Shown here one piece after another: positions 1 through 64,000 of a stretch of DNA of 64,000 nucleotides. The notes below the pieces were generated by a model that saw only the letters and a list, made by a program, of their open reading frames with translations, was not told where the DNA came from and searched no databases. Numbering within the stretch: the stretch's first letter is position 1; each line of letters opens with the position of its first letter. The DNA is from Lachnospiraceae bacterium (GTDB lineage Bacteria > Bacillota > Clostridia > Lachnospirales > Lachnospiraceae): NCBI GenBank assembly GCA_017434885.1, contig JAFSGE010000005.1:62001-126000 (forward strand), read 5' to 3'. The translations under genes were made by a program, and so were the position numbers.

Positions 1-1016
1 TTCATGTACTGGTCAAAATCCTCATCTCCTGTCTTGTAGCTTACGTTTACTTTTTCCTGCCAGTATTTCTTTACGTTTTCCAGTTCCGCTTCTACCTTTG
101 CCGCGCTGTTAAAACGCTCTGTCAGTTCACCGATTTCACCCTGTTCCTTTGTAATACCGAGAAGTACGGTATAAGAGGTGCTTTCCCCTGCTGCAAGCGC
201 TTTTTTTGCGAAATGAAGTCCGCCTACCGCTTCAAGACCTTCTACCTCAGTACCTTCCTTCACACCGCATTTGTTGGTCACTACGGCGTAAGGCCATTCG
301 AAGTTGCCGCCTTTTTCCACGATATCATCCACAGTAGGATAAAAATCTACAGGCGCATCTCCCTGTCCGTCCATACCGCACACATAGTAAATCATGTGAT
401 TTAACTGATGTCCTCTTTCATCAAAGGAGAGGGTAGGCTTTACTTCCACGCCGTATTTGGTAGTTCTGATACGGTGAAGAAGGGATGTTACATGTCTGTG
501 GTCTCTGATATTATCTGCACTTCTGCCATATACGGGAATGATTGCCGTAGGAGTAAACTCTACTTTTTCACTTCCTGTATTGGTCACTGTCACCTGCATA
601 ATTTCCACATTTGCATCCACAGGAACAAAAGAAGTAATCTCCGCCTTTAATCCGTATTTCTTTGACTCTCTCATGACCTGATGCCACATCATACCTGCAC
701 GCATGCTGCACGCATCCTTGTCATCACCAAATACCTTTACCAGTTCTTCTGCAGATGCGCCCGTTGCAGACCAGCATCCCTTTCCTTCCATGTGAAACCA
801 GAAGTTTCTGGTATTTCTGTTGTTATGTAAGTTTTCAGAGCTGACCGGCTCTAAAAGAAATGTGTTCTGATCCAGTTTGGAATCACCGCCAAGTCTCGGT
901 GTAATTGCATTCTTAAGTCCCGCTTCCCCCGCCAAAGGAAAATATAAATAAGTAGATTCCTGCGGCTGCTCCATAGAAAATGATCCGTTCTTATCCAAAA
1001 AACTAAAAGTTGCCAT
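1..1016 (-). CDS. GH94-type glycoside phosphorylase, N-terminal part (cut by window edge)
   Basis: The reading frame starts at 1016 and stays open to the window edge, giving about 338 residues; the C-terminal catalytic barrel lies outside. The start is set by an AGGAGG box at 1025-1030, 8 bases before ATG. The visible part is a beta-rich N-terminal domain of the cellobiose/cellodextrin phosphorylase type, with stretches such as LYFPLAGEAGLKNAITPRLGG and NFWFHMEGKGCWSATGAS. These enzymes split beta-glucosides with inorganic phosphate in the cytoplasm, saving ATP. No signal peptide is seen, as expected. The exact substrate (cellobiose, longer cellodextrin or another beta-glucoside) cannot be read from this half. 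A GH5 cellulase and a GH113-like enzyme nearby fit a role in plant glucan or mannan use. Family call is from recognition, not a search. Confidence 0.72.
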   Translation of the reverse strand, partial: MATFSFLDKNGSFSMEQPQESTYLYFPLAGEAGLKNAITPRLGGDSKLDQNTFLLEPVSSENLHNNRNTRNFWFHMEGKGCWSATGASAEELVKVFGDDKDACSMRAGMMWHQVMRESKKYGLKAEITSFVPVDANVEIMQVTVTNTGSEKVEFTPTAIIPVYGRSADNIRDHRHVTSLLHRIRTTKYGVEVKPTLSFDERGHQLNHMIYYVCGMDGQGDAPVDFYPTVDDIVEKGGNFEWPYAVVTNKCGVKEGTEVEGLEAVGGLHFAKKALAAGESTSYTVLLGITKEQGEIGELTERFNSAAKVEAELENVKKYWQEKVNVSYKTGDEDFDQYM

Positions 1017-1090
1017 GTTAAATACCTCCTCAAATCGGCACATTTTTTCTTCTCTGATTGTATTGTATCTTATATTGGCAATAAAAAAAA

Positions 1091-1122
1091 GACACCTTTT
1101 TCCAAAAAGGTGTCTTTTTTTT
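1091..1122 (-). terminator. Rho-independent terminator after the DegV gene
   Basis: A perfect 11-bp stem (1091-1101 with 1104-1114) is flanked by A and T runs on both sides, so it could end transcripts from either strand. It lies 15 bases past the DegV stop and separates that gene from the GH94 gene, which must therefore have its own promoter in 1025-1090. Confidence 0.85.
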
Positions 1123-1136
1123 AGTTTTTATTCTGA

Positions 1137-2024
1137 TTAGTCTATTCTTTCTGCTCCCCAGAAAAATAACGCCACTGTTCCGGGGCCTGTATGACTTCCG
1201 ATAGTAGTTCCGATATGGTTAATTTCCACCTTACCGTTCAACTTCGGAAACTGTGCTTCCACCAGGTCTGCCACCGCTTTGGCATCTTCGTAGCAGGCCG
1301 AATTGCTGATATAGCACTTTCCGCTGTAATCGAGTCCATCCTGTGCATTTAACTTCATCTGCTCCACAATGGCTTCAATTACCTTCTTTTTGGTTCTGAT
1401 TTTATAACGCGGAATCAGTTTTCCTTCAAAATCCACATTCAAAAGCGGACAAATATTCAGCACACCGCCCACAAATCCTGCCGTCTTGGTCACTCTGCCT
1501 CCTTTTACAAAAAAGGTTAAATCGGTAGAGAAAAACCAGTGTTGCAGCTTCTTCTTATTTGCTTCCGTCCATGCCACCAGTTCCTCTGCGCTCATTCCGC
1601 CGTCACGAAGGTCTGCCAGCTTATCCATCAAAAGACCGAAACCGGAGGATGCCGCAAGGGAATCAATAATATAAATCTTTCTGTCGGGATATTTTTCCAA
1701 AAGGGCCTCTTTTGCAAGGTTTGCCGAATTGATTACTCCCGTAATTCCGGAGGATAAACATGCATGCACAATATCCTTTCCCTCTTTTAAAAACGGTTCA
1801 AAATATGCTTCAAATTCCGCCTCATTAATCTGGGAAGTTCTGGTATCCGCGCCATCTTTCATGGCTTGATAGAACTTGTCAAAGGGTACCGACTGTCCCA
1901 AATCATCCGGGTACTGCTTGCCATCCAGTTCATAATGAAAGCAAATATAATGAATATCTCTTTTTTCAAAATGCTCTTTGGTTAAATCGGCTGTTGAACA
2001 ACAGCTGATTACATAATCTCCCAT
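1137..2024 (-). CDS. DegV family protein (fatty-acid binding, FakB-like)
   Basis: The 295-residue protein has the DegV pattern: an N-terminal strand ending in CCSTADL, a TSQ motif near residue 63, SSGITG near 91, IIDS near 116 and GGRV in the second lobe. DegV proteins hold one fatty acid between two lobes; those paired with a FakA kinase (FakB) present the lipid for phosphorylation before phospholipid synthesis. No FakA lies nearby, so the role beyond lipid binding is inferred. Length is normal for the family. It is a single gene, 83 bases downstream of the polyamine operon and followed by its own terminator. Confidence 0.88.
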   Translation of the reverse strand: MGDYVISCCSTADLTKEHFEKRDIHYICFHYELDGKQYPDDLGQSVPFDKFYQAMKDGADTRTSQINEAEFEAYFEPFLKEGKDIVHACLSSGITGVINSANLAKEALLEKYPDRKIYIIDSLAASSGFGLLMDKLADLRDGGMSAEELVAWTEANKKKLQHWFFSTDLTFFVKGGRVTKTAGFVGGVLNICPLLNVDFEGKLIPRYKIRTKKKVIEAIVEQMKLNAQDGLDYSGKCYISNSACYEDAKAVADLVEAQFPKLNGKVEINHIGTTIGSHTGPGTVALFFWGAERID

Positions 2025-2107
2025 GGTAATCTCCTCTGTTTTTATGTAGTTTCCATTACTACATTATATAGCAGTGTTTCTATGTTGTAAAGAATTATGT
2101 AAGACCA

Positions 2108-4000
2108 TTAGTTTGCGTTACTTGCCGCAATCTTTACTTTGCTCCAAAGGTTGGCAATGATTTTTCTGGTATCTTCATTATATACAAAGACTTCATCATT
2201 TTCGAAATCGATTCTGGGAACATAGGCATTGATTCCCTCGTAATCTCCGCCTTCGCCTGCAAGCTCCATAGCCACCTCTGCGTTGGGTGATGTATAACCT
2301 ACATAGCTTGAGTTGTCATAAGCATAATCATAGCTGCTGACAAAATCGATAAATTCATAAGCAAGCTCCGGATTTTCCGCATTGGCAGGAATAACCATAG
2401 AGTCAAACCAGAGATTGGTTCCTTCTTCCGGCATATAAAAGCCCATATTTTCATTTTCATACATAATATATGTCGCATCACCGGAATAACAAAGCCCAAG
2501 CGCTTTTCTTCCCTGAGCCATATTATCAATAATTTCGTCCGTTACGATTTCCGGCTCCATAGTCTCCACGCACTGTACCAGCCACTCATAAGCATCCTGC
2601 AGCTCATCTTCACTTTCCGTATTCATGGAATATCCCAGATTCTTAAGTGCCATCATAAAGGAATCACGCTCGGAATCGTACAGGTAAATATTACCTTTGT
2701 ACTTTTCGTTCAGGAAGATGCCGTAGCCCTGTTCTTCCAAGTCCTTGATATCCACCACAGTTTTGTCATAGACAATTCCCACAGTTCCCCAGAAGTAGGA
2801 TACAGAGTATTCGTCATTCGGGTCAAAAGCAGCACCTTTTACCGCATCATCCAAATCTTCATAATTAAACAGTTTGGAAGTATCTATCTTTTGCAGGTAT
2901 TTTTCTTCCATTAATCTTTGAATCATATAATCGCTGGGAATTAACAGGTCGTAAGACTCCCCGTTTGCCACCTTAATGTACATCTGCTCGTTGGAATCAA
3001 AGTTTTCCATCACAACCTTAGCACCTGTCAGTTCCTCAAAGTCAGGAACTACGTTTTCTCCAATGTACTCACCCGGCATATAAACATATAATGTCTGTCC
3101 CGCATAAGGTGCCTGCGAAGCTTCCTTCTTCATACCAAACACAAGACATACGACGGCAAGTACACACACGCCTGCAATCGCAGGAACAACCATTTTCTTC
3201 TTGCCGATTTCTTCTTTCTTTTCTCTTTTTGCCATGAACATCGGCACCACGTTGATAATCACAAGCGCAACTGTAATAATCACTACTACCAGCGTAGAAA
3301 CTGCGTTGATACTTGGATTGATACGTTTGCTCATGGTGTAAACAATGATACTTAAGTTCTTTACACCGCTTCCCGTTACAAAGTAAGAGATAATAAAATC
3401 GTCAATGGACATGGTAAATGCTATCAGCGCGCCGGACACAATTCCCGGCGTAATCTGGGGTACAATTACCTTAATCAAAGTCTGCATGGGTGTTGCACCG
3501 AGGTCAAGTGCCGCATCTGCAAGATTAGGGTCAAGAGAGCGCACCTTAGGCATTACCGAAAGGATAACATAAGGAATACAGAACGCAATGTGCGCAAGCA
3601 ACATGGTCATGTAGCCCTTTTCCACCTTAAAGGTAATGAACAACAGCATAAATCCGATTGCCGTCACAATTTCCGGATTCATCATGGGCAGGTTGTTTAC
3701 CTGCGCCATGGTATCACGTACAATCTTTTTGGACTTGCTCAGTCCGATTGCGGTAATGGTACCAACCACCGTAGATACAAAGGTTGCAATCAGCGCAATG
3801 CTGAAGGTGGTGTAAAGCGCTTCCATCATATCTCTGGATTCCAGCATATGCTCATACCAGCGAAGAGAAAAACCGCTAAAATTCGTCAACGACTTTCCTT
3901 CGTTAAAGGAAAAAATAATCATATACAAAATCGGGAGATAGAAGAAAATAATCATTAAAACAAGCAACACTTTTCCCAATGTGTTTTTACTCTTTTTCAT
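2108..4000 (-). CDS. potCD: Spermidine/putrescine ABC transporter PotC permease-PotD binding protein fusion
   Basis: One 630-residue protein holds two subunits that are separate in E. coli. Residues 1-265 form a PotC-like permease with several membrane segments and an EAA-type loop (AALDLGATPMQTLIKVIVP) that contacts the ATPase. A further hydrophobic segment near 268-290 crosses the membrane, and residues about 298-630 form a PotD-like periplasmic-type binding domain (GQTLYVYMPGEYIGE onward). Tethering the binding domain to the permease fixes a 1:1 ratio and replaces the lipoprotein anchor usual in Gram-positives. The gene follows potB by 5 bases and ends the operon. Such fusions occur in clostridia; the precise polyamine preferred is not evident. 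Confidence 0.9.
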   Translation of the reverse strand: MKKSKNTLGKVLLVLMIIFFYLPILYMIIFSFNEGKSLTNFSGFSLRWYEHMLESRDMMEALYTTFSIALIATFVSTVVGTITAIGLSKSKKIVRDTMAQVNNLPMMNPEIVTAIGFMLLFITFKVEKGYMTMLLAHIAFCIPYVILSVMPKVRSLDPNLADAALDLGATPMQTLIKVIVPQITPGIVSGALIAFTMSIDDFIISYFVTGSGVKNLSIIVYTMSKRINPSINAVSTLVVVIITVALVIINVVPMFMAKREKKEEIGKKKMVVPAIAGVCVLAVVCLVFGMKKEASQAPYAGQTLYVYMPGEYIGENVVPDFEELTGAKVVMENFDSNEQMYIKVANGESYDLLIPSDYMIQRLMEEKYLQKIDTSKLFNYEDLDDAVKGAAFDPNDEYSVSYFWGTVGIVYDKTVVDIKDLEEQGYGIFLNEKYKGNIYLYDSERDSFMMALKNLGYSMNTESEDELQDAYEWLVQCVETMEPEIVTDEIIDNMAQGRKALGLCYSGDATYIMYENENMGFYMPEEGTNLWFDSMVIPANAENPELAYEFIDFVSSYDYAYDNSSYVGYTSPNAEVAMELAGEGGDYEGINAYVPRIDFENDEVFVYNEDTRKIIANLWSKVKIAASNAN

Positions 4001-4005
4001 CGTGA

Positions 4006-4842
4006 CTATTCCTCCTTTCCGCCCCGGTTGTGGTTCTCAATCTTGCGCACAGCCATCATCATCAGCATCATGATAATTGCCATAATCATAGAAATAGCAC
4101 TACCGAAATTCCACTCACCAACCGTAATAAACTGATTTTCAATCAGGTTACCTACCAGGAAGTACTGTCCGCCGCCGAGGAGCTTAGGGATAAAGAAAGA
4201 ACTTACCGCAGGTAAAAACACCAGGGTAATTCCGTTAATCACACCGGGCAGGGACAAAGGGAATGTAACCCGAAGGAATGTCTGAGCAGGCTTTGCGCCC
4301 AGGTCCGCACTTGCCTGCAAAAGAGAATGATCCATCTTACACAGGGAAGTGTTAATCTGCAAAATCATAAAGGGCAGGAAGTTGTACACCATACCAAGGA
4401 GCACCGCTCCTTCCGTGTACAAAAGTTCTTTTCCGCCCAGTCCGAAAAAGCTTAAAATCTGCTGCAAAAGACCGCCTTCACTCAAGAGACCAATCCACGC
4501 ATAGGTTCTTACCAATGCATTAATCCAGGTGGGAATGGTAATACAAAGAACAAGCAGATTCTGCATCTTTTCGCTGCTGTTTGCAATAAAATACGCAAGC
4601 GGATATCCAAGCAACAGACATATAACCGTAGTTTTCACTGCAATCAACAGGGAACGCCACAATATCAATAAAAAGTCAGGGTCGGTAAAAAATTTGACAT
4701 AGTGGTCTAAGGTAAAGGCAAAGGAAATAATGCTGTTTCCCTGCTCCGTGAAGGAGTACATGGCAATCAGCGCCATGGGAAGGACAAGCATCATCACCGC
4801 CCACACAATATAAGGGATTGCTAACTGCGAAAATCGTTTCAT
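4006..4842 (-). CDS. potB: Spermidine/putrescine ABC transporter permease PotB
   Basis: This 278-residue inner-membrane permease has about six hydrophobic segments and the EAA loop ASADLGAKPAQTFLRVTFPL before the fifth. It pairs with the PotC part of the next gene to form the polyamine channel, driven by PotA. The start codon directly abuts the potA stop and the potCD start lies 5 bases past its stop, so the three are surely translated from one message and probably coupled. Length and order match potABCD operons. Confidence 0.93.
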   Translation of the reverse strand: MKRFSQLAIPYIVWAVMMLVLPMALIAMYSFTEQGNSIISFAFTLDHYVKFFTDPDFLLILWRSLLIAVKTTVICLLLGYPLAYFIANSSEKMQNLLVLCITIPTWINALVRTYAWIGLLSEGGLLQQILSFFGLGGKELLYTEGAVLLGMVYNFLPFMILQINTSLCKMDHSLLQASADLGAKPAQTFLRVTFPLSLPGVINGITLVFLPAVSSFFIPKLLGGGQYFLVGNLIENQFITVGEWNFGSAISMIMAIIMMLMMMAVRKIENHNRGGKEE

Positions 4843-6426
4843 TTAAAATACCTTCCTTGACATAACGTGAATATCTTCAGGGAAGAATGTCAGTCCGACC
4901 TCCTGACCTACTTCCGTGTAATCCGTGGTGTGAAGCTTAAATTCACGACCGGTTGTGGAGAATGTCACTTTATATACGCCTTCTTTAATATTTTCCGGCT
5001 CAAAATCATAATCTACGCTGATATCAACACTCTGACTTTCGTCACTGAGCTTCCACCCCTGTGCATTTGCCCAAGTTTTCAGGTCAATATCAAGGGTTTG
5101 TGACTCTACAATTTCATCTACCGTCTTGAAGAAGTTAAACGCCATAATTGCTTCATTTGCCTTTTCATTTTTAACGAAGGGCTGATTTACCACAAAAATA
5201 GTTCTCTCAATGCAGGTTCCGTTTGACGTGGAGAATACCACCGGGTACTCACCCAGTTCTTCCTTCAAGTCATATTCAATGCTGGCAATGGAAATATAAT
5301 CGTCCGTTTCGGGATCCCATGCCATGGCATTGGAGCGGGCGATAATTTCCTTATCATCCAAATCCTTTACATCTTCCAAGTCCACATAGAAATTGCTGGC
5401 ACTGATTTTTTCTTTGCCGTTTTCGCTTGTCACATCATGATTGCGAATCACATGCATGTTGGCAGTTACTGTAGTACCCGGTACTGTTTCCACAATAATT
5501 TCATAGTGCACGCCTTTAAACAATACACTGAGCACTTCGCCGGTCATTTTACCGTCTTTCACCGGTACAATATCAATATCTTCGGGACGAATGACTACAT
5601 CCACCTCTTCGTTCTGCTTAAAGCCATAGTCCACACAATCAAAGGTGATATCGTCAAAACGAACTTTATAATCATCAATCATCACGCCGGGAAGAATGTT
5701 ACTTTCTCCGATGAAGTTGGCTACATAGCGGTTTGCCGGCTCATTGTAAATTTCTTCCGGCGTTCCCACCTGCTGAATTTCTCCGCTTTTCATAACCACA
5801 ATTTTGTCCGACATGGTAAGTGCTTCTTCCTGGTCATGCGTTACAAAAATAAAGGTAATTCCTACTTCCTGCTGGATTTTTTTCAGTTCATACTGCATTT
5901 CCTTACGAAGTTTTAAATCAAGAGCCGCTAAAGGCTCATCCAAAAGCAACACCTTGGGTTCGTTTACAAGTGCTCTTGCAATCGCAACTCTCTGCTGCTG
6001 ACCGCCGGAAAGTAAAGTAGTATTCTTGTTTTCATAACCTTCCAGACCGATGAGTTTTAACATCTTCATAACTTTCTGGTCAATAACGTCCTTACTCATC
6101 TTTTTAATCTTTAAGCCGAATGCAATGTTCTCATATACACTCAGATGGGGAAACAGTGCATATTTCTGAAACACGGTGTTTAATTCTCTCTCATAAGGAG
6201 GCTTCTTACTGATTTCTTCTCCGTCAAAAATCACTTTTCCTTCATCCGCATCAAGAAATCCTCCCAGAATACGCAGAAGTGTGGTCTTTCCGCAACCACT
6301 GGGACCTAACAGCGTTACAAACTCGTTCTCATAAATGTCAAGATTGACACCCTTTAAAACAATCTGTCCGTCGAAATTTTTTACAATTCCCTGAAATTCA
6401 ATCAGTTTCTTTTTTTCCATTTTCAC
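4843..6426 (-). CDS. potA: Polyamine ABC transporter ATPase PotA with an unusual insert in its C-terminal domain
   Basis: Residues 1-240 are a complete ABC ATPase: Walker A GPSGCGKT (41-48), Q-loop in FQKYALFPH (86-94), signature LSGGQ (139-143), Walker B VLLLDEP (159-165) and the switch His at 197. The regulatory TOBE-type domain starts after 245, but the protein is 527 residues against roughly 350-380 for usual PotA. The extra about 160 residues (roughly 330-490) sit between typical TOBE strands: [10 protein letters not shown] (279-288) before and [15 protein letters not shown] (510-524) after. The insert looks beta-rich. ATP hydrolysis here powers polyamine import. The gene follows its cupin regulator by 12 bases and abuts potB. 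Confidence 0.93.
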
Positions 6427-6438
6427 CCTTCCTCCTCT

Positions 6439-6972
6439 TTAGAACATAGGCGGTGTGGTAATCCACAACACCTTCGCATCCACATTTCCGTGGTTGTATA
6501 AATAATGGCCTTTGGAACCGTCCAAATAGAAAGTTTCCTGTGCCTTTAGTTTATATTTCCTGTTTCCTCTTACCAACGTAACACTGCCTTTCAGCACGTA
6601 TCCGAACTCCTCCCCGTGATGAGCCGTCATTTCATGACTTTTGCACCTTGGATAAAGCGTCAGCAAAATGGGTTCCATTTCATTCTTTTGAGCATTAGGT
6701 ATCACCCATTCAATTTTATACTCGTCCTGCTCATCCTCGAAAAAATCCTGAGTTGAAAAGACAATCTGCTTTTCTTCTTCCTCATGGAAAAACTCCGAAA
6801 GATTAGTTCCCAGTGCTTCTACGATGTCTTGCAACGTGGCAATACTCGGAGTCGTCAGATTTCGCTCCACCTGGGACAAAAATCCTTTAGTGAGTTCACA
6901 CCTGGAAGCCAAATCCTCCAGCGTCAAATCATTCTGCCTTCGAAGTTCCTTTAGTTTTTTGCCGATATCCAC
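6439..6972 (-). CDS. XRE-cupin transcriptional regulator of the polyamine operon
   Basis: The 177-residue protein has an N-terminal Cro/C1 helix-turn-helix (KKLKELRRQNDLTLEDLA through LTKGFLSQVERN) and a C-terminal cupin sensor (about 105-172, with AHHGEEFGYVLKGS). This is the PuuR-like architecture that commonly heads pot operons in Firmicutes and responds to polyamines or related small molecules. It is the first gene of the operon, 12 bases before potA, and a strong promoter lies upstream, so it probably regulates itself and the transporter. The ligand is inferred from context. Confidence 0.88.
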   Translation of the reverse strand: MDIGKKLKELRRQNDLTLEDLASRCELTKGFLSQVERNLTTPSIATLQDIVEALGTNLSEFFHEEEEKQIVFSTQDFFEDEQDEYKIEWVIPNAQKNEMEPILLTLYPRCKSHEMTAHHGEEFGYVLKGSVTLVRGNRKYKLKAQETFYLDGSKGHYLYNHGNVDAKVLWITTPPMF

Positions 6973-7031
6973 AGCGCCGCCTCCTGTCGCCTAATACTAA
7001 ACTTTTTATTTAAAATTAGCAAACTAGACAT

Positions 7032-7060
7032 ATTATAAACACTGATGTGTAATAATGCAA
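7032..7060 (-). promoter_or_regulatory. Sigma-A promoter of the regulator-potABCD operon
   Basis: On the minus strand there is TTGCAT, a 17-base spacer and a perfect TATAAT (plus-strand positions 7055-7060 and 7032-7037). It lies about 60 bases before the first codon of the cupin regulator and in an otherwise empty AT-rich gap. Confidence 0.8.
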
Positions 7061-7082
7061 TAGTTTTGTATAAAAATAAAAA

Positions 7083-7121
7083 AATAAATAAAAAAAGACG
7101 GCTCGCAAAAGCAAAACCGTC
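7083..7121 (-). terminator. Terminator after the GH5 cellulase gene
   Basis: A GACGG/CCGTC stem (7097-7101 with 7117-7121, inner GC pair) is followed on the minus strand by a long T-rich run. It starts 10 bases after the stop of the GH5 gene and closes the EcsC-AgcS-GH5 unit. Confidence 0.72.
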
Positions 7122-7130
7122 ATTTCTTAT

Positions 7131-8528
7131 TTATGCATATTTCATAATTGCTTCAACAATCTCAGGATACAGCCAGCTTCCCGCCGCCCGGCGGAATAAT
7201 CCAAAGTTTTCTCCGGTTCCGGCAAAGGCATTGTTGTCCCAAACGCAGCAGCTGATTCCTCTGGCTCTTGCCGAAGCAATGTAATACACATGGTAATCCA
7301 GTCTGTCCTGAATATTGAAATCCTTATCCCTTGCTCCGTACTCACCGATAACTACCGGAATCCCCTGACTGACAAACTTATCGTAAAGGCTGTTCATCAG
7401 ATAATCAATATCTTTGGTGGACGACGCCGCATCAATAAAAAATCTGTCCGTAGAGCCGCTCTCCTGAGGTGACTGCAACGCAAAATTGTAAGGTGTATAG
7501 GCATGAACCGAAACAATCAGCTTATTTTCTGCAGTATCTGTGGGAAGCCGATAATAATCCGTCATGGCCCCATCTATGGAAGCATCATATCCCGGTACCA
7601 TCAGATAACGCTGTGCATTGTTTCCCCCTGTTGTCCGCACCACATCCACAAAGGTCTGATTGAGCCGGTTAATGCACTCTGCCGCATCCTGACATTCCGG
7701 TGCACTTTCCTTGAAATACCACTCATAGTTGCTGCCTACCAGTCTGGGTTCATTCAAAGACTCAAAAATCAGTTTTTCATCGTAATCAATGAAGGTTTCT
7801 GCCATAGCCTTCCAGACAGTAGACAAAAAGTACTCAGAGCTCTCATAGTTTTCTGAATTCGGATAGTAACCCGTTTCCGCATCCACGTCATGATGAGTAT
7901 TGATAATCACATACATATCGTTTGCGACTGCATAATCAACTACTTCCTTCACACGGGCAAGCCACACCTCACTTACCGTAAGGCTTCCGTCCTCCGCCTG
8001 TGTCACATGTCCCTGCCAGGTAATGGGAATTCGTATAGTCTCAAAGCCTGCTGCCTTGATTTCATCAATCATTTCTTTTGTGGTCACCGGATTTCCCCAA
8101 CAGGTTTCCGTATCCAACTCATTTGCCGGCGGCCAGTCACCGTTATAGGCTTCTAACGTATTTCCCAGATTCCATCCTGTTTTCATGTTTTTCACAAAGG
8201 TAAAGGCTTCACTGTCCGGGATTTCTTCCGGCTCTATAGTTACATCTTTAATGGTTGCTGCTTCCCGCTCCGCCTGCGCCTTTTCAATGGTTGTCATATT
8301 TTCTTCTGTTACATCGGTTTCAGATGATTGCTGCGCATCTGCAGTCAAATCACCTGCCTGCTCTGTTTCAGTACCATCTTCCTGCAAAGCATCCCCGACA
8401 ACATTTTCCGTTCCTGCATTTGCATTGCCGCTTTCTCCTGTTGCTCCCGAAGAAGCCTTGTTCGCACAAGCCACCAAACACAAGGTCAACATAGCTGCCA
8501 AAATTCCTGTTATTAATTTTCTTTTCAT
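7131..8528 (-). CDS. Lipoprotein endoglucanase, glycoside hydrolase family 5 (GH5_4-like)
   Basis: The 465-residue protein starts with a lipoprotein signal; the lipobox LVAC puts the acylated Cys at 21. An acidic, low-complexity linker (about 25-105) leads into a GH5 barrel (110-465). Catalytic acid/base is E260 in FESLNEP and the nucleophile E396 in VIGEYGA; substrate-side residues H212/H213 (THHD), H342 and Y344 (VHAYTPY) and W430 are also in place. Enzymes of this type cut cellulose, beta-glucan or xyloglucan. Here it would be anchored on the outer face of the membrane by lipid and linker. It follows an alanine symporter by 20 bases; the functional link is unclear. Subfamily is inferred from the WNLGNTLEA start and overall pattern. 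Confidence 0.92.
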   Translation of the reverse strand: MKRKLITGILAAMLTLCLVACANKASSGATGESGNANAGTENVVGDALQEDGTETEQAGDLTADAQQSSETDVTEENMTTIEKAQAEREAATIKDVTIEPEEIPDSEAFTFVKNMKTGWNLGNTLEAYNGDWPPANELDTETCWGNPVTTKEMIDEIKAAGFETIRIPITWQGHVTQAEDGSLTVSEVWLARVKEVVDYAVANDMYVIINTHHDVDAETGYYPNSENYESSEYFLSTVWKAMAETFIDYDEKLIFESLNEPRLVGSNYEWYFKESAPECQDAAECINRLNQTFVDVVRTTGGNNAQRYLMVPGYDASIDGAMTDYYRLPTDTAENKLIVSVHAYTPYNFALQSPQESGSTDRFFIDAASSTKDIDYLMNSLYDKFVSQGIPVVIGEYGARDKDFNIQDRLDYHVYYIASARARGISCCVWDNNAFAGTGENFGLFRRAAGSWLYPEIVEAIMKYA

Positions 8529-8548
8529 TCTGCTATCTCTTTTCCGTC

Positions 8549-10090
8549 TTATTTCTTTTTTGCTCTTTCGTCCCAGTATACACAGTCCTCTCTTCCGATT
8601 ACCTCAGAAGTAAAAGGCGTCCCGTCATTTTTCTTATAATGCTTTGTAGCGCGTAGCACATACTTTGCCCCCACATAGACAATAGGCACGTTGAAAAATA
8701 CGATGAGTATGTTTCCAAGGTCTGAAAAAGCCCACAAGTTACCAAGTTCCAAACCTGCGATATTGCAGAGAATACCAAATGCCGCTACCACCAGTGCCAC
8801 TATGCGCACGCCACTTATAAAGCCTTTATCCTTACGGATACGGTTGGCTGCGATTTCCGAAAAACTAATCATTCCAAGCAGGCAGGTATAAGCAAACAGG
8901 CAAAAGCATAATGTCACCAAAAAGGTAATCACTGCGTTTGCCGCAGTTCCCGGTGTCAGCGTTGCAATGGACTCCGTAAACTTAGGCAATTTATCCATGG
9001 CTGCCCATTTCTCCGCATTCGGGCCGTCCCAGCAATGTGCCATTACCACCACAAAACCGGAAAGTGTACAAATCACAATCGTATCTAAAAACACACCGAT
9101 AGATGCCAGCATTCCCTGCTCGCAAGGGTGCTTTGCGTCAGCAGCAGCCGCCGACATGGTAATGGTACCCTGACCTGCCTCGTTGGACATCAGTCCTCGC
9201 TTTACGCCCTGTGCAAGCACTGTACCAAACAATCCGCCGAATACCGCCTCCGGCTGAAAGGCACCGCCAAATACCGCACCAAAAAAGTACGGAACGGAGC
9301 TGATGTTCAATAAAATCAGCACTAAAACTGTTGCAATGTAAAGCACTGCCATCACCGGCACCATTTTGTCTGTCCATTTGGAAACCTTTTTGATTCCCCC
9401 AAATGCGATTACTGCCGTTGCTATTACAATCACCAAACCGACTATGTAATAAAATACCGAATCGGTTGCGATGGTTGTCCCTGTCACAATCTCTGCCATT
9501 CTTCCCACAGAAGAAACAACGTTAAATCCCTGCGCCGGCAGGCAGCAAAGGGCATACAAAATATAAAGCACTGATAATGATACCCCTATCCATACCTTAT
9601 TGCCAAGAAGTTTTCTGCCGTAAAAGGGAAGACCACCCACAAATTCATCATCCTTTTTCTCTTTAAAAATCTGCGCAAGCACACCTTCCATGTAGGCAAT
9701 TGCCATACCAAAAAATGCAGAAATCCACATCCAGAACACCGCGCCGGGTCCCCCTACTGCAATGGCACCGGTGACACCGATAATATTTCCCGGTCCCACA
9801 CGCATCGCCGAGCTTAACAGGAATGCCGCAAGCGGTGAAATTCCCGTCTCCACACTTCTTTTCTCAGTCATTACCTTAATACCCTTTTTGAAATGAGTCA
9901 CCTGCATAAATCCCAATCGGAAGCTGAAATAAATGCCGGAGCCCAAAAGCAAAATAATGGCAAAAGAAAAATTGCCCAGTAGCGGAATGCTTGCATACCA
10001 CTCAAAGTTCGTGGGAAAATCCCAAAGGAAATCCGACAAAGGAGTAATAAACGAAAATATTTTATTAATTGATTCAAAAATTTCCTGCAT
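8549..10090 (-). CDS. Sodium:alanine (glycine) symporter family protein
   Basis: The 513-residue membrane protein has about eleven hydrophobic segments and AGCS family signatures such as MRVGPGNIIGVTGAIAVGGP and the loop SNEAGQGTITMSAAAADAKH. AGCS carriers import alanine, glycine or related amino acids with Na+. It begins 15 bases after the EcsC gene and ends 20 bases before the GH5 gene, so the three are probably co-transcribed although their functions differ. No glycine riboswitch precedes it because the upstream gene is immediately adjacent. Confidence 0.93.
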   Translation of the reverse strand: MQEIFESINKIFSFITPLSDFLWDFPTNFEWYASIPLLGNFSFAIILLLGSGIYFSFRLGFMQVTHFKKGIKVMTEKRSVETGISPLAAFLLSSAMRVGPGNIIGVTGAIAVGGPGAVFWMWISAFFGMAIAYMEGVLAQIFKEKKDDEFVGGLPFYGRKLLGNKVWIGVSLSVLYILYALCCLPAQGFNVVSSVGRMAEIVTGTTIATDSVFYYIVGLVIVIATAVIAFGGIKKVSKWTDKMVPVMAVLYIATVLVLILLNISSVPYFFGAVFGGAFQPEAVFGGLFGTVLAQGVKRGLMSNEAGQGTITMSAAAADAKHPCEQGMLASIGVFLDTIVICTLSGFVVVMAHCWDGPNAEKWAAMDKLPKFTESIATLTPGTAANAVITFLVTLCFCLFAYTCLLGMISFSEIAANRIRKDKGFISGVRIVALVVAAFGILCNIAGLELGNLWAFSDLGNILIVFFNVPIVYVGAKYVLRATKHYKKNDGTPFTSEVIGREDCVYWDERAKKK

Positions 10091-10105
10091 ATAAATACCT
10101 CTCTG

Positions 10106-10924
10106 CTATTTTACTGTTATTTTCTTAAGCAAATACCGTTTCCGGTATTTCAACTGCACATATTTCATCACCTTATTATAGTAAACAGGATTTGCTGCGC
10201 CTCCGATAACACCTACAACGGGAAGCCCCTGTATAAATTTCAGAAGCAACATATCTACTGCAAAAGCAGATGCAGTTTCTTTTATCTGCTTTTCCAAATC
10301 GTCCTCATTTATTCCACCCCTATCTCCGGACAAATCTGATGTATTCATCATACCATCCACCTGCTCATTCAGCCGCCACCAGTCCATACCACTGCACAGG
10401 GAAGCTTCCATCATTTTCAATATAAAAATCTGTTCCTTCGGAGATTCATACTCAAAACCGTAATTCAAGGCTGTTTCGTAAACGCCTTTCAGAAGGGTAC
10501 TCAAAAATAAAACAATGTCAGGCATCCCGATTCCCAGCGCACCAAGTCCAACCCCTTCTACCGTCGTAATTGCCATGTTCAATGTGGTTGTATGGCTTGC
10601 GCATTTACGCATTTGCTTCAGTTCCCTTTTTCCGCCCTTTTTCAACACTGCATAATCCCGAATGGCATAATCGATTATCATTTTCTCTTTCTTATAGCTT
10701 TTCTCAATAATCGGTCTTCCCTTACTAAACACAACAGAAAAGCCCTTACAAAAGGCACTTTCCAGCCCTTCATAAACTTTTTCCGGAATTTTGCTTTCCA
10801 GCTGCTCTTTCCATCCTGACGGTTTTGCTTTTAATGCCGCGTTTTTCAGTTTCTGTTCCTGCTTTTCTATCTGTTGCAATTCTTTGCCGAATGCATCCGT
10901 TGTCTTCTTAAAAATCAAATTCAT
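10106..10924 (-). CDS. EcsC family protein
   Basis: The 272-residue protein matches EcsC-type proteins: a charged helical N-terminus, the GLGALGIGMPDIVLFLSTLL hydrophobic segment near 125-145 and a second one near the C-terminus (GLPVVGVIGGAANPVYYN). In Bacillus, EcsC is encoded with the EcsAB ABC transporter, but no such transporter is here. Biochemical function is not established. It is the first gene of a probable operon with the AGCS symporter. Confidence 0.8.
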   Translation of the reverse strand: MNLIFKKTTDAFGKELQQIEKQEQKLKNAALKAKPSGWKEQLESKIPEKVYEGLESAFCKGFSVVFSKGRPIIEKSYKKEKMIIDYAIRDYAVLKKGGKRELKQMRKCASHTTTLNMAITTVEGVGLGALGIGMPDIVLFLSTLLKGVYETALNYGFEYESPKEQIFILKMMEASLCSGMDWWRLNEQVDGMMNTSDLSGDRGGINEDDLEKQIKETASAFAVDMLLLKFIQGLPVVGVIGGAANPVYYNKVMKYVQLKYRKRYLLKKITVK

Positions 10925-11044
10925 TTCCCTTCATATAAAAAGTTTCACTAATAATAATTTATACTATCACATTGCAATCGGCAATATTTTTACAGAAGAA
11001 AACTATAAAAAACACTAGCCACGAATTATTTTTATAAAAATGTA

Positions 11045-11073
11045 TTGACATTTGATTCTAATGCATATATATT
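11045..11073 (+). promoter_or_regulatory. Promoter of the TetR regulator gene
   Basis: TTGACA (11045-11050), 17-base spacer, TATATT (11068-11073). The TetR operator begins 4 bases further on, so it covers the start point and the gene should repress itself. Confidence 0.85.
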
Positions 11074-11076
11074 GAA

Positions 11077-11095
11077 TACATACCGCTGGTATGTA
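11077..11095. promoter_or_regulatory. TetR operator 1
   Basis: Perfect palindrome TACATACC-GCT-GGTATGTA placed just after the -10 box of the TetR gene. The same 8-bp half-sites recur before the MFS gene at 11834-11852. Confidence 0.88.
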
Positions 11096-11115
11096 AATTT
11101 TTCAGGGAGTAAATT

Positions 11116-11772
11116 ATGGCAAGAAACAAGTATCCGGAAGAAACTCATCAATTAATTTTAGACGTCTCTACCAAGCTATTTTTTGAAAAGGGCTATGACC
11201 AGACTACCTTACAGGATATTATTGACGGCCTTGGCGGAATGACAAAAGGCGCCATTTATCACCATTTCCGTTCCAAGGAAGAAATACTCATTGCCGTTGT
11301 CGAGCGGATGAGCCACGAAAACACCATAGCCATGGCAAAAATAAGAGATGACAGCACTCTAACCGGAAAAGAAAAACTTGAAAAAATGTTTTCAGATTCC
11401 CTGACAAACCCACAGCAAAAGGACATGTTCACCGTAACCCCCAATCTTATGAACAATCCTAAGCTTCTGGTATATTACTTAAAAACAGTGGCTTATGAAA
11501 TAGTACCGGAATATATTGTACCCGTCATCCGGCAGGGAACATCTGACGGTACCATTTTGACACCTTACCCGGATGAATTGGCTGATATGCTTATGTTTTT
11601 GACGGATGTATGGATAAACCCTATCATCTTCGATATGTCCGATCAACAAATGACAAACCGCATTTTGCTTATTAACGATTTGTTAAAGCCGTTAGGTATC
11701 GAACTGATTCATCAGGAAATGATTGATCTTATGAATGAATGTCGTAAGATACAATATGGAATCAAGGAATAG
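11116..11772 (+). CDS. TetR/AcrR family repressor controlling the adjacent MFS exporter
   Basis: The 218-residue protein has the TetR DNA-binding domain (LFFEKGYDQTTLQDIIDG, then TKGAIYHHFRSKEEIL, about 15-55) and a variable helical ligand-binding C-terminus. The start is fixed by GGGAG about 8 bases before ATG. It sits between two copies of one palindromic operator, the first over its own promoter and the second before the MFS gene, so it most likely represses both and is released by a compound the pump exports. The inducer cannot be told from sequence. Confidence 0.92.
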   Translation: MARNKYPEETHQLILDVSTKLFFEKGYDQTTLQDIIDGLGGMTKGAIYHHFRSKEEILIAVVERMSHENTIAMAKIRDDSTLTGKEKLEKMFSDSLTNPQQKDMFTVTPNLMNNPKLLVYYLKTVAYEIVPEYIVPVIRQGTSDGTILTPYPDELADMLMFLTDVWINPIIFDMSDQQMTNRILLINDLLKPLGIELIHQEMIDLMNECRKIQYGIKE

Positions 11773-11794
11773 AAAACAATTCATATCATGAAAC

Positions 11795-11822
11795 TTTTTG
11801 GTCAGAACTATCTGACCAAAAA
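11795..11822. repeat. Perfect 12-bp palindrome between tetR and the MFS gene
   Basis: TTTTTGGTCAGA (11795-11806) and TCTGACCAAAAA (11811-11822) are separated by ACTA. The stem begins with T and ends with A, so it lacks the 3' T-run of a normal terminator. It lies 12 bases before the second TetR operator and may be an attenuator, a transcript-end structure or a site for another regulator. Confidence 0.6.
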
Positions 11823-11833
11823 AATAGCCCCTT

Positions 11834-11852
11834 TACATACCGTTGGTATGTA
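11834..11852. promoter_or_regulatory. TetR operator 2, before the MFS gene
   Basis: TACATACC-GTT-GGTATGTA, same half-sites and same 3-base centre length as operator 1, ending 22 bases before the chosen MFS start codon. Confidence 0.88.
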
Positions 11853-11874
11853 TTTAGTAATGGAGGAAAAGAAA

Positions 11875-13119
11875 ATGTGGAACAAAAATTTTATTATGAT
11901 TGTATTAGGACAAATTATTTCGTTATTCGGCAATGCCATTTTGCGCTTTGCACTGCCTTTATATCTTCTTAGTGAAACCGGGTCTGCCGCGTTGTTCGGC
12001 ATAGTAAGCGCATGCGCTTTTATTCCGATGATTGTTTTAGGACCGGTCGGCGGCATTTTGGCAGACCGCGTTAATAAGCGAAACATTATGGTAGGACTTG
12101 ACTTTCTTACCGCGCTTTTGGTATTGATAACTATTTTGCTGTTAGGAAACGTTAATCTGGGTGTACTGATACTTATGACCCTTTTTGTTCTTTATGGCAT
12201 TCAGGGTGCTTATCAGCCTGCAGTGCAGGCAAGTATTCCCATCCTTCTTTCCGGACAACACATCATGCAGGGAAATGCTGTTATCAATTTAGTCAGTTCT
12301 TTTGCCGGTTTAATCGGTCCTGTCATTGGTGGTGCTCTGTTTAGCTTTTTTGGTATTATGCCCATTTTGTACATTAGTGGAGTTTGCTTTATGTTGTCAG
12401 CCATTATGGAAATCTTTATTTGTATTCCTTATGAAAAGAAACCCACATCCGGCAATATTTTTGCAATCGGATTAAAAGATATAAAACAAAGCTTTCACTA
12501 TATGAAACAGGAACAGCCGCTTATCATGCAGTTTTCTCTCGCAATCGCTGCAATCAACATGATATTAAGCGCCCTTATGATTATCGGACTTCCTGTTATC
12601 GTCACACAAATGTTAAGCTTTGACGCAGAAACCGGCAACCGAATGTATGGTTACGCAGAAGGCATTATGGCAGCCGGCTCTCTTTGCGGCGGTATGGGCG
12701 CCGGCATACTTGCCACAAAATTATCGCCCCGCACCGGACATCAAATACTATTTTTCGATGGACTGACTCTGATTCCTATCGGCATTGCTCTGGCTGTACC
12801 CATGTCAGCAATGTTATCCTATGTCATAATTATGGCGAGCTGTTTTGTAATGATGTTTCTGGCGACATTGTTTTCCATTCAGATTATGTCTTACTTGCAA
12901 ATAATTGTTCCCGAAAGCCTGATTGGTAAAGTCATCTCCTGCGCCATGTGCATCGGCATGTGTGCAACGCCGATTGGACAGGCCATCTATGGCGGTCTGT
13001 TCGAAATTATGCAAGGTAACATATTTCTTGTATTTTTCATTGCCGCAGTTCTTACCTCAATTCTAGCTTTTGCCATGAAACAGGCTTTTGAAAAGCTGGA
13101 TATGTTATTACAGAAATAA
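11875..13119 (+). CDS. MFS transporter (macrolide/drug efflux type)
   Basis: The 414-residue protein has twelve hydrophobic segments and the MFS loop motif GGILADRVNKRNIMVG after segment 2. It resembles the MFS-3/MefA-like group of exporters. An in-frame ATG exists at 11788, but the frame from there would run through the palindrome and the TetR operator; GGAGG at 11862-11866 lies 8 bases before ATG 11875, so that start is preferred. Control by the upstream TetR via the operator is very likely. Substrate is unknown; drugs, peptides or bile-type compounds are possible. Confidence 0.88.
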   Translation: MWNKNFIMIVLGQIISLFGNAILRFALPLYLLSETGSAALFGIVSACAFIPMIVLGPVGGILADRVNKRNIMVGLDFLTALLVLITILLLGNVNLGVLILMTLFVLYGIQGAYQPAVQASIPILLSGQHIMQGNAVINLVSSFAGLIGPVIGGALFSFFGIMPILYISGVCFMLSAIMEIFICIPYEKKPTSGNIFAIGLKDIKQSFHYMKQEQPLIMQFSLAIAAINMILSALMIIGLPVIVTQMLSFDAETGNRMYGYAEGIMAAGSLCGGMGAGILATKLSPRTGHQILFFDGLTLIPIGIALAVPMSAMLSYVIIMASCFVMMFLATLFSIQIMSYLQIIVPESLIGKVISCAMCIGMCATPIGQAIYGGLFEIMQGNIFLVFFIAAVLTSILAFAMKQAFEKLDMLLQK

Positions 13120-13198
13120 ATTTCTGTACAAACACATTTTTGCCGGTAGGGCTTATGCTCCTAAACGACGCCACGCTTTGCGAGCCGTCTTATTGGAC

Positions 13199-13244
13199 AA
13201 AAGGAGCTATCGCGCTAAATTAGCACGCAGCTCCTTTTGTTTTT
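13199..13244. terminator. Bidirectional terminator between the MFS and GH113-like genes
   Basis: AAAAGGAGCT (13199-13208) pairs with AGCTCCTTTT (13229-13238), with a further inner GCGC/TTAGC stem, then GTTTTT. The genes on either side converge here. Confidence 0.88.
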
Positions 13245-14208
13245 AACGTGAATACCAGTCTTTTAATACTGTCTCTGCCTTCTTCAAATGAATATTAAAT
13301 CCGTTGTCTGCGGCAGCCTCTTCTTTGGTGTCATAAATGTAAGTACTCCAATCCCACCAGAACGTACCGCCGAACCATTCTTCATTCGCAAATACCGACA
13401 GGCAGGAATCATAAAACGCTGCCTGTTCCTCCTCATCATGAGGCAAATCTTTGTGAGAGAAATCCCACGGCATGGTAGCGCACCCATTGGCACTGCGGCA
13501 GCCGATTTCGATAAACACAATCTGCTTGTTCCATTTTTTGTGTACCTCATACAGTTCGTCGCGGATGGCTCTCCATCTCTCCTGCATCATCTCCGATGTG
13601 GCACCGCCCTTATCCGCTACCGGAAAGTATGCACTGGTTCCCACATAATCCACAGCGTCAAACCACTTCACATCCTCTTCATGTCCGTGGTTGGTGTTGT
13701 AAATCAGCTTGCCGGAGTAAACTGCCCTGATATCGGCAATTAATTTCCGCCAATGCGCTTCTTTTCTCTCTGTTCCGCACATTTCACAGCCGATGCAAAG
13801 CATCTCGCAGCCTGTCTCTTCTGCCAGTTCTGCATAATAAAGCATGTAATCGCTATAGCTCTTAAACCACTTATCCCAGTAAATATCCTGCCCGTTAAAA
13901 TCGGAATCCGCAAAGTTGATATATGCACGCCATACGCCGTCCTTGCAGTTCACCATTGGCTTTAAACAGACCTTAACGCCGTGACTGTGTGCCCTTTCTA
14001 CCGCTGCCATAATATCTCTGTCAGAGCAGCTTCCGCCATAATCAAATTCTATGTCAAAGCTGTGTGCCGTCTCCTGATTGTTTACAATCGCCAGGCACAC
14101 CCAGTTTACTCCTGTCTCATACAAAAGCTCCTGTGATTTGATACCGCCCTCCGAACGGAAATCTCCTCTTTTTCCATCATATCCATATGTAAATCCCTTA
14201 ATTTCCAT
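13243..14208 (-). CDS. GH113-like glycoside hydrolase (putative beta-mannanase)
   Basis: The 321-residue protein has no signal peptide and folds, by pattern, as a TIM barrel of the GH113 type, close to the length of Alicyclobacillus beta-mannanase. Likely acid/base is E142 in CIGCEMCGTE and nucleophile E234 in VFIEIGCRS; FGGTFWWDWS near 279-288 provides the conserved aromatic strand end. A cytoplasmic enzyme of this type would trim imported manno-oligosaccharides. No transporter gene adjoins it. Another GTA-type barrel activity cannot be excluded. Confidence 0.75.
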   Translation of the reverse strand: MEIKGFTYGYDGKRGDFRSEGGIKSQELLYETGVNWVCLAIVNNQETAHSFDIEFDYGGSCSDRDIMAAVERAHSHGVKVCLKPMVNCKDGVWRAYINFADSDFNGQDIYWDKWFKSYSDYMLYYAELAEETGCEMLCIGCEMCGTERKEAHWRKLIADIRAVYSGKLIYNTNHGHEEDVKWFDAVDYVGTSAYFPVADKGGATSEMMQERWRAIRDELYEVHKKWNKQIVFIEIGCRSANGCATMPWDFSHKDLPHDEEEQAAFYDSCLSVFANEEWFGGTFWWDWSTYIYDTKEEAAADNGFNIHLKKAETVLKDWYSR

Positions 14209-14285
14209 TTCTCCACCTCACATCATAAATTATTGTTCTGCACAATGAGCCGTTCTGCCAACTGCCACATCCCATAAACATATCA

Positions 14286-14326
14286 GATTGAGAAAATTAT
14301 ATCTTATCAGCGCAATTTTCTCAATC
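14286..14326. repeat. 13-bp perfect inverted repeat in the pfp upstream region
   Basis: GATTGAGAAAATT (14286-14298) is repeated inverted at 14314-14326 with a 15-base centre. It lies 59 bases before the pfp -35 box. It has no T-run fitting a terminator. It could be a binding site or a transcript-end hairpin for antisense reads; no further evidence. Confidence 0.5.
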
Positions 14327-14384
14327 AAATTATGAATAAGCTGTAAAATATATTATAAAGTATTATTTTTTCCGATGATAATGG

Positions 14385-14413
14385 TTTACTTTATGCAAAA
14401 AATATACTAAAAT
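14385..14413 (+). promoter_or_regulatory. Promoter of the PPi-phosphofructokinase gene
   Basis: TTTACT (14385-14390), 17-base spacer, TAAAAT (14408-14413), followed by an AAAGGAG ribosome binding site (14437-14443) 7 bases before ATG. A strong set, as expected for a glycolytic gene. Confidence 0.75.
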
Positions 14414-14450
14414 TGACTTTAGATAAAAAATTAACAAAGGAGATATAGAT

Positions 14451-16112
14451 ATGAGTATTTCACCATTACAGAAAGCAAGATATGAATACGCTCCCAAGCT
14501 TCCCGGAATGCTGAGAAACGGCATCGCAGATATCTGCGTAAAGGAAGGCGCTGAAACACAGAGCGTAGCTGACCAGGAAAAGATTAAAGCACTTTTCCCC
14601 AATACTTACGGCAAAAAGGAAATCACTTTCCAGAAGGGACAGAACACTTCCGAAGCAAAGAAGCAGATTGTAGGTGTTATCCTTTCCGGCGGACAGGCTC
14701 CCGGCGGACACAACGTTGTTTGCGGTTTGTATGACGCTTTAAAGGCAACAAACAAAGAAAATGAACTTTACGGTTTCAAGGGCGGCCCCAGCGGACTTAT
14801 CGAAGACGATTACATCGTTATGACTGACGAATACATCGACCAGTTCAGAAACACAGGTGGTTTTGATATCATCGGTTCCGGCAGAACCAAATTAGAAACA
14901 AACGAACAGTTTGCAATCGCTGCCGAAGTATGTAAGAAGCACGGCATCACAGCTATCGTTATCATCGGTGGTGACGATTCCAATACAAACGCAGGTATTC
15001 TTGCAGAGTACTTTGCAGCTAACAACACAGGCGTTCAGGTTATCGGATGTCCCAAGACAATCGACGGCGACTTAAAGAACGAAGATATCGAATGCTCCTT
15101 CGGTTTTGATACCGCTACCAAAACATACAGCGAAATCATCGGTAACATCGAAAGAGATGCTAACTCCGCTAAGAAATACTGGCACTTTGTTAAGGTTATG
15201 GGACGTTCTGCTTCCCACGTTGCTTTGGAATGTGCGCTTGAAACACAGCCCAACATCTGCCTGATTTCCGAAGAAGTAGCAGCTAAGAAGATGTCTCTTT
15301 CCGCAATCGCTGATTATATTGCTGATTCCGTAGAAGCAAGAGCAGCTAAGGGCATGAACTTCGGTGTTGCAATTATCCCTGAAGGTGTTGTTGAATTCGT
15401 TCCCGAATTCTCCGTATTAATTGCAGAAATCAACGAACTTCTTGCAGGAAGCAAGGCTGATGAATTTAATGCACTTCTTACATGGGCTGAGAAGAATGCC
15501 TTTATCGAAAAAGGCTTAACAGAAGAATCCTTAGACGTATTTAACCTTCTGCCTCCCGCAATTCAGCAGCAGTTGTTCTTAGAAAGAGACCCTCACGGAA
15601 ACGTACAGGTTTCCCTGATTGAATCTGAGAAGTTGTTCTCCGCTATTGTTGCAGACAAACTGGCTGAAAGAAAAGCAGCAGGTACTTACAAAGGAAAATT
15701 CAATGCACTTCATCATTTCTTAGGTTATGAAGGAAGATGTGCATTCCCCAGTAACTTCGACTCAGACTATTGCTACTCCTTAGGATACAATGCATTTATG
15801 CTGATTCAGTATGGTTACAACGGATACTTATCCAAGGTTTCCAACCTTTCCGCTCCCGCAAGTGAATGGGTTGCCGGTGGTATGCCGATTACCAAGATGA
15901 TGAACATCGAAAGAAGACATGGTGAAGATAAGCCCGTTATCAAGAAAGCTCTCGTTGAACTTGATGGTGCTCCCTTCAAATACTTCGAAGCTCATCGTGA
16001 AGAATGGGCTGTTGATACCTGCTTTAAGTATCCCGGTGCAATCCAGTACTACGGACCTACAGAAGTTTGTGATATCACAACAGTTACACTTGCTCTTGAG
16101 CAGGCAAAATAA
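14451..16112 (+). CDS. pfp: Pyrophosphate--fructose 6-phosphate 1-phosphotransferase (long form)
   Basis: This 553-residue enzyme belongs to the long PPi-dependent phosphofructokinases related to the plant beta subunit. The phosphoryl-donor loop reads GGDDSN rather than the GGDGS of ATP enzymes, and PKTIDGDL carries the Lys typical of PPi use; [16 protein letters not shown] is the sugar-phosphate site. It makes fructose 1,6-bisphosphate reversibly in the cytoplasm without ATP. Codon use is strongly biased, as in highly expressed genes. A separate ATP-type enzyme is encoded at 48840-49814. It stands alone between its own promoter and terminator. Confidence 0.95.
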
Positions 16113-16124
16113 ATTATAGTAATA

Positions 16125-16156
16125 AACGCCGGTGCATCTATGCATCGGCGTTTTAT
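16125..16156 (+). terminator. Terminator after pfp
   Basis: AACGCCGGTGCAT pairs with ATGCATCGGCGTT (one G-T pair, two-base centre), then TTATT. It starts 12 bases after the stop. Confidence 0.88.
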
Positions 16157-16193
16157 TAGTTATTAAAAACAAATTCTGCAAAATATTTCATTT

Positions 16194-17024
16194 TTACCAA
16201 GAAGGAGATTCCACCGTCATAAGTGAAACTCTAAGCAAATCTTTGGATATCTTACGTCCCCATTTCACCTTTCCGCCATTATTCCCTTCTGCAACAGTTA
16301 TATAATCATCTCCTTTTGTCAAGACAACAGCGGAATGATTTCCGTCAACAACGATATCTCCTGCCTGCAGCAAAACCCAACACTCTTCAAACCTGGCATT
16401 AATAGCTTCGTCCTGCCCTGTATAGCCTTCCGGAATCCAAGCCGGATTTTTACTTGAGAAAATAATTTTACCGCCGGCATTGTCCGTACACCATTTAGAC
16501 AATCCGGTTTTGTGTGACGTTACCTTTGCAGATGTTCCGAAAACAGTATCCTGTATCTGATAAGCAAATGCCTGACAGGCACTGAACTCACACCCTCCCC
16601 ATCCATTATCTCTATTCTCGTCCTGTGCAAGCACATATGTGTTGGAGGAATCCCATTTCATGCCATCCGGATAAACCTCCTTGAGCGCCATAATCTTATC
16701 ATAAACACTTTGATTTTGTACAGTTACAGATGTTGCACTAATCGGAGCAACCGTCGTCTGCTGAGTGGCAGGTGCATAAGGAAGTCGTCCCTCTTTCATA
16801 CCAAACATCAGATAGTGATTGTAAAGCGCTGTCTCATCGGTTCCGAATGCCGCCTTTACATCCGGATAAGTATTGGCATAAAACTCAGCATCAAATACAT
16901 TTCCATCCGGCATTGTTTTCGGTGCGGCATGGACCTGCATAGGCACTTCCAACATGAACACTACTGCAAATACCATTAATATTTTTGCAATCAATTTGTA
17001 TGTTTTCTGTAATTTACCCACCAT
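16194..17024 (-). CDS. Secreted cysteine-hydrolase-like protein
   Basis: A 276-residue protein with a signal peptide (cleavage about 33, VHA-AP). Residues 42-82 form a small module (FDAEFYANTYPDVKAAFG) seen in many clostridial surface proteins. The C-terminal part (105-276) looks like a papain-fold amidase or peptidase: Cys 145 or 150 in GGCEFSACQAFAY, His 230 in DGNHSAVVL and E246/N248 as possible third residue. I do not recognise a named family and the catalytic reading is inference. It is last in a tight operon after a Sel1-repeat protein and a membrane-fused sigma factor, so it may be an effector of that system. Confidence 0.6.
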   Translation of the reverse strand: MVGKLQKTYKLIAKILMVFAVVFMLEVPMQVHAAPKTMPDGNVFDAEFYANTYPDVKAAFGTDETALYNHYLMFGMKEGRLPYAPATQQTTVAPISATSVTVQNQSVYDKIMALKEVYPDGMKWDSSNTYVLAQDENRDNGWGGCEFSACQAFAYQIQDTVFGTSAKVTSHKTGLSKWCTDNAGGKIIFSSKNPAWIPEGYTGQDEAINARFEECWVLLQAGDIVVDGNHSAVVLTKGDDYITVAEGNNGGKVKWGRKISKDLLRVSLMTVESPSW

Positions 17025-17054
17025 ACATTTCTTCTCCTTCGCTTTTTTATTCGC

Positions 17055-18770
17055 TTATTGTTGTTCCTGCTCTGCCTTTAATGCTTCATATTTTTCATTC
17101 CACTCCGCGGCTTTCGCAGCATCTCTTTCCACTCCGTATCCTTCTTCATAAAGTATACTCACCAAGTAAGCGCCGTCAGGACTTCCCAGTTCATAGGCTT
17201 TTAGTCCCAATTCCATAGCTTTTGCATAATCTTCCGCTACTCCATCTCCGGCAAAATACAGAATGGCAAGCCATGCCGTTGCACCTGCGCTTTCCATTTC
17301 AGCTGCCTTTTCATAATAGGTAAACGCTTTGGTATAATCCTGCTTTACTCCATTACCCGAATAGTACATAGAGGCAATGCGCTCATAGCCATAGCTGTCT
17401 CCATATTCTTCCGAATATTTTTCATACCACTCTATGGCTTTTTCATAATCTGGCGCAACGCCATATTGACCCAATTCATAAATCATGCCTATCACACCGC
17501 TGCTATCAGCCTCTCCATGTCCATAAGCCTTTTCATACCACTCCAGGGCTTTAGTCCAATCCGCTTCCACACCGTTACCATTCAGATATAAGCCGGCAAT
17601 CGCCTCCATGGCAGAAGCATAATCTTTTTCAGCTGCCTTTTCAAACAATTCCAAGGCTGTGGTGTAATTTTGCTCAACACCCCTTCCGTTCGAATATAAA
17701 ACACCAAGATTATACATCGCACCCACATTGTCTAATGCAACTGCTCTTTCATAATATTCTTTTGCCTTAGCATAATCCTGCTCTACTCCAACCCCGTCAT
17801 GATACATTACACCGATACTGTTCATTGCACGTGCATTATCTAAAGCAGCCGCTTTCTCATACCACTCCAATGCTTTCATATAATCCTGTTCTAATCCACC
17901 AAGGCCACTGCTATAATAATTACCTATATTTGCCATTGCATCAGAGCTATTCAATGCGGCAGCCTGTTCATAATATTCTTTTGCTTTGGCATAGTCCTGC
18001 TCTACTCCATTACCTTTATCATACATTACACCTATTCTGTTCATTGCAGAAGCATCGCCTAATGTAGCAGCCTTTTCATAATTTTCCAATGCCTTCGCAT
18101 AATCCTGTGTTACATTAGGATATTTGCCTGCATAAATAACACCCATGGATAAATGCGCATAGGCAACCCAATCCTTTTCATTTCCCTGTGCTGCAAGGGT
18201 AAAATACTCGATTGCCTTTGCACCGTCCTGTTCTACATCATATCCTTGCTGATATAAATCACCAAGACCATTGTTTGCTTCTACACATCCGTTTGCAATG
18301 GCCAGTTCATAATATTCTTTTGACTTGGCATAATCAACATCCACTCCGTTACCATATTGATAAAGCTGACCTAAGGCAAATCTGGACAAATCGCTTACCG
18401 TATCCGTTTCGGATGCTATACACTGCTCATAATATTCTTTTGCCTTGGCATAATCTTTGGACTCCTCAGCAATTCTTCCAAGGTAATAATTTGCGCGCAC
18501 ATCCCCTTTTTCCAATGCCTGTGTGAAATGCTCAGAAGCTTTGACTAAATCCTTCGTAACAGTATCTGTTCCGTGGTAAGCATCTTTTCCGCTTTGCATC
18601 AGCGCTTCTACTTCTGCAAGAAATGCCTCAGCGGCAGCCTGTTCCTTTGCCTTGTTTCTTGCATTTCCTACCAATAATCCGGCAGTGATACCTACTATGA
18701 TTGCCACTACGCCTACTATTATCGTTATCCATTTAGTCATTTGCATTTTGTTTTCTTTGTCTGTTTTCAT
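17055..18770 (-). CDS. Membrane-anchored Sel1-repeat (TPR-like) protein
   Basis: The 571-residue protein has one membrane segment (about 13-32, ITIIVGVVAIIVGITAGLLV) and then some thirteen to fourteen Sel1-type repeats of about 36 residues, each with a form of NGVEQDYAKAKEYYEKAA. Sel1 repeats are helical scaffolds for protein binding. With a short N-terminal tail and one segment, the repeats should face outside, though this is inferred. The next gene starts 30 bases downstream and the sigma-fusion gene ends 37 bases upstream, so the three form an operon. Repeat unit number is likely to vary between strains. Confidence 0.88.
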   Translation of the reverse strand: MKTDKENKMQMTKWITIIVGVVAIIVGITAGLLVGNARNKAKEQAAAEAFLAEVEALMQSGKDAYHGTDTVTKDLVKASEHFTQALEKGDVRANYYLGRIAEESKDYAKAKEYYEQCIASETDTVSDLSRFALGQLYQYGNGVDVDYAKSKEYYELAIANGCVEANNGLGDLYQQGYDVEQDGAKAIEYFTLAAQGNEKDWVAYAHLSMGVIYAGKYPNVTQDYAKALENYEKAATLGDASAMNRIGVMYDKGNGVEQDYAKAKEYYEQAAALNSSDAMANIGNYYSSGLGGLEQDYMKALEWYEKAAALDNARAMNSIGVMYHDGVGVEQDYAKAKEYYERAVALDNVGAMYNLGVLYSNGRGVEQNYTTALELFEKAAEKDYASAMEAIAGLYLNGNGVEADWTKALEWYEKAYGHGEADSSGVIGMIYELGQYGVAPDYEKAIEWYEKYSEEYGDSYGYERIASMYYSGNGVKQDYTKAFTYYEKAAEMESAGATAWLAILYFAGDGVAEDYAKAMELGLKAYELGSPDGAYLVSILYEEGYGVERDAAKAAEWNEKYEALKAEQEQQ

Positions 18771-18807
18771 TTGATTTGCTTCTCCTATATCGGTTATTAT
18801 TCAGTCA

Positions 18808-20523
18808 TTAATGCAGTCGGTAGCTATAGGTTGCGGTATACATATCACTATCGCTCCACTTATCTATCCGAAAGATATAAGCTGCTCCATCCTTATTTAT
18901 CTGAATTTGATAGGTGACATCCGTTTCCGTTCTCATGGAAACTAAAGTTCCATCTCCCAGATTGGATGAAAATGTATATCTTTCATCTTCTCTGCCCTCT
19001 ACAGTTTTCTTATCAGTTTGTGTTCCCTTTTCCATAATCTCTTTTATACCAAAAACGGTTTCTGCTTCTTCCAGTGTTCCGGCACTGAACGGTACTCCGG
19101 TTATATCAGATACATCAACAGGATTTCCACCAGCATCCAAAATTCCTGTATTCATATGTATGTCCAAGCTGTTATTTCCACCATTTTCATATATAAATTC
19201 CCGATAAGTTATTCTGCCTTTTCCCTCCTGAAGAACTATCTCCTTTTCCAATTTTCCATACCACATATTTCCAAACTGTGGATGTTCGGTGTTATCGTTT
19301 TCCAGTGTGGGGTCAAGACCAACGCTTCTTGCCATGGCATCTACCCCTTCACTAATATGAAGCCCGTTATAGGTCCAATCGTCAAAGCTCCAATTAAATT
19401 GAACTTCGCCTTCTTTTGCTTCCTCGGCTACATCCTGTGTTGCGTCTTGCGTTTCATCTTGCGGCGTATCCTGTGTTGCACCCTGCCCTTCATCCTGAAC
19501 CGGCTCTGCTTCTGCGCCAACATTCGCATCTGTGTTTCCGCCGCTTTCTGCTTCTGTTTCACCTACTGTTTGTCCATCCAAAATTGCCTGCGCTTCCTGA
19601 ACTGTGGTAATTTCTAACGACCTTCCCTGCATTTGAGAAAAACCAAACGCTCCCGCAAACGAAAGGGTCAGTCCCAAACCTGCCACAACTAAATTTTTTA
19701 TCACAATATTCATAGTTCCTCCTGTCGCTGCCCCTGTACCGGCAGTTACTGCTGTTGTTCCGATTGCCGCTGTTGCTGCATCGGCGGTTGCTCCTGTTGT
19801 TCCGGCTGCCGATGCTGTAATTGCAGTTGCCTGCAAACCAACACTTGAACACGCTCCGCTATATACCTTTTCTGCGGCATAAGCAGTGAGTGTGCTTTCC
19901 TCTGCAAGTGCTTTGAGCGCATACCAAAACACCGGAAGTCCGAGTACATGCAGTCTGTAACCTTCTTCCTTTTCCTTCTCCTCTACCCTGGTTTTCATAT
20001 ATTTCCTTGCATAGCTTAATCTGCTCTTAACGGTATTCACAGAGCACTCCATCATCTCTGCTATCTGCTCTACCTTTAATCCGTCAAAATAATAGGCTAC
20101 CACTGCTGTCCGTTGTAATTCCGGAAGTTCTTCTATAATTCCTTTGATAATGTCTGCGGTTGCCTTTTGGTCTGCTGTAAGCTCCGGCATGGATGATGTA
20201 TCATTGCTCTCAAGTTCCTCAAACATTCCCTCGGCCTCTTCTTTCAGCAACACATCCTTCTGTTTCCGATAGAGTTTCATCCCCTGATGATAAGTGATTC
20301 CGTCTAACCAACCATACAATGCTTCCTCGTTCTGTAATGTATGTATATTTTTGTAGGCTTCTGTAAAAACAATCTGTGTTAAATCCAGAGCATCCTCTTC
20401 CTTTTTCATGATTTGCTTCGCCCGGAAATAAACTCTGTTATAGGTTTCTGAATAGATGGTGTTAAATCCTTTTTCCTCGCCACGCTTCATCTGTTCTATG
20501 GCTTTCTTTAAATTATCTTTCAT
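18808..20523 (-). CDS. ECF sigma factor fused to a transmembrane segment and outer domain
   Basis: Residues 1-185 are a sigma-70/ECF protein: region 2 (about 20-90, EDALDLTQIVFTEAYKNI) and region 4 (125-180, LPELQRTAVVAYYFDG and the HTH CSVNTVKSRLSYARKYMK). A linker rich in Ala, Thr and Gly (about 225-270) leads to one membrane segment (about 274-296), an acidic Gln/Asp/Thr-rich repeat stretch (335-372) and an outer domain to 571 that I do not recognise (WSFDDWTYNGLHISEGVDAM). The protein thus joins promoter choice to an external sensor in one chain, with no separate anti-sigma gene. How the sigma part is released, by proteolysis or not at all, is unknown. Confidence 0.88.
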   Translation of the reverse strand: MKDNLKKAIEQMKRGEEKGFNTIYSETYNRVYFRAKQIMKKEEDALDLTQIVFTEAYKNIHTLQNEEALYGWLDGITYHQGMKLYRKQKDVLLKEEAEGMFEELESNDTSSMPELTADQKATADIIKGIIEELPELQRTAVVAYYFDGLKVEQIAEMMECSVNTVKSRLSYARKYMKTRVEEKEKEEGYRLHVLGLPVFWYALKALAEESTLTAYAAEKVYSGACSSVGLQATAITASAAGTTGATADAATAAIGTTAVTAGTGAATGGTMNIVIKNLVVAGLGLTLSFAGAFGFSQMQGRSLEITTVQEAQAILDGQTVGETEAESGGNTDANVGAEAEPVQDEGQGATQDTPQDETQDATQDVAEEAKEGEVQFNWSFDDWTYNGLHISEGVDAMARSVGLDPTLENDNTEHPQFGNMWYGKLEKEIVLQEGKGRITYREFIYENGGNNSLDIHMNTGILDAGGNPVDVSDITGVPFSAGTLEEAETVFGIKEIMEKGTQTDKKTVEGREDERYTFSSNLGDGTLVSMRTETDVTYQIQINKDGAAYIFRIDKWSDSDMYTATYSYRLH

Positions 20524-20607
20524 TTCGTCTTCCTTTACGTATGTTCCTTTGGGGAATAACTTACTTCTCTTTCCATTATATATGTACCGTAAAGTCTCCC
20601 CTTGGTT

Positions 20608-20805
20608 TTAATTTTCTTTAAAAAGCTCCTCAATTGCGATATCTTCCTTTAGATATTCCCTGATACATACCGCTTCATCCAGCGTGAATTTTGATTTTCC
20701 GCTCATTTTTGTAAGAAACGTACTATATTTCATATTAATATCAGCCGCCAGTTGCTTCTTACTAATTCCCCGATATGCAATTTGGGCTTCCAGTTCTTTA
20801 TACAT
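20608..20805 (-). CDS. Small Cro/C1-type helix-turn-helix protein
   Basis: The 65-residue protein starts at ATG 20805, where AGAGG lies 9 bases upstream; an upstream in-frame ATG has no such site. It is almost only an HTH: YRGISKKQLAADINMKYSTF followed by a recognition-helix-like stretch and a short tail. It resembles the small regulators found in Firmicute genomes next to similar genes. It is transcribed away from a related HTH gene at 21013, with about 200 bases between, so cross-regulation is likely. Targets are unknown. Confidence 0.7.
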   Translation of the reverse strand: MYKELEAQIAYRGISKKQLAADINMKYSTFLTKMSGKSKFTLDEAVCIREYLKEDIAIEELFKEN

Positions 20806-21012
20806 AATATCACATCCTCTAGTATTAAGTACCATTACTACACTATTAGGTTTTATCTTTTGCAAAACTTTTTACCGTTTTTCAAATGATATTTTAGCAC
20901 GATATATTGTATTTTTCAATCAATTCTGCAAAAAAACACGGTATACCATTTTTTATCATTGTTTTCTCAACATCATCATGTTATTATAAAAAATAATAGG
21001 AGTGTGAATATT

Positions 21013-21345
21013 TTGACCAGAGAAATCTATTTGAAAAACCTCATCAAAAACAATGGATTTACTATAAAAGAATTTGCTCAAAACATAGACATGCCTTATT
21101 CTACCCTTCTTACCATGCTTAATGAAGGGAAAATAGGAAATGCCGCCGTAGACAACGTCATCAAAATTTGCAAGGGCTTAGATATTACCATTCAAGATTT
21201 ACAGTCCATACAGGAACTCCACCATTTAGACGCAGAACACCTTGTTCTTACGGAACATGAGAAAAAACTTATCACCAATTATCGCAAAAAGACCGAACTG
21301 CAACAAGCTGTTGATATTTTGCTTCTTTCTGATTATGAATCATAA
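21013..21345 (+). CDS. Helix-turn-helix regulator with C-terminal extension
   Basis: A 110-residue protein. The best start is TTG 21013 because AGGAG (20998-21002) lies 10 bases before it; the upstream ATG at 20959 lacks a site. The HTH is NGFTIKEFAQNIDMPYSTLL (about 13-32). The C-terminal half (LTEHEKKLITNYRKKTELQQ) is a linker-helix tail common in phage-type repressors of clostridia. It shares the MxYSTLL-type helix with the divergent gene at 20608. No metabolic target is evident. Confidence 0.75.
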   Translation: MTREIYLKNLIKNNGFTIKEFAQNIDMPYSTLLTMLNEGKIGNAAVDNVIKICKGLDITIQDLQSIQELHHLDAEHLVLTEHEKKLITNYRKKTELQQAVDILLLSDYES

Positions 21346-21353
21346 AACATACG

Positions 21354-21384
21354 AAAGGACCCGAAATCCGGGTCCTTTGTTTTT
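21354..21384. terminator. Terminator between converging HTH and SR-rich genes
   Basis: AAAGGACCCG (21354-21363) pairs with CGGGTCCTTT (21369-21378), then GTTTTT. It lies 8 bases past the HTH gene stop and 12 before the end of the opposite gene. Confidence 0.9.
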
Positions 21385-21396
21385 CTGTTCTTTTCA

Positions 21397-22452
21397 TCAA
21401 TCAAAAGGATTCTCTATATGCCAAAGCCACGAAGTATCTCCCTCATACTTTTCCCACTCCGTATCAGACACTTCTATGTACCAGTCTTCGCCTTCGCACT
21501 CCATCCAGCCATAGTAATCGTCTCCTGCTATGTCATCATACCAGTACTGCCATAAATTCGGGCTGACATCCGTGTTGTACCACAAATAACAGTCACTGTC
21601 ATAGTCATAATAACATTCTGCGCCATAATCCCAGGTGATATGCTTCTCATATTCATCCTGCTGCGAGCAGATGCGATACAGATTCGTCGAAACCTCATCC
21701 AGATAAATATCATTTCCGTAAATCTCCAGATTAGTTTCCATTTCCGTCTCCTGCACCTGACTTGTGGATGTGTAATCACTCCGTACAAGTGAAAATGCCA
21801 TAAAGGCAAAGAAGACATTGAAGAGAACCGGAATTGCTATTCCCATAATAACCAAGGGCAAAATAATGCGTGTCAAATTTTTCTTTCCAAAGTTACCTGA
21901 TGCATTTGCCACAGATGCCAAGCTTCTGATATCTACAATCTCATCAATATATACCGGTGTTTTATTCATTTCGGCGCCGCAATTTTTACAAGTCGGATAA
22001 AAGCCTTCCTTCCAGTTAGCCTCCAGCTCCGTTCCGCAGTAATCGCATACATAGTGTGCCTCATAAGAGCCGTCCTGCTTTTTGAAGGCTATGCTGTCAG
22101 CATCATAATATTTTCCTTCTTCATCATAATAACCTTTCCGGTATAATACGCCAGTCTGTTCATCTGTCCATGATTCATGAACATACATGTAATCATGATT
22201 CTTACATCGCATCATAAGTGCCTTCGTCTTAATATGCGAAGGAATTCTTGCAGGCTGGTTTCGCCGTGTTCTTCCCAGACTGGACACAAATGAGTTGCTG
22301 CCGCTCCTGTAGGAACTGCTGTATGAACTGCTATGCGATGAGCTGCTGCGTCTTCTCGACGAGCTGCTGCGGCTGCGCGAGCTGCTTCGGCTGCGCGAAC
22401 TGCTACGACTTCTTGAACTTCTGGAACTTGAACTTCTTCTGCTTGGTGGCAT
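21397..22452 (-). CDS. Ser/Arg-rich zinc-ribbon membrane protein of unknown function
   Basis: The 351-residue protein has three unlike parts. Residues 4-50 are nearly pure Ser and Arg in SR/RS repeats. Residues 75-165 include a zinc ribbon, C136-x2-C139 and C155-x2-C158 (CDYCG, CKNCG). A long hydrophobic stretch (193-223) is followed by a tail very rich in Asp, Glu, Tyr and Trp (DDIAGDDYYGWMECEGEDWY). The start has AGGAG 6 bases upstream. By the positive-inside rule the SR part and zinc ribbon would be cytoplasmic, where the SR part could bind nucleic acid or acidic partners, and the acidic tail outside. No function is known to me. Confidence 0.75.
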   Translation of the reverse strand: MPPSRRSSSSRSSRSRSSSRSRSSSRSRSSSSRRRSSSSHSSSYSSSYRSGSNSFVSSLGRTRRNQPARIPSHIKTKALMMRCKNHDYMYVHESWTDEQTGVLYRKGYYDEEGKYYDADSIAFKKQDGSYEAHYVCDYCGTELEANWKEGFYPTCKNCGAEMNKTPVYIDEIVDIRSLASVANASGNFGKKNLTRIILPLVIMGIAIPVLFNVFFAFMAFSLVRSDYTSTSQVQETEMETNLEIYGNDIYLDEVSTNLYRICSQQDEYEKHITWDYGAECYYDYDSDCYLWYNTDVSPNLWQYWYDDIAGDDYYGWMECEGEDWYIEVSDTEWEKYEGDTSWLWHIENPFD

Positions 22453-22491
22453 GAGTTTTCTCCTTTTTAAATTCTTTTTTAGTGTGCTACC

Positions 22492-23952
22492 CTATACATT
22501 CTTTAATAAAGCGGCACTTTGATTAATCTTTTGAATCGACTCCCAGGTTTGTCTGGAATAGTTTACATTCATTTCTGTCAGATGATTTGTTTGCTCTGCA
22601 CTTGCACTTACCTCCTCAGATAAGGCTGACAACTGAGTAATACTATCCACAATCTGATTGTTTGATGTCGATAAACGATCAATTCGATTGCCTATTTCCT
22701 GTACATTATTAACCAAAACATTCATATTGCTGCTTAATTCATCAAATGCATCTGCAGTAGCACTAATCATTTGATTCTGGCTGTCTGCAGCTTTTAACGA
22801 AACACCAACCGCGTTAACGACTGTCTTTGCATTGACATTGAGTTCATCAACAATATGCGTAATACTTTCTGTAAAATCCTTTGTTTCTTCTGCCAATTGA
22901 CGAATCTGATCCGCAATAACAGAGAACCCTTTTCCCGCTTCACCTGCCCTGGCACTTTCAACAGATGCATTTAACGAAAGAATCGTCGTCTGATTGGAAA
23001 TCTTTAATATCATATTCGCAATAGAAGCCACTTTATCAACATTATCCTGCAATTGTTCCATTGCTTCTGTTACTACAACATTATTATCAGCAATCTGTTC
23101 AGACTGCTCCTTTAATGTCTCCATCATGTTCTGATTGGTCCGTATATTTTCATTTGAAACAGTTGCAACAGACATCATTTCAGAAGAATACTCCTGGGTA
23201 TTAGATATAGCATTCTGAATATTTTGTGTCATATAATTTTGCTCTGTAATATTTTCCGCTATCTTTTCAGTTGATACAGATATCGTCTGCATGCTTTGCG
23301 CAATATTTTGGGAAGCATCATATAGACTATTTACCATTTCAGCACTACTGTTTGTCTCTTTTTTTATAACCTTCATAATCTGCATCTGAATTTCACTTTG
23401 TTCTTCAATTGCTCCTAATGCATGATCATTAAACAGTTTTGACAGTCTGCTTAATATATAAAGCATAATAAATACTGCAAATGTCATAATCACATTACAA
23501 ACACCATTGACATCAGCGGAAACAACCGCAGCATTCACTCTGGCAATCTGTCCTGCAATATAAAGTACCATACTAAATACCAAAGTTCCCATATAATATG
23601 CCGTGTCATAATATAAAACAGATACACCCAAAACGCCCACAAACGCCATTCCCAAAAAGCCACCTTCTGTATTCAATATAAAGAACAGATAAGCAATCCC
23701 AACTTCAAGCGTAATACATATCCGCAAATATTTATTTTCTTTATTTACAAAAAACAAAATTCCATCAATTAATACGGCAGCAATCATAACCGCCTTACTA
23801 TACAATGCTAAAGAATCCGAAAATGTTCCTTCCTTTACCAATAACGACTGGTATACAATTAACACACTGAATAAAAGAATGATAGCAAGCAAATAAACAC
23901 GATTGACACGTTTCATTCTTTCAATAGGATTATTATAACGGAATTTATTCAT
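22492..23952 (-). CDS. Methyl-accepting chemotaxis-type protein with multi-pass membrane sensor
   Basis: About 486 residues from the ATG at 23952, which has AAAGGATG 9 bases upstream; an ATG four codons earlier abuts that site and is less likely. The first 175 residues hold five to six membrane segments with short loops, unlike the usual two-segment receptor. The rest is a long coiled coil with the conserved signalling tip (SNQTTILSLNASVESARAGE and GKGFSVIADQIRQLAEE) that contacts CheA/CheW. No HAMP is obvious. No che or flagellar genes are in this window, so output to motility is inferred. Confidence 0.85.
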   Translation of the reverse strand: MNKFRYNNPIERMKRVNRVYLLAIILLFSVLIVYQSLLVKEGTFSDSLALYSKAVMIAAVLIDGILFFVNKENKYLRICITLEVGIAYLFFILNTEGGFLGMAFVGVLGVSVLYYDTAYYMGTLVFSMVLYIAGQIARVNAAVVSADVNGVCNVIMTFAVFIMLYILSRLSKLFNDHALGAIEEQSEIQMQIMKVIKKETNSSAEMVNSLYDASQNIAQSMQTISVSTEKIAENITEQNYMTQNIQNAISNTQEYSSEMMSVATVSNENIRTNQNMMETLKEQSEQIADNNVVVTEAMEQLQDNVDKVASIANMILKISNQTTILSLNASVESARAGEAGKGFSVIADQIRQLAEETKDFTESITHIVDELNVNAKTVVNAVGVSLKAADSQNQMISATADAFDELSSNMNVLVNNVQEIGNRIDRLSTSNNQIVDSITQLSALSEEVSASAEQTNHLTEMNVNYSRQTWESIQKINQSAALLKNV

Positions 23953-24143
23953 ACTGTCCGACATCCTTTCTTTTGTATCGCTATTTGTACACGTTAAGTG
24001 TATTATACTATATTTTTTCCTTAATTACATTATATCTAATATACTATTTTAAACATACATTTTATCAAAAAACTATAGGGAAAATAAGTTAATCGGTATC
24101 TTTCTTGAATACGCCACAAGTCATTACAAAATTGAGGATTAAA

Positions 24144-24176
24144 AAACAGGAGTCACATTTTTTGTGATTCCTGTTT
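24144..24176 (-). terminator. Terminator in the left element flank
   Basis: A 14-bp near-perfect stem (24144-24157 with 24163-24176, TTTTT centre) followed on the minus strand by a T-run. It stands in the same relation to the displaced lysS end at 24275 as the terminator at 36798-36832 does to the real lysS end. The adjoining stretch 23965-24143 holds the AT-rich upstream region of the chemoreceptor gene (minus-strand TATAAT at 24002-24007) and no gene. Confidence 0.82.
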
Positions 24177-24183
24177 CTTTTTC

Positions 24184-24301
24184 AGTCAACTTTCTGTCTG
24201 TTCTCATTATTGGGGCGTAAACTGGGCGTATTGGCGTAAGTCTCACACCTCGCAAACCCAGTATTTAAGCCATTTTATTTATCCAAACTCTTCATCGTCG
24301 G
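24184..24301 (-). other. Diverged second copy of the lysS 3' end and its flank (attachment-site remnant)
   Basis: Read on the minus strand, 24301-24275 encodes PTMKSLDK-stop, the exact C-terminus of the lysS gene at 36925, with three synonymous changes. The 3' flank also corresponds: AGTCAACTTTCT occurs at 24184 and 36833, at 91 and 92 bases from the respective stop. In the same relative place both copies have direct repeats with 11-base period, GGGCGTA here (24213, 24224, with TTGGCGTA at 24231) and TTTGGGTTTA at 36860 and 36871. This is therefore a homologue of the element's right end lying outside its left end. Confidence 0.75.
24273..24301. repeat. Left attachment repeat (attL)
   Basis: 29 bases matching 36923-36951 at 26 positions. 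The longest identical run is TTCATCGTCGG, a candidate crossover core. It marks the left boundary of the integrated element. Confidence 0.8.
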
Positions 24302-24553
24302 AAAACTCGAACTTACGTTCCGTCCTTTGAAGTCCATTGGATTCCTTTCATCATTCTGAAAAATCATAGGCGAATTCTTTTTGAATCCACCGAAATCCAA
24401 TGAAACTGATGAATATGTAGTCATCCATGTGGCTCCATATGGATTTTATAGGTCTCAATATCGTGTTGTCCGTTTTCGTTCATATGCGTCTAATCGAATC
24501 CAATCAACTCATTAGACACATCGTACACTAAAAATACATCTCGATATTCTTAA

Positions 24554-25786
24554 CTATTTAATTATAATACATCCTTCAATATTTGTCATCACTTCTTTTT
24601 TCTTCTCCTTGGTACATTCGGCGTAGATATCCATTGTAGTAGAAATATCCGCATGTCCCATAATATCCATGATGACCTTCAAGTTTGTTTCGTTCTCACA
24701 AAGTCTGGTACAAAAGGTGTGACGCAGATGATGGGCCGAGAAATCCGGGAGAAGCAATGGTTCCCTGCCGTCCTTCTTTGCTTCCTTTTCTTCCTTGTCA
24801 TTATACGCCTTTGTTGCTCTGTGAATTGCATTGTTTACAGCAGCTGCGCTATAAACAGTGTGATAAGCTGTAGTAAAGACAAAACCGGAATATCCGTCAA
24901 TTTCTTCTTCACAAAATCCAAGACACTTCTGAATCTCATACTCTGTCAGGAATGCTTCAAACACTTCCTGAATCATTGGAATTGTTCTTGTGCCTGCTTC
25001 CGTCTTGGGAGTCTGAATATGCTTCGCACATACTCCTTTTGAATCCGGGCGGTCTGACAGATTGTGATTTACACTAATCATACGATTTTCAAAATCTAAA
25101 TCCTCCCACCGAATAGCGATACACTCTCCGATTCTCATACCGGTTCCAAGTAGCACTGTAATGATAGGTAACCATCCCTCATATTCCCTGTCCGATTCCA
25201 GATAATTCATAAAAGCTTTCTGCTGCGGAATCGTCAGAGCTCTTCTCTTCGGTGCATCCCAAAGCTTGCTTCTCTTGATCTCTGTCATTGCAGAATCTGA
25301 TGGATTGTTTACAATTAGCCCATCTCTAACAGCCAACTGCAATGCCGGATGAACTACGGTATGGATATTCTCCAATGTATTTGCTTTTATCCCTTCCTTT
25401 AGAACAGAAAAATAGAATTCTTTCACATCGGAATAACGAATCTCCGCAATCTTTCTTTTTCCAAAAGTAGGTCTTACAAAACGATTATACATATAGATGT
25501 AATTAGCCTTAGTAGTTTCTTTCAGATTGTACTTCTGACTAATGTATCTGTCGAAGCAATCATTTAGTGTAAGCTTCTTGGCAGCATACGCATCCAATCC
25601 CTGGTCATATTTAATTTGAAGTTCCTTTTCCCTTGCTCGAAGCTCCGGAAGAGTCTTGGCATAGATATAATGACGCACTCTGTTTCTGTCAGAATATGCG
25701 TAACAATATCTGCCATCGTTTCTCTGTGACTCACCGGTTCTTAGAACATATCCCTTGCTGTCTTTTCTTCCTTTAATAGCAGCCAT
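24554..25786 (-). CDS. int: Tyrosine integrase of the Tn916/phage type
   Basis: The 410-residue recombinase has an N-terminal arm-binding domain (about 1-60), a core-binding SAM-like domain (70-170) and the catalytic domain. The Arg is in GTGMRIGECIAIRW, the HxxR pair in HHLRHTFC, and the region before the active Tyr in MGHADISTTMDIYAE, so all catalytic groups appear present. It should insert and excise the element at lysS. GGAGG lies 8 bases before ATG, partly within a hairpin at 25792-25816. Confidence 0.95.
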   Translation of the reverse strand: MAAIKGRKDSKGYVLRTGESQRNDGRYCYAYSDRNRVRHYIYAKTLPELRAREKELQIKYDQGLDAYAAKKLTLNDCFDRYISQKYNLKETTKANYIYMYNRFVRPTFGKRKIAEIRYSDVKEFYFSVLKEGIKANTLENIHTVVHPALQLAVRDGLIVNNPSDSAMTEIKRSKLWDAPKRRALTIPQQKAFMNYLESDREYEGWLPIITVLLGTGMRIGECIAIRWEDLDFENRMISVNHNLSDRPDSKGVCAKHIQTPKTEAGTRTIPMIQEVFEAFLTEYEIQKCLGFCEEEIDGYSGFVFTTAYHTVYSAAAVNNAIHRATKAYNDKEEKEAKKDGREPLLLPDFSAHHLRHTFCTRLCENETNLKVIMDIMGHADISTTMDIYAECTKEKKKEVMTNIEGCIIIK

Positions 25787-25791
25787 TTTCC

Positions 25792-25816
25792 ATTCCTCCT
25801 ATATTAAAAGAGGAAT
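25792..25816 (-). promoter_or_regulatory. Hairpin covering the integrase ribosome binding site
   Basis: On the minus strand ATTCCTC (25810-25816) can pair with GAGGAAT (25792-25798), which contains the GGAGG of the int gene. This 7-bp stem could limit integrase translation. Pairing is seen; control is inferred. Confidence 0.45.
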
Positions 25817-25965
25817 AGCCGGTTCTCATTATCTTTGAATAAAAGTCTATGGATAACTTTGACTCAAGACCATTATAGTGCCGTCTATTCCACATTTGCA
25901 ATCCAATTTTGTCCGCTTCAAAAAATAGTATCGTCAATGGATACGATAGGATTTCTTTGGATTTT

Positions 25966-26187
25966 CTACATTTCGCAGAAGTTCTCCAAATACTCATCCA
26001 CCTTCTCTGTATTGACTAAAACACATCTCTTAACCTTGTAAACCGCATTGGCTTCCTTGGCTATTTCCTGAAAAGTATGAAGCCCTAACGAGTAAAGGGC
26101 TGCTCCTTCCGCATATCTAACAAATTTCTTCTTTCCGGTCTGAACCATGTTCTCTAACTGTGGTACTTCTACTCTTGCTCTTGGCAT
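25966..26187 (-). CDS. xis: Excisionase-like small HTH protein (DUF6462 type)
   Basis: The 73-residue basic protein resembles the excisionases encoded beside Tn916-type integrases: KKKFVRYAEGAALYSLGL forms a winged-helix start and VLVNTEKVDEYLENF its C-terminal part. Such proteins bend the att DNA and favour excision. TATAGGAGGAATGTAAA precedes the ATG. The integrase gene starts about 180 bases downstream with no gene between, and a regulator gene ends 1 base upstream. Confidence 0.8.
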   Translation of the reverse strand: MPRARVEVPQLENMVQTGKKKFVRYAEGAALYSLGLHTFQEIAKEANAVYKVKRCVLVNTEKVDEYLENFCEM

Positions 26188-26188
26188 T

Positions 26189-26758
26189 TTACATTCCTCC
26201 TATATTTCCATCCAAAAATCCAACCATCTGGACCTTAATCTTTCTCTTTGCTCTGTGAATCCTTTGTTGTGCGGATTCATACACGATTCCCTTATCCTCT
26301 GCTATAGTCTGCAGGCCTTTTTCACCTCTGATAAACTGTCGGAACACTTCACTTTCCTCTTCCCCGAGAATCCCAAGTTGCTGATTGAACAACTCGTAAT
26401 CCAGTCTCATAGTCCGAAGTGTAAATGCTTCTTGTTTAAATTCCTCCTGCCTATCAACGCCCTCCAATACATCTCCTGAAAAATCACAAGCTACAAGTGC
26501 CTCTCTGGTCATCACACTGGCAACTGCACTGTTGCCGGTAATATCACTATGATTTCCTTTAGCCTGAACTCTGACTCCCAGTTCTCCACGATTAGCTTGT
26601 TTGTTAAAAGCTTTTTCGTTTTCAATCATATATCTGAGGCCGTCAGTGTAGCTTTCAACGATTCCCATGAAATTAGGATAATATCTGATAATAATATCTA
26701 CCTTCTTGGCTGAATCCGCCTGCGCATATACTTTAATTATATTTGCTTTCGTTGCCAT
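26189..26758 (-). CDS. Sigma-70 region 4-like (ArpU-type) regulator
   Basis: About 189 residues from ATG 26758, chosen because GGAGG lies 5 bases before it and overlaps the earlier in-frame ATG. The C-terminal part is a sigma region 4-like HTH (EVFRQFIRGEKGLQTIAEDK then SAQQRIHRAKRKIKVQM). Proteins of this shape sit near integrase or late-gene switches in Firmicute mobile elements. It is one base from the excisionase gene, so it may be co-expressed and control excision. No partner is proven. Confidence 0.68.
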   Translation of the reverse strand: MATKANIIKVYAQADSAKKVDIIIRYYPNFMGIVESYTDGLRYMIENEKAFNKQANRGELGVRVQAKGNHSDITGNSAVASVMTREALVACDFSGDVLEGVDRQEEFKQEAFTLRTMRLDYELFNQQLGILGEEESEVFRQFIRGEKGLQTIAEDKGIVYESAQQRIHRAKRKIKVQMVGFLDGNIGGM

Positions 26759-26904
26759 CGTTTCCTCCATACTTAGTGATTTGTCGATGCAAGGAAAAGC
26801 TAACCGGTTGCTTATTTCTTACAAGTATTATTCTACGGCGTTCTATGGACGAAATCGTTCCCCAAAGAATAGACTTGCGGTATCGTGGGAATAGACTTTT
26901 TGAA

Positions 26905-26945
26905 ATAGAAAAAGCCGGTAGGCTTATCAAAAAGCCAACCGACTT
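26905..26945 (-). terminator. Terminator after the SEC-C protein gene
   Basis: Minus-strand stem from 26932-26945 with 26912-26925 (AAGTCGGTTGGCTT with AAGCCTACCGGCTT, few mismatches), then a T-run. The rest of 26759-27063 holds no gene and must carry the promoter of the ArpU-like gene. Confidence 0.65.
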
Positions 26946-27063
26946 ATCATTATTATTCACTTGAAGAAACCAAAAAGTTTCGTTTGCTTTCAGCCTCCCA
27001 TAAAATTGAAACTAATTTACGTCTGAATTCTTGTATTTTTCTCCCCAATATTAAATAATTTAA

Positions 27064-28854
27064 TTAATCATAAATACCTTTTCCGATACAACACTTTTTA
27101 AATTTTTTCCCACTACCGCACGGACATTGCTCATTTCTTCCTACTTTTTTCTTTTTACGAACATTTGTTGTCGCCACTGGATACTCATACGGTATACCAT
27201 GTTTTTCAAAATAAATCTTATCAATCAAACTTGGTCCATTGGCAGGAAAATATATTGCACCATTTTGTTCTCTCGTATGAGAGTCCATAAAATATCCTTC
27301 CACCACATCCAATTCATCTGAAGCTAATATATTCTGATGATTCTCACTTCTCCAAATAACATAATCCATAAAATCATCAGGCTCCTTATTTAAATATCTT
27401 AATATTTCTATAATATTTTCAAAATCGTGCCAATTACAAACCCATGGATATGGCTGACTATCCTCTTTTTCCAATATTAAGCTGGTATTCACGGCTAAAC
27501 CACCAAATTGATTTAACGTCAATACAATTGGTATTATTCTTTTTGCTGCCACATTTTGTATCATGAATTTTTTGTTTTTATTTTCATATAATACAGCATC
27601 ATCTTTAGCTTCAATAAATCTTTTTAGAATAATTGCTTGTTCATAAGCTCCACCAATTCCACTATCCGAATTAAAATGATCTCGGATACGTTTATATCCT
27701 TTTTCCGGATTAAAAAATGGCTCTCTAACCTTAGAGGCTTTTACCTCTACGATTAAAATATAATCCTTATATTCTATCAAAATATCATGTTCTTTGGTTC
27801 CACGTTCTTCGCATACACTTGTATAATATTTCGCTTGTTCTCCAAATATATCTTTCAATAAATTAAGGAATAATTTTTCAACTATTTCTGCCTTTACTTT
27901 CTTATATCTATCTGCAAACTTATTTTTAGGATTTTCTAATATCTCAGTAATATAATTGTACGCTGCATTTAATACAAACTGTGGATGAACAATAAACAAC
28001 GACTTCTCGTCCTCAAGCCAACAAAGCGGATGGTCTGCAAACGGATTTTTCCCATTATAATACAAAAAATCTGTCTCTTTTCTGTACAAACCCAAAATAT
28101 TTAATAATATTTCTCCTTTCTCTTTTCCAAACATTTCTTTTATTTTTGAGGACTTAATAACATTTAGATTATCCATTGCATCTTGAAGATTTGCCCCTGC
28201 CATACCTTGTGCAAATGTCATCATACGCTCAAATTCTCGTTCTACGTCAACAGCATAGGGATTAAGAGAATTTAAAAAGTTCTTTATATTATTCACAGCA
28301 TATGTCGATGCACTCATATTTTCTTCAAATATGTCGCAAACCAATTGATAGAATGCTATATAATCTTCTATTATCAAGCCTGTCAAGCTTTCTAATTCAG
28401 AATCAAAATCACTATACAATTCTCGAATTAATGTTATTGTTTGTTCTGGATACCTCAATATCCCCGTATCAAAATAAGATGTAAAGGCTTCCATTGAAAT
28501 CAAATTTCTTTTTACAACATTCTTCTCGGAATTATGATCTATATCGAGAAAATTTTTTAAATATTCATTAGTAATTTCCTGAACATCACTTTCTAATTGT
28601 TCAAATATTCCTCCATCTTCATCTCGAATAATCTGACCATTGCTTTCGTCATTTGTACTCATAAGCAATCCGGCAAGATATGCATATTGCTTTTGTGGTG
28701 ACATAAGATTTGTTTTGTTGAAAATATCAGATTGTTCAGCAACTTCTTTGGCATTATTGGCAAATGTAATAAAATGGATTCCTATCATTCCTAATAAGTC
28801 ACGAGTTCCAATCTTTTGTAGCTTTGCTTTTAATTTATTTATCTTTGTTTCCAT
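27064..28854 (-). CDS. Large SEC-C protein with a PD-(D/E)XK nuclease-like core
   Basis: This 596-residue protein ends in a SEC-C zinc motif, [18 protein letters not shown] (about 573-590), a short metal-binding tail shared by SecA and many unrelated proteins. Near residues 355-385, [21 protein letters not shown] has the D...ExK order of restriction-type nucleases. The first 330 residues are helical and unlike anything I know. AGGAG lies 10 bases before ATG. It is placed in a defence-rich element between excision genes and an AbiE pair, so a phage-defence nuclease is a reasonable but unproven reading. Composition is AT-rich like the rest of the cargo. Confidence 0.7.
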
Positions 28855-28915
28855 TTATAATCAACTCCTGTAAACATAAATTGCTCCATTGTACACACTA
28901 CCTTCATAATATAAA

Positions 28916-29758
28916 TCATAGCAAATACCTATTCATCATATTCTCTACATAATCAATCACACTTTTCCACTCTAGGTCCCCTACATAAAAATTGCTTTTC
29001 TGAAATTGCCCCCAAAGCTCTGCCATGTGCAAATCATCAGATATCAAATGCAATGTAGCTTCAATATCATCCTTGCTAAAAATAGTTTTCCGCTTTTCAC
29101 AAGTAGCAGAAAATGCATCGCATAAAACCTGTTTTTCTATCTGCTCCCCATAGAAGTTCATGATACTATAGACATCATAAAAATCTCTCAATCTGGTATT
29201 AGCAATACCTCTATTTATGATTGTCTGCATCTTCTCTGCCAGCAGCGTTTCCTTGTTATATGTAAGAACAGAAATTGTTCTATCCTCAAACATTAATTTA
29301 TAGTCGTACTCTACAGCCTTCGGTGTGATCACATCATCTGTAGAAATGTCGATTTTAATTGGTTGACGCATCCTGTCCAGCGTAGCTTCCAGCATTACAC
29401 GAATACCCGGATAATCAAATTCTTCCATAATAGTTCTTGTACTTTTAATTTGAAAGCTAACATTATCTTCCAACGGGATGTTACAAATTTCTTCAATTAT
29501 CCTCTGTACGTCAGCCTCATTTAATGGTAATGCTTTTACTGTTGTATCAATATCCATCGTAGCTCGCATATCTACACCAACAATTGACGCTACCAACATT
29601 CCACCCTTAAGAATAAAATTATCTCGATATGAAGATATAGATACTCTTTCCAGAAATCTTTCCATCATAAAATTTCGAATTAGCGTAGTCGCTTTATTAC
29701 TATTCCCATTCGAAATATTTCTCACCTTATCTTTTAATTGTCTTGATGAACAAATCAC
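28916..29758 (-). CDS. abiEii: AbiEii-type toxin (type IV toxin-antitoxin nucleotidyltransferase)
   Basis: The 280-residue protein has the AbiEii/MenT-like nucleotidyltransferase layout: FILKGGMLVASI followed by RATMDIDTTVKA, giving the G-x-D-x-D-like site, and the downstream KETLLAEKMQTIINRGI and RLRDFYDVYSIM motifs. Such toxins modify nucleic acid or tRNA ends and stop growth in infected cells. The start is GTG 29758, with GGAGG 5 bases upstream, and overlaps the antitoxin stop in GTGA, so translation is coupled. Confidence 0.9.
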   Translation of the reverse strand: MICSSRQLKDKVRNISNGNSNKATTLIRNFMMERFLERVSISSYRDNFILKGGMLVASIVGVDMRATMDIDTTVKALPLNEADVQRIIEEICNIPLEDNVSFQIKSTRTIMEEFDYPGIRVMLEATLDRMRQPIKIDISTDDVITPKAVEYDYKLMFEDRTISVLTYNKETLLAEKMQTIINRGIANTRLRDFYDVYSIMNFYGEQIEKQVLCDAFSATCEKRKTIFSKDDIEATLHLISDDLHMAELWGQFQKSNFYVGDLEWKSVIDYVENMMNRYLL

Positions 29759-30354
29759 ACTAACACCTCCACGTACTTCATCACTTCATCTCGAATTCCC
29801 ATCATATCTGCATATACGATCAGCTGGGATAGCTTTTTGTCCTTCGATGACATATATTCCTTGATAGCCGTTTGAAATACTTGTACTTCATACTTATTAC
29901 GATTCATTATCAAATCGCAAATACAACGCTCCTTATCGTAAACCTTAACTAAGTTTCCGCTGCTGGATGCAATCTCGCAAATTCCTATTTTATATAAATC
30001 CGGTGCAGCGTATTTCACCAAAACATCAAAATCATTATCCTTTAGATGGCTCGCATTATATCCTTGCGGCACAGTAACACACACAGATGAATACTCCCTA
30101 TCTGTCAAACCGTGCAAATATAGTGCTGTTTCTCCGGAATAAATAATCGCACCATTTCTTTGTTGCAAAATGAACAACTCATCCGGCCACACATCATCCG
30201 CTATATATACACCTCTTGAGACCTTCTCCATACCGTGTTCCTTAATATATTTTGCAACATAGGTCTTAGAAATATCTTCACTACACACCAAAGAGGTAAT
30301 AAGATAACCATTATATTTTTCAATAAAATTTTCAATTTTTTCCTTTTTTGTCAT
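29755..30354 (-). CDS. abiEi: AbiEi-type antitoxin and autorepressor
   Basis: About 199 residues from ATG 30354 (GAGG 8-9 bases upstream; an earlier GTG overlaps that site). The N-terminal winged helix (FIEKYNGYLITSLVCSEDIS, YVAKYIKEHGMEKVSRGVYI) is followed by the AbiEi C-terminal domain (IYSGETALYLHGLTDR, TVPQGYN). AbiEi proteins both neutralise the toxin and bind inverted repeats at their own promoter; such repeats are present at 30372-30417. The operon is this gene plus abiEii. Confidence 0.9.
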   Translation of the reverse strand: MTKKEKIENFIEKYNGYLITSLVCSEDISKTYVAKYIKEHGMEKVSRGVYIADDVWPDELFILQQRNGAIIYSGETALYLHGLTDREYSSVCVTVPQGYNASHLKDNDFDVLVKYAAPDLYKIGICEIASSSGNLVKVYDKERCICDLIMNRNKYEVQVFQTAIKEYMSSKDKKLSQLIVYADMMGIRDEVMKYVEVLV

Positions 30355-30371
30355 TCTTTTCACCTCTACAC

Positions 30372-30417
30372 TTTACTTCTACGCTTTAATTATACGATTT
30401 AAAAGCGAGAAAGTAAA
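30372..30417 (-). promoter_or_regulatory. AbiE promoter with flanking inverted repeats
   Basis: Minus strand: TTTACT (30412-30417), 17-base spacer, perfect TATAAT (30389-30394). TTTACTTCTACGC (30372-30384) and GCGAGAAAGTAAA (30405-30417) form an imperfect inverted repeat (10 of 13) on both sides of the -10 box, the arrangement known for AbiEi autoregulation. Confidence 0.8.
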
Positions 30418-30438
30418 CTCTTTTTTAATTTTTTTGAC

Positions 30439-30513
30439 CTATGCATCTTTATTTAACTTCGCCAACACCTTCACCTGCTCAATCGCCACTTTTCTAACAT
30501 TCTCATTCTTCAT
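30439..30513 (-). pseudogene. Possible 24-codon gene remnant beside the IS66 fragment
   Basis: Minus strand ATG at 30513 with AGGAG a few bases upstream opens a 24-residue frame (MKNENVRKVAIEQVKVLAKL, then NKDA) ending at TAG 30439. It lies a few bases from the left break of the IS66 fragment. It could be a small gene or the cut start of a larger one. I do not recognise it. Confidence 0.35.
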
Positions 30514-30520
30514 CTCCTGC

Positions 30521-31821
30521 TATGGTAAAGGTAACTGGCGTCGTATGCCGGATGAAACCTATAAGAGACTTCGTCATGAACCGGAGTCATGGACGGTGGA
30601 AGTTCATACCGTTGAGGTTTATGTCGGAACAGATGGTGACCACCAGGATGAGTTTATGCGTGGAGACAGACCAAAGGATCTGCTGCGAAACAGCATAGTT
30701 ACTGCATCGCTTCTTTCATCCATCCTGAATGTAAAATACGTAAATTCCTCTGCTCTCAACCGGATTGAGCAGGAGTTCGAACGCAATGGTGTAAATATAT
30801 CCAAACAGACAATGTCAAACTGGATTATCCGCTGTTCGCAAAAATATTTTGCTCCGTTTGTTGAGAGAATGAAACAGGAACTTCTTTCCCTTCCCGTAAC
30901 CCAGGCGGATGAAACACCGACACAGGTAATCGGGGACAGTGACCACAAAAACAGTAAGTGTTACATGTGGGTGCACCGCTCAGGGGAACTGTACAGGAAC
31001 CGGCAGATTGTAATCTACGAATACCAGAAAGGTCGTAATCACCAGATACCTTTGGCATTCTACAAAGATTACAAAGGCATTCTTGTAACGGACAGCCTTG
31101 AACAGTACCATCTGGTCGACAAGAAGCTGACCGATGTAACAAATGCAAACTGTTGGGCACATGCAAGGCGTGACTTTGCAGATGCGATAAAGGCTGCGGA
31201 TAAGAGTAATCCAAATGCAGTCAAACAGTCTGTTGCATATCAGGCACTGCAGAAGATTGCCGAATTCTATACTATTGATACGGAACTTAAAGAGCTAACA
31301 CCGGAAAAACGACTTCAAAAACGGCAGGAAGTAATCAGGCCGCTTGTTGAGGAGTATTTTGCGTGGGTAAAAGAACAGCTTGCAAATACATCCGTTCCAC
31401 CGAAGGGAAAAACAGCAAAAGGTCTGAACTTCTGTGTTAATCAGGAAAAGTACTTAAAAGTATTTCTGGAAGACGGTGATGTCCCTATTGATAACTCGGC
31501 TTCAGAGCGTGCAATTCGTACTTTTTGTCTGGGCAAGAAGAACTGGATGTTCCATAACACAGCCAATGGCGCGAATGCGAGTGCTTTGGTTTATAGCATC
31601 TCTGAAACTGCGAAACTAAACAATCTGCGACCATACAATTACTTTAAATATATTCTCACAGAGCTGCCAAAGCTCTGTGACAACCAAGGAAATATATATC
31701 CTGCGAAGCTGGATTATCTGATGCCATGGTCAGAAACTCTTCCGGATGATTGCAGGAAACCACGCCGCTCATAAAACCAGCGGCGTTTATTTTAGCGTCA
31801 GGCGTATGGTTTGACGTTTAC
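30521..31821 (+). mobile_element. IS66-family element, 3' remnant
   Basis: Only the right part of an IS66-type element remains: most of the transposase, a hairpin terminator (31762-31769 with 31779-31786, then TTATTTT) and a right tip. Read inward, the tip is GTAAACGTCAAACCATACGC, fitting the GTAA start usual in IS66. The accessory genes tnpA and tnpB, the transposase N-terminus and the left inverted repeat are missing, so no target duplication can be checked. Confidence 0.8.
30524..31774 (+). pseudogene. IS66-type transposase (TnpC), N-terminally truncated
   Basis: Homology to IS66 transposases starts about 30528 (NWRRMPDETYKRLRHEPESW) and continues to the stop, giving about 415 of the usual 520 or so residues. 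The catalytic DDE core is there (TQADETPTQVIGD for the first Asp, TDSLEQYHLV for the second, DNSASERAIRTFCLGKKNW for the Glu), as are the mid and C-terminal helices. The N-terminal zinc-finger and DNA-binding part is lost. The open frame extends upstream to 30434, but that portion is unrelated flanking DNA. It cannot be active as it stands. Confidence 0.85.
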
Positions 31822-32639
31822 TTGGAATTTGATCCAACAACAGTATTGGCAAAGCTCAATTACAAAAACGAACCTGCCAATATCAACGATATTGATTTTG
31901 ACGACTGGGATTATGAATACGAGTATGGATTTGGGAAGAAGCTAAAAATATCAAATAGAGAGCAGTATTATAAGCTAATAATTGCTATAAGGAAACTCAT
32001 TAAGGTTAGCCTAGAAAATCATAAGGCTCCTGACTTAACAACGATTGAAATTTTAAGAATGTATTTTGATATTACAAATACTTTTATAGCATCCAAAACA
32101 AAACCTTTAGAAGTAAAGATACCTATTAACAACTCAGAAACGCTCTCATTACCTTTAATTAATCCGCCGGACGTTCATATAAACTTTCACTATTCTAATT
32201 ATTCTCTTGATTCTGCACTAAAGGAAGATTTAGCTAGTTTTCAAGTATATATATATATGAATGTACCTCTATTGCTGATATAGTATATTCTATTTTGCAT
32301 TTTCAAACTATTTGCGGATTAAAATACCGCAGGTGTATGCACTGCAATACATTATTTGCTACCATTTCCGAGAAAACGAAATATTGCAAGCAAAAATCAC
32401 CATATCCAAATTATACTCACTTGAATTGCGAACAAGCAGTAAGGAATATTTCGCAACAAATAAAGAGAAAATATAAGAGAATCTATAACAATCTATCTCA
32501 GAATCATTCCGAGGATAATATGCGACTTATTAGATTCACTGATCAATTTAATAAGTTTTCAAAAGAAATGCGAAAAAATCCTACTCCAGAAAACATAGTT
32601 CTGCTCTTTGATGTATTAGATAGCAAGCTATGGTATTAA
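31822..32639 (+). pseudogene. Broken gene with C-terminal zinc-finger (DUF6076-like)
   Basis: Two frames together make one protein. The first (31822-32283) begins directly at the IS66 tip (LEFDPTTVLAKLNYK) with no start of its own. The second (to 32639) continues in another frame: reading through the junction in that frame gives YECTSIADIVYSILHFQTIC, then a finger with RCMHCNTLF and YCKQKSPYP. The shift falls in a TATATATATATAT run at 32246-32258; removing one TA unit would rejoin the frames. Both the lost 5' end and the shift mark it as decayed. Family placement is tentative. Confidence 0.6.
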
Positions 32640-32645
32640 ACAAAA

Positions 32646-32680
32646 ATGGAAGATAGTTTTTCACTATCTTCCATTATATT
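32646..32680. terminator. Bidirectional terminator between the broken gene and AIPR gene
   Basis: Perfect 12-bp stem ATGGAAGATAGT (32646-32657) with ACTATCTTCCAT (32663-32674), 5-base centre, T-rich on the plus side and A-run (T-run on minus) before it. Confidence 0.88.
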
Positions 32681-34546
32681 TTATTCTTCCATAATATCTT
32701 CCTTCTCTTCTGAGACAGACTCAATTACAATCTCATTTTCTTTTTTATTGTAAATTGCAAGAATGTTATTATATGCATTTTTTGATCCATATAGATTTGT
32801 AATTTTGCTAATCTCCGAATATTTTCTTAGCATCTCACAAGCCACCTCAAATGCTTCATCTAATGCATTTTCTGTATGATCCTTTAATTTATTAAATAGA
32901 AAAAATCTTGCCATTACTGATTTCTCAACAGTTTCTTCATTTTTATTAATATGCTTTTTATTCGTCTTTTCATACGCCTCTAAAAATATCGAATCATAAT
33001 CCTGGTATGTATATTTAATTAGCGCGGTTAAATAATACCTTGCATCTTTTAAATATTTATACTTTTTCTCAATTTCCGGATTATCTTTTCTGTTTGCTTT
33101 CATTTCAGAAACTCTTTTATCAACAAAGGAATATACCTCATATGCATTATATAAATCTCTATAATCCATTTGTTCGTTAAAAATTGTTTCATATATATCA
33201 GCATCTGAAGAAAAAATAGTCCCTGGAGCAGTTCTTGCCAAATGTGGATTCTGAAGCTGAAACGCTACGTAGGCTTGAGCCATATCTTCGTTAGATACTA
33301 TTCTATTTTTTTCGTGATCAACTTTTTCAAATTCACCCCTTTTACGTTCATATATTATATCCGTATTTCTTAATAAATCATAATAAATTTTACTTTGTAT
33401 TATATCATTACTATGATAATCTCTCGGCTCTATAGGTGTTTGAGTATTTGTAAACTGGATAATATTTTGTTCTAATTTAGGATCATCAACCACGATCATT
33501 TTCATTGAAATTATTAATTTCTCAGACATCTCTTTACGTTTGGATTTATTTGCTCTTTCATATGCCTCAAAAATCGATTTGACAGTCTGTGCACCATTAA
33601 TGATCTGCATTCCTGCTATTGAGATTTTCTTCGTTGTTTTTTCATAATATGGGTATACTTTTTTTGTTATCGCAGTTATTCCATTATTAAATCCAAAAAA
33701 ATTATCTGGTTCATATAAAGCACTTTCTTGCATTCTTTGATTTACCGAAACCGTAAGCGGATTTCTAACATTTTTCAAAAACAAACATGTTCCATATTTT
33801 TTATATAATTCATAAATATGATCTGCACCTAAAAGGAAAATAAAAGTATTATCTGGTTTAACTATCAAACTTCCATTTTGTCTAATTGAAATTGTAATTT
33901 TTCCATTAATAGGATCTATATTTTCTAATGGATTATCCGTTACATACCCTCGCATATTATAATCAATATATGTATTTTTCATTGATATTAGATCAAAAAT
34001 TTGTGTATCAACAAGAGGACTGTGACTATATTCATTTAATTCTTGTATTCTAAAATCCTTATCAGTTACACACAATGTTACAAGTAAAAATCTTACTCTT
34101 CCATTATTATCAACATGCTTCTGAAGTTTTTTATACATTGCATTAAACTTCTTATTATTTGGCGATTCCGCTTTTTGATGTTGAATCATCATATTAAAAT
34201 CTGTCAAACATGATTTATAAATGTTAGTAATCCCATTACTCTCAATACAATTACTCTTTGCAAACCATTTTGCTTGGACAATATAAAATACTTCCTCATC
34301 CTTTTCTTTATTTGAAAAAATCAGATCACATGAATTATCGTCGTCTCCATCAACTATATATGTTTTCCATTTTTCGATTTGTGCAATCTCATTTTTTAAA
34401 TTATTCTCTAGGAACCAAAGCAAAAAACCATAAGACTTCTTACTATTAGTCTCTTTTATATTTTTAAGAACTTCTTCGTCAGAATATTTATCAATAATTG
34501 CATCTATCTCAGAATCTACGATATCGTAAAAATCTAAGTTGTTCAT
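32681..34546 (-). CDS. AIPR family (abortive infection phage resistance) protein
   Basis: About 621 residues from ATG 34546; GGAGGAGG lies 11 bases upstream, and the TTG-started frame a few codons earlier overlaps that site. The AIPR core is clear: FFGFNNGITAI, then GMQIINGAQTVKSIFEAY and FTNTQTPIEPRDYHSN. The N-terminal 150 residues have CDLIF...VFYIVQAKWF, a D...QxK arrangement that may be a restriction-like nuclease fold. AIPR proteins are linked to phage exclusion but their mechanism is unsettled. It is the last gene of the RHH-R-M operon, 24 bases after the methyltransferase stop. Confidence 0.88.
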   Translation of the reverse strand: MNNLDFYDIVDSEIDAIIDKYSDEEVLKNIKETNSKKSYGFLLWFLENNLKNEIAQIEKWKTYIVDGDDDNSCDLIFSNKEKDEEVFYIVQAKWFAKSNCIESNGITNIYKSCLTDFNMMIQHQKAESPNNKKFNAMYKKLQKHVDNNGRVRFLLVTLCVTDKDFRIQELNEYSHSPLVDTQIFDLISMKNTYIDYNMRGYVTDNPLENIDPINGKITISIRQNGSLIVKPDNTFIFLLGADHIYELYKKYGTCLFLKNVRNPLTVSVNQRMQESALYEPDNFFGFNNGITAITKKVYPYYEKTTKKISIAGMQIINGAQTVKSIFEAYERANKSKRKEMSEKLIISMKMIVVDDPKLEQNIIQFTNTQTPIEPRDYHSNDIIQSKIYYDLLRNTDIIYERKRGEFEKVDHEKNRIVSNEDMAQAYVAFQLQNPHLARTAPGTIFSSDADIYETIFNEQMDYRDLYNAYEVYSFVDKRVSEMKANRKDNPEIEKKYKYLKDARYYLTALIKYTYQDYDSIFLEAYEKTNKKHINKNEETVEKSVMARFFLFNKLKDHTENALDEAFEVACEMLRKYSEISKITNLYGSKNAYNNILAIYNKKENEIVIESVSEEKEDIMEE

Positions 34547-34570
34547 TTGTAAATGTTCCTCCTCCAACTA

Positions 34571-35566
34571 CTACTTCTCAGAAATATATTTTTTTATTTT
34601 TCTTTTTTCCTGCTTTATCTGTTTTTCAATATTTTCTAACTCTTCTAAACGCATTTGCATCCATTCAACCGGGTATTTTGAAACGGAATCTTTACCTGAT
34701 GGTTCATATATTTTTTGATATATTGGTCTAGTTTTTAATGCATCTTGAGCTAATTTGTTAATTCTTTCTAATCCAATATCAATATACTCCTTCATTAGCT
34801 CTGTCCCATATGCTTGTCTGCCATTTTTCAATGCAGCTATTAATGAACTACCTACTCCAGCAAATGGATCATATACTATATCATTTTCATTTGTAAGAGC
34901 AAGAACACATCTTTCAACTAGCTCAACAGGAAATTGACATGGATGAATTGTCTTTTCAGGATGTTGTGATTTAACATTTGGGATATCCCATACTTTACAA
35001 TCCCAATCATCATAAAGTCTTTCTATTGTTGCTTTCCAGACATCCTCTGGATTCTTTCCCTTTGGATTTCCAGACAATTTCCCTTTTTTATCACCTTTAT
35101 AAGATCGCTTACCAGGATATTTTGAAGGAATCCTTACGTCATCTAAATTAAATGTGTAATTTTCCGTCTTTGAAAACCAAAGAATTGTTTCATATCTTCC
35201 CGAAAATCTCTTTTCGCATTGTAATCCATGCCCAAAATGCCAAATTATTCTGTTACGTAACAGAAGCCCCATATCCTTAAATATTTTGTAAAAATAAATA
35301 TCTAACGGATATACTTCACTTGTAGATGGATCAATATAATTGCCAACTTCCCAACATATACTACCATCATCCGATAAAACTCTAACTATTTCTTTTATTA
35401 TTGGCTTTAAGTTTTCCAGATATTCGTTTAATGATGTTACAGTCTCGTATTCTTTTCCGATATTATATGGCGGTGATGTAATGACAAGTTTGATACTTTT
35501 GTCTTTTTGTTTTTGTAAAAACTTAAGAGCATCTTTCTTTTCATATTTGAAATTTTTAAGTTCCAT
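34571..35566 (-). CDS. DNA methyltransferase of the BglII-like modification system
   Basis: The 331-residue enzyme has motif IV as TSPPYN (30-35) before motif I DPFAGVGSSLIAALKNGRQA, i.e. the beta-class order; SPPY is usual for N4-cytosine enzymes. HPEKTIHPCQFPVELVERCV is the conserved region before motif I. It should protect the host site cut by the nuclease encoded 3 bases upstream, likely a GATC-centred sequence such as RGATCY or AGATCT. The ribosome binding site is only GGGA, so translation may depend on the upstream gene. Confidence 0.9.
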   Translation of the reverse strand: MELKNFKYEKKDALKFLQKQKDKSIKLVITSPPYNIGKEYETVTSLNEYLENLKPIIKEIVRVLSDDGSICWEVGNYIDPSTSEVYPLDIYFYKIFKDMGLLLRNRIIWHFGHGLQCEKRFSGRYETILWFSKTENYTFNLDDVRIPSKYPGKRSYKGDKKGKLSGNPKGKNPEDVWKATIERLYDDWDCKVWDIPNVKSQHPEKTIHPCQFPVELVERCVLALTNENDIVYDPFAGVGSSLIAALKNGRQAYGTELMKEYIDIGLERINKLAQDALKTRPIYQKIYEPSGKDSVSKYPVEWMQMRLEELENIEKQIKQEKRKIKKYISEK

Positions 35567-35569
35567 TCC

Positions 35570-36556
35570 CTATATCACACTTTCTATTTTTTGAATCCTT
35601 AGTAATCTAGCAGGTGGATTATCTTTTTCCTCATAATACTTATCCATGGCTTGTTCTTTTTTTGCCATTATTTTGTCATTCTGAGAAATTAATTTCTTTA
35701 ATTCCTTGCTATCTTCATCCAGACCTTTATTTTTTAATTCTATATATTCTTGATTCAATTTTTCCATCTGAGATTCAAGATCATCAACCTTGTCTTTGAT
35801 CTTCTTAATTCGTTCATCCCATTTTCTCTGATCTTCTACCTTATATTTTCTCATCTGAGCTTTCAGTTTTTCTTTATCAGAATGTCTCAAAATATCAATC
35901 AATTCATTATTTGTATATGTACAAGGGTCTGTATCAATATGATCATCTGATTCAATTCCCAAAATATACACCGGTACAGACGGATTGTTTCGCCCTTCTC
36001 TAATTACATTTGTTACTTCGTTTTCAAACCAAGCAACTCCTGTATCCATACATAGCATCATCTTATGAGTTGGTATTATTTCTATTCCAACCTCAATATC
36101 GTCTCTTAAGTAGAAAAAAGTATGTTTAACATGCAAGTCATATGCGACACTAAAATATTTACCAAATTGAACTTCGACTGCAATTCTATCTTTTACAAAA
36201 TCAACCTGATTATGAGAAGACAATGCTTCAAATCCATTTTCTTCTATAATCCTTTTTTGAGTTTCTTTATCCGATATCTTTACTATTTGTTTAGAAATAT
36301 CTTCATCTTCTGTAACATAATATGATATCTTCAACTCATTCCAGCCTTTTGAATTTAGTCCTTTTTCGATTTCATCATTCAAGGCCTTCTGATCGTAATA
36401 AATTTCTCCTAAATGAGTTTTATCACAGCTAAACTTCAAATATTTATTAGCATCAATATTTGCCAAACATTTTTCTAGTTCTTCAATCAGTTCCTTTTTC
36501 CTATAATACAAATATTCTTCAGCGTGAAGATGATTATATCTAAATGCTATTCTCAT
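35570..36556 (-). CDS. BglII/BstYI-family restriction endonuclease with coiled-coil tail
   Basis: Residues 1-205 align by eye with BstYI: MRIAFRYNHLHAEEYL at the start, NQVDFVKDRIAVEVQFGKYF with the D119...E128-x-Q130 active site (the BglII/BstYI variant of PD-(D/E)XK), and GVAWFENEVTNVIREGR. BglII cuts AGATCT and BstYI RGATCY, so the target is probably one of these. BglII and BstYI have about 200-225 residues; this protein has 328, and the extra about 110 residues (225-320) are highly charged heptad-like helix. It overlaps the RHH gene start-to-stop by 17 bases and precedes the methyltransferase by 3. Confidence 0.88.
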   Translation of the reverse strand: MRIAFRYNHLHAEEYLYYRKKELIEELEKCLANIDANKYLKFSCDKTHLGEIYYDQKALNDEIEKGLNSKGWNELKISYYVTEDEDISKQIVKISDKETQKRIIEENGFEALSSHNQVDFVKDRIAVEVQFGKYFSVAYDLHVKHTFFYLRDDIEVGIEIIPTHKMMLCMDTGVAWFENEVTNVIREGRNNPSVPVYILGIESDDHIDTDPCTYTNNELIDILRHSDKEKLKAQMRKYKVEDQRKWDERIKKIKDKVDDLESQMEKLNQEYIELKNKGLDEDSKELKKLISQNDKIMAKKEQAMDKYYEEKDNPPARLLRIQKIESVI

Positions 36557-36719
36557 TATCTTTTCCTCTGTAATCTTCTATATTTATATTGTTTTCTTTT
36601 GAATATTCCCAAACCGAATCCGAAATCCATTGAGATACGCTTTTATGAGATATATCAGCTATAATTTTTATCATCTCAGCGGTCTCTTCATCTAATGAAA
36701 TGTTGATTCTCTTTTTCAT
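36540..36719 (-). CDS. Ribbon-helix-helix protein, putative controller of the restriction operon
   Basis: The 59-residue protein has RHH form: an N-terminal strand KKRINISLDEETAEMIKI, then helix SHKSVSQWISDSVWEY. GAGG lies 6-7 bases before ATG. Its last codons overlap the start of the restriction gene by 17 bases, so the two are coupled. Palindromes typical of RHH sites cover the promoter just upstream. It probably plays the part of a C protein, holding down nuclease expression, although the nuclease and methyltransferase seem to share one message. Function is inferred from position and fold. Confidence 0.78.
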   Translation of the reverse strand: MKKRINISLDEETAEMIKIIADISHKSVSQWISDSVWEYSKENNINIEDYRGKDNENSI

Positions 36720-36747
36720 TTAGTCCTCACTTTCTACAAAGCACCTA

Positions 36748-36786
36748 TACACACATTATACGCAAATATGTGTATTTTGAAAATAC
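36748..36786 (-). promoter_or_regulatory. Promoter and palindromic operators of the RHH-R-M-AIPR operon
   Basis: Minus-strand TATAAT (36755-36760), with only a weak -35 (TTTTCA). TACACACAT (36748-36756) and ATATGTGTA (36766-36774) form an inverted repeat over the -10, and GTATTTTGAAAATAC (36772-36786) is a perfect palindrome (single-base centre) over the -35. Both are placed to block the promoter. Confidence 0.7.
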
Positions 36787-36797
36787 ATATAAACAAA

Positions 36798-36832
36798 AAA
36801 GACCAGTAGATTAATCTATCTACTGATCTTTA
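36798..36832 (-). terminator. Terminator after lysS (carried on the element)
   Basis: Stem AAAGACCAGTAGA (36798-36810) with TCTACTGATCTTT (36820-36832), one mismatch, then T-run on the minus strand. It ends the lysS transcript and insulates the element's operon from it. Confidence 0.88.
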
Positions 36833-36922
36833 AGTCAACTTTCTATCACTTTTCAATAATTTGGGTTTAATTTGGGTTTATAATCCTTGTTTGAATCGCT
36901 TGAAACCCTAGTAAAATCAACG

Positions 36923-36951
36923 TTTTACTTATCCAAGCTTTTCATCGTCGG
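36923..36951. repeat. Right attachment repeat (attR) inside lysS
   Basis: Matches 24273-24301 at 26 of 29 positions; encodes the last eight residues and stop of lysS on the minus strand. Confidence 0.8.
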
Positions 36952-38532
36952 GAACAACAGCACATCCCTAATCGCAGGTGAATTGGTCAGCAACATAGAT
37001 AATCTGTCAATTCCGTATCCGATACCGCCTGTAGGAGGCATACCGATTTCCAGTGCGTTCATGAAGTCTTCGTCTGTGGTGTTTGCTTCATCATCGCCTG
37101 CTGCCAAAGCTGCTTCCTGAGCCTTGAAACGTTCTCTCTGGTCGATAGGGTCGTTTAACTCTGAATATGCGTTACACATTTCCCAACCGTTGATGAACAG
37201 TTCGAAACGTTCTACATAATCCGGCTTGTCCGGTTTACGCTTGGTAAGCGGAGAAATCTCCACGGGATGATCCATCACAAAGGTAGGCTGAATCAAATGA
37301 TCCTCTACAAACTCTTCAAAGAAGAGATTGAGGATATCTCCCTTGGTATGTCTTGCTTCGTAGTGAACTTCCTTTTCATCGGCAAGCTTCTTAGCTGCCT
37401 CTGTATCCGGCACTTCATCAAAATCAATGCCTGTATATTTCTTAACCGCTTCAATCATGGTAAGTCTTTCAAAAGGCTTGCCAAGGTCAATCATATGCTC
37501 TCCGTAAGGGACCAAAGTTGTACCGCATACTTCCTGTGCCACATGACGGAACATATTCTCGGTAAGGTCCATCATTCCGTAATAGTCTGTATATGCCTGA
37601 TAAAGCTCCATCAATGTAAATTCAGGGTTATGTCTGGTATCAAGACCTTCGTTACGGAATACACGTCCAATTTCATAAACTCTCTCAAGACCGCCTACAA
37701 TCAGTCTCTTTAAGTACAATTCCAAAGAAATACGAAGCTTGAAATCTTCATCAAGTGCATTAAAATGGGTTTCAAAAGGTCTTGCTGCCGCGCCGCCCGC
37801 ATTGGCAACCAGCATGGGAGTTTCCACTTCGATAAAGCCCTGTCCGTCTAAATATTTTCTGATAGTAGAGATAATTTTGGATCTCTTGATAAAGGTATCC
37901 TTTACTTCTTCATTCATGATAAGGTCAGTATATCTCTGACGATAACGGGTATCCGTATCAGTAAGTCCATGGAACTTTTCAGGAAGAATCTGCAAGCTCT
38001 TGCTCAGCAGAGTCATTTCTACTGCATGAATAGAAATTTCACCTGTCTTGGTTCTGAATACATAACCTTTAATACCGTAAATATCACCGATATCAGACTT
38101 TTTAAAGTCCGCATAAGCATCTTCTCCGATAGCATCCTTGGCAACATAAACCTGGATTCTGCCCTGCAAATCCTGAATATTGCAGAAAGAAGCCTTTCCC
38201 ATGACACGCTTAAACATCATACGGCCTGCAATAGTCACATTAATGGGACTCGCATCCATAATGGCTCTTCTTTCATTGTAATCTGTATTCAGTACTTCTC
38301 TCGCTGCTGCCTCATCCAGACCTTCCACATCAGGTGCAACTCTTCCTGCCAACAGTTTTTCCTCATGAGCATCATACTGCTCTTTTGCCTGTGCGGTGTG
38401 ATGAGTCACGTCATATTTGGTAATCTGAAAAGGATCCTTGCCTGCCTCCTGAAGTGCTGCAAGCTTTTCTCTTCTTACTTTTAATAACTGATTAATGTCC
38501 TGCTGAGGTTGGTTGTTCTGCTGATTACCCAC
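36925..38532 (-). CDS. lysS: Lysyl-tRNA synthetase, class II
   Basis: The 535-residue enzyme has an N-terminal OB anticodon-binding domain (about 70-175) and the class II catalytic core with motif 2 FRNEGLDTRHNPEFTLME and motif 3 GIGYGIDRLSMLLTN. It charges tRNA-Lys. A Gln/Asn-rich start (GNQQNNQPQQDINQ) precedes the usual N-terminal helix. Its last eight codons come from the integrated element, which restores the same peptide end. It follows greA by 29 bases at the end of a long gene block, and its terminator is also element DNA. Confidence 0.97.
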   Translation of the reverse strand: MGNQQNNQPQQDINQLLKVRREKLAALQEAGKDPFQITKYDVTHHTAQAKEQYDAHEEKLLAGRVAPDVEGLDEAAAREVLNTDYNERRAIMDASPINVTIAGRMMFKRVMGKASFCNIQDLQGRIQVYVAKDAIGEDAYADFKKSDIGDIYGIKGYVFRTKTGEISIHAVEMTLLSKSLQILPEKFHGLTDTDTRYRQRYTDLIMNEEVKDTFIKRSKIISTIRKYLDGQGFIEVETPMLVANAGGAAARPFETHFNALDEDFKLRISLELYLKRLIVGGLERVYEIGRVFRNEGLDTRHNPEFTLMELYQAYTDYYGMMDLTENMFRHVAQEVCGTTLVPYGEHMIDLGKPFERLTMIEAVKKYTGIDFDEVPDTEAAKKLADEKEVHYEARHTKGDILNLFFEEFVEDHLIQPTFVMDHPVEISPLTKRKPDKPDYVERFELFINGWEMCNAYSELNDPIDQRERFKAQEAALAAGDDEANTTDEDFMNALEIGMPPTGGIGYGIDRLSMLLTNSPAIRDVLLFPTMKSLDK

Positions 38533-38561
38533 TGTTAACTCTCCTTGTCTTATGCGAAAAT

Positions 38562-39044
38562 TTAGTTGGAACGCTGAATTTCAAGTACTTTGTACTTTAA
38601 TGCTCCTGCCTGTGTTTCTACTTCTACAACATCACCTGTCTTGGCACCGATTAAAGCTTTTCCTACAGGTGATTCATTGGAAATTTTTCCTTTTAAGCTG
38701 TTTGCTTCTGTGGAACCAACAATTTTGTATTCCAATTCTTCATTATATTCCATGTCCAAAATCTTAACGCGGCATCCGATGCTGATTTTGTCAAGGTCTA
38801 CTTCATCTTCATCGATTACTTCTGCGTTCTTTAAGATTTTTTCCAGTTCTTCAATTCTTGCTTCGATATCTCTCTGCTCATCTTTTGCAGCATCATATTC
38901 TGCATTTTCGGATAAGTCGCCCTGCTCTCTTGCTTCTTTAATCTTCTGAGCAACTTCCTGTCTCTTTACTACTTTCAGTTCCTGAAGTTCTTCCTCATAT
39001 TTACGAAGTCCTTCATAAGTAAGTATGTTTTTCTTTCCTTCCAT
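38562..39044 (-). CDS. greA: Transcription elongation factor GreA
   Basis: The 160-residue protein has the GreA N-terminal coiled coil ([17 protein letters not shown] through [17 protein letters not shown]) with the acidic tip [10 protein letters not shown], and a C-terminal FKBP-like domain. It helps stalled RNA polymerase cut back its transcript. ATG 39044 is preferred over one six codons earlier since GGAAGGG lies 8-9 bases upstream and length then matches the family. It is followed by lysS, a frequent arrangement in Firmicutes. Confidence 0.96.
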
Positions 39045-39114
39045 CGCTAATCGCCCTTCCATTTTTTATATCTTCTCTATTTGTATTGTAGGATTATGCC
39101 CCTCGCATATTGTC

Positions 39115-39879
39115 CTAATTAACTTTGTTATTGTACCCATTTTTTATCGCAGTGTCAAGGAATTTCAACACTTCCGCGTAATTTATGGGATATATTTCGC
39201 TTTCTTTTGTGTATTTATTCAGAAAAAAACATTCCCCCTGTGATAAATCAATCCAGATGCATTTTTCTCTCGGATATTTTTCGAAAATGGTCACAATTCC
39301 ATATTCTTCATAAAGGTACTCCTCTACCGCTTCCGCCGCCCATGAAGGTTCTCCCACATACACCATAAGATTCACCCGTGAAAGATACGGTGTAAGCAAG
39401 GTTATCATCTGTTCCGTAACCGTTTCAGAGCAATCTTTAGGCAGGGAAATATTCATTACCGCGTCGTTATTTTTCGCTCTGGCATTTTGCAAGCAAACCG
39501 AAAATAATTCTTCCGGTATTTCATCCTGTCCATGCCTCCACAGTTCCCATATTCTTTCGTCCTTTATCTTCTTTTCCACATGGCTAAAGAATTGGATAAA
39601 GGGTTTGGACATTAAAACTGTATCAAAGCTTTCAAAGCCGTCATCTCGCAGTACCTCGCAGGCTTCCTGATAAGCCTCTGACAAACAGTGAAGAAGAAAT
39701 TTTTCTCTGCGTTTTCTTTTCCATCTGTTCTTGGGCAACTCCTTTTCATCCGGTAAAACGCAAAAATACACTTGTATTTTCCCGCTCGGATAAACTAACG
39801 GTCGCAACAGCTTCCCTGAATAAAAATCTTCCTTTTCCCATATTGCAATATAAAAAATGTTCTTTGTCTGTACTTCCAT
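39115..39879 (-). CDS. Conserved hypothetical protein
   Basis: A 254-residue soluble protein with no domain I recognise. It is mixed in charge, with a basic stretch (KNRWKRKRREKFLLH, about 51-65) and a later Rossmann-like pattern (NLMVYVGEPSWAAEAVEEYL, then GIVTIFEKYPREKCIWIDL). It lies between dusB and greA in a block of housekeeping genes, spaced 28 and 70 bases from them, so it is likely a real, steadily expressed gene. No signal peptide or membrane segment is seen. Confidence 0.7.
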   Translation of the reverse strand: MEVQTKNIFYIAIWEKEDFYSGKLLRPLVYPSGKIQVYFCVLPDEKELPKNRWKRKRREKFLLHCLSEAYQEACEVLRDDGFESFDTVLMSKPFIQFFSHVEKKIKDERIWELWRHGQDEIPEELFSVCLQNARAKNNDAVMNISLPKDCSETVTEQMITLLTPYLSRVNLMVYVGEPSWAAEAVEEYLYEEYGIVTIFEKYPREKCIWIDLSQGECFFLNKYTKESEIYPINYAEVLKFLDTAIKNGYNNKVN

Positions 39880-39907
39880 AGAAAAGGATATGCAAACGCT
39901 CCTTCTT

Positions 39908-40906
39908 CTATTCGCTGAAAATTCTGCTCACTGCTTCCTGCAAATCATCAAAGCTTTCCATCTCATTGATATGTCTTCTGAGCGCTGCCGAATTGGGATA
40001 TCCCGTGGTATACCATGCAATATGCTTGCGCATTTCGCGCACCGCGGTATATTCTCCTTTCAGCTCCAGTTCCATTTTCCCATGCCGCAAAATAGTCTCT
40101 CGCAATTCCCCGTAGGAGGGCTTTGCCATCTGTTCTCCCGTTTCCAAAAAATGTGCCACTTCGCGGAATATCCATGGATTTCCTCTTACTGCACGTCCAA
40201 TCATCACTCCGTCACATCCGGTCTGTTCTATTAAGGCTTTTGCCGAAGCGCCGTCCGTCACATCCCCGTTACCGATAACCGGAATCTTAACAGCCTGTTT
40301 TACCTTGGCAATAATGTCCCAGTCTGCCTCCCCGGCATAATATTGTTCCCTGGTCCGTCCGTGCACGGCGATTGCCGCCACACCGCAATCCTCAGCAATT
40401 TTTGCCATTTCCACGGCATTGATATTGGCTTCATCAAATCCCTTTCGTATTTTGACGGTAACGGGTTTCTTTACAGCTTTTACCATTTTACGCAGGATTT
40501 CCTCTGCCAGCTTGGGATTCTTCATCAATGCGGAGCCTTCCCCGTTATTTACCACTTTGGGAACAGGACAACCCATATTAAAGTCCAAAATCTCAAAAGG
40601 TCTGTCTTCAATTTTCTTTGCCATTTCACTGATAATATCCGCATCCGAGCCAAAAAGCTGCAAGGATGCGGGTCTCTCGCCCGGATGAATTTCAAGCAGT
40701 TCCTCTGTATTTTTGTTGTTATAATAAATTGCCTTGGCGCTGACCATTTCCATGCACACCAATCCTGCCCCCTGCTCTTTGCAAAGCAAACGAAATGGCA
40801 GGTCTGTTACGCCTGCCATGGGTGCCAAAATCAGATTGTTCTTTAAAGTCACGGTTCCGATGGTCAATTCGTGAAGCAACTTATTATCGTTTTGCATTTT
40901 TTTCAT
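39908..40906 (-). CDS. dusB: tRNA-dihydrouridine synthase, DusB type
   Basis: The 332-residue flavoenzyme reduces specific uridines in the tRNA D-loop. It shows the FMN barrel start [17 protein letters not shown], the catalytic Cys in [29 protein letters not shown] and GNGDVTD, and a C-terminal helical domain for tRNA. The frame overlaps the end of coaX by 23 bases; the exact start (40906 or the ATG at 40897) is uncertain as neither has a clear binding site, suggesting coupling to coaX. Confidence 0.94.
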
Positions 40907-41657
40907 AAATAATACGCAGTCCTTCTAAAGTCAGGTCTTTATTATAAATTTGAATCGCATCGGTTTCATCCGAAATAATTCTTCCCAGGCCTCCGGTTGC
41001 CACTACCTTTAAGTTTTCATAACCGGTTTCCTTTTTCACCTGATTGATAATATATTCTGTCTGGCCGATTTGTCCGTACACAAGACCTGCCTGCATACTG
41101 GAAATGGTTTCTCTTGCCAGAATGGATTTCGGTTTCTTAATTTCAATTTCCGGCAATTTCGCTGTATCTTCCCAAAGCGCCTTGGCAGAAATACGAATTC
41201 CGGGCGCTGTAATTCCTACGCCGAAGCATCCGTCTTCCGTCACCAAATCGTAAGTGGTTGCAGTACCGAAATCAAGCACCAGAACAGGACCACCGTAAAG
41301 CTCATAAGCCGCAACCGCATCCACGATACGGTCGGGACCGATTTCACGGGGATTGTCCGATGTAATTTTAATTCCTGTTTTCACACCGGGACCCACAATC
41401 AGCGGATTGGTACCCACATATTTATGAAAGGCTCCCACCAGTGAATGCATGACATTTGGTACTACACTGGCAATAATGGTTCCCTCAATCTGTTCTTTTT
41501 CCACCTGGTTGATACGCAAAAGTTCCATAATGCTGATACCATACTCATCGGAAGTTCTCGGAAGCTTGGTCATCATTCGGAATGTTGTTTTTAACTTTTC
41601 TCCCTCATAAACACCGCAGGTAATATTGGTATTGCCCACATCCACTACTAAAATCAT
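40884..41657 (-). CDS. coaX: Type III pantothenate kinase
   Basis: The 257-residue enzyme carries out the first step of coenzyme A synthesis, phosphorylating pantothenate. It has the ASKHA-fold motifs of Coa[14 protein letters not shown] at the N-terminus, [28 protein letters not shown] and a C-terminal TGGLGRIIS. It overlaps the upstream DUF6145-like gene by 4 bases (ATGA) and the downstream dusB by 23. Confidence 0.95.
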
Positions 41658-42016
41658 ATTTTTTCATCCTCCAAAAGCACGCTTGCATCTTCATGTAAAA
41701 TAAACACTCTATAGTATAAACTCAATGACTCAAATAATTCCTGTCTTTTTCTCCTGATTTCACTTACCAGAAGACCGCTGCTGACTTCATCATAGAGGAA
41801 ATCATCGTCTGCGTATTCCGTGCGCATGGAAATACTGCCGTCTTTTTCAAATTCGATGGTAAAAATTCCGCCCACTTCCTCTGTAAATAATACGCAGATG
41901 ATATGCAGTTCATTTTGAATCGATTCCGGGATTCCTTTGAACTGTTCATTAAAGTAATACTTTTTGTCGTAAGCATTTGCTCCGCACAATACTTTTTTTT
42001 CTTCACACATATCCAT
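41654..42016 (-). CDS. Small conserved protein (DUF6145-like)
   Basis: A 120-residue acidic protein ([35 protein letters not shown], later [18 protein letters not shown]). It resembles a short family conserved in Lachnospiraceae and annotated only as DUF6145. It overlaps birA by 14 bases and coaX by 4, so it is translated with both. No motif points to an activity. Confidence 0.68.
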
Positions 42017-42788
42017 AAATACCTCTTACCGATACTTCGCCTGCATAGATATTTTCCATGCTGCCGTCCTGTTTTTGAACCAGCAATTCGCCCAGCTTAT
42101 TAATTCCCAATGCAGTCCCTTCAAATTCTCCCTTAGGGTCAAGAACTTTGACAGCAGCATCCTTATTCACCAAAAGTTCATTGTACGCTCTCATCAAATC
42201 ACTCATGTCGGCACGTTTGCCAAACAAGGCATAATTTTCTTCAAACCGCTCCATTACCTTGTGAGTGAGCCTGTCACTGTCAATATCACTTCCGCCCGCA
42301 TCTTCTCTTTGTTCCAACCAAAGTGAAGTTGCTGTTTGCGACAGTTCCTCGGGAAATTCTTTTTGGTTTACATTAATTCCCACGCCGCAAATCAGATACC
42401 AGTTGCACGCATCCTTCATGTGAAGTTCTGTAAGAATTCCTACAACTTTTTTCTTTTCAATCACAATATCGTTGGGCCACTTGATAAATGCAGGAAGTTG
42501 CATAACCTCTCTGATTGTCTGCGCAACACTCAGTGCCATGACCAGTGTCACCATAGATGCACTTTCTATGGCAAAGTCAGGTCGAAGCAGCAGCGACATA
42601 AAAATATTTCCTCCGGCCGGCGATTCCCAGTTTCTGCCTCTGCGTCCTTTTCCCTTTGTCTGATGTCCCGCTACTATCAAAAGCCTGTCAGCCACTCCGT
42701 TATCTGCCTGCCTCTTTGCTTCCTCATTGGTAGAATCAATTTCATCAAAATAAAGCATGGAATAACCCATCTTGTTATTTCCGGTCAT
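42003..42788 (-). CDS. birA: Biotin--[acetyl-CoA-carboxylase] ligase (monofunctional)
   Basis: The 261-residue enzyme attaches biotin to carboxylase subunits by way of biotinyl-AMP. Key motifs are FDEIDSTNEEAKR, GRRGRNWESPAGGNIFMS (adenylate loop), IKWPNDIVIEKKKVVGIL and a C-terminal SH3-like domain (GTALGINKLGELLVQ). It lacks the N-terminal HTH of E. coli BirA, so it should not act as a repressor. It lies 16 bases after argF. Confidence 0.95.
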   Translation of the reverse strand: MTGNNKMGYSMLYFDEIDSTNEEAKRQADNGVADRLLIVAGHQTKGKGRRGRNWESPAGGNIFMSLLLRPDFAIESASMVTLVMALSVAQTIREVMQLPAFIKWPNDIVIEKKKVVGILTELHMKDACNWYLICGVGINVNQKEFPEELSQTATSLWLEQREDAGGSDIDSDRLTHKVMERFEENYALFGKRADMSDLMRAYNELLVNKDAAVKVLDPKGEFEGTALGINKLGELLVQKQDGSMENIYAGEVSVRGIYGYV

Positions 42789-42804
42789 ATGTACCCTTCA
42801 ATTC

Positions 42805-43791
42805 CTATAGCGTTGCTGCCATAATTGCTTTAATTGTATGCATTCTGTTTTCTGCTTCCTCAAAGACAACTGACTGTGCTGATTCAAACACTTCATTGGT
42901 TACTTCCATTTCGGCAAGACCGAATTTTTCATTCATTTCACGACCGATTCCCGTATTCAAATCGTGGAACGCCGGCAAACAATGCATGAAGATAGCATCC
43001 GCTCCCGCATTGTCCATTACTTTCTTATTTACCTGATAAGGCAACAGTTCTTTAATTCTCTCTTCCCAGATATTGTCAGGTTCACCCATGGACACCCATA
43101 CATCAGTATAAATGACATCGGCTCCCTTTGTTCCTGCTTCCACATCCTCGGTAAGGGTAATGCTTCCGCCGTTTTCTTCTGCAATTTTCATGCACTCGTT
43201 TACAAGTGCCTCTTCCGGGAAATACCGTTTTGCCGTACATGCAGTAAAGTGCATGCCAAGCTTCGCACATACTACCATAAGGGAATTGCCCATATTGTAA
43301 CGGGCATCACCCATGTAAGTCATTTTTACGCCTTTAATTCTTCCCAATTTCTCTTTAATTGTCAAAACATCTGCAAGCATCTGTGTGGGATGAAACTCAT
43401 TGGTAAGGCCGTTCCAAACAGGTACACCTGCATATTTTGCCAGTTCTTCCACTTTTTCCTGTCCGTAGCCGCGGTATTCAATGCCTTCATACATACTTCC
43501 CAGTACTCTTGCTGTGTCCGCAATGCTTTCTTTCTTACCAATCTGGGATGCAGAGGGGTCAAGGTATGTAGCGTTCATTCCAAGATCATGAGCTGCCACC
43601 TCGAAAGAGCAGCGTGTTCTGGTACTTGTTTTTTCAAAAATAAGTGCGATATTCTTGCCCGCATGCATATCTCTTGTGGAAATACCTTTTTTCTTTTTAT
43701 CTTTCAAATCTGCCGCCAAATCAACGAGGTAAAGAATTTCCTCCGGTGTAAAATCCAATAATTTTAAAAAACTCCTGCCCTTTAAATTCAT
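42805..43791 (-). CDS. argF: Ornithine carbamoyltransferase
   Basis: About 328 residues from ATG 43791; a frame extends 20 codons upstream but family alignment starts at [15 protein letters not shown]. It joins carbamoyl phosphate and ornithine to make citrulline, for arginine synthesis or, in reverse, arginine catabolism. Motifs: [16 protein letters not shown] (carbamoyl-P), HPTQMLAD, and HCLPAFHD with the catalytic Cys. It is closely like the E. coli ArgF/ArgI type. No other arg gene is in the window. Confidence 0.93.
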
Positions 43792-43875
43792 CTTTCTACC
43801 ATACCTTTCTGTATCTGTATTATTCATGTTCACACTTTTCAGTGCTATCATTATTTTGTCTTTGAAAAACTTGAG

Positions 43876-43905
43876 CCTGCGGGTCTTAGGCCCACAGGCA
43901 TCAAT
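43876..43905 (-). terminator. Probable terminator after the SPFH gene
   Basis: GCCTG-C-GGG stem (43876-43884) with CCC-A-CAGGC (43892-43900), followed on the minus strand after a few bases by TTTTT. It lies 34 bases beyond the stop. Confidence 0.6.
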
Positions 43906-43934
43906 GGTTATCTATTTAACTGTATTTCACTGTC

Positions 43935-44861
43935 TTATTTCTCTGTTACAATCTCTTTTAAAGATGCTGCAAGTCCCGCAACGCCCTGAATCTCAGAAGG
44001 AACAATAATCTTAGTTGCCTTACCGTCTGCTGCCTTTGCAAATGCTTCCAGGCTCTTGATACGAAGTACTGCTTCGTCCGCACCGGCTTCACGAATCATT
44101 CTGATACCGTCTGCATTTGCCTGCTGCACTTTAAGGATTGCTTCTGCTTCACCTTCTGCCTCGCGGATCATCTTTTCTTTCTGCGCTTCTGCTCGGAGAA
44201 TCGCGGACTGTTTCTCTGCTTCTGCACCGAGAATCGCAGATGCTTTCTTACCTTCTGCTTCCAGAATAGCAGCTTTCTTTTCACCCTCTGCTCTGGTAAC
44301 TGCTTCTCTACGCTCACGCTCTGCTTTCATCTGTTTTTCCATCGCATTCTGAATTTCTGCGGGAGGAATGATATTCTTAAGCTCGACACGGTTAACCTTG
44401 ATACCCCAGGGATCAGTTGCTTCATCTAAAGAAGCACGCATCTTGGTGTTAATAATCTCTCTGGAAGTCAGAGTCTGGTCAAGTTCCATTTCACCGATAA
44501 CGTTACGGAGAGTAGTTGCAGTCAGGTTTTCGATTGCCATAATCGGATTTTCTACACCGTATGCAAACAGCTTAGGATCTGTAATCTGGAAAAATACAAC
44601 GGTATCGATTCTCATAGTTACGTTATCCTTTGTGATAACGGGCTGAGGTGCGAAATCCACTACCTGTTCTTTTAAATTAATTTTCTTTGCCACTTTGTCA
44701 ATGATAGGCATCTTGAGGTGTAAACCTACTGACCATGTTCCCTGATATGCACCGAGACGCTCCACTACATATGCATATGCCTGCGGTACAATCTTAATAC
44801 AGGATGCCAATACCAAAATAATAACTACCAAAAGTACTACTAATAATACTCCCATTTTCAT
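43935..44861 (-). CDS. SPFH/band 7 membrane protein (stomatin/QmcA-like)
   Basis: The 308-residue protein has one N-terminal membrane segment (about 3-24) and an SPFH domain (AYAYVVERLGAYQGTWSVGL through TSREIINTKMRASLDEATDP), then an Ala/Glu-rich coiled coil (EKKAAILEAEGKKASAILGA) by which such proteins form rings in membrane microdomains. It follows a NfeD gene by 15 bases, the classic partner pair. Its clients are unknown. Confidence 0.94.
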   Translation of the reverse strand: MKMGVLLVVLLVVIILVLASCIKIVPQAYAYVVERLGAYQGTWSVGLHLKMPIIDKVAKKINLKEQVVDFAPQPVITKDNVTMRIDTVVFFQITDPKLFAYGVENPIMAIENLTATTLRNVIGEMELDQTLTSREIINTKMRASLDEATDPWGIKVNRVELKNIIPPAEIQNAMEKQMKAERERREAVTRAEGEKKAAILEAEGKKASAILGAEAEKQSAILRAEAQKEKMIREAEGEAEAILKVQQANADGIRMIREAGADEAVLRIKSLEAFAKAADGKATKIIVPSEIQGVAGLAASLKEIVTEK

Positions 44862-44876
44862 TCTCCTTTTATCTTT

Positions 44877-45314
44877 TTAATTTTCTTTTAATTCTACCAT
44901 TAATTTTACACCGCTGATGGCGCGGATAATCACAACACTTCCAACAGGAAGTACTTTATCCTCTTTTACATTGCGGGCACTCCATTCCTGCCCGTTTACG
45001 GTTACCTGTCCGATTCCCTGCAAATTGTCAACTTCGCTGATTACAATTGCCTGTTGTCCCACCAGACTTTCTGCATTGGTCTTTACCCTGTCCTTGTTGA
45101 AATATTTTACCGCAACCGGTCTTGTTAAAAACAATAATACCAGTGATACGGCAAAGAACAGTACGAGCTGCAACCAAACCGGTCCGCCAAACGCAGCTAC
45201 AAAAGCCGCAATTAATGCTCCTCCCGCAAACCAGATGGTAACAAGTCCCATGGTGGCAATTTCAGCTATAACGCAGGCAACAAAAACAATTAACCAAATC
45301 GTTGTTTCTGCCAT
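44877..45314 (-). CDS. NfeD family membrane protein
   Basis: The 145-residue protein has three to four membrane segments (IWLIVFVACVIAEIATMGLV onward) and a C-terminal OB-fold (VGQQAIVISEVDNLQGIGQV, LPVGSVVIIRAISGVKLMV). This is the short NfeD form without a protease domain, which works with the SPFH protein encoded next. The pair is thought to organise membrane domains or protein quality control. Confidence 0.93.
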   Translation of the reverse strand: MAETTIWLIVFVACVIAEIATMGLVTIWFAGGALIAAFVAAFGGPVWLQLVLFFAVSLVLLFLTRPVAVKYFNKDRVKTNAESLVGQQAIVISEVDNLQGIGQVTVNGQEWSARNVKEDKVLPVGSVVIIRAISGVKLMVELKEN

Positions 45315-45428
45315 ATTGCCCTCCTTTTACAAACTCCTTATCAGCATTGCCGATACACAAACATTTTACTACACTGCCGCGTCATAATCAACTAAAAGAA
45401 ATGTTTTCCCCGGAAGAATTTATATACC

Positions 45429-45839
45429 TTGCCGTTTTGCAATCATTTCTTTGTAAAGCTTTTTAGAAACTTTGGTTAGATTTTTCAGAAACGCCCTTTT
45501 CATAAATGCACTGCCCGTAGTGACTGTTTGAAAAGCAGCAGCAGAAGCAGGATAAAAGCCTAAGAAGCTTTTAAGAAAAATCAAATCAGCAACACTTTAA
45601 AGATGATATTAACAGGCCATTTCAAAACTTGCTCCGCTTCGAACATGTTGAAATGGCCTGTACATCTTTTAAAGTGTGCTGATTGATTTTTTACAAAAGC
45701 TTCAAAAGGCTTTCTTATCCTGTTTTCTGCCTGCGGCTTTGAGTTTTCACGACGGGCAGTTAATAAGCATATGAAAAGGGCGGATTCAAAAAATCTCCAA
45801 AGTTTCTATATGCTTGCAAAGAAATGATGCAATAGGCAA
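45429..45839. repeat. 411-bp imperfect palindrome of unknown type
   Basis: The sequence from TTGCC at 45429 to GGCAA at 45839 folds back on itself along nearly its whole length. Matching blocks in both arms, from outside in, include TCATTTCTTTG, AGAAACTTTGG, CGCCCTTTTCATA, ACTGCCCGT, CAGGATAA, AGCTTTT, ACACTTTAAA and ACAGGCCATTTCAA, in the same order with small bulges between. The centre (about 45625-45648) is a short loop rich in GC. It contains no convincing gene. It lies 41 bases past the SleB-like gene stop and about 114 before the nfeD start, and accounts for most of the 566-base gap 45315-45880. It could be a large folded RNA or a MITE-like element. Confidence 0.85.
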
Positions 45840-45880
45840 TCTAATAACCACCTACATATAAAACATTTCTTGTCACAACT

Positions 45881-46960
45881 CTACCAGAATACGTGGTCAC
45901 CGAGGACGAAGCCCTCACGTTTACCTGCTCTTCTGAAGTAGGTTGCACCGCCCACTGTAGTTTCTCCGTTGATAGCTGCCTGTGCTGCCTGCATACACAT
46001 TTCGGGAACAGTTCCCTCGTATACCTTAGCCACTTTACCCGTCATTGCCGGCGTAAACTGGCCGGAAGCATAAATGACACCGTGAATGGTGTTGGGATAT
46101 GCGGGATGTTTCAAACGGTTCATAACTACCGCACCGACACCGACCATACCCTCATAGGACTGATTGCCCGCTTCACAATAAATCAATGCACCAAGCAGAC
46201 GAAGCTCATCCGCATCCGCCGGAACCGCACCACGGTTTGCAGTTCTCTTTTTCTCTGCCTCCGCGCGTTCTCTGGCTCTGATGACTTCAATACTCTCTGC
46301 CTTGTCAATATAGAACTGTACATTTACATAGTCTGTGTTAATATATCCGATTTCACCGTCATAGTCCACACTAATCCAGCTGTCATTGATAATATCAATA
46401 AATTCTACCGAATCGTCATGGGCAAGAAGTCCGTAAACTTCTGCATCGAAATGCGGCTCCTTGCGCACACGCACTGCTGCCGAATCCAGTGTCACTATCC
46501 AGTTTCCTACGTCCTCTGCCATTGCCTTGGCATCTTCTCCAAAAAGAAGGTACTCATCTTTTGCCCAGCCAACCACATTGCCGGAACGTATCTTTGTCCA
46601 ACCGTCCTTTTGTTCAAGAATGGTACCGCCGCAGTCCTTATACAAAAGTCCTACTTTTTCTGACTTTTCATCAGCCTCTGCACGCACATTAAGCGCATTC
46701 TGTACATTGGCCATGGCAAGCTCTGTTTCCATTCGTTCTTTTTCATTCTCGAACTTCTGATTAATGTTTAATGCTGTCTCTTCCTCCACGGGAGTGTCTG
46801 TGCTGATGGCACCGGGATCAAGAACTTCACCCACGCCCGATGTGAGAAAATCATATTCTTCTTTCTCAGCTGCCTGAACGGTTATTTCCTCTGCTGCAAG
46901 GATGCACAGGCTTAAAACAATGCCTGCTGCCACCATGAGCAGTCTGCTTCTCCGGTTCAT
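45881..46960 (-). CDS. Secreted SH3-domain cell-wall hydrolase (SleB type)
   Basis: About 359 residues from ATG 46960, chosen because GGAGG lies 7 bases upstream; a frame extends further but without a site. A signal peptide (about 1-30) is followed by two bacterial SH3 repeats (ALNVRAEADEKSEKVGLLYK and AVRVRKEPHFDAEVYGLLAH) that bind peptidoglycan and a C-terminal hydrolase_2/SleB domain (LIYCEAGNQSYEGMVGVGAV, with the catalytic Glu in CEAGN). SleB-type enzymes cut the glycan strand, in spores or during growth. A role in sporulation is possible but not shown. Confidence 0.92.
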   Translation of the reverse strand: MNRRSRLLMVAAGIVLSLCILAAEEITVQAAEKEEYDFLTSGVGEVLDPGAISTDTPVEEETALNINQKFENEKERMETELAMANVQNALNVRAEADEKSEKVGLLYKDCGGTILEQKDGWTKIRSGNVVGWAKDEYLLFGEDAKAMAEDVGNWIVTLDSAAVRVRKEPHFDAEVYGLLAHDDSVEFIDIINDSWISVDYDGEIGYINTDYVNVQFYIDKAESIEVIRARERAEAEKKRTANRGAVPADADELRLLGALIYCEAGNQSYEGMVGVGAVVMNRLKHPAYPNTIHGVIYASGQFTPAMTGKVAKVYEGTVPEMCMQAAQAAINGETTVGGATYFRRAGKREGFVLGDHVFW

Positions 46961-47135
46961 TTTGCTACCTCCAAAGTTCTCATACCACAAACATGTTACA
47001 GATTTGTTACATTTTTTACATAAGTACGCGAACCATGATAACAAAACATTCCCGTTTTGTCAAGTTTTCCGCCAATTTGACCTATTTATTCATCGACAAA
47101 GCCTACTATTTTCTTCCAATTATATTACAATTTCA

Positions 47136-47930
47136 TTACATTTTTTGTGATTTATCCACGGTAGCTTTCACCGCATCCATCACTGCACCGCGAAAGGCTC
47201 TTTCCTCTAAAGTGCGCACGCCCTCAATGGTGGTGCCTGCCGGAGAACACACCATATCTTTCAATTCTCCCGGGTGCTTTCCGCTTTCAAGCATCAGCTT
47301 TGCACTTCCCATTACTGCCTGAGCTACAAATTCATATGCCTGCTTGCGAGGCAATCCTGCCGCTACTCCGCCGTCTGCCAATGCTTCCATAAACATAAAT
47401 ACGAATGCCGGGGAGCATCCGCTGACTCCTGCAAAGGCATCCATCAATTTCTCAGGAATCTCCTGTGCCATACCAAAACTTCCGATAAGCTTCATGCACA
47501 GTTCTTTTTCTTCCTCTGTTACTTCATTATTAAAGCACACTGCCGAGCATCCCGCTCCCACCAAAGCAGGGGTATTGGGCATGCAACGTACCAGCTTCGT
47601 CCTTGTACCAAGTAATTTTTCAATTTCTCCCATGCTTTTCCCTGCTGCGATACTGATAACCAAAGCATCTTCTTTTACTGCAATCTTAATTTCGGGAAGC
47701 ACCTGGGCAAAAAACTGTGGCTTCACTGCCAATATCAAAATATCAGCCTGCTTTGCCACATCCCTGTTATCTGCAAAGGTCTCTATTCCCCATTTTGCAG
47801 AAACTGCATCTCTTGTGACCTGCGTCTTTGCAGAACCGATGATATCCTCTTTTGTTGCGATTCCCTCTTCCAGCATACCGCCAATCATTGCCTTTGCCAT
47901 ATTTCCCAGTCCGATAAATCCGATTTTCAT
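47136..47930 (-). CDS. proC: Pyrroline-5-carboxylate reductase
   Basis: The 264-residue enzyme makes proline from pyrroline-5-carboxylate with NAD(P)H. It has the Rossmann start IGFIGLGNMAKAMIGGML, AVKPQFF, CMPNTPALVGAG, and the C-terminal dimer helices with DMVCSPAGTTIEG. Other proline genes are not in the window. The gene stands 20 bases after the SpoU-type methyltransferase start region on the same strand (upstream in transcription is proC; the methyltransferase lies beyond 47951). Confidence 0.95.
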   Translation of the reverse strand: MKIGFIGLGNMAKAMIGGMLEEGIATKEDIIGSAKTQVTRDAVSAKWGIETFADNRDVAKQADILILAVKPQFFAQVLPEIKIAVKEDALVISIAAGKSMGEIEKLLGTRTKLVRCMPNTPALVGAGCSAVCFNNEVTEEEKELCMKLIGSFGMAQEIPEKLMDAFAGVSGCSPAFVFMFMEALADGGVAAGLPRKQAYEFVAQAVMGSAKLMLESGKHPGELKDMVCSPAGTTIEGVRTLEERAFRGAVMDAVKATVDKSQKM

Positions 47931-47950
47931 ATTCTTATCCGCCTTTCTTT

Positions 47951-48790
47951 TTAAAATTTACCGATTGCCGCCTGATACATCAGAAGAGCCGCAGCCACTG
48001 ATGCGTTCAGCGATTCCAGTTTTCCTTCCATTGGAATCTTCAAATAGCAGTCTGCCAAATCCGCAGTCTCTTTCTTCAGTCCGTTTCCTTCATTTCCAAT
48101 CAGAAATGCTGCCCCTTCTTTATAGGAAAATTGATGATAATATTTCTCCCCTTTCAAGTGCGCCGCATACACCTTAATCTCTTCTTTTTGTAAGAGGGCT
48201 ATCACCTCAGAAAGGGCATCTGTATAAACAAATGGTACTCTGTAAAGTGAGCCCATGGTAGAGCGTATGGTCTTGGGATTGTAAATATCCACTGTCCCTC
48301 TGCTCATAATTACGCCGTCCGCTCCTGCACCCTCTGCGGTGCGGATCATGGTGCCCAAATTTCCGGGGTCCTGAATATCCTCCAAAAGAAGAAATAACGG
48401 GGATTGCCCGCTTTCCTGCTTTCTTCTTATTGCCACTGTTACCATTTCTTTTACATCATAGGAATGTCTCTCAATCACGCAAAGGACTCCCTGAGGACTT
48501 TGCGTATCTGACATTTTTAAGAGAACCTCTCTGTTAACTGTCTCCACCGGAATTCCGTCTCTCTCACATGCCTTCCACTTCTCCAAGGCATCTGTCCTCT
48601 GAAGTTCTCCGTTTTCCAAAGCATCCGCCACTGTTTCCTCTATGTAAACCTCCCTAATGGCAGAAAGCGGGGCTTCTTCAAACATCTTTAGACCTTCCGC
48701 AATGAATACGTTTTCTTTTGCCCGGTTTCTGCTTTTTTCCTGCAGTGCCACAATTCTTTTTACTTTACTGTTTGCACAACTTGTAATCAT
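47951..48790 (-). CDS. SpoU/TrmH-family RNA 2'-O-methyltransferase
   Basis: About 279 residues from ATG 48790 (AGGAG 6 bases upstream). The N-terminal domain (SKVKRIVALQEKSRNRAKEN, VFIAEGLKMFEEA) is the substrate-binding fold of RlmB-like enzymes and the C-terminal part is the knotted SPOUT domain: EDIQDPGNLGTMIRTAEGAG, FLIGNEGNGL and PMEGKLESLNASVAAALL. It methylates a ribose in 23S rRNA or tRNA; the exact target is not evident. It follows pfkA, separated by a strong terminator, and precedes proC by 20 bases. Confidence 0.9.
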   Translation of the reverse strand: MITSCANSKVKRIVALQEKSRNRAKENVFIAEGLKMFEEAPLSAIREVYIEETVADALENGELQRTDALEKWKACERDGIPVETVNREVLLKMSDTQSPQGVLCVIERHSYDVKEMVTVAIRRKQESGQSPLFLLLEDIQDPGNLGTMIRTAEGAGADGVIMSRGTVDIYNPKTIRSTMGSLYRVPFVYTDALSEVIALLQKEEIKVYAAHLKGEKYYHQFSYKEGAAFLIGNEGNGLKKETADLADCYLKIPMEGKLESLNASVAAALLMYQAAIGKF

Positions 48791-48810
48791 ATTTTTCTCC
48801 TGACAAAACA

Positions 48811-48831
48811 AGGCGGAGCACCGCTCCGCCT
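48811..48831 (-). terminator. Terminator after pfkA
   Basis: Perfect 9-bp GC-rich stem AGGCGGAGC (48811-48819) with GCTCCGCCT (48823-48831), followed on the minus strand by TGTTTTGTC. Confidence 0.82.
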
Positions 48832-48839
48832 CCTGTTAC

Positions 48840-49814
48840 TTACTGAGATAATAAACGGCTCACCTGATACTGATATTCCGGTATATCCTTCTGCATCGCC
48901 AGCGCCTCTTCAATATCAAAATCTACAAATTCACCGTGCTGATAACCAATCACGCGATTGCTCTTTCCTGCACAAAGAATATCAGCCGCATAGGAGCCCA
49001 TGATGGACGCATAGAAACGATCCTTACAAGTCGGGCTGCCGCCACGCTGCATATATCCCAAAATGGTTGCTCTTGTTTCAATACCGGTAGCCGCCTCAAT
49101 TCTTCTTGCCATGGAAGTGGAATGTCCGATTCCCTCCGCATTAATAATCAGATGATGGGTTTTTCCTCTTTTTCTGTTATTGATAATATTGTTAATGATG
49201 TTCTGCTCATTAAAATCATATTTTTCGGGAAGCAAAATATCCTCTGCACCGTTAGCGACACCGCACCAAAGCGCAATGTAACCGGCATTTCTTCCCATTA
49301 CCTCAATGATACTGCAACGCTCATGGGAGGAAGAAGTATCTCTTACCTTATCAATCGCCTGCATCGCTGTGTTAATCGCTGTATCAAAGCCAATGGTATA
49401 GTCTGTGCATGCAATATCAAGGTCAATAGTTCCGGGAATACCCACCGTATTGATTCCCTGTCTCGCAAGTGCCTGTGCACCACGGTAAGAACCGTCACCA
49501 CCAATGACTACCATACCGTCAATTCCATGCTTACGGCAAATCTCAGCCGCCTGTACCTGCACTTCTTCCTGCTTGAATTCCGTGCAACGGGCTGTTCCGA
49601 GAATGGTTCCGCCCTTTTGGATGGTATCAGAAACGTCTTTCTTTTCCATATCTATAATTTCTTCATTCAAAAGACCCTGATAACCTTTTTTTATTCCTTT
49701 TACTTTCACACCGCTGGCAATGGCTTTCCGCACAACTGCACGAATAGCAGCATTCATTCCCGGGGCATCGCCGCCGCTTGTAAGTACACCGATGGTTTTA
49801 ATTTCTTTTGCCAT
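48840..49814 (-). CDS. pfkA: 6-phosphofructokinase, ATP-dependent
   Basis: The 324-residue enzyme is the standard bacterial PfkA: GVLTSGGDAPGMNAAIRAV, the ATP loop GGDGSYRGA, PGTIDLDIACTDYTIGFDTA, EVMGRNAGYIALW and MQRGGSPTCKDR. It differs from the PPi enzyme at 14451 by GGDGS in place of GGDDS. Position 125-129 reads TIDLDIA rather than the usual TIDNDI, a small variation. It follows dnaE by 75 bases. Confidence 0.96.
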   Translation of the reverse strand: MAKEIKTIGVLTSGGDAPGMNAAIRAVVRKAIASGVKVKGIKKGYQGLLNEEIIDMEKKDVSDTIQKGGTILGTARCTEFKQEEVQVQAAEICRKHGIDGMVVIGGDGSYRGAQALARQGINTVGIPGTIDLDIACTDYTIGFDTAINTAMQAIDKVRDTSSSHERCSIIEVMGRNAGYIALWCGVANGAEDILLPEKYDFNEQNIINNIINNRKRGKTHHLIINAEGIGHSTSMARRIEAATGIETRATILGYMQRGGSPTCKDRFYASIMGSYAADILCAGKSNRVIGYQHGEFVDFDIEEALAMQKDIPEYQYQVSRLLSQ

Positions 49815-49889
49815 GATATTTTGTCCTTTCCCGCAGAGTCCTCTCCGCTATCAAAGTTCTTCTTATTTTACCTTGTTTTATAAGCTATT

Positions 49890-52800
49890 TCAATCTTTTT
49901 TCACATCCCAGACAATTTTTATATTTTCTTGTCCGTATTTTTCTCCCAGCTTTTTCTCCAAGGCCTCATTTGCGTCAACGTTCCTGTTCGGCGGCAGCTT
50001 CTTCATCATCTTTTCATCTTCAATGTAAAGAATCACACTGTCCCTGCCGTCGGAATCCGCAAGTTCTTTCAGAAGTTCTTCTACCTTTTCCTCATAATCT
50101 GCCATTGTGGGGAATTTTATCCACAATTTTTTAGGAATTTCATCAAAGGAAGTAATTTTTTCACAAATCAGCTTACCATCCCTATCTTCCTCTAAGGAAA
50201 CTCTGCCGCGGATAAACACTTTGTTGTCTTCCAACAATTTTGCGCTGTATTTTTCATAGTCTCTGGGGAATACAATTACTTCCACAGAGCCAAGCAAATC
50301 TTCCACCTGCAAGAATGCCATAATTTTATCATTCTTGGTATATTTTATTTTTTTATCTGCAATCAGTCCGCCGATAATCGCCGTGGCATTGTCCTTTACC
50401 ACTGTTTCGTTACTTTCTTCATCCAGCGCAAAATCCGCCGTGGTGTTGGTAATTCCCTTTTTCCAAAGTTCCTCCCACTCCTCCATGGGATGTCCGCTAA
50501 TATAAACGCCAAGTACCTCTTTTTCAAAGGCAAGCAGCATCTCTTTGGAGTATTCCCCTACATCAGGAAGCTTTACTTCAAATTCTTCTTTTTGCTCCTC
50601 GGAAACAATATCAAACAACGTCATCTGGCCTGCCATATTATTTTTCTTGTCGTGGACAATATGGTCCATAATCTGTACATAGGCACTCATAAACTGCTTA
50701 CGGGTACCGGGCAGAGAGTCAAAAGCCCCCGCTTTGATAAAGTTCTCAATTGCCTTTTTGTTTACATCCTTATCCGCCACTCTGGTAATGAAGTCTTTCA
50801 GATTGGTAAATTCACCACGCGCATGACGCTCCGAAACCACTGTTTCAATCACGGGACGTCCCACACTCTTAATGGCGGTCAGGGAATAAATAATGGAATT
50901 ATCTTTTACCGAAAAGCCACTTTCGCCCTGATTGATATCCGGCGGCAAAATCTTAATTCCCATGTTCCGGCAGGTCATAATATATTCTGCCACTTTTCCT
51001 GAGTTATCAATCACGGAGGTCATTAACGCTGCCATAAATTCCACAGGATAATAATATTTCAAATATGCCGTCTGGTATGCCACCACCGCATAACATGCTG
51101 CATGGGATTTATTAAACGCGTACTTGGCAAAATCCATCATATCATCATAAATCTGCGACGCCACAGATTCGGAAATTCCTGCCGCAGCGCATCCCGGCAC
51201 ACCCTCCTCAGGATTTCCGTAAATAAAGTTGGCACGTTCTTTTTCCATCACGGCCTGTTTCTTTTTACTCATGGCACGGCGCACCAAATCGCTTCGTCCC
51301 AGAGTATAACCGCCAAGGTCACGCACAATCTGCATTACCTGCTCCTGATAAACAATACAGCCATAAGTAGGAGCCAGAATCGGTTCCAGCTGTGGACAGG
51401 AATACACAATGGGTCCTGAACTGTTCTTACCCTTAATGTATTTGGGAATAAAGTCCATGGGTCCCGGACGATACAGGGAAACGCCTGCAATAATATCCTC
51501 CAGATTTTCCGGTTTTAGCTCCTTCATGAAGTTTTTCATACCGCCGCTTTCAAGCTGGAACACACCGTCCGTCTTGCCGGTTCCCAAAGACGCCAGCACT
51601 TTTTTATCATCATAATTAATATTGTCAATATCAATGTGGATGCCTTTGCTCTTTTCTATCATGGCAACTGCATCCCGAATAACCGTCAGGGTACGAAGTC
51701 CCAAAAAGTCCATCTTAAGAAGTCCCAGTTCTTCTATGGTGGTCATGGTAAACTGGGTGGTAATGGAGCCATCGGAGCCTCTTGATAAGGGAACCAACTC
51801 CTCTGCAGGTCTGGAACAGATTACCACACCTGCCGCATGCATGGAGGTGTGTCTGGGAAGTCCCTCCAGACGTTTACTCATATCAATCAGTTCATGCACT
51901 TGCGGGTCGGTTTCGTACATTTTACGAAGTTCAGGATTAATCTGCAGGGCACGTTCAATCGTAATGTTCAGTTCATTTGGAATCATCTTGGCAAGAGAGT
52001 CCACATAGGCATATGGTAAATCCATAACACGCCCAACATCCCTGATTACACCCTTTGCCGCCAATGTACCAAAGGTAACAATCTGCACCACCTTCTCTGC
52101 GCCGTATTTACGCCCCACGTAATCGATGACCTCCTGCCTTCTTTCGAAGCAGAAGTCAATATCAATATCGGGCATGGATACACGCTCAGGATTCAAAAAA
52201 CGTTCAAACAGCAAGCTGTATTTAATCGGGTCAATGTTGGTAATTTTCAAAGTATATGCAACAATACTTCCCGCCGCAGAACCTCTTCCCGGTCCTACCA
52301 TGATGCCGTTTTGCTTGGCATAATTGATAAAATCCCAAACAATCAGGAAGTAATCCACATACCCCATATTTTTGATAACGTCAAGTTCGTAGTCAAGACG
52401 TTCTTTTAAGGTAAGTCCCGTATCTCCGGCAGGGGCATTTTCATCCTCGCCGTAACGCTCATGCAAGCCGTCATAGCAAAGCTTATTTAAATAAGTCCAG
52501 GAATCATAGCCTTCCGGCACTTCAAAATGAGGCAACTTGGTAACGCCGAACTCTATCTCCACGTTACACCTGTCCGCTATTCTCTGTGTATTTTCAACTG
52601 CCTCCCACGCATAAGGAAACAGCCCTTTCATTTCTTCTTCGCTCTTAACGTAATACTGTCCGCCCTCATAGCGCATTCTGTCTTCATCCGCCAGCTTCTT
52701 GCCGGTCTGGATACAAAGCAGAATATCATGGGGCTTTACGTCATCCGCATAGGTGTAATGCACGTCATTGGTGGCAACAAGGGGAATGTTCAATTCCTTA

Positions 52801-53381
52801 CTCATTTGAAGCAAGGTGGTATTGACCATTCTCTGCTCCGGCAGTCCATGGTCCTGCAACTCCAAAAAGTAGTTTCCCTCTCCGAAACAGTCTCTATACC
52901 TAAGCGCCGCCTTTTTTGCCTCGTCAATCAGTCCCTTTTGGATATAACGCTGCACCTCTCCCGCAAGACAGGCTGACAGGGCAATAATTCCCTCGTGAAA
53001 TTCATTCAATACTTCCATGTCTACACGGGGCTTGTAGTAATAGCCTTCCGTAAAGCCGCGGCTGACAATCTTCATCAGATTGTCATAACCGGTATTATTC
53101 TCTGCAAGCAAAACAAGATGGTAATATCTGTCCTCACCACCGGTCAATTCCTTGTCAAAACGGGAATTGGGCGCCACGTAGATTTCACAGCCGAGAATCG
53201 GCCTGATTCCTTCTGCCTTGCACGCTTTATAAAAGTCAATCACGCCGTACATGACACCGTGGTCGGTAATGGCAGCACTGTCCATGCCAAGCTCTTTCAC
53301 GCGCTTTACATATTCTTTTATTTTGTTGGAGCCGTCCAAAAGACTGTATTCTGTATGGACATGAAGATGCGCAAAAGCCAT
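49890..53381 (-). CDS. dnaE: DNA polymerase III alpha subunit
   Basis: The 1163-residue polymerase has an N-terminal PHP domain (FAHLHVHTEYSLLDG, AITDHGVMYG), the polymerase core with VGPGRGSAAGSIVAYTL and the catalytic MPDIDIDFCFERR, a helix-hairpin-helix region, and a C-terminal OB-fold (AIIGGLIADKKIKYT, MAFLQVEDLLGSVEVIVFP). Length and order match DnaE1. It extends the chromosome, in low-GC Firmicutes along with PolC. Confidence 0.97.
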   Translation of the reverse strand: MAFAHLHVHTEYSLLDGSNKIKEYVKRVKELGMDSAAITDHGVMYGVIDFYKACKAEGIRPILGCEIYVAPNSRFDKELTGGEDRYYHLVLLAENNTGYDNLMKIVSRGFTEGYYYKPRVDMEVLNEFHEGIIALSACLAGEVQRYIQKGLIDEAKKAALRYRDCFGEGNYFLELQDHGLPEQRMVNTTLLQMSKELNIPLVATNDVHYTYADDVKPHDILLCIQTGKKLADEDRMRYEGGQYYVKSEEEMKGLFPYAWEAVENTQRIADRCNVEIEFGVTKLPHFEVPEGYDSWTYLNKLCYDGLHERYGEDENAPAGDTGLTLKERLDYELDVIKNMGYVDYFLIVWDFINYAKQNGIMVGPGRGSAAGSIVAYTLKITNIDPIKYSLLFERFLNPERVSMPDIDIDFCFERRQEVIDYVGRKYGAEKVVQIVTFGTLAAKGVIRDVGRVMDLPYAYVDSLAKMIPNELNITIERALQINPELRKMYETDPQVHELIDMSKRLEGLPRHTSMHAAGVVICSRPAEELVPLSRGSDGSITTQFTMTTIEELGLLKMDFLGLRTLTVIRDAVAMIEKSKGIHIDIDNINYDDKKVLASLGTGKTDGVFQLESGGMKNFMKELKPENLEDIIAGVSLYRPGPMDFIPKYIKGKNSSGPIVYSCPQLEPILAPTYGCIVYQEQVMQIVRDLGGYTLGRSDLVRRAMSKKKQAVMEKERANFIYGNPEEGVPGCAAAGISESVASQIYDDMMDFAKYAFNKSHAACYAVVAYQTAYLKYYYPVEFMAALMTSVIDNSGKVAEYIMTCRNMGIKILPPDINQGESGFSVKDNSIIYSLTAIKSVGRPVIETVVSERHARGEFTNLKDFITRVADKDVNKKAIENFIKAGAFDSLPGTRKQFMSAYVQIMDHIVHDKKNNMAGQMTLFDIVSEEQKEEFEVKLPDVGEYSKEMLLAFEKEVLGVYISGHPMEEWEELWKKGITNTTADFALDEESNETVVKDNATAIIGGLIADKKIKYTKNDKIMAFLQVEDLLGSVEVIVFPRDYEKYSAKLLEDNKVFIRGRVSLEEDRDGKLICEKITSFDEIPKKLWIKFPTMADYEEKVEELLKELADSDGRDSVILYIEDEKMMKKLPPNRNVDANEALEKKLGEKYGQENIKIVWDVKKD

Positions 53382-53440
53382 AGTTCCCTCCTACTTCGGC
53401 CTGTTTTATCCAATGAAAATTTACTTTTCTATTGTAACAA

Positions 53441-53480
53441 AAAAGAAATGCCTTGGAAAGTACCTGGCATTTCTTTTTCT
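53441..53480 (-). terminator. Terminator after the M56-M23 gene
   Basis: AAAAGAAATGCC (53441-53452) pairs perfectly with GGCATTTCTTTT (53466-53477), giving T-runs on both sides. It parts the signalling gene from dnaE. Confidence 0.85.
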
Positions 53481-53486
53481 GAATCT

Positions 53487-55169
53487 CTATTCTGTTGACA
53501 TTAAATTTTCTGCCTGTAGCACAGGTTCTAAAAACACTCCGTTTTTACTGACCGCAAAATGCAAATGAGCTCCGGTGTTTGTCCCTGTTTTGCCCACCGT
53601 TGCAATCTGTTCCCCTCTCTTTACTTCTGCGCCTTTTGTTGCCAGTATATCCTTACAGCATGCATAGTAAGTCAGTTCCCCGTTAATGTGCTGAATAATT
53701 ACATAATTGCCACACTCTGCATCAAATCCTGTTTCTGCTACATATCCCTCAGCTGCCGCCATCACCGGTGTTCCTTCCTCTGCCACAAAATCCACACCGC
53801 TGTACGCTTTTTCTTCTCCGGTCACAGGATGCACCCGTATACCATAGGAATTAACTATTGTCGCATCTTCTACCGGATATCTGTAAACAATTTCCAAGTC
53901 ATAATAAGCTTCCGGTCCATCTTGTAAAAGTACTGCAAATTTATCCGTTTCTGCTGATACTGCATCGGATACCGGTAGTACATCATCACTTCCGTAATAT
54001 TCATGCTTTGTATCTTCTAAAGGATTTTCATTCTCCGTCACCACGATTTCCTCAGCAGGAAGCATCTGTTCTTTTTCCGGCTCTGTTTCAAACTGATTCA
54101 TTCCTTCGGGCAAATACTCTGCTACGTTCCTTCCCGCAGTATCCAAAGAATTTTCTGCAACAGCAATACTTGCTAAAGCATCAGTTCTGTTAACTGACAG
54201 CAATAAAATTACAACTCCCGTCACAAGAACTCCAACCCCTATTACCCATGCAGCTTTTTTCTTATTCTTTACCACGTTCTTTATCCTTCTTTTCACATTG
54301 TTTTCCCCAAACGCAATGGGATAACCTACTTTCCATGTTCCGTTTGTGGAAAGTTCAAGAAGCGTATACGCATATTCTTTTTTTCTGTCATATCCAATAC
54401 TCCTGATCACTGCTTCATCACAGGAACTCTCCATATCCTGTATCATCAAATAAAATGCAACCCAGATGAGTGGATTGAACCAATATACACAACAGAAAAA
54501 TAGAAATAACGGTTTTATCAGATAATCCAGACGTTTGATATGTATTTTTTCGTGAAGTATAATCAGTTCCTGTTGCACCTTATCCAGTCCTACAGGCAGA
54601 TAAATTACAGGTCTTACGATACCTGCCACAAAAGGAACCTTTACTTTGGATGATATAACTATCTTTTCTTTTTTTGATGGTTTTAGCCGGTACACAAAAC
54701 GGCAATAGCCTATCACTTCATAAATTAGTAAAACTCCTCCCACAAACAGCCAGACAATTGCCAGCTTTTCGGCACTTTCATAAGAAAAAGTAAGTGTAAA
54801 CGCTTCACCTTTTCCGGTTTTATCACTTATTTCATAAATATGCGTTGTCTCTGTATTGGTATCTGTTCCGGTTGTAATATTTTCCTGAACGCTTATCTCT
54901 CCCGGTACATAGGAATCTGTCTTTTCACTTGCAATCGTTTCTGTAAATGGCAACCAAATTTGCGCAATATCCACATCTGTCAATAAGCCAAAGTCGGCAT
55001 GTATGGTAACGGGACAACAAAGACGCAGTAATACCGCAAACCAAAGCAGATAGGAAAACAGCTTCGGAAGTCTTCCAAACAAAAAGCGAACCAAAATCAC
55101 TGCCAATATCACAATGCCTGTCGTAACGCTCCTATTTAGAACATCACAAAACAACTCAGCCATCATCAT
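53487..55169 (-). CDS. BlaR1-like M56 metallopeptidase with C-terminal degenerate M23 (LytM) domain
   Basis: The 560-residue protein has membrane segments near 15-35, 40-55, 140-160, 225-245 and 305-325. Between them lies the M56 zinc protease motif HEKIH (about 209-213) with ESSCDEAV downstream, as in BlaR1/MecR1, which cuts its partner repressor BlaI. The outer C-terminal domain (460-555) is a LytM fold: YGIRVHPVTGEEKAYSGVDF and TGTNTGAHLHFAV. The second motif HLH is intact but the first, normally HxGxD, reads YSGVD, so one zinc ligand is lost; it may sense rather than cut peptidoglycan. The gene overlaps blaI by 4 bases. Confidence 0.9.
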   Translation of the reverse strand: MMMAELFCDVLNRSVTTGIVILAVILVRFLFGRLPKLFSYLLWFAVLLRLCCPVTIHADFGLLTDVDIAQIWLPFTETIASEKTDSYVPGEISVQENITTGTDTNTETTHIYEISDKTGKGEAFTLTFSYESAEKLAIVWLFVGGVLLIYEVIGYCRFVYRLKPSKKEKIVISSKVKVPFVAGIVRPVIYLPVGLDKVQQELIILHEKIHIKRLDYLIKPLFLFFCCVYWFNPLIWVAFYLMIQDMESSCDEAVIRSIGYDRKKEYAYTLLELSTNGTWKVGYPIAFGENNVKRRIKNVVKNKKKAAWVIGVGVLVTGVVILLLSVNRTDALASIAVAENSLDTAGRNVAEYLPEGMNQFETEPEKEQMLPAEEIVVTENENPLEDTKHEYYGSDDVLPVSDAVSAETDKFAVLLQDGPEAYYDLEIVYRYPVEDATIVNSYGIRVHPVTGEEKAYSGVDFVAEEGTPVMAAAEGYVAETGFDAECGNYVIIQHINGELTYYACCKDILATKGAEVKRGEQIATVGKTGTNTGAHLHFAVSKNGVFLEPVLQAENLMSTE

Positions 55170-55522
55170 GTATTCTCCTCAATAAAACGCTTCATTTCTT
55201 CAGCCTCTTCTTTTGATAATTTGCGTCCCCCGCAAAAAGCCGTCAAAAAGCCCGGTAAAGAACCTGCAAATACATCCTCCACATATCGTCTGCTCTGCCT
55301 GCTGTAAAATTCACTTTTGGTAACCAATACACTCACTATCGCATTCTGATTTTGAAAAATTCCCTTTTCACAAAGCTTTTTTAACATAGTATAAGTAGTA
55401 GATTTCTTCCAATTCATTTCTTTTTCGCAAAGCTTTACCAATTCGGTGGATGATATCGGCGCATTTGCCCAAATCATCTCTGCAAACCTCTCCTCTGCGC
55501 TCGCCAGTCTGTAATCTCCCAT
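55166..55522 (-). CDS. BlaI/MecI-family repressor
   Basis: The 118-residue winged-helix protein has the BlaI pattern: AEMIWANAPISSTELVKLCE, NWKKSTTYTMLKKLCEKGIF, and a C-terminal dimer domain. Such repressors leave DNA when their M56 partner is activated. Its stop overlaps the M56 gene start by 4 bases. Two related palindromes (55558-55576, 55588-55606) lie over and after its promoter. The trigger is likely cell-wall stress, by family knowledge and the LytM domain of the partner. Confidence 0.93.
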   Translation of the reverse strand: MGDYRLASAEERFAEMIWANAPISSTELVKLCEKEMNWKKSTTYTMLKKLCEKGIFQNQNAIVSVLVTKSEFYSRQSRRYVEDVFAGSLPGFLTAFCGGRKLSKEEAEEMKRFIEENT

Positions 55523-55557
55523 ATGTTCCTCCTGATTTTCTGTCTTACCATTCAGTT

Positions 55558-55616
55558 GGTCTATTTCGCGTAGACCTTTTCGCTTTTAGTCTATAACATA
55601 TAGACCTCTTTGTCAA
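55558..55616 (-). promoter_or_regulatory. BlaI-type promoter with two operators
   Basis: Minus strand TTGACA (55611-55616), 17-base spacer, TAGACT (55588-55593). Operator AGTCTATA-ACA-TATAGACC (55588-55606) covers spacer and -10; a second, GGTCTA-n7-TAGACC (55558-55576), lies just downstream. Both share the TAGACC half. Confidence 0.8.
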
Positions 55617-55754
55617 GTAGCATACATGAGAAAACTTTTATATTCTTTCACTTGCATCTTTGACTTATCTATTATATAATTCCGTTAATATCTAAGATGT
55701 CTTTCTTGACAAACCTTATTTATTTTTACGGTGTACTTCTATGCACTGTATCAC

Positions 55755-55811
55755 GCTTCCTTTAGGAAGCTCCGGCAACTTTGCCCGGCAGTTTGATTTT
55801 GCCGGCAGTCT
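55755..55811 (+). other. GC-rich hairpin leader before the Rpn-family gene
   Basis: In the otherwise AT-rich gap 55617-55859 three GC-rich stems follow one another: GCTTCC-TTTA-GGAAGC (55755-55770), CCGGCA with TGCCCGG (55772-55788) and a TGCCGGCA palindrome near 55800. They lie 35-105 bases before the start codon. No known riboswitch consensus fits. They could be an RNA leader or a DNA site. Confidence 0.4.
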
Positions 55812-55859
55812 CGCCGTATTACTCAATTATTTATTTTTATACGAAAGGAGATTTTGCCT

Positions 55860-56750
55860 ATGATGCAAAACAACAATGGAAACGTTAAAAAACATGAATT
55901 TCGAAAACTGGAGGATTTAAATGTAATTGACAACTTTCTCTTCCAGGAGCTGCTGATGCAGGAGGATGACGGTGAAGAGTTTGCCAGAATCCTTTTGAAA
56001 ACTATTTTAGGGAAACCTATCCGTAAGGTTAAAATTGTTCCTCAAAAGAATATTCCGGGGATTGATACGAACAAACACGGCATCCGTCTGGATGCCTATA
56101 TTGAGGAAGTGGTGGATGAAGATGGAAGCAAAATGTCTGATGTAGAAGTCATTCCGACTATTTATGACATTGAACCAAACAATACTTTTGAAAAAGAAAC
56201 ACTTCCCAAGCGTATGCGCTATTATCACGGGCTGATTGACACCAAGCTTCTCTCTACAGGTGCCGGTTATGGTAAACTCCCAAATGTTTTTATTATCGTT
56301 ATTCTGCCATATGACCCCTTTGGAAAAAACCGTATGGTGTATACAGTGGGAAACCGTTGTATAGAGGATGCTTCCATTCCTTATGAGGACGGAGCAAGAA
56401 AAATTTTCCTTTATACCAAAGGAGCTGAGGGAAACCCTAGCCAAGAGCTGAAAGATATGCTAAAATACATAGAGAAATCTACGGCTGACAATATCACAAA
56501 TCAGGATATTGCCTCCGTCTCGGAACTTGTTGACAAGGTAAAGAAACGTAAGGAGGTTAGCATAAATTATATGAAATCTTGGGAAATGGAAAAAACAGCA
56601 CACGACGAAGGGCTGACAGAAGGTGTCGAACTGGTAAATGAACTTTACTCCAAGCTACTTGCTGCGGGGCGAACAGATGATGTCTTAAAGGCTATACAGA
56701 ATAAAACTTATTTACAAAAGCTTTTAAATGACTTTGAGTTAACTAACTAA
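55860..56750 (+). CDS. Rpn/PD-(D/E)XK transposase-like nuclease family protein
   Basis: About 296 residues from ATG 55860 (AAGGAG 9 bases upstream; a second ATG follows directly). The N-terminal 200 residues match the PD-(D/E)XK family often labelled Rpn or putative transposase: DNFLFQELLMQEDD, GIRLDAYIEEVVDEDG and TIYDIEPNN give the D...E of the active site, though the usual Q or K two residues after the Glu is Asn. The C-terminal third is a variable helical tail. Many clostridia carry numerous paralogues; roles range from DNA breakage to phage defence. Confidence 0.85.
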   Translation: MMQNNNGNVKKHEFRKLEDLNVIDNFLFQELLMQEDDGEEFARILLKTILGKPIRKVKIVPQKNIPGIDTNKHGIRLDAYIEEVVDEDGSKMSDVEVIPTIYDIEPNNTFEKETLPKRMRYYHGLIDTKLLSTGAGYGKLPNVFIIVILPYDPFGKNRMVYTVGNRCIEDASIPYEDGARKIFLYTKGAEGNPSQELKDMLKYIEKSTADNITNQDIASVSELVDKVKKRKEVSINYMKSWEMEKTAHDEGLTEGVELVNELYSKLLAAGRTDDVLKAIQNKTYLQKLLNDFELTN

Positions 56751-56783
56751 ATAACACATTAGCGTCAACATGCTTTTATTCAA

Positions 56784-56825
56784 AAAAGCAGCCTGCCGCA
56801 ATATCTCTTGCGGTAAGCTGCTTTT
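56784..56825. terminator. Bidirectional terminator between the Rpn gene and metK
   Basis: AAAAGCAGC (56784-56792) with GCTGCTTTT (56817-56825), plus an inner CCGCAA/TTGCGG stem. The two genes converge here. Confidence 0.85.
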
Positions 56826-56878
56826 CTTATGTGGTAAGTTACATATAAATGTGGTAAAGTGCAAAAATCCCCACCATA

Positions 56879-58066
56879 TTATAAATATTTCTTTAAGTCA
56901 TCAACCTTATCCAGTTTCTCCCAAGGAAGGTCAAGGTCGTTACGGCCAAAGTGTCCGTAAGCTGCTGTCTGCTTGTAAATCGGACGACGAAGGTCTAACA
57001 TCTTGATAATTCCCGCAGGACGAAGGTCGAAGTTTTCTCTTACGATGTCAACTAACTTTTCATCGGAAATCTTTCCTGTTCCGAAGGTGTCAATCATGAT
57101 AGATGTAGGCTGTGCCACACCGATTGCATAAGAAAGCTGAATTTCGCACTTGTCTGCAATACCTGCTGCAACAATGTTCTTTGCAACGTAACGTGCTGCG
57201 TAAGCTGCGGAACGGTCAACCTTTGTGCAGTCCTTTCCTGAGAAAGCGCCGCCGCCGTGACGAGCATATCCGCCGTAGGTATCTACGATAATCTTACGTC
57301 CTGTAAGACCTGCATCACCGTGAGGTCCGCCGATTACAAAACGTCCTGTAGGGTTGATAAAGAACTTGGTATTTTCATCAATCATATCCTTAGGAAGTAC
57401 GGGATCAAATACATACTTCTTGATATCTTCATGAATCTGTTCCTGTGTCACATCAGGATCATGCTGTGTGGAAAGTACAACAGCTTCCAGTCTTACAGGC
57501 TTTCCTTCTTCATCGTATTCTACGGAAACCTGGCTCTTACCATCGGGTCTTAAATAAGTTAAGGTACCGTCCTTACGGATTTTGGTAAGCTGTAATGTTA
57601 ATTTGTGAGCAAGGGAAATGGGGTAAGGCATAAGCTCAGGTGTTTCGTTGGTTGCATAACCAAACATCATACCCTGATCACCTGCGCCGATTGCTTCAAT
57701 TTCTTCTTCGCTCATTTTGTTTTCTTTTGCTTCCAGCGCCTTGTCAACACCCATAGCAATATCTGCTGACTGCTCATCGATTGCTACAAATACTGCACAG
57801 CTGTCACCGTCAAATCTGTAATCAGCCTTTGTATAACCGATTTCTTTTACAGTATCACGAACTACCTTCTGCATATCAACATATGCATTTGTGGTAATTT
57901 CACCGGTAATCAATACAAAACCTGTACAGCATGCAGTTTCACATGCAACACGGCTCATAGGGTCCTGCTCCATGCAGGCATCTAAGATGGCATCAGAAAT
58001 CGCATCGCAGACTTTGTCAGGATGTCCTTCAGTTACGGATTCGGAAGTAAATAATCTTTTTTCCAT
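56879..58066 (-). CDS. metK: S-adenosylmethionine synthetase
   Basis: The 395-residue enzyme makes SAM from methionine and ATP. Motifs: [53 protein letters not shown] and [19 protein letters not shown]. Length is typical. A SAM-I riboswitch with terminator lies just upstream, so the gene is shut off when SAM is ample. Codon use is biased as in highly expressed genes. Confidence 0.98.
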
Positions 58067-58087
58067 TGTCTTTTCTCCTTTTCTGTA

Positions 58088-58257
58088 ATAAAAAATGAAA
58101 TCCGCTTATAAAACATAAGCGGACCGACTGTCGATAATCAAATCCTCTTATTGTTCGATTAACCAAATGGTTTCTACTCGCTCAGGCAGGCACCTTCCGT
58201 TTCCGGGGTTGCCGTGGCTTCTCAGGTCCTCTGTACCTCCACCACTCTGAATAAGAG
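58088..58257 (-). ncRNA. SAM-I (S-box) riboswitch with terminator before metK
   Basis: Minus strand, from CTCTTATTCAGAGTGGTGGA (58257 down) through GAGAAGCCACGGCAACC to the closing AATAAGAG at 58145, the S-box core with paired P1 ends. It is followed by a stem of TCCGCTTAT (58101-58109) with ATAAGCGGA (58115-58123) and a T-run, ending about 20 bases before metK. High SAM should favour the terminator. Confidence 0.95.
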
Positions 58258-58290
58258 ATTTCACAATATGGAATTTTCCTATCTATAGAT

Positions 58291-58319
58291 AGGCTACACC
58301 ACAAAAAGGCTTTTGTCAA
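58291..58319 (-). promoter_or_regulatory. Promoter of the metK riboswitch transcript
   Basis: Minus strand TTGACA (58314-58319), 17-base spacer, TAGCCT (58291-58296), a weak -10. It starts transcription about 25-30 bases before the aptamer. Confidence 0.6.
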
Positions 58320-58426
58320 TATCCTTATTAGAGATTGACAATATTACCCATAAATTTTATAATTTATTTAGTGGCTCAAACGCCAAAATAAATACTTTAT
58401 TTTATAAACGGAGCATTGGAACATTC

Positions 58427-59500
58427 ATGAAACGAGTAAAAACTTCTGACCTGCTCCCCGGTATGATTACTGCCGAGGATGTACTGAATTACAACAATCA
58501 ATTAATTCTTCCGAAAGGTCTTATTTTAACTGACAAGACCATTACAAAACTTGCATTTTATTCCGTCATATCCGTAAAAGTAGAAGATTCTGTTGCCAAT
58601 GTCAACGAAAAGAATCTGGACGAGCCTACTTATGCCGAGAAAATACGTCAGAGTCCCGAATTCATCAAATTCAGAGATGAATTCAGACAGGATGTGGACA
58701 GCTTTAAGCAGGTAGTGAATGACGTAGTTGAAAAGGGAGCTCCACTTAACGTCGACAGACTGATGAACCATACCTTAAATATTTTGGAACCCGGCTGGAC
58801 CAGCCCCAATATTTTTGATATGCTTCACAGCATGAGAGAATATGATGACGCTACCTATGTACATTGTATGAACGTTGCTTTGATTTGTAATGTATTTGCA
58901 CGCTGGCTTCATTTAAGCGAAGAAGAAATCCGGACTGCTACCATCAGCGGTCTGCTCCACGATATCGGAAAGACCCAGATTCCGGACAGCATTATCAAGA
59001 AACCCGGCAAGCTGACAGAAGAGGAATACTCCATTGTCAAAACACATCCTCAGGTGGGACATCAAATGCTGGCAAGTTCAGCTCTGCCTAAATCTATTCT
59101 CAATGCAGTCCTGTTACACCATGAGAAATGTGACGGCAGCGGTTATCCTTTTGGTTTTAGCGGCGACCAGATTGACCCTTATGCCAAAATCGTATCCATC
59201 GCCGATGTATATGATGCCATGACATCAGCACGTATTTACAGAGGTCCCTTATGTCCTTTTAAAGCGATTGCACTATTTGAAAGTGAAGGTCTTCAGAAAT
59301 ATGACACCAAATATATCCTGACCTTCCTTGAAAATGTAGTTAATACTTACCTTCTCAATACCATCCGTTTAAACAATGGCGTTACCGGTAAAATTGTCTA
59401 CATCAACAAAAATCATCTGTCATCACCTACCATTCAGACAGACCACGGATTCCTTGATTTAAGCGCCCATCCGGAGCTTTATATCGAAGACATCGTTTAA
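58427..59500 (+). CDS. HD-GYP domain protein, putative cyclic-di-GMP phosphodiesterase
   Basis: About 357 residues from ATG 58427 ([18 protein letters not shown] matches the usual start of this group; the frame opens earlier at 58313, inside the metK promoter). The HD-GYP core has [18 protein letters not shown], then [19 protein letters not shown], which carries the GYP motif, and [18 protein letters not shown]. Such enzymes degrade c-di-GMP. An N-terminal 100-residue region of unknown role precedes it. Ligands for catalysis all look present. Confidence 0.9.
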
Positions 59501-59519
59501 TTACATAATTGCTAATACG

Positions 59520-59547
59520 AAAGCCGCCACATAAGTGACGGCTTTTT
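59520..59547. terminator. Bidirectional terminator between the HD-GYP gene and murA
   Basis: AAAGCCGCCAC (59520-59530) with GTGACGGCTTT (59535-59545), one mismatch, then TT. Convergent genes on both sides. Confidence 0.87.
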
Positions 59548-59562
59548 GATTTATCATCTTCT

Positions 59563-60855
59563 TTATCCGATTTTTAAGCGGAATTTCTGCAATTCTCTGT
59601 CTGTGCTTACTTTTTCAATCTGTGCTCCGAGACTCTGCAATTTCTGAGGGAAATCTTCGTATCCACGCTCAATAAATTTAATATCGTCAATCGTAGAGAT
59701 TCCTTCTGCCGCAAGGGCTGCGGTTACCAGTGCCGCACCTGCACGAAGGTCAGGGGCTGTAATGCTTGCTCCCGTGTACTTGGAAACACCGTCAATAATT
59801 GCCGTATTTCCTTCCACCTTGATGTTAGCACCCATTCTGGTAAGCTCATCCACATATTTAAAACGATTTTCAAAAATACTCTCCGTTACAATACTGGTTC
59901 CTTTGGAAAGTCCAAGTGCTACCGTAATCTGCGGCTGCATATCCGTGGGGAAACCGGGATAAGGCAGTGTTTTTACATGGGTATGGGTAAGCGGCTTCGC
60001 CGCAACAACACGTACCGCATCATCAGACTCTTCCACTTCGCATCCGATTTCCATCAATTTTGCACTGATAGACTCTAAATGTTTGGGAATTACATTCTTT
60101 ACCGTAACGTCGCCCTTTGTCACTGCTGCCGCAAACATAAAGGTTCCGGCTTCAATCTGGTCAGGGATAATGGCATATTCTGTTCCGTGCAGTTTGGAAA
60201 CACCTTTAATTCTGATAACATCGGTTCCGGCACCTTTCACATTGGCTCCCATACTGTTAAGGAAGTTGGCAACATCTACGATATGAGGCTCTTTTGCCGC
60301 ATTTTCGATAATGGTCTTACCTTCTGCCATCACCGCTGCCATCATCACGTTAATGGTCGCACCTACAGACACCACATCAAGATATATGTGGGTTCCTTTC
60401 AGCTGTTGCGCTTCCGTAATTACCAAACCACGTTCAATTCGCACATCTGCTCCCAATGCACGAAAGCCTTTAATATGCTGGTCAATGGGACGAAGCCCGA
60501 TATTACATCCTCCCGGCAGGGCTACTTCTGCTCTGCGGTATTTTCCCAGGAGCGCTCCCAAAAAGTAATAGGACGCTCTGATTTTCTTAATACTGTCTTC
60601 TTCAATCACTAAATCACGAATCGATTTTGCTGTAATCTTTACGGTGTGCCGGTTGACACGCTCCACCTTAATTCCTATGCTCTCCATTGCCTGAAGCATG
60701 GCTGCCGTATCACGCAAATCCGGCAAATTCTCTATTGTGACGGTTTCTTCCGTCATAACTGCTGCTGCCAAAATACCGAGTGCTGCATTTTTGGCACCGC
60801 CTATTTCCACTTCACCAACCAGCGGATTTCCGCCTTTGATTGCATACTGTTCCAT
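59563..60855 (-). CDS. murA: UDP-N-acetylglucosamine 1-carboxyvinyltransferase
   Basis: The 430-residue enzyme starts peptidoglycan precursor synthesis by adding enolpyruvate to UDP-GlcNAc. It has GGAKNAALGILAAAVMTEE, the active Cys in LPGGCNIGLRPIDQH (fosfomycin target, about residue 117), and the second lobe with PGFPTDMQPQITVAL and DLRAGAALVTAALAA. It is a single gene with its own upstream gap. Confidence 0.96.
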   Translation of the reverse strand: MEQYAIKGGNPLVGEVEIGGAKNAALGILAAAVMTEETVTIENLPDLRDTAAMLQAMESIGIKVERVNRHTVKITAKSIRDLVIEEDSIKKIRASYYFLGALLGKYRRAEVALPGGCNIGLRPIDQHIKGFRALGADVRIERGLVITEAQQLKGTHIYLDVVSVGATINVMMAAVMAEGKTIIENAAKEPHIVDVANFLNSMGANVKGAGTDVIRIKGVSKLHGTEYAIIPDQIEAGTFMFAAAVTKGDVTVKNVIPKHLESISAKLMEIGCEVEESDDAVRVVAAKPLTHTHVKTLPYPGFPTDMQPQITVALGLSKGTSIVTESIFENRFKYVDELTRMGANIKVEGNTAIIDGVSKYTGASITAPDLRAGAALVTAALAAEGISTIDDIKFIERGYEDFPQKLQSLGAQIEKVSTDRELQKFRLKIG

Positions 60856-60954
60856 AGTATACCTCTATATCTATCATCAACTGTTCTATTTGCAAAAATT
60901 CATAAACATACTATTTTAGTATAGCATATTCTAATCATTTGTAAATGCCAAACA

Positions 60955-62532
60955 TCAGTTCATATACTGATACGGGTCTACCTGCTTGCCGTTAATCAGA
61001 ATTTCAAAGTGCAAATGTGGTCCTGTACTGACACCGGTATTTCCGCTCAGTGCTATCTTCTGTCCCTGAGATACCGTCTGTCCTGCGGAAACCAAAACCT
61101 TACTGAGATGTCCGTATCTGGTCTGTCTTCCGTCCGGATGATTAATATAAACAACGTATCCATAGCCACTACCCCAACCGGCTCTTGCAACAGTACCACC
61201 GGAGGATGCCACAACAGCTGTTCCCGTGGGTGTTGCCCAGTCAACACCTTTATGATAGGTACTTGCCCCCTTCTTAGGTGCACTCCTTCGTCCAAAGGAA
61301 GAACTCAACCGTCCGCCGGAAATCGGTTTAATATAGGTAGGCGGAATCTTGGTTCCTTTCTCCACAATTTTGGGTACCGCTTCATAAGTAACTTCTTCTT
61401 TTATAATTTCTCTGCCGACTTCCTTATCATTTTCAAAGGAAACCACTGCCACTACTTTTCTGTGTCCTGCGGAAGGCTCCTGCAACGTCTTGGTCTGTGT
61501 GGTGTACCATTCATCATTATCAATGTAGATAACGTCAGCCTCGTAGTCCTCTTCGTAGTAAAGTTCTTCCTGACGAACCACCGTAAGCTCCGGTTCCGGC
61601 ACGGTAATAATCAGTTCATCTCCTACATGAATCATGGAACGCTCATCTTCCAACGTTTCGTTCATATCAATCAACTTGTCCAAAGGAATGTTGGTAATAA
61701 TGGAAATCTCCGAAAGCGTATCACCCGGCTGGACTTCATACACTTCGTTCTTTTCCTGTTCCTTAGTTACCTGTTCAATGGCATCATCAAGGTCCGACAA
61801 CTCCTCTGCTCCCAGATACGCCTCAACAACCTCGATAGTATCCCCAAAATCCATAGAGATTAATCCAAGATCATAATCCTCAAATCCCGGTTCCCCGGCA
61901 GGCTGTATTTCTTCAAAAAGTAAATCAATTTCCGCATCCAGTCCCGCGCTTGTCATGACAACCTCTTCTGTTGCCTCTTCCACTTCCTCTTCCGTAATTA
62001 CTTTTGTGGTCAGAACGGACAATTCTCTTGTAGGATCCAGATTCAATTCCACGGTATATTTGCCCTCGGAATCATATTTGTCAATGGCGGCCTGCAAAAG
62101 CTGCTGTACTTCCCCTTTATTGGCAAGATTTACCATAAAATCATTGATTTTCACAACATAAGAGCGGTTCATGGTTTCTCTTACATTATCCGCCATTACC
62201 ATAGCCATATTGGAAATCACCACTTCAGGCTTGTCCACTTCTCCCCAAAGCACTTCGCTTCCCTGCACCTCAAGTTCAGTCTCCACAAGTACCAGCTCTG
62301 TGGTGTCAAGGGCCAGCTGCTTTCTGGCAGCTTTTACATAGTCTTCCGCCTCTTTCTCGCTTTCCACCGTACCTACCTTGACGCCATTTAAAAATACCGT
62401 AAACATATTATCTCCGGTATTTTCAAAAGCTACGTACGAAGGCAGAAAAAAGATACTGACAATTACTGCCAGTACTGCTATTTTAATTTTTCTTATTCTT
62501 AGTCTTTTATAGTAACAGGTAATAAACTTCAT
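60955..62532 (-). CDS. Membrane-anchored LysM-G5-M23 peptidoglycan endopeptidase
   Basis: About 525 residues from ATG 62532 (an upstream TTG-started frame is also open). One membrane segment near 15-35 anchors it. A long N-terminal region with repeated small domains precedes a LysM (YEVQPGDTLSEISIITNIPL, about 275-325), a G5-type domain (TKTLQEPSAGHRKVVAVVSF) and an M23 endopeptidase with all ligands, HKGVDWATPTGTAV and TGPHLHFEI. This contrasts with the degenerate M23 domain of the M56 protein. It likely trims peptide cross-links at the cell surface. Confidence 0.92.
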   Translation of the reverse strand: MKFITCYYKRLRIRKIKIAVLAVIVSIFFLPSYVAFENTGDNMFTVFLNGVKVGTVESEKEAEDYVKAARKQLALDTTELVLVETELEVQGSEVLWGEVDKPEVVISNMAMVMADNVRETMNRSYVVKINDFMVNLANKGEVQQLLQAAIDKYDSEGKYTVELNLDPTRELSVLTTKVITEEEVEEATEEVVMTSAGLDAEIDLLFEEIQPAGEPGFEDYDLGLISMDFGDTIEVVEAYLGAEELSDLDDAIEQVTKEQEKNEVYEVQPGDTLSEISIITNIPLDKLIDMNETLEDERSMIHVGDELIITVPEPELTVVRQEELYYEEDYEADVIYIDNDEWYTTQTKTLQEPSAGHRKVVAVVSFENDKEVGREIIKEEVTYEAVPKIVEKGTKIPPTYIKPISGGRLSSSFGRRSAPKKGASTYHKGVDWATPTGTAVVASSGGTVARAGWGSGYGYVVYINHPDGRQTRYGHLSKVLVSAGQTVSQGQKIALSGNTGVSTGPHLHFEILINGKQVDPYQYMN

Positions 62533-62638
62533 TTCTAACAAACCATACCTTATTTGTAACAATTTCGTAACAAAAATATTCTATCAGCAAATGTTTTTCT
62601 TGTAAAGAGTCTGTTCGCTTCATATTGCAGTTTCCATA

Positions 62639-62668
62639 TTGAAGTTATCCGATGTTTTTTGATACAAT
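62639..62668 (+). promoter_or_regulatory. Promoter of the Y-family polymerase gene
   Basis: TTGAAG (62639-62644), 18-base spacer, TACAAT (62663-62668). AAGGAG lies 6-8 bases before ATG 62711. No clear LexA box is seen. Confidence 0.6.
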
Positions 62669-62710
62669 AAAGGCATAGCAAAACAACACTTATTCGGAAA
62701 GGAGAAGGGC

Positions 62711-63985
62711 ATGTCACGGATTATTTTTCATATTGATGTTAATTCAGCATACCTTAGCTGGAGTGCCCTTTCTTTGTTAGAACAGGGAAGCGATACCGAC
62801 CTTCGGGAAATTCCCTCCATTATCGGCGGTGATATGGAAATGCGGCACGGTGTTGTTCTCGCTAAATCCATTCCTGCCAAAAAATACGGAATTGTCACGG
62901 GAGAACCCATTGTTAATGCCATGCGCAAATGTCCCGGCCTTACCATCCAGTCTCCCGACCATTCCCTTTATCATGAAAAAAGCCGCATGCTTATGGATTT
63001 TCTTTCCCGCATTTGTCCTGATATTGAACAGGTCAGCGTAGACGAGTGCTATATGGATTATACACCTATCAGCCACCGCTACCCTTCTCCTACAGATGCG
63101 GCAAACCTTATCAAAAATCAGGTTCGGGAGCAGTTTGGCTTTACCGTAAACATCGGCATTTCCGACTGCAAATTGCTTGCCAAAATGGCTTCCGATTTTC
63201 AGAAACCGGACAAAGTACATACTTTATTTTCTTATGAAATCAAAGACAAACTTTGGCCACTCCCGGTTTCTTCTTTGTTTATGTGCGGAAAATCCAGTGT
63301 TCAGACGCTCCGCAAACTGGATATTCATACCATCGGCGACCTGGCAAATGCCGATAAACAGATATTGTCTGCACATTTAAAAAGTCACGGCATCACCCTT
63401 TGGGAATACGCAAACGGTATTGATGCATCTGCTGTGATATCTACTCCGCAGGAAGCCAAGGGCATCGGTAACTCAACCACCCTTTCCCATGATGTGACCT
63501 CGCGGGAGGAAGCGTTCAAAACTTTACTTTGGTTATCGGAATCCGTCGGAAAGCGCCTTCGGGAAGCCGGACAGAAGGCCGGAATGGTCAGCGTGGAAAT
63601 CAAATATAACAACTTCCGCTCTGTTTCCCATCAGACTACGCTGTTTTCTCCTTCCGATTCCACACAGCAGATTTACGAAACATCCTGTCATTTGTTTGAT
63701 GAACTTTGGTCTGAAACTCCGATTCGTCTTTTGGGCGTGCGAACTTCCAAACTGACTTCAGCAGACCAACCTTTGCAAATGAGCCTTTTTGATTACACGC
63801 AGGATTTTGCTGCCTCCTCAAAAACCGACACAAACTCTGACAACAAATCCACCCCGGCACCTTCCCGGCAAAAACTGGCAGCCTTGGACAAGGCCCTCGA
63901 CCGGATACGCCAAAAACACGGAGAACATGCTGTTGTACGCGGCAGCCTGTTATCAGGTGAAGGCACTATGCACTCTTCCGAGTAA
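62711..63985 (+). CDS. dinB: Y-family DNA polymerase (DinB/Pol IV-like)
   Basis: The 424-residue polymerase copies past damaged bases. The catalytic acids are in FHIDVNSAYLSWSA and QVSVDECYMDYT; KLLAKMASDFQKPDK and helix-hairpin-helix LRKLDIHTIGDLANAD follow. Near 370, LQMSLFDYT is a sliding-clamp binding motif. The Ser for Phe change typical of the fingers is not examined. The tail after 380 is low in complexity (TNSDNKSTPAPS) before a last basic helix. The gene ends 15 bases before the window edge. Confidence 0.93.
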   Translation: MSRIIFHIDVNSAYLSWSALSLLEQGSDTDLREIPSIIGGDMEMRHGVVLAKSIPAKKYGIVTGEPIVNAMRKCPGLTIQSPDHSLYHEKSRMLMDFLSRICPDIEQVSVDECYMDYTPISHRYPSPTDAANLIKNQVREQFGFTVNIGISDCKLLAKMASDFQKPDKVHTLFSYEIKDKLWPLPVSSLFMCGKSSVQTLRKLDIHTIGDLANADKQILSAHLKSHGITLWEYANGIDASAVISTPQEAKGIGNSTTLSHDVTSREEAFKTLLWLSESVGKRLREAGQKAGMVSVEIKYNNFRSVSHQTTLFSPSDSTQQIYETSCHLFDELWSETPIRLLGVRTSKLTSADQPLQMSLFDYTQDFAASSKTDTNSDNKSTPAPSRQKLAALDKALDRIRQKHGEHAVVRGSLLSGEGTMHSSE

Positions 63986-64000
63986 CTTATTATTAACACG

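Follow-up and report, generated by a model that had tools for sequence, protein, structure and literature searches.

An apparent four-gene operon that combines a type II restriction-modification (R-M) pair with an AIPR gene was found on the minus strand of the window (the whole 64,000-nucleotide stretch of Lachnospiraceae DNA analyzed here), where four open reading frames in a row code for a small ribbon-helix-helix (RHH)-like protein, a BstYI/BglII-type restriction endonuclease (R), an N6_N4-type DNA methyltransferase (M), and an AIPR/AbiU1-like protein. Taken as a whole, the explanation that we consider probable from the sequence is that the genes form a single transcription unit, with its layout assigned by prediction, in which R and M would be an ordinary type II pair of the BstYI family, the RHH-like protein would repress its own promoter, and AIPR would add a separable second layer of defense, the entire unit being carried as cargo by an island at lysS. 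This operon is a variant on the published association of AIPR with R-M genes, made unusual by its gene order and by the tail of R, and the R-M pair and AIPR may or may not be functionally coupled.

The layout proposed in the first-pass annotation of this DNA, a minus-strand operon with a 17-base overlap followed by gaps of 3 and 24 bases, is borne out by the open reading frames, start sites, and terminators. The gene for the RHH-like protein (59 amino acids [aa]; positions 36540-36719, minus strand) overlaps that for R (328 aa; 35570-36556, minus strand) by 17 bases, and 3 bases separate the latter from the gene for M (34571-35566, minus strand). The AIPR gene (621 aa, minus strand) is read from an ATG (32681-34546), with an alternative TTG start at 34567; because GGAGGAGGAA precedes the ATG at 34546 and is absent ahead of the upstream TTG, the gap between the M and AIPR genes is 24 bases. 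Terminator-like sites are located at the lysS/operon boundary (36798-36831, minus strand; a 14-pair stem and a T run) and 3' of AIPR (32645-32675, minus strand, reading on both strands), with no minus-strand site predicted between the two; the scanned stretch has 4 such sites on both strands, versus 0.9 in shuffled sequences. The lysS-side DNA from position 36829 is common to the window and its nearest relative, the L011 locus. The predicted sigma-70 promoter, TTTTCA-17-TATAAT (36755-36783, minus strand), is the sole 10/12 match on the minus strand in positions 32400-37000, with one other on the plus strand, and promoter matches over the scanned stretch are not enriched (21 versus 27.5 in shuffles). 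The earlier description of this promoter as covered by palindromes holds in part: the 17-base palindrome TGTATTTTCAAAATACA (36771-36787, minus strand), a candidate operator, lies over the -35 box, and a second, imperfect one (36747-36775, minus strand) extends across the -10 box, but the 8-base arms of the former were matched in 57 of 2,000 dinucleotide shuffles. Both the palindromes and the promoter match are modest evidence.

The gene identities proposed earlier are supported by above-cut-off Pfam scores for R, M, and AIPR, and the RHH assignment is weaker, with the best Pfam match, DUF6364, below its cut-off (21.9 versus 27.3 bits) and a weak match to RelB antitoxins (16.2 bits versus a cut-off of 50). 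The RHH-like protein would bind the promoter palindromes and repress its own operon, which would keep the R-first message low; a literature search on RHH-type control of R-M systems yielded a paper on machine-learning prediction of defense genes, which had no bearing on this role. Gene overlaps of the kind seen between the RHH and R genes also occur in toxin-antitoxin pairs and, along with the RelB match, would fit an RHH protein that pairs with R in the manner of an antitoxin, or inhibits R directly, instead of repressing the promoter. Such a role appears extremely improbable, as the same R is encoded in L011 with no counterpart of the RHH gene, and the location of the palindromes on the promoter points to a repressor. 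Since R still precedes M in L011, the idea that the RHH protein is required for the R-first order was also rejected.

R matches the Endonuc-BglII family (PF09195; 79.4 bits, cut-off 26) and the BstYI structure (1sdo; E = 1.5e-52). Its residues D119, E128, and Q130, identical to the aligned letters of BstYI, which we take to be the catalytic residues, are conserved without exception in an alignment of 23 rows, the window counted. M matches N6_N4_Mtase (PF01555; 182.7 bits, cut-off 26.7), is 51 to 70% identical to the methyltransferases from five BstYI-like pairs, and carries a TSPPY motif, with S31, P32, P33, and Y34 invariant in 6 of 6 aligned rows. Judging from homology, R would cut unmodified RGATCY, and M would protect this same site, probably via the N4-cytosine methylation that the TSPPY motif suggests; the window contains 7 RGATCY sites versus 10.8 expected, counts too small for judging avoidance. 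The nuclease core and the methyltransferase partner of the same subfamily are shared with the BstYI/BglII family of R-M systems (PF09195 plus N6_N4 methyltransferase), from which the window locus differs in having R first, a 125-aa tail on R, the RHH-like gene ahead, and the AIPR gene behind.

In its relatives, R usually has about 203 aa and is encoded after M, as in 75 of the 77 BstYI-like loci scored for both genes; these are usual traits of the relatives, not defining ones. The window R departs from both, being encoded first and consisting of a core (residues 1-203) followed by a charged C-terminal tail of 125 aa. Tails longer than 16 aa are found in only 2 of 80 related loci, L011 (127 aa) and L013 (64 aa), and the combination of the R-first order with a long charged R tail is seen in the window, L011, and, in a short version, L013, but is missing from the remaining 78 loci. 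M has a charged end of its own, but its 31 aa fall within the range of family members (25 to 45 residues in several M-before-R loci), which rules out a special tail on M and leaves the one on R as the unusual feature, in company with the R-before-M order. One speculative explanation, to which we assign little probability, is that the tail tethers R to M and that a newly produced R-first system would thereby stay safe in the form of an R-M complex; AIPR, with a PD-(D/E)XK-like motif of its own, would be a third member of this complex, or would be freed when the balance between R and M breaks, making restriction and abortive infection physically coupled.

The AIPR protein matches PF10592 (134.4 bits, cut-off 25), and its residues 17-559 are covered by the PADLOC AbiU model (E = 2.1e-39). 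It shares this feature with the lactococcal AbiU system, whose AbiU1 is AIPR-like, but is encoded inside an R-M operon; no AbiU2 gene was detected in general domain and defense-model scans, a set without a dedicated AbiU2 model. The MZA system, in which the AIPR-like protein MzaE adjoins methyltransferase genes, was ruled out by an MzaE equivalog match of 47.8 bits against a cut-off of 1050. The N-terminal part contains a PD-(D/E)XK-like motif, D70/D74...Q91-A-K93, with D70, D74, and Q91 invariant in 16 of 16 rows that had been partly picked for that motif; in an unselected 30-row alignment, 27 rows have D74, 22 have Q91, 20 have K93, and 19 have the complete set. Although AIPR proteins are given an N-terminal HEPN domain in PMC3506569, such a domain is not supported here, and the D...QxK motif, while not universal, fits a PD-(D/E)XK-like nuclease better. 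A PDB profile search with AIPR gave chance-level matches only, so no similar solved structure was recognized. Searches of viral contigs with the window AIPR, the window R, and query A6 yielded no relatives, and those with queries A4 and A5 yielded four AIPR loci. AIPR is predicted to be a second, separable defense protein, probably a nuclease, produced from the same message as the R-M pair; it probably attacks phages that survive restriction, with the R-M pair working independently of it.

The link between AIPR and R-M genes is reported as a general one in PMC2292703 and PMC3506569, the latter also noting that defense genes generally cluster, and PMC5608340 describes Pin25611FIII, an R-M system linked to an AIPR/AbiU1 gene, as in the window. 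The suggestion that the combination is not a described system is therefore correct only in part, the association itself being published. A tendency of R-M and AIPR genes to occur together does extend beyond this locus. Methyltransferase matches lie within 7 kb of AIPR in 13 of 33 other loci (about 1.1 expected on random placement), among them HaeIII-, AlwI-, and type III-like systems; on the other hand, a profile search detected an AIPR gene in 0 of 80 BstYI-like loci, ruling out a fixed R-M-AIPR unit as a general feature of the BstYI family. The concern that related R-M pairs might almost never sit beside AIPR genes is thus justified in part.

These neighborhoods bear on the proposal of one two-layer machine, in which AIPR would stay inactive while the R-M pair works and be triggered by R-M failure, DNA ends, or unmethylated sites, leading to abortive infection or postsegregational killing. 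The short M/AIPR gap with no terminator inside it and the shared layout agree with this proposal, as do HaeIII-, AlwI-, and type III-like systems in which, independently, AIPR follows the M and R genes (in line with the R-M genes in the HaeIII and AlwI types); an AIPR scrap in L011 indicates that the link to the R-M pair is not limited to the window. Nevertheless, we consider it unlikely, given the lack of AIPR in BstYI-like loci, the retention of R and M without AIPR in L011, the frequent occurrence of AIPR with no methyltransferase nearby (including 7 of 10 plasmid contexts), and a Priestia plasmid on which AIPR precedes the AlwI-type genes instead of following them. It is quite unlikely, too, that AIPR and the R-M pair were joined by chance transfer and read-through and have no joint role. 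The presence of AbiE-like genes on the same island, the general clustering of defense genes noted in PMC3506569, and an AIPR locus without a methyltransferase match that adjoins an Mrr-type nuclease gene (L194) would all be expected then, and so would the scatter of the methyltransferase-neighbor label over the AIPR tree (11 changes needed, not clustered; for two labels, 90 and 94 of 500 shuffles were as low). What argues against mere chance is the excess of AIPR loci near methyltransferase matches, much of which defense clustering alone could explain. The scatter of the label, and the recurrence of AIPR both beside unrelated kinds of R-M genes and without a methyltransferase, also favor AIPR as a separable second layer.

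The operon is carried on a 12.7-kb island of the tyrosine-integrase type that sits within the lysS 3' end. The lysS end adjoining the operon (36923-36954, minus strand) and its far copy (24273-24304, minus strand), identical at 28 of 32 positions, represent the attachment-site repeats, and the island encodes a tyrosine integrase with a Tn916-type DNA-binding domain (24554-25786, minus strand; PF00589, 95.3 bits; PF02920, 57.3 bits) and a DUF6462 protein (25966-26187, minus strand; 92.3 bits), a probable excisionase. An integrase and a duplicated target end, as expected of a lysS-site integrative element, are therefore both present. The GC content of the operon is 0.28 to 0.31, compared with 0.40 to 0.43 outside the island. 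Examined for a clean empty site, relatives G643, G644, and G647 carry other DNA 3' of lysS, which in G643 includes two DUF6462-like stretches; a search for a second copy of the lysS end in L011 found none.

L011 occupies the same lysS site, with R and M intact, the RHH gene absent, and AIPR reduced to a 35-residue scrap, the sole match to the window AIPR in that genome in a single-protein search. Between the R and M cores of the two loci, pN is 0.066 to 0.127 versus a pS of 0.71 to 0.79, at which silent-site divergence is saturated, and R and M in L011 are under strong purifying selection. Because L011 retains R and M without AIPR and RHH, neither of these is needed for keeping the R-M pair; the loss of AIPR could also mean that L011 no longer has a joint function. 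In the few loci with R first, the long tail on R hints at how placing the nuclease gene ahead might be tolerated by a restriction system. The window and L011 offer a natural comparison at a single chromosomal site, the same R-M genes being found with AIPR and RHH in one and without them in the other, which makes it directly testable whether R-M-linked AIPR genes cooperate with their neighbors or merely travel with them.

Counting outward from lysS, four minus-strand genes encode a ribbon-helix-helix (RHH)-like protein (36719-36540), a BstYI/BglII-type nuclease (R; 36556-35570), an N6/N4 methyltransferase (M; 35566-34571), and an AIPR protein (34546-32681, from an ATG start). The ORFs bear out the spacing described in the first-pass annotation, namely, a 17-base overlap between RHH and R, 3 bases between R and M, and 24 bases between M and AIPR, the last value holding for the ATG start, which is preceded by the ribosome-site-like GGAGGAGGAA; the upstream TTG lacks such a site. 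Terminator-like sites on the minus strand after lysS (36831-36798) and after AIPR (32675-32645) border the operon, and no further one was found on that strand between 36798 and 32675. This layout is well supported, and the four genes probably share a single transcript. The proposal of one promoter covered by palindromes fared less evenly. The operon promoter match is the sole 10-of-12 match on the minus strand of the scanned stretch, and a 17-base palindrome overlaps its -35 box. However, promoter matches in that stretch were not in excess (21 versus 27.5 in shuffles) and equally long palindrome arms arose in 57 of 2,000 dinucleotide shuffles of the 78-base stretch, so that the predicted promoter and candidate operator are only modestly supported.

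R and M clearly belong to their families. Residues 1 to 201 of R match BstYI (1sdo; E value of 1.5e-52), PF09195 scores 79.4 bits, and D119, E128, and Q130, the catalytic residues in BstYI, are kept in all 23 aligned rows, including that of the window; the predicted specificity is RGATCY. M matches the N6_N4 methyltransferase family (182.7 bits) and shares 51 to 70% identity with its counterparts in five BstYI-like pairs. The TSPPY motif points to N4-cytosine methylation, the modification that M would introduce. All matches of the RHH-like protein were below threshold; it may act as a repressor.

The operon is cargo of a 12.7-kb island, as indicated by a repeat of the lysS end (36923-36954) at 24273-24304 (28/32 identical), genes directly inside the far copy for a DUF6462 protein and for a tyrosine integrase whose DNA-binding domain is of the Tn916 type, and a GC content of 0.28 to 0.31 in the operon versus 0.40 and 0.43 on either side of the island. 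A BstYI-like R was found in only 1 of 36 other genus genomes (54% identity over residues 1 to 203). Three close genus members carry different DNA after lysS, with no clean empty site seen among them, and one (G643) has two DUF6462-like stretches there (L137, 4146-4592), which suggests that a different element uses this lysS end; the lysS 3' site therefore looks like an integration hotspot. The island also bears AbiE-like genes and an IS66 transposase (30434-31774, plus strand; GC content of 0.44 versus 0.34 for the whole island). At 28916-30363 (minus strand), the AbiEii-like nucleotidyltransferase (PF08843, 141.7 bits) and its AbiEi-like partner, which scored below the cutoff, likely form a type IV toxin-antitoxin pair. 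A 596-aa protein of the island (27064-28854, minus strand) has a C-terminal SEC-C motif, the only family that the Pfam search returned, and, by eye, a D...EVK stretch resembling PD-(D/E)XK nucleases. Two adjacent plus-strand ORFs convergent with AIPR (31750-32639), the second weakly DUF6076-like (below the cutoff), are possibly pieces of one decayed gene.

The AIPR protein belongs to its family (134.4 bits) and is also matched by the AbiU model of PADLOC; a search of solved structures found no relative. Across 30 aligned AIPR proteins (that of the window plus 29 taken from related genomes), the invariant residues include N259, R261, F283, N288, G289, N317, G318, Q320, N367, and Q369, each identical in all rows. 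The N-terminal residues D74, Q91, and K93 are found in 27, 22, and 20 rows, respectively, and together, as in the window, in 19; in MZA-like AIPR proteins and the AlwI-linked protein of genome G463, this motif is missing or broken. Judged by sequence, D...QxK would fit a PD-(D/E)XK-like nuclease, although this cannot hold for all AIPR proteins. Such a reading departs from the HEPN reading given in PMC3506569. As a putative nuclease, AIPR could provide a separable second defense layer.

PF10592 scored over the cutoff in 18 of 291 class genomes, and 15 of 250 family genomes had AIPR matches in a protein search (the window's own genome included in both). Not counting the window's own locus and seven sub-cutoff matches in G221, 13 of the 33 AIPR loci (8/18 and 5/15) lie within 7 kb of an over-cutoff match to PF01555, PF00145, or PF02384, with the weak case G538 entered as a miss and several loci close to contig ends; the random expectation is ∼1.1, a rough value with totals taken by eye and defense clustering ignored. 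AIPR recurs beside unrelated restriction-modification (R-M) kinds: it follows a C5 methyltransferase and a HaeIII nuclease in G077, a D12-class methyltransferase and an AlwI nuclease in G463 (with an N6_N4 match one gene upstream), and type III-like mod and res genes in G076. Among 10 annotated plasmid contexts, picked for variety out of 132 records with incomplete gene tables, a methyltransferase is annotated within 5 kb of AIPR in 3 (Rhodococcus, Deinococcus, and, with an AlwI system, Priestia), and none is annotated there in the other 7. On a quick 42-row AIPR tree, where the window protein sits on a long branch of unsure position, the methyltransferase-neighbor label requires 11 changes, of which supported branches force at least 7; its clustering does not exceed that expected by chance, a count this low arising in 94 of 500 shuffles. 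Two G076 AIPR proteins (L194 and L196; 95% identical) carry different labels, one adjoining the type III-like genes and the other an Mrr-type nuclease gene. In G242, a GmrSD_N-domain gene (L191, 8445-9542; PF03235, 82.7 bits) adjoins an AIPR gene on the opposite strand.

For BstYI-like loci, a scan of genome contigs supplied the best 80 of 546 confirmed relatives, and 74 of these 80 have at least 2 kb of sequence downstream of R. No ORF in the 80 loci matched a profile built from 30 AIPR proteins. A BstYI-like M-R pair also lies inside the genome of Burkholderia phage BcepIL02 (L009, 2060-3612), adjoining ligase and terminase genes. In the nearest relative, L011, the order greA-lysS-R-M places the pair at the same site (R 70% and M 88% identical to the window proteins), with 94 bases from the common terminator region to R versus 272 in the window, and the RHH gene is absent. 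M is followed by a 35-residue AIPR scrap (27/35 identical to the window AIPR) and, directly past it, by a scrap of the integrase C terminus (47% over 47 residues); a single-protein search of that genome, which a distant AIPR could escape, found only this scrap. Its presence beside an intact R-M pair means that the AIPR link is not confined to the window, yet one lineage has retained R and M in the absence of both AIPR and RHH.

As for gene order in the best 80 of 546, M precedes R in 75 and R precedes M in 2 (L011 and L013), with 3 unscored for both genes, including L033, where M precedes R in overlapping ORFs. Past the core (residues 1 to 203), R is extended by 127 residues in L011 and by 64 in L013, whereas none of the other 78 loci has more than 16. 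The M ends, with 34 and 37 extra residues in L011 and L013, are less special than the R tail, as several M-before-R loci have 25 to 45, the median over 78 loci being 15. Between the window and L011, pN is 0.127 for the R core, 0.291 for the R tail, 0.066 for the M core, and 0.164 for the M end, with pS of 0.71 to 0.82, silent sites being saturated or nearly so; in the cores and tails of both proteins, protein-changing differences are far fewer than silent ones. The most interesting part of this system is the R-first order combined with the long R tail.
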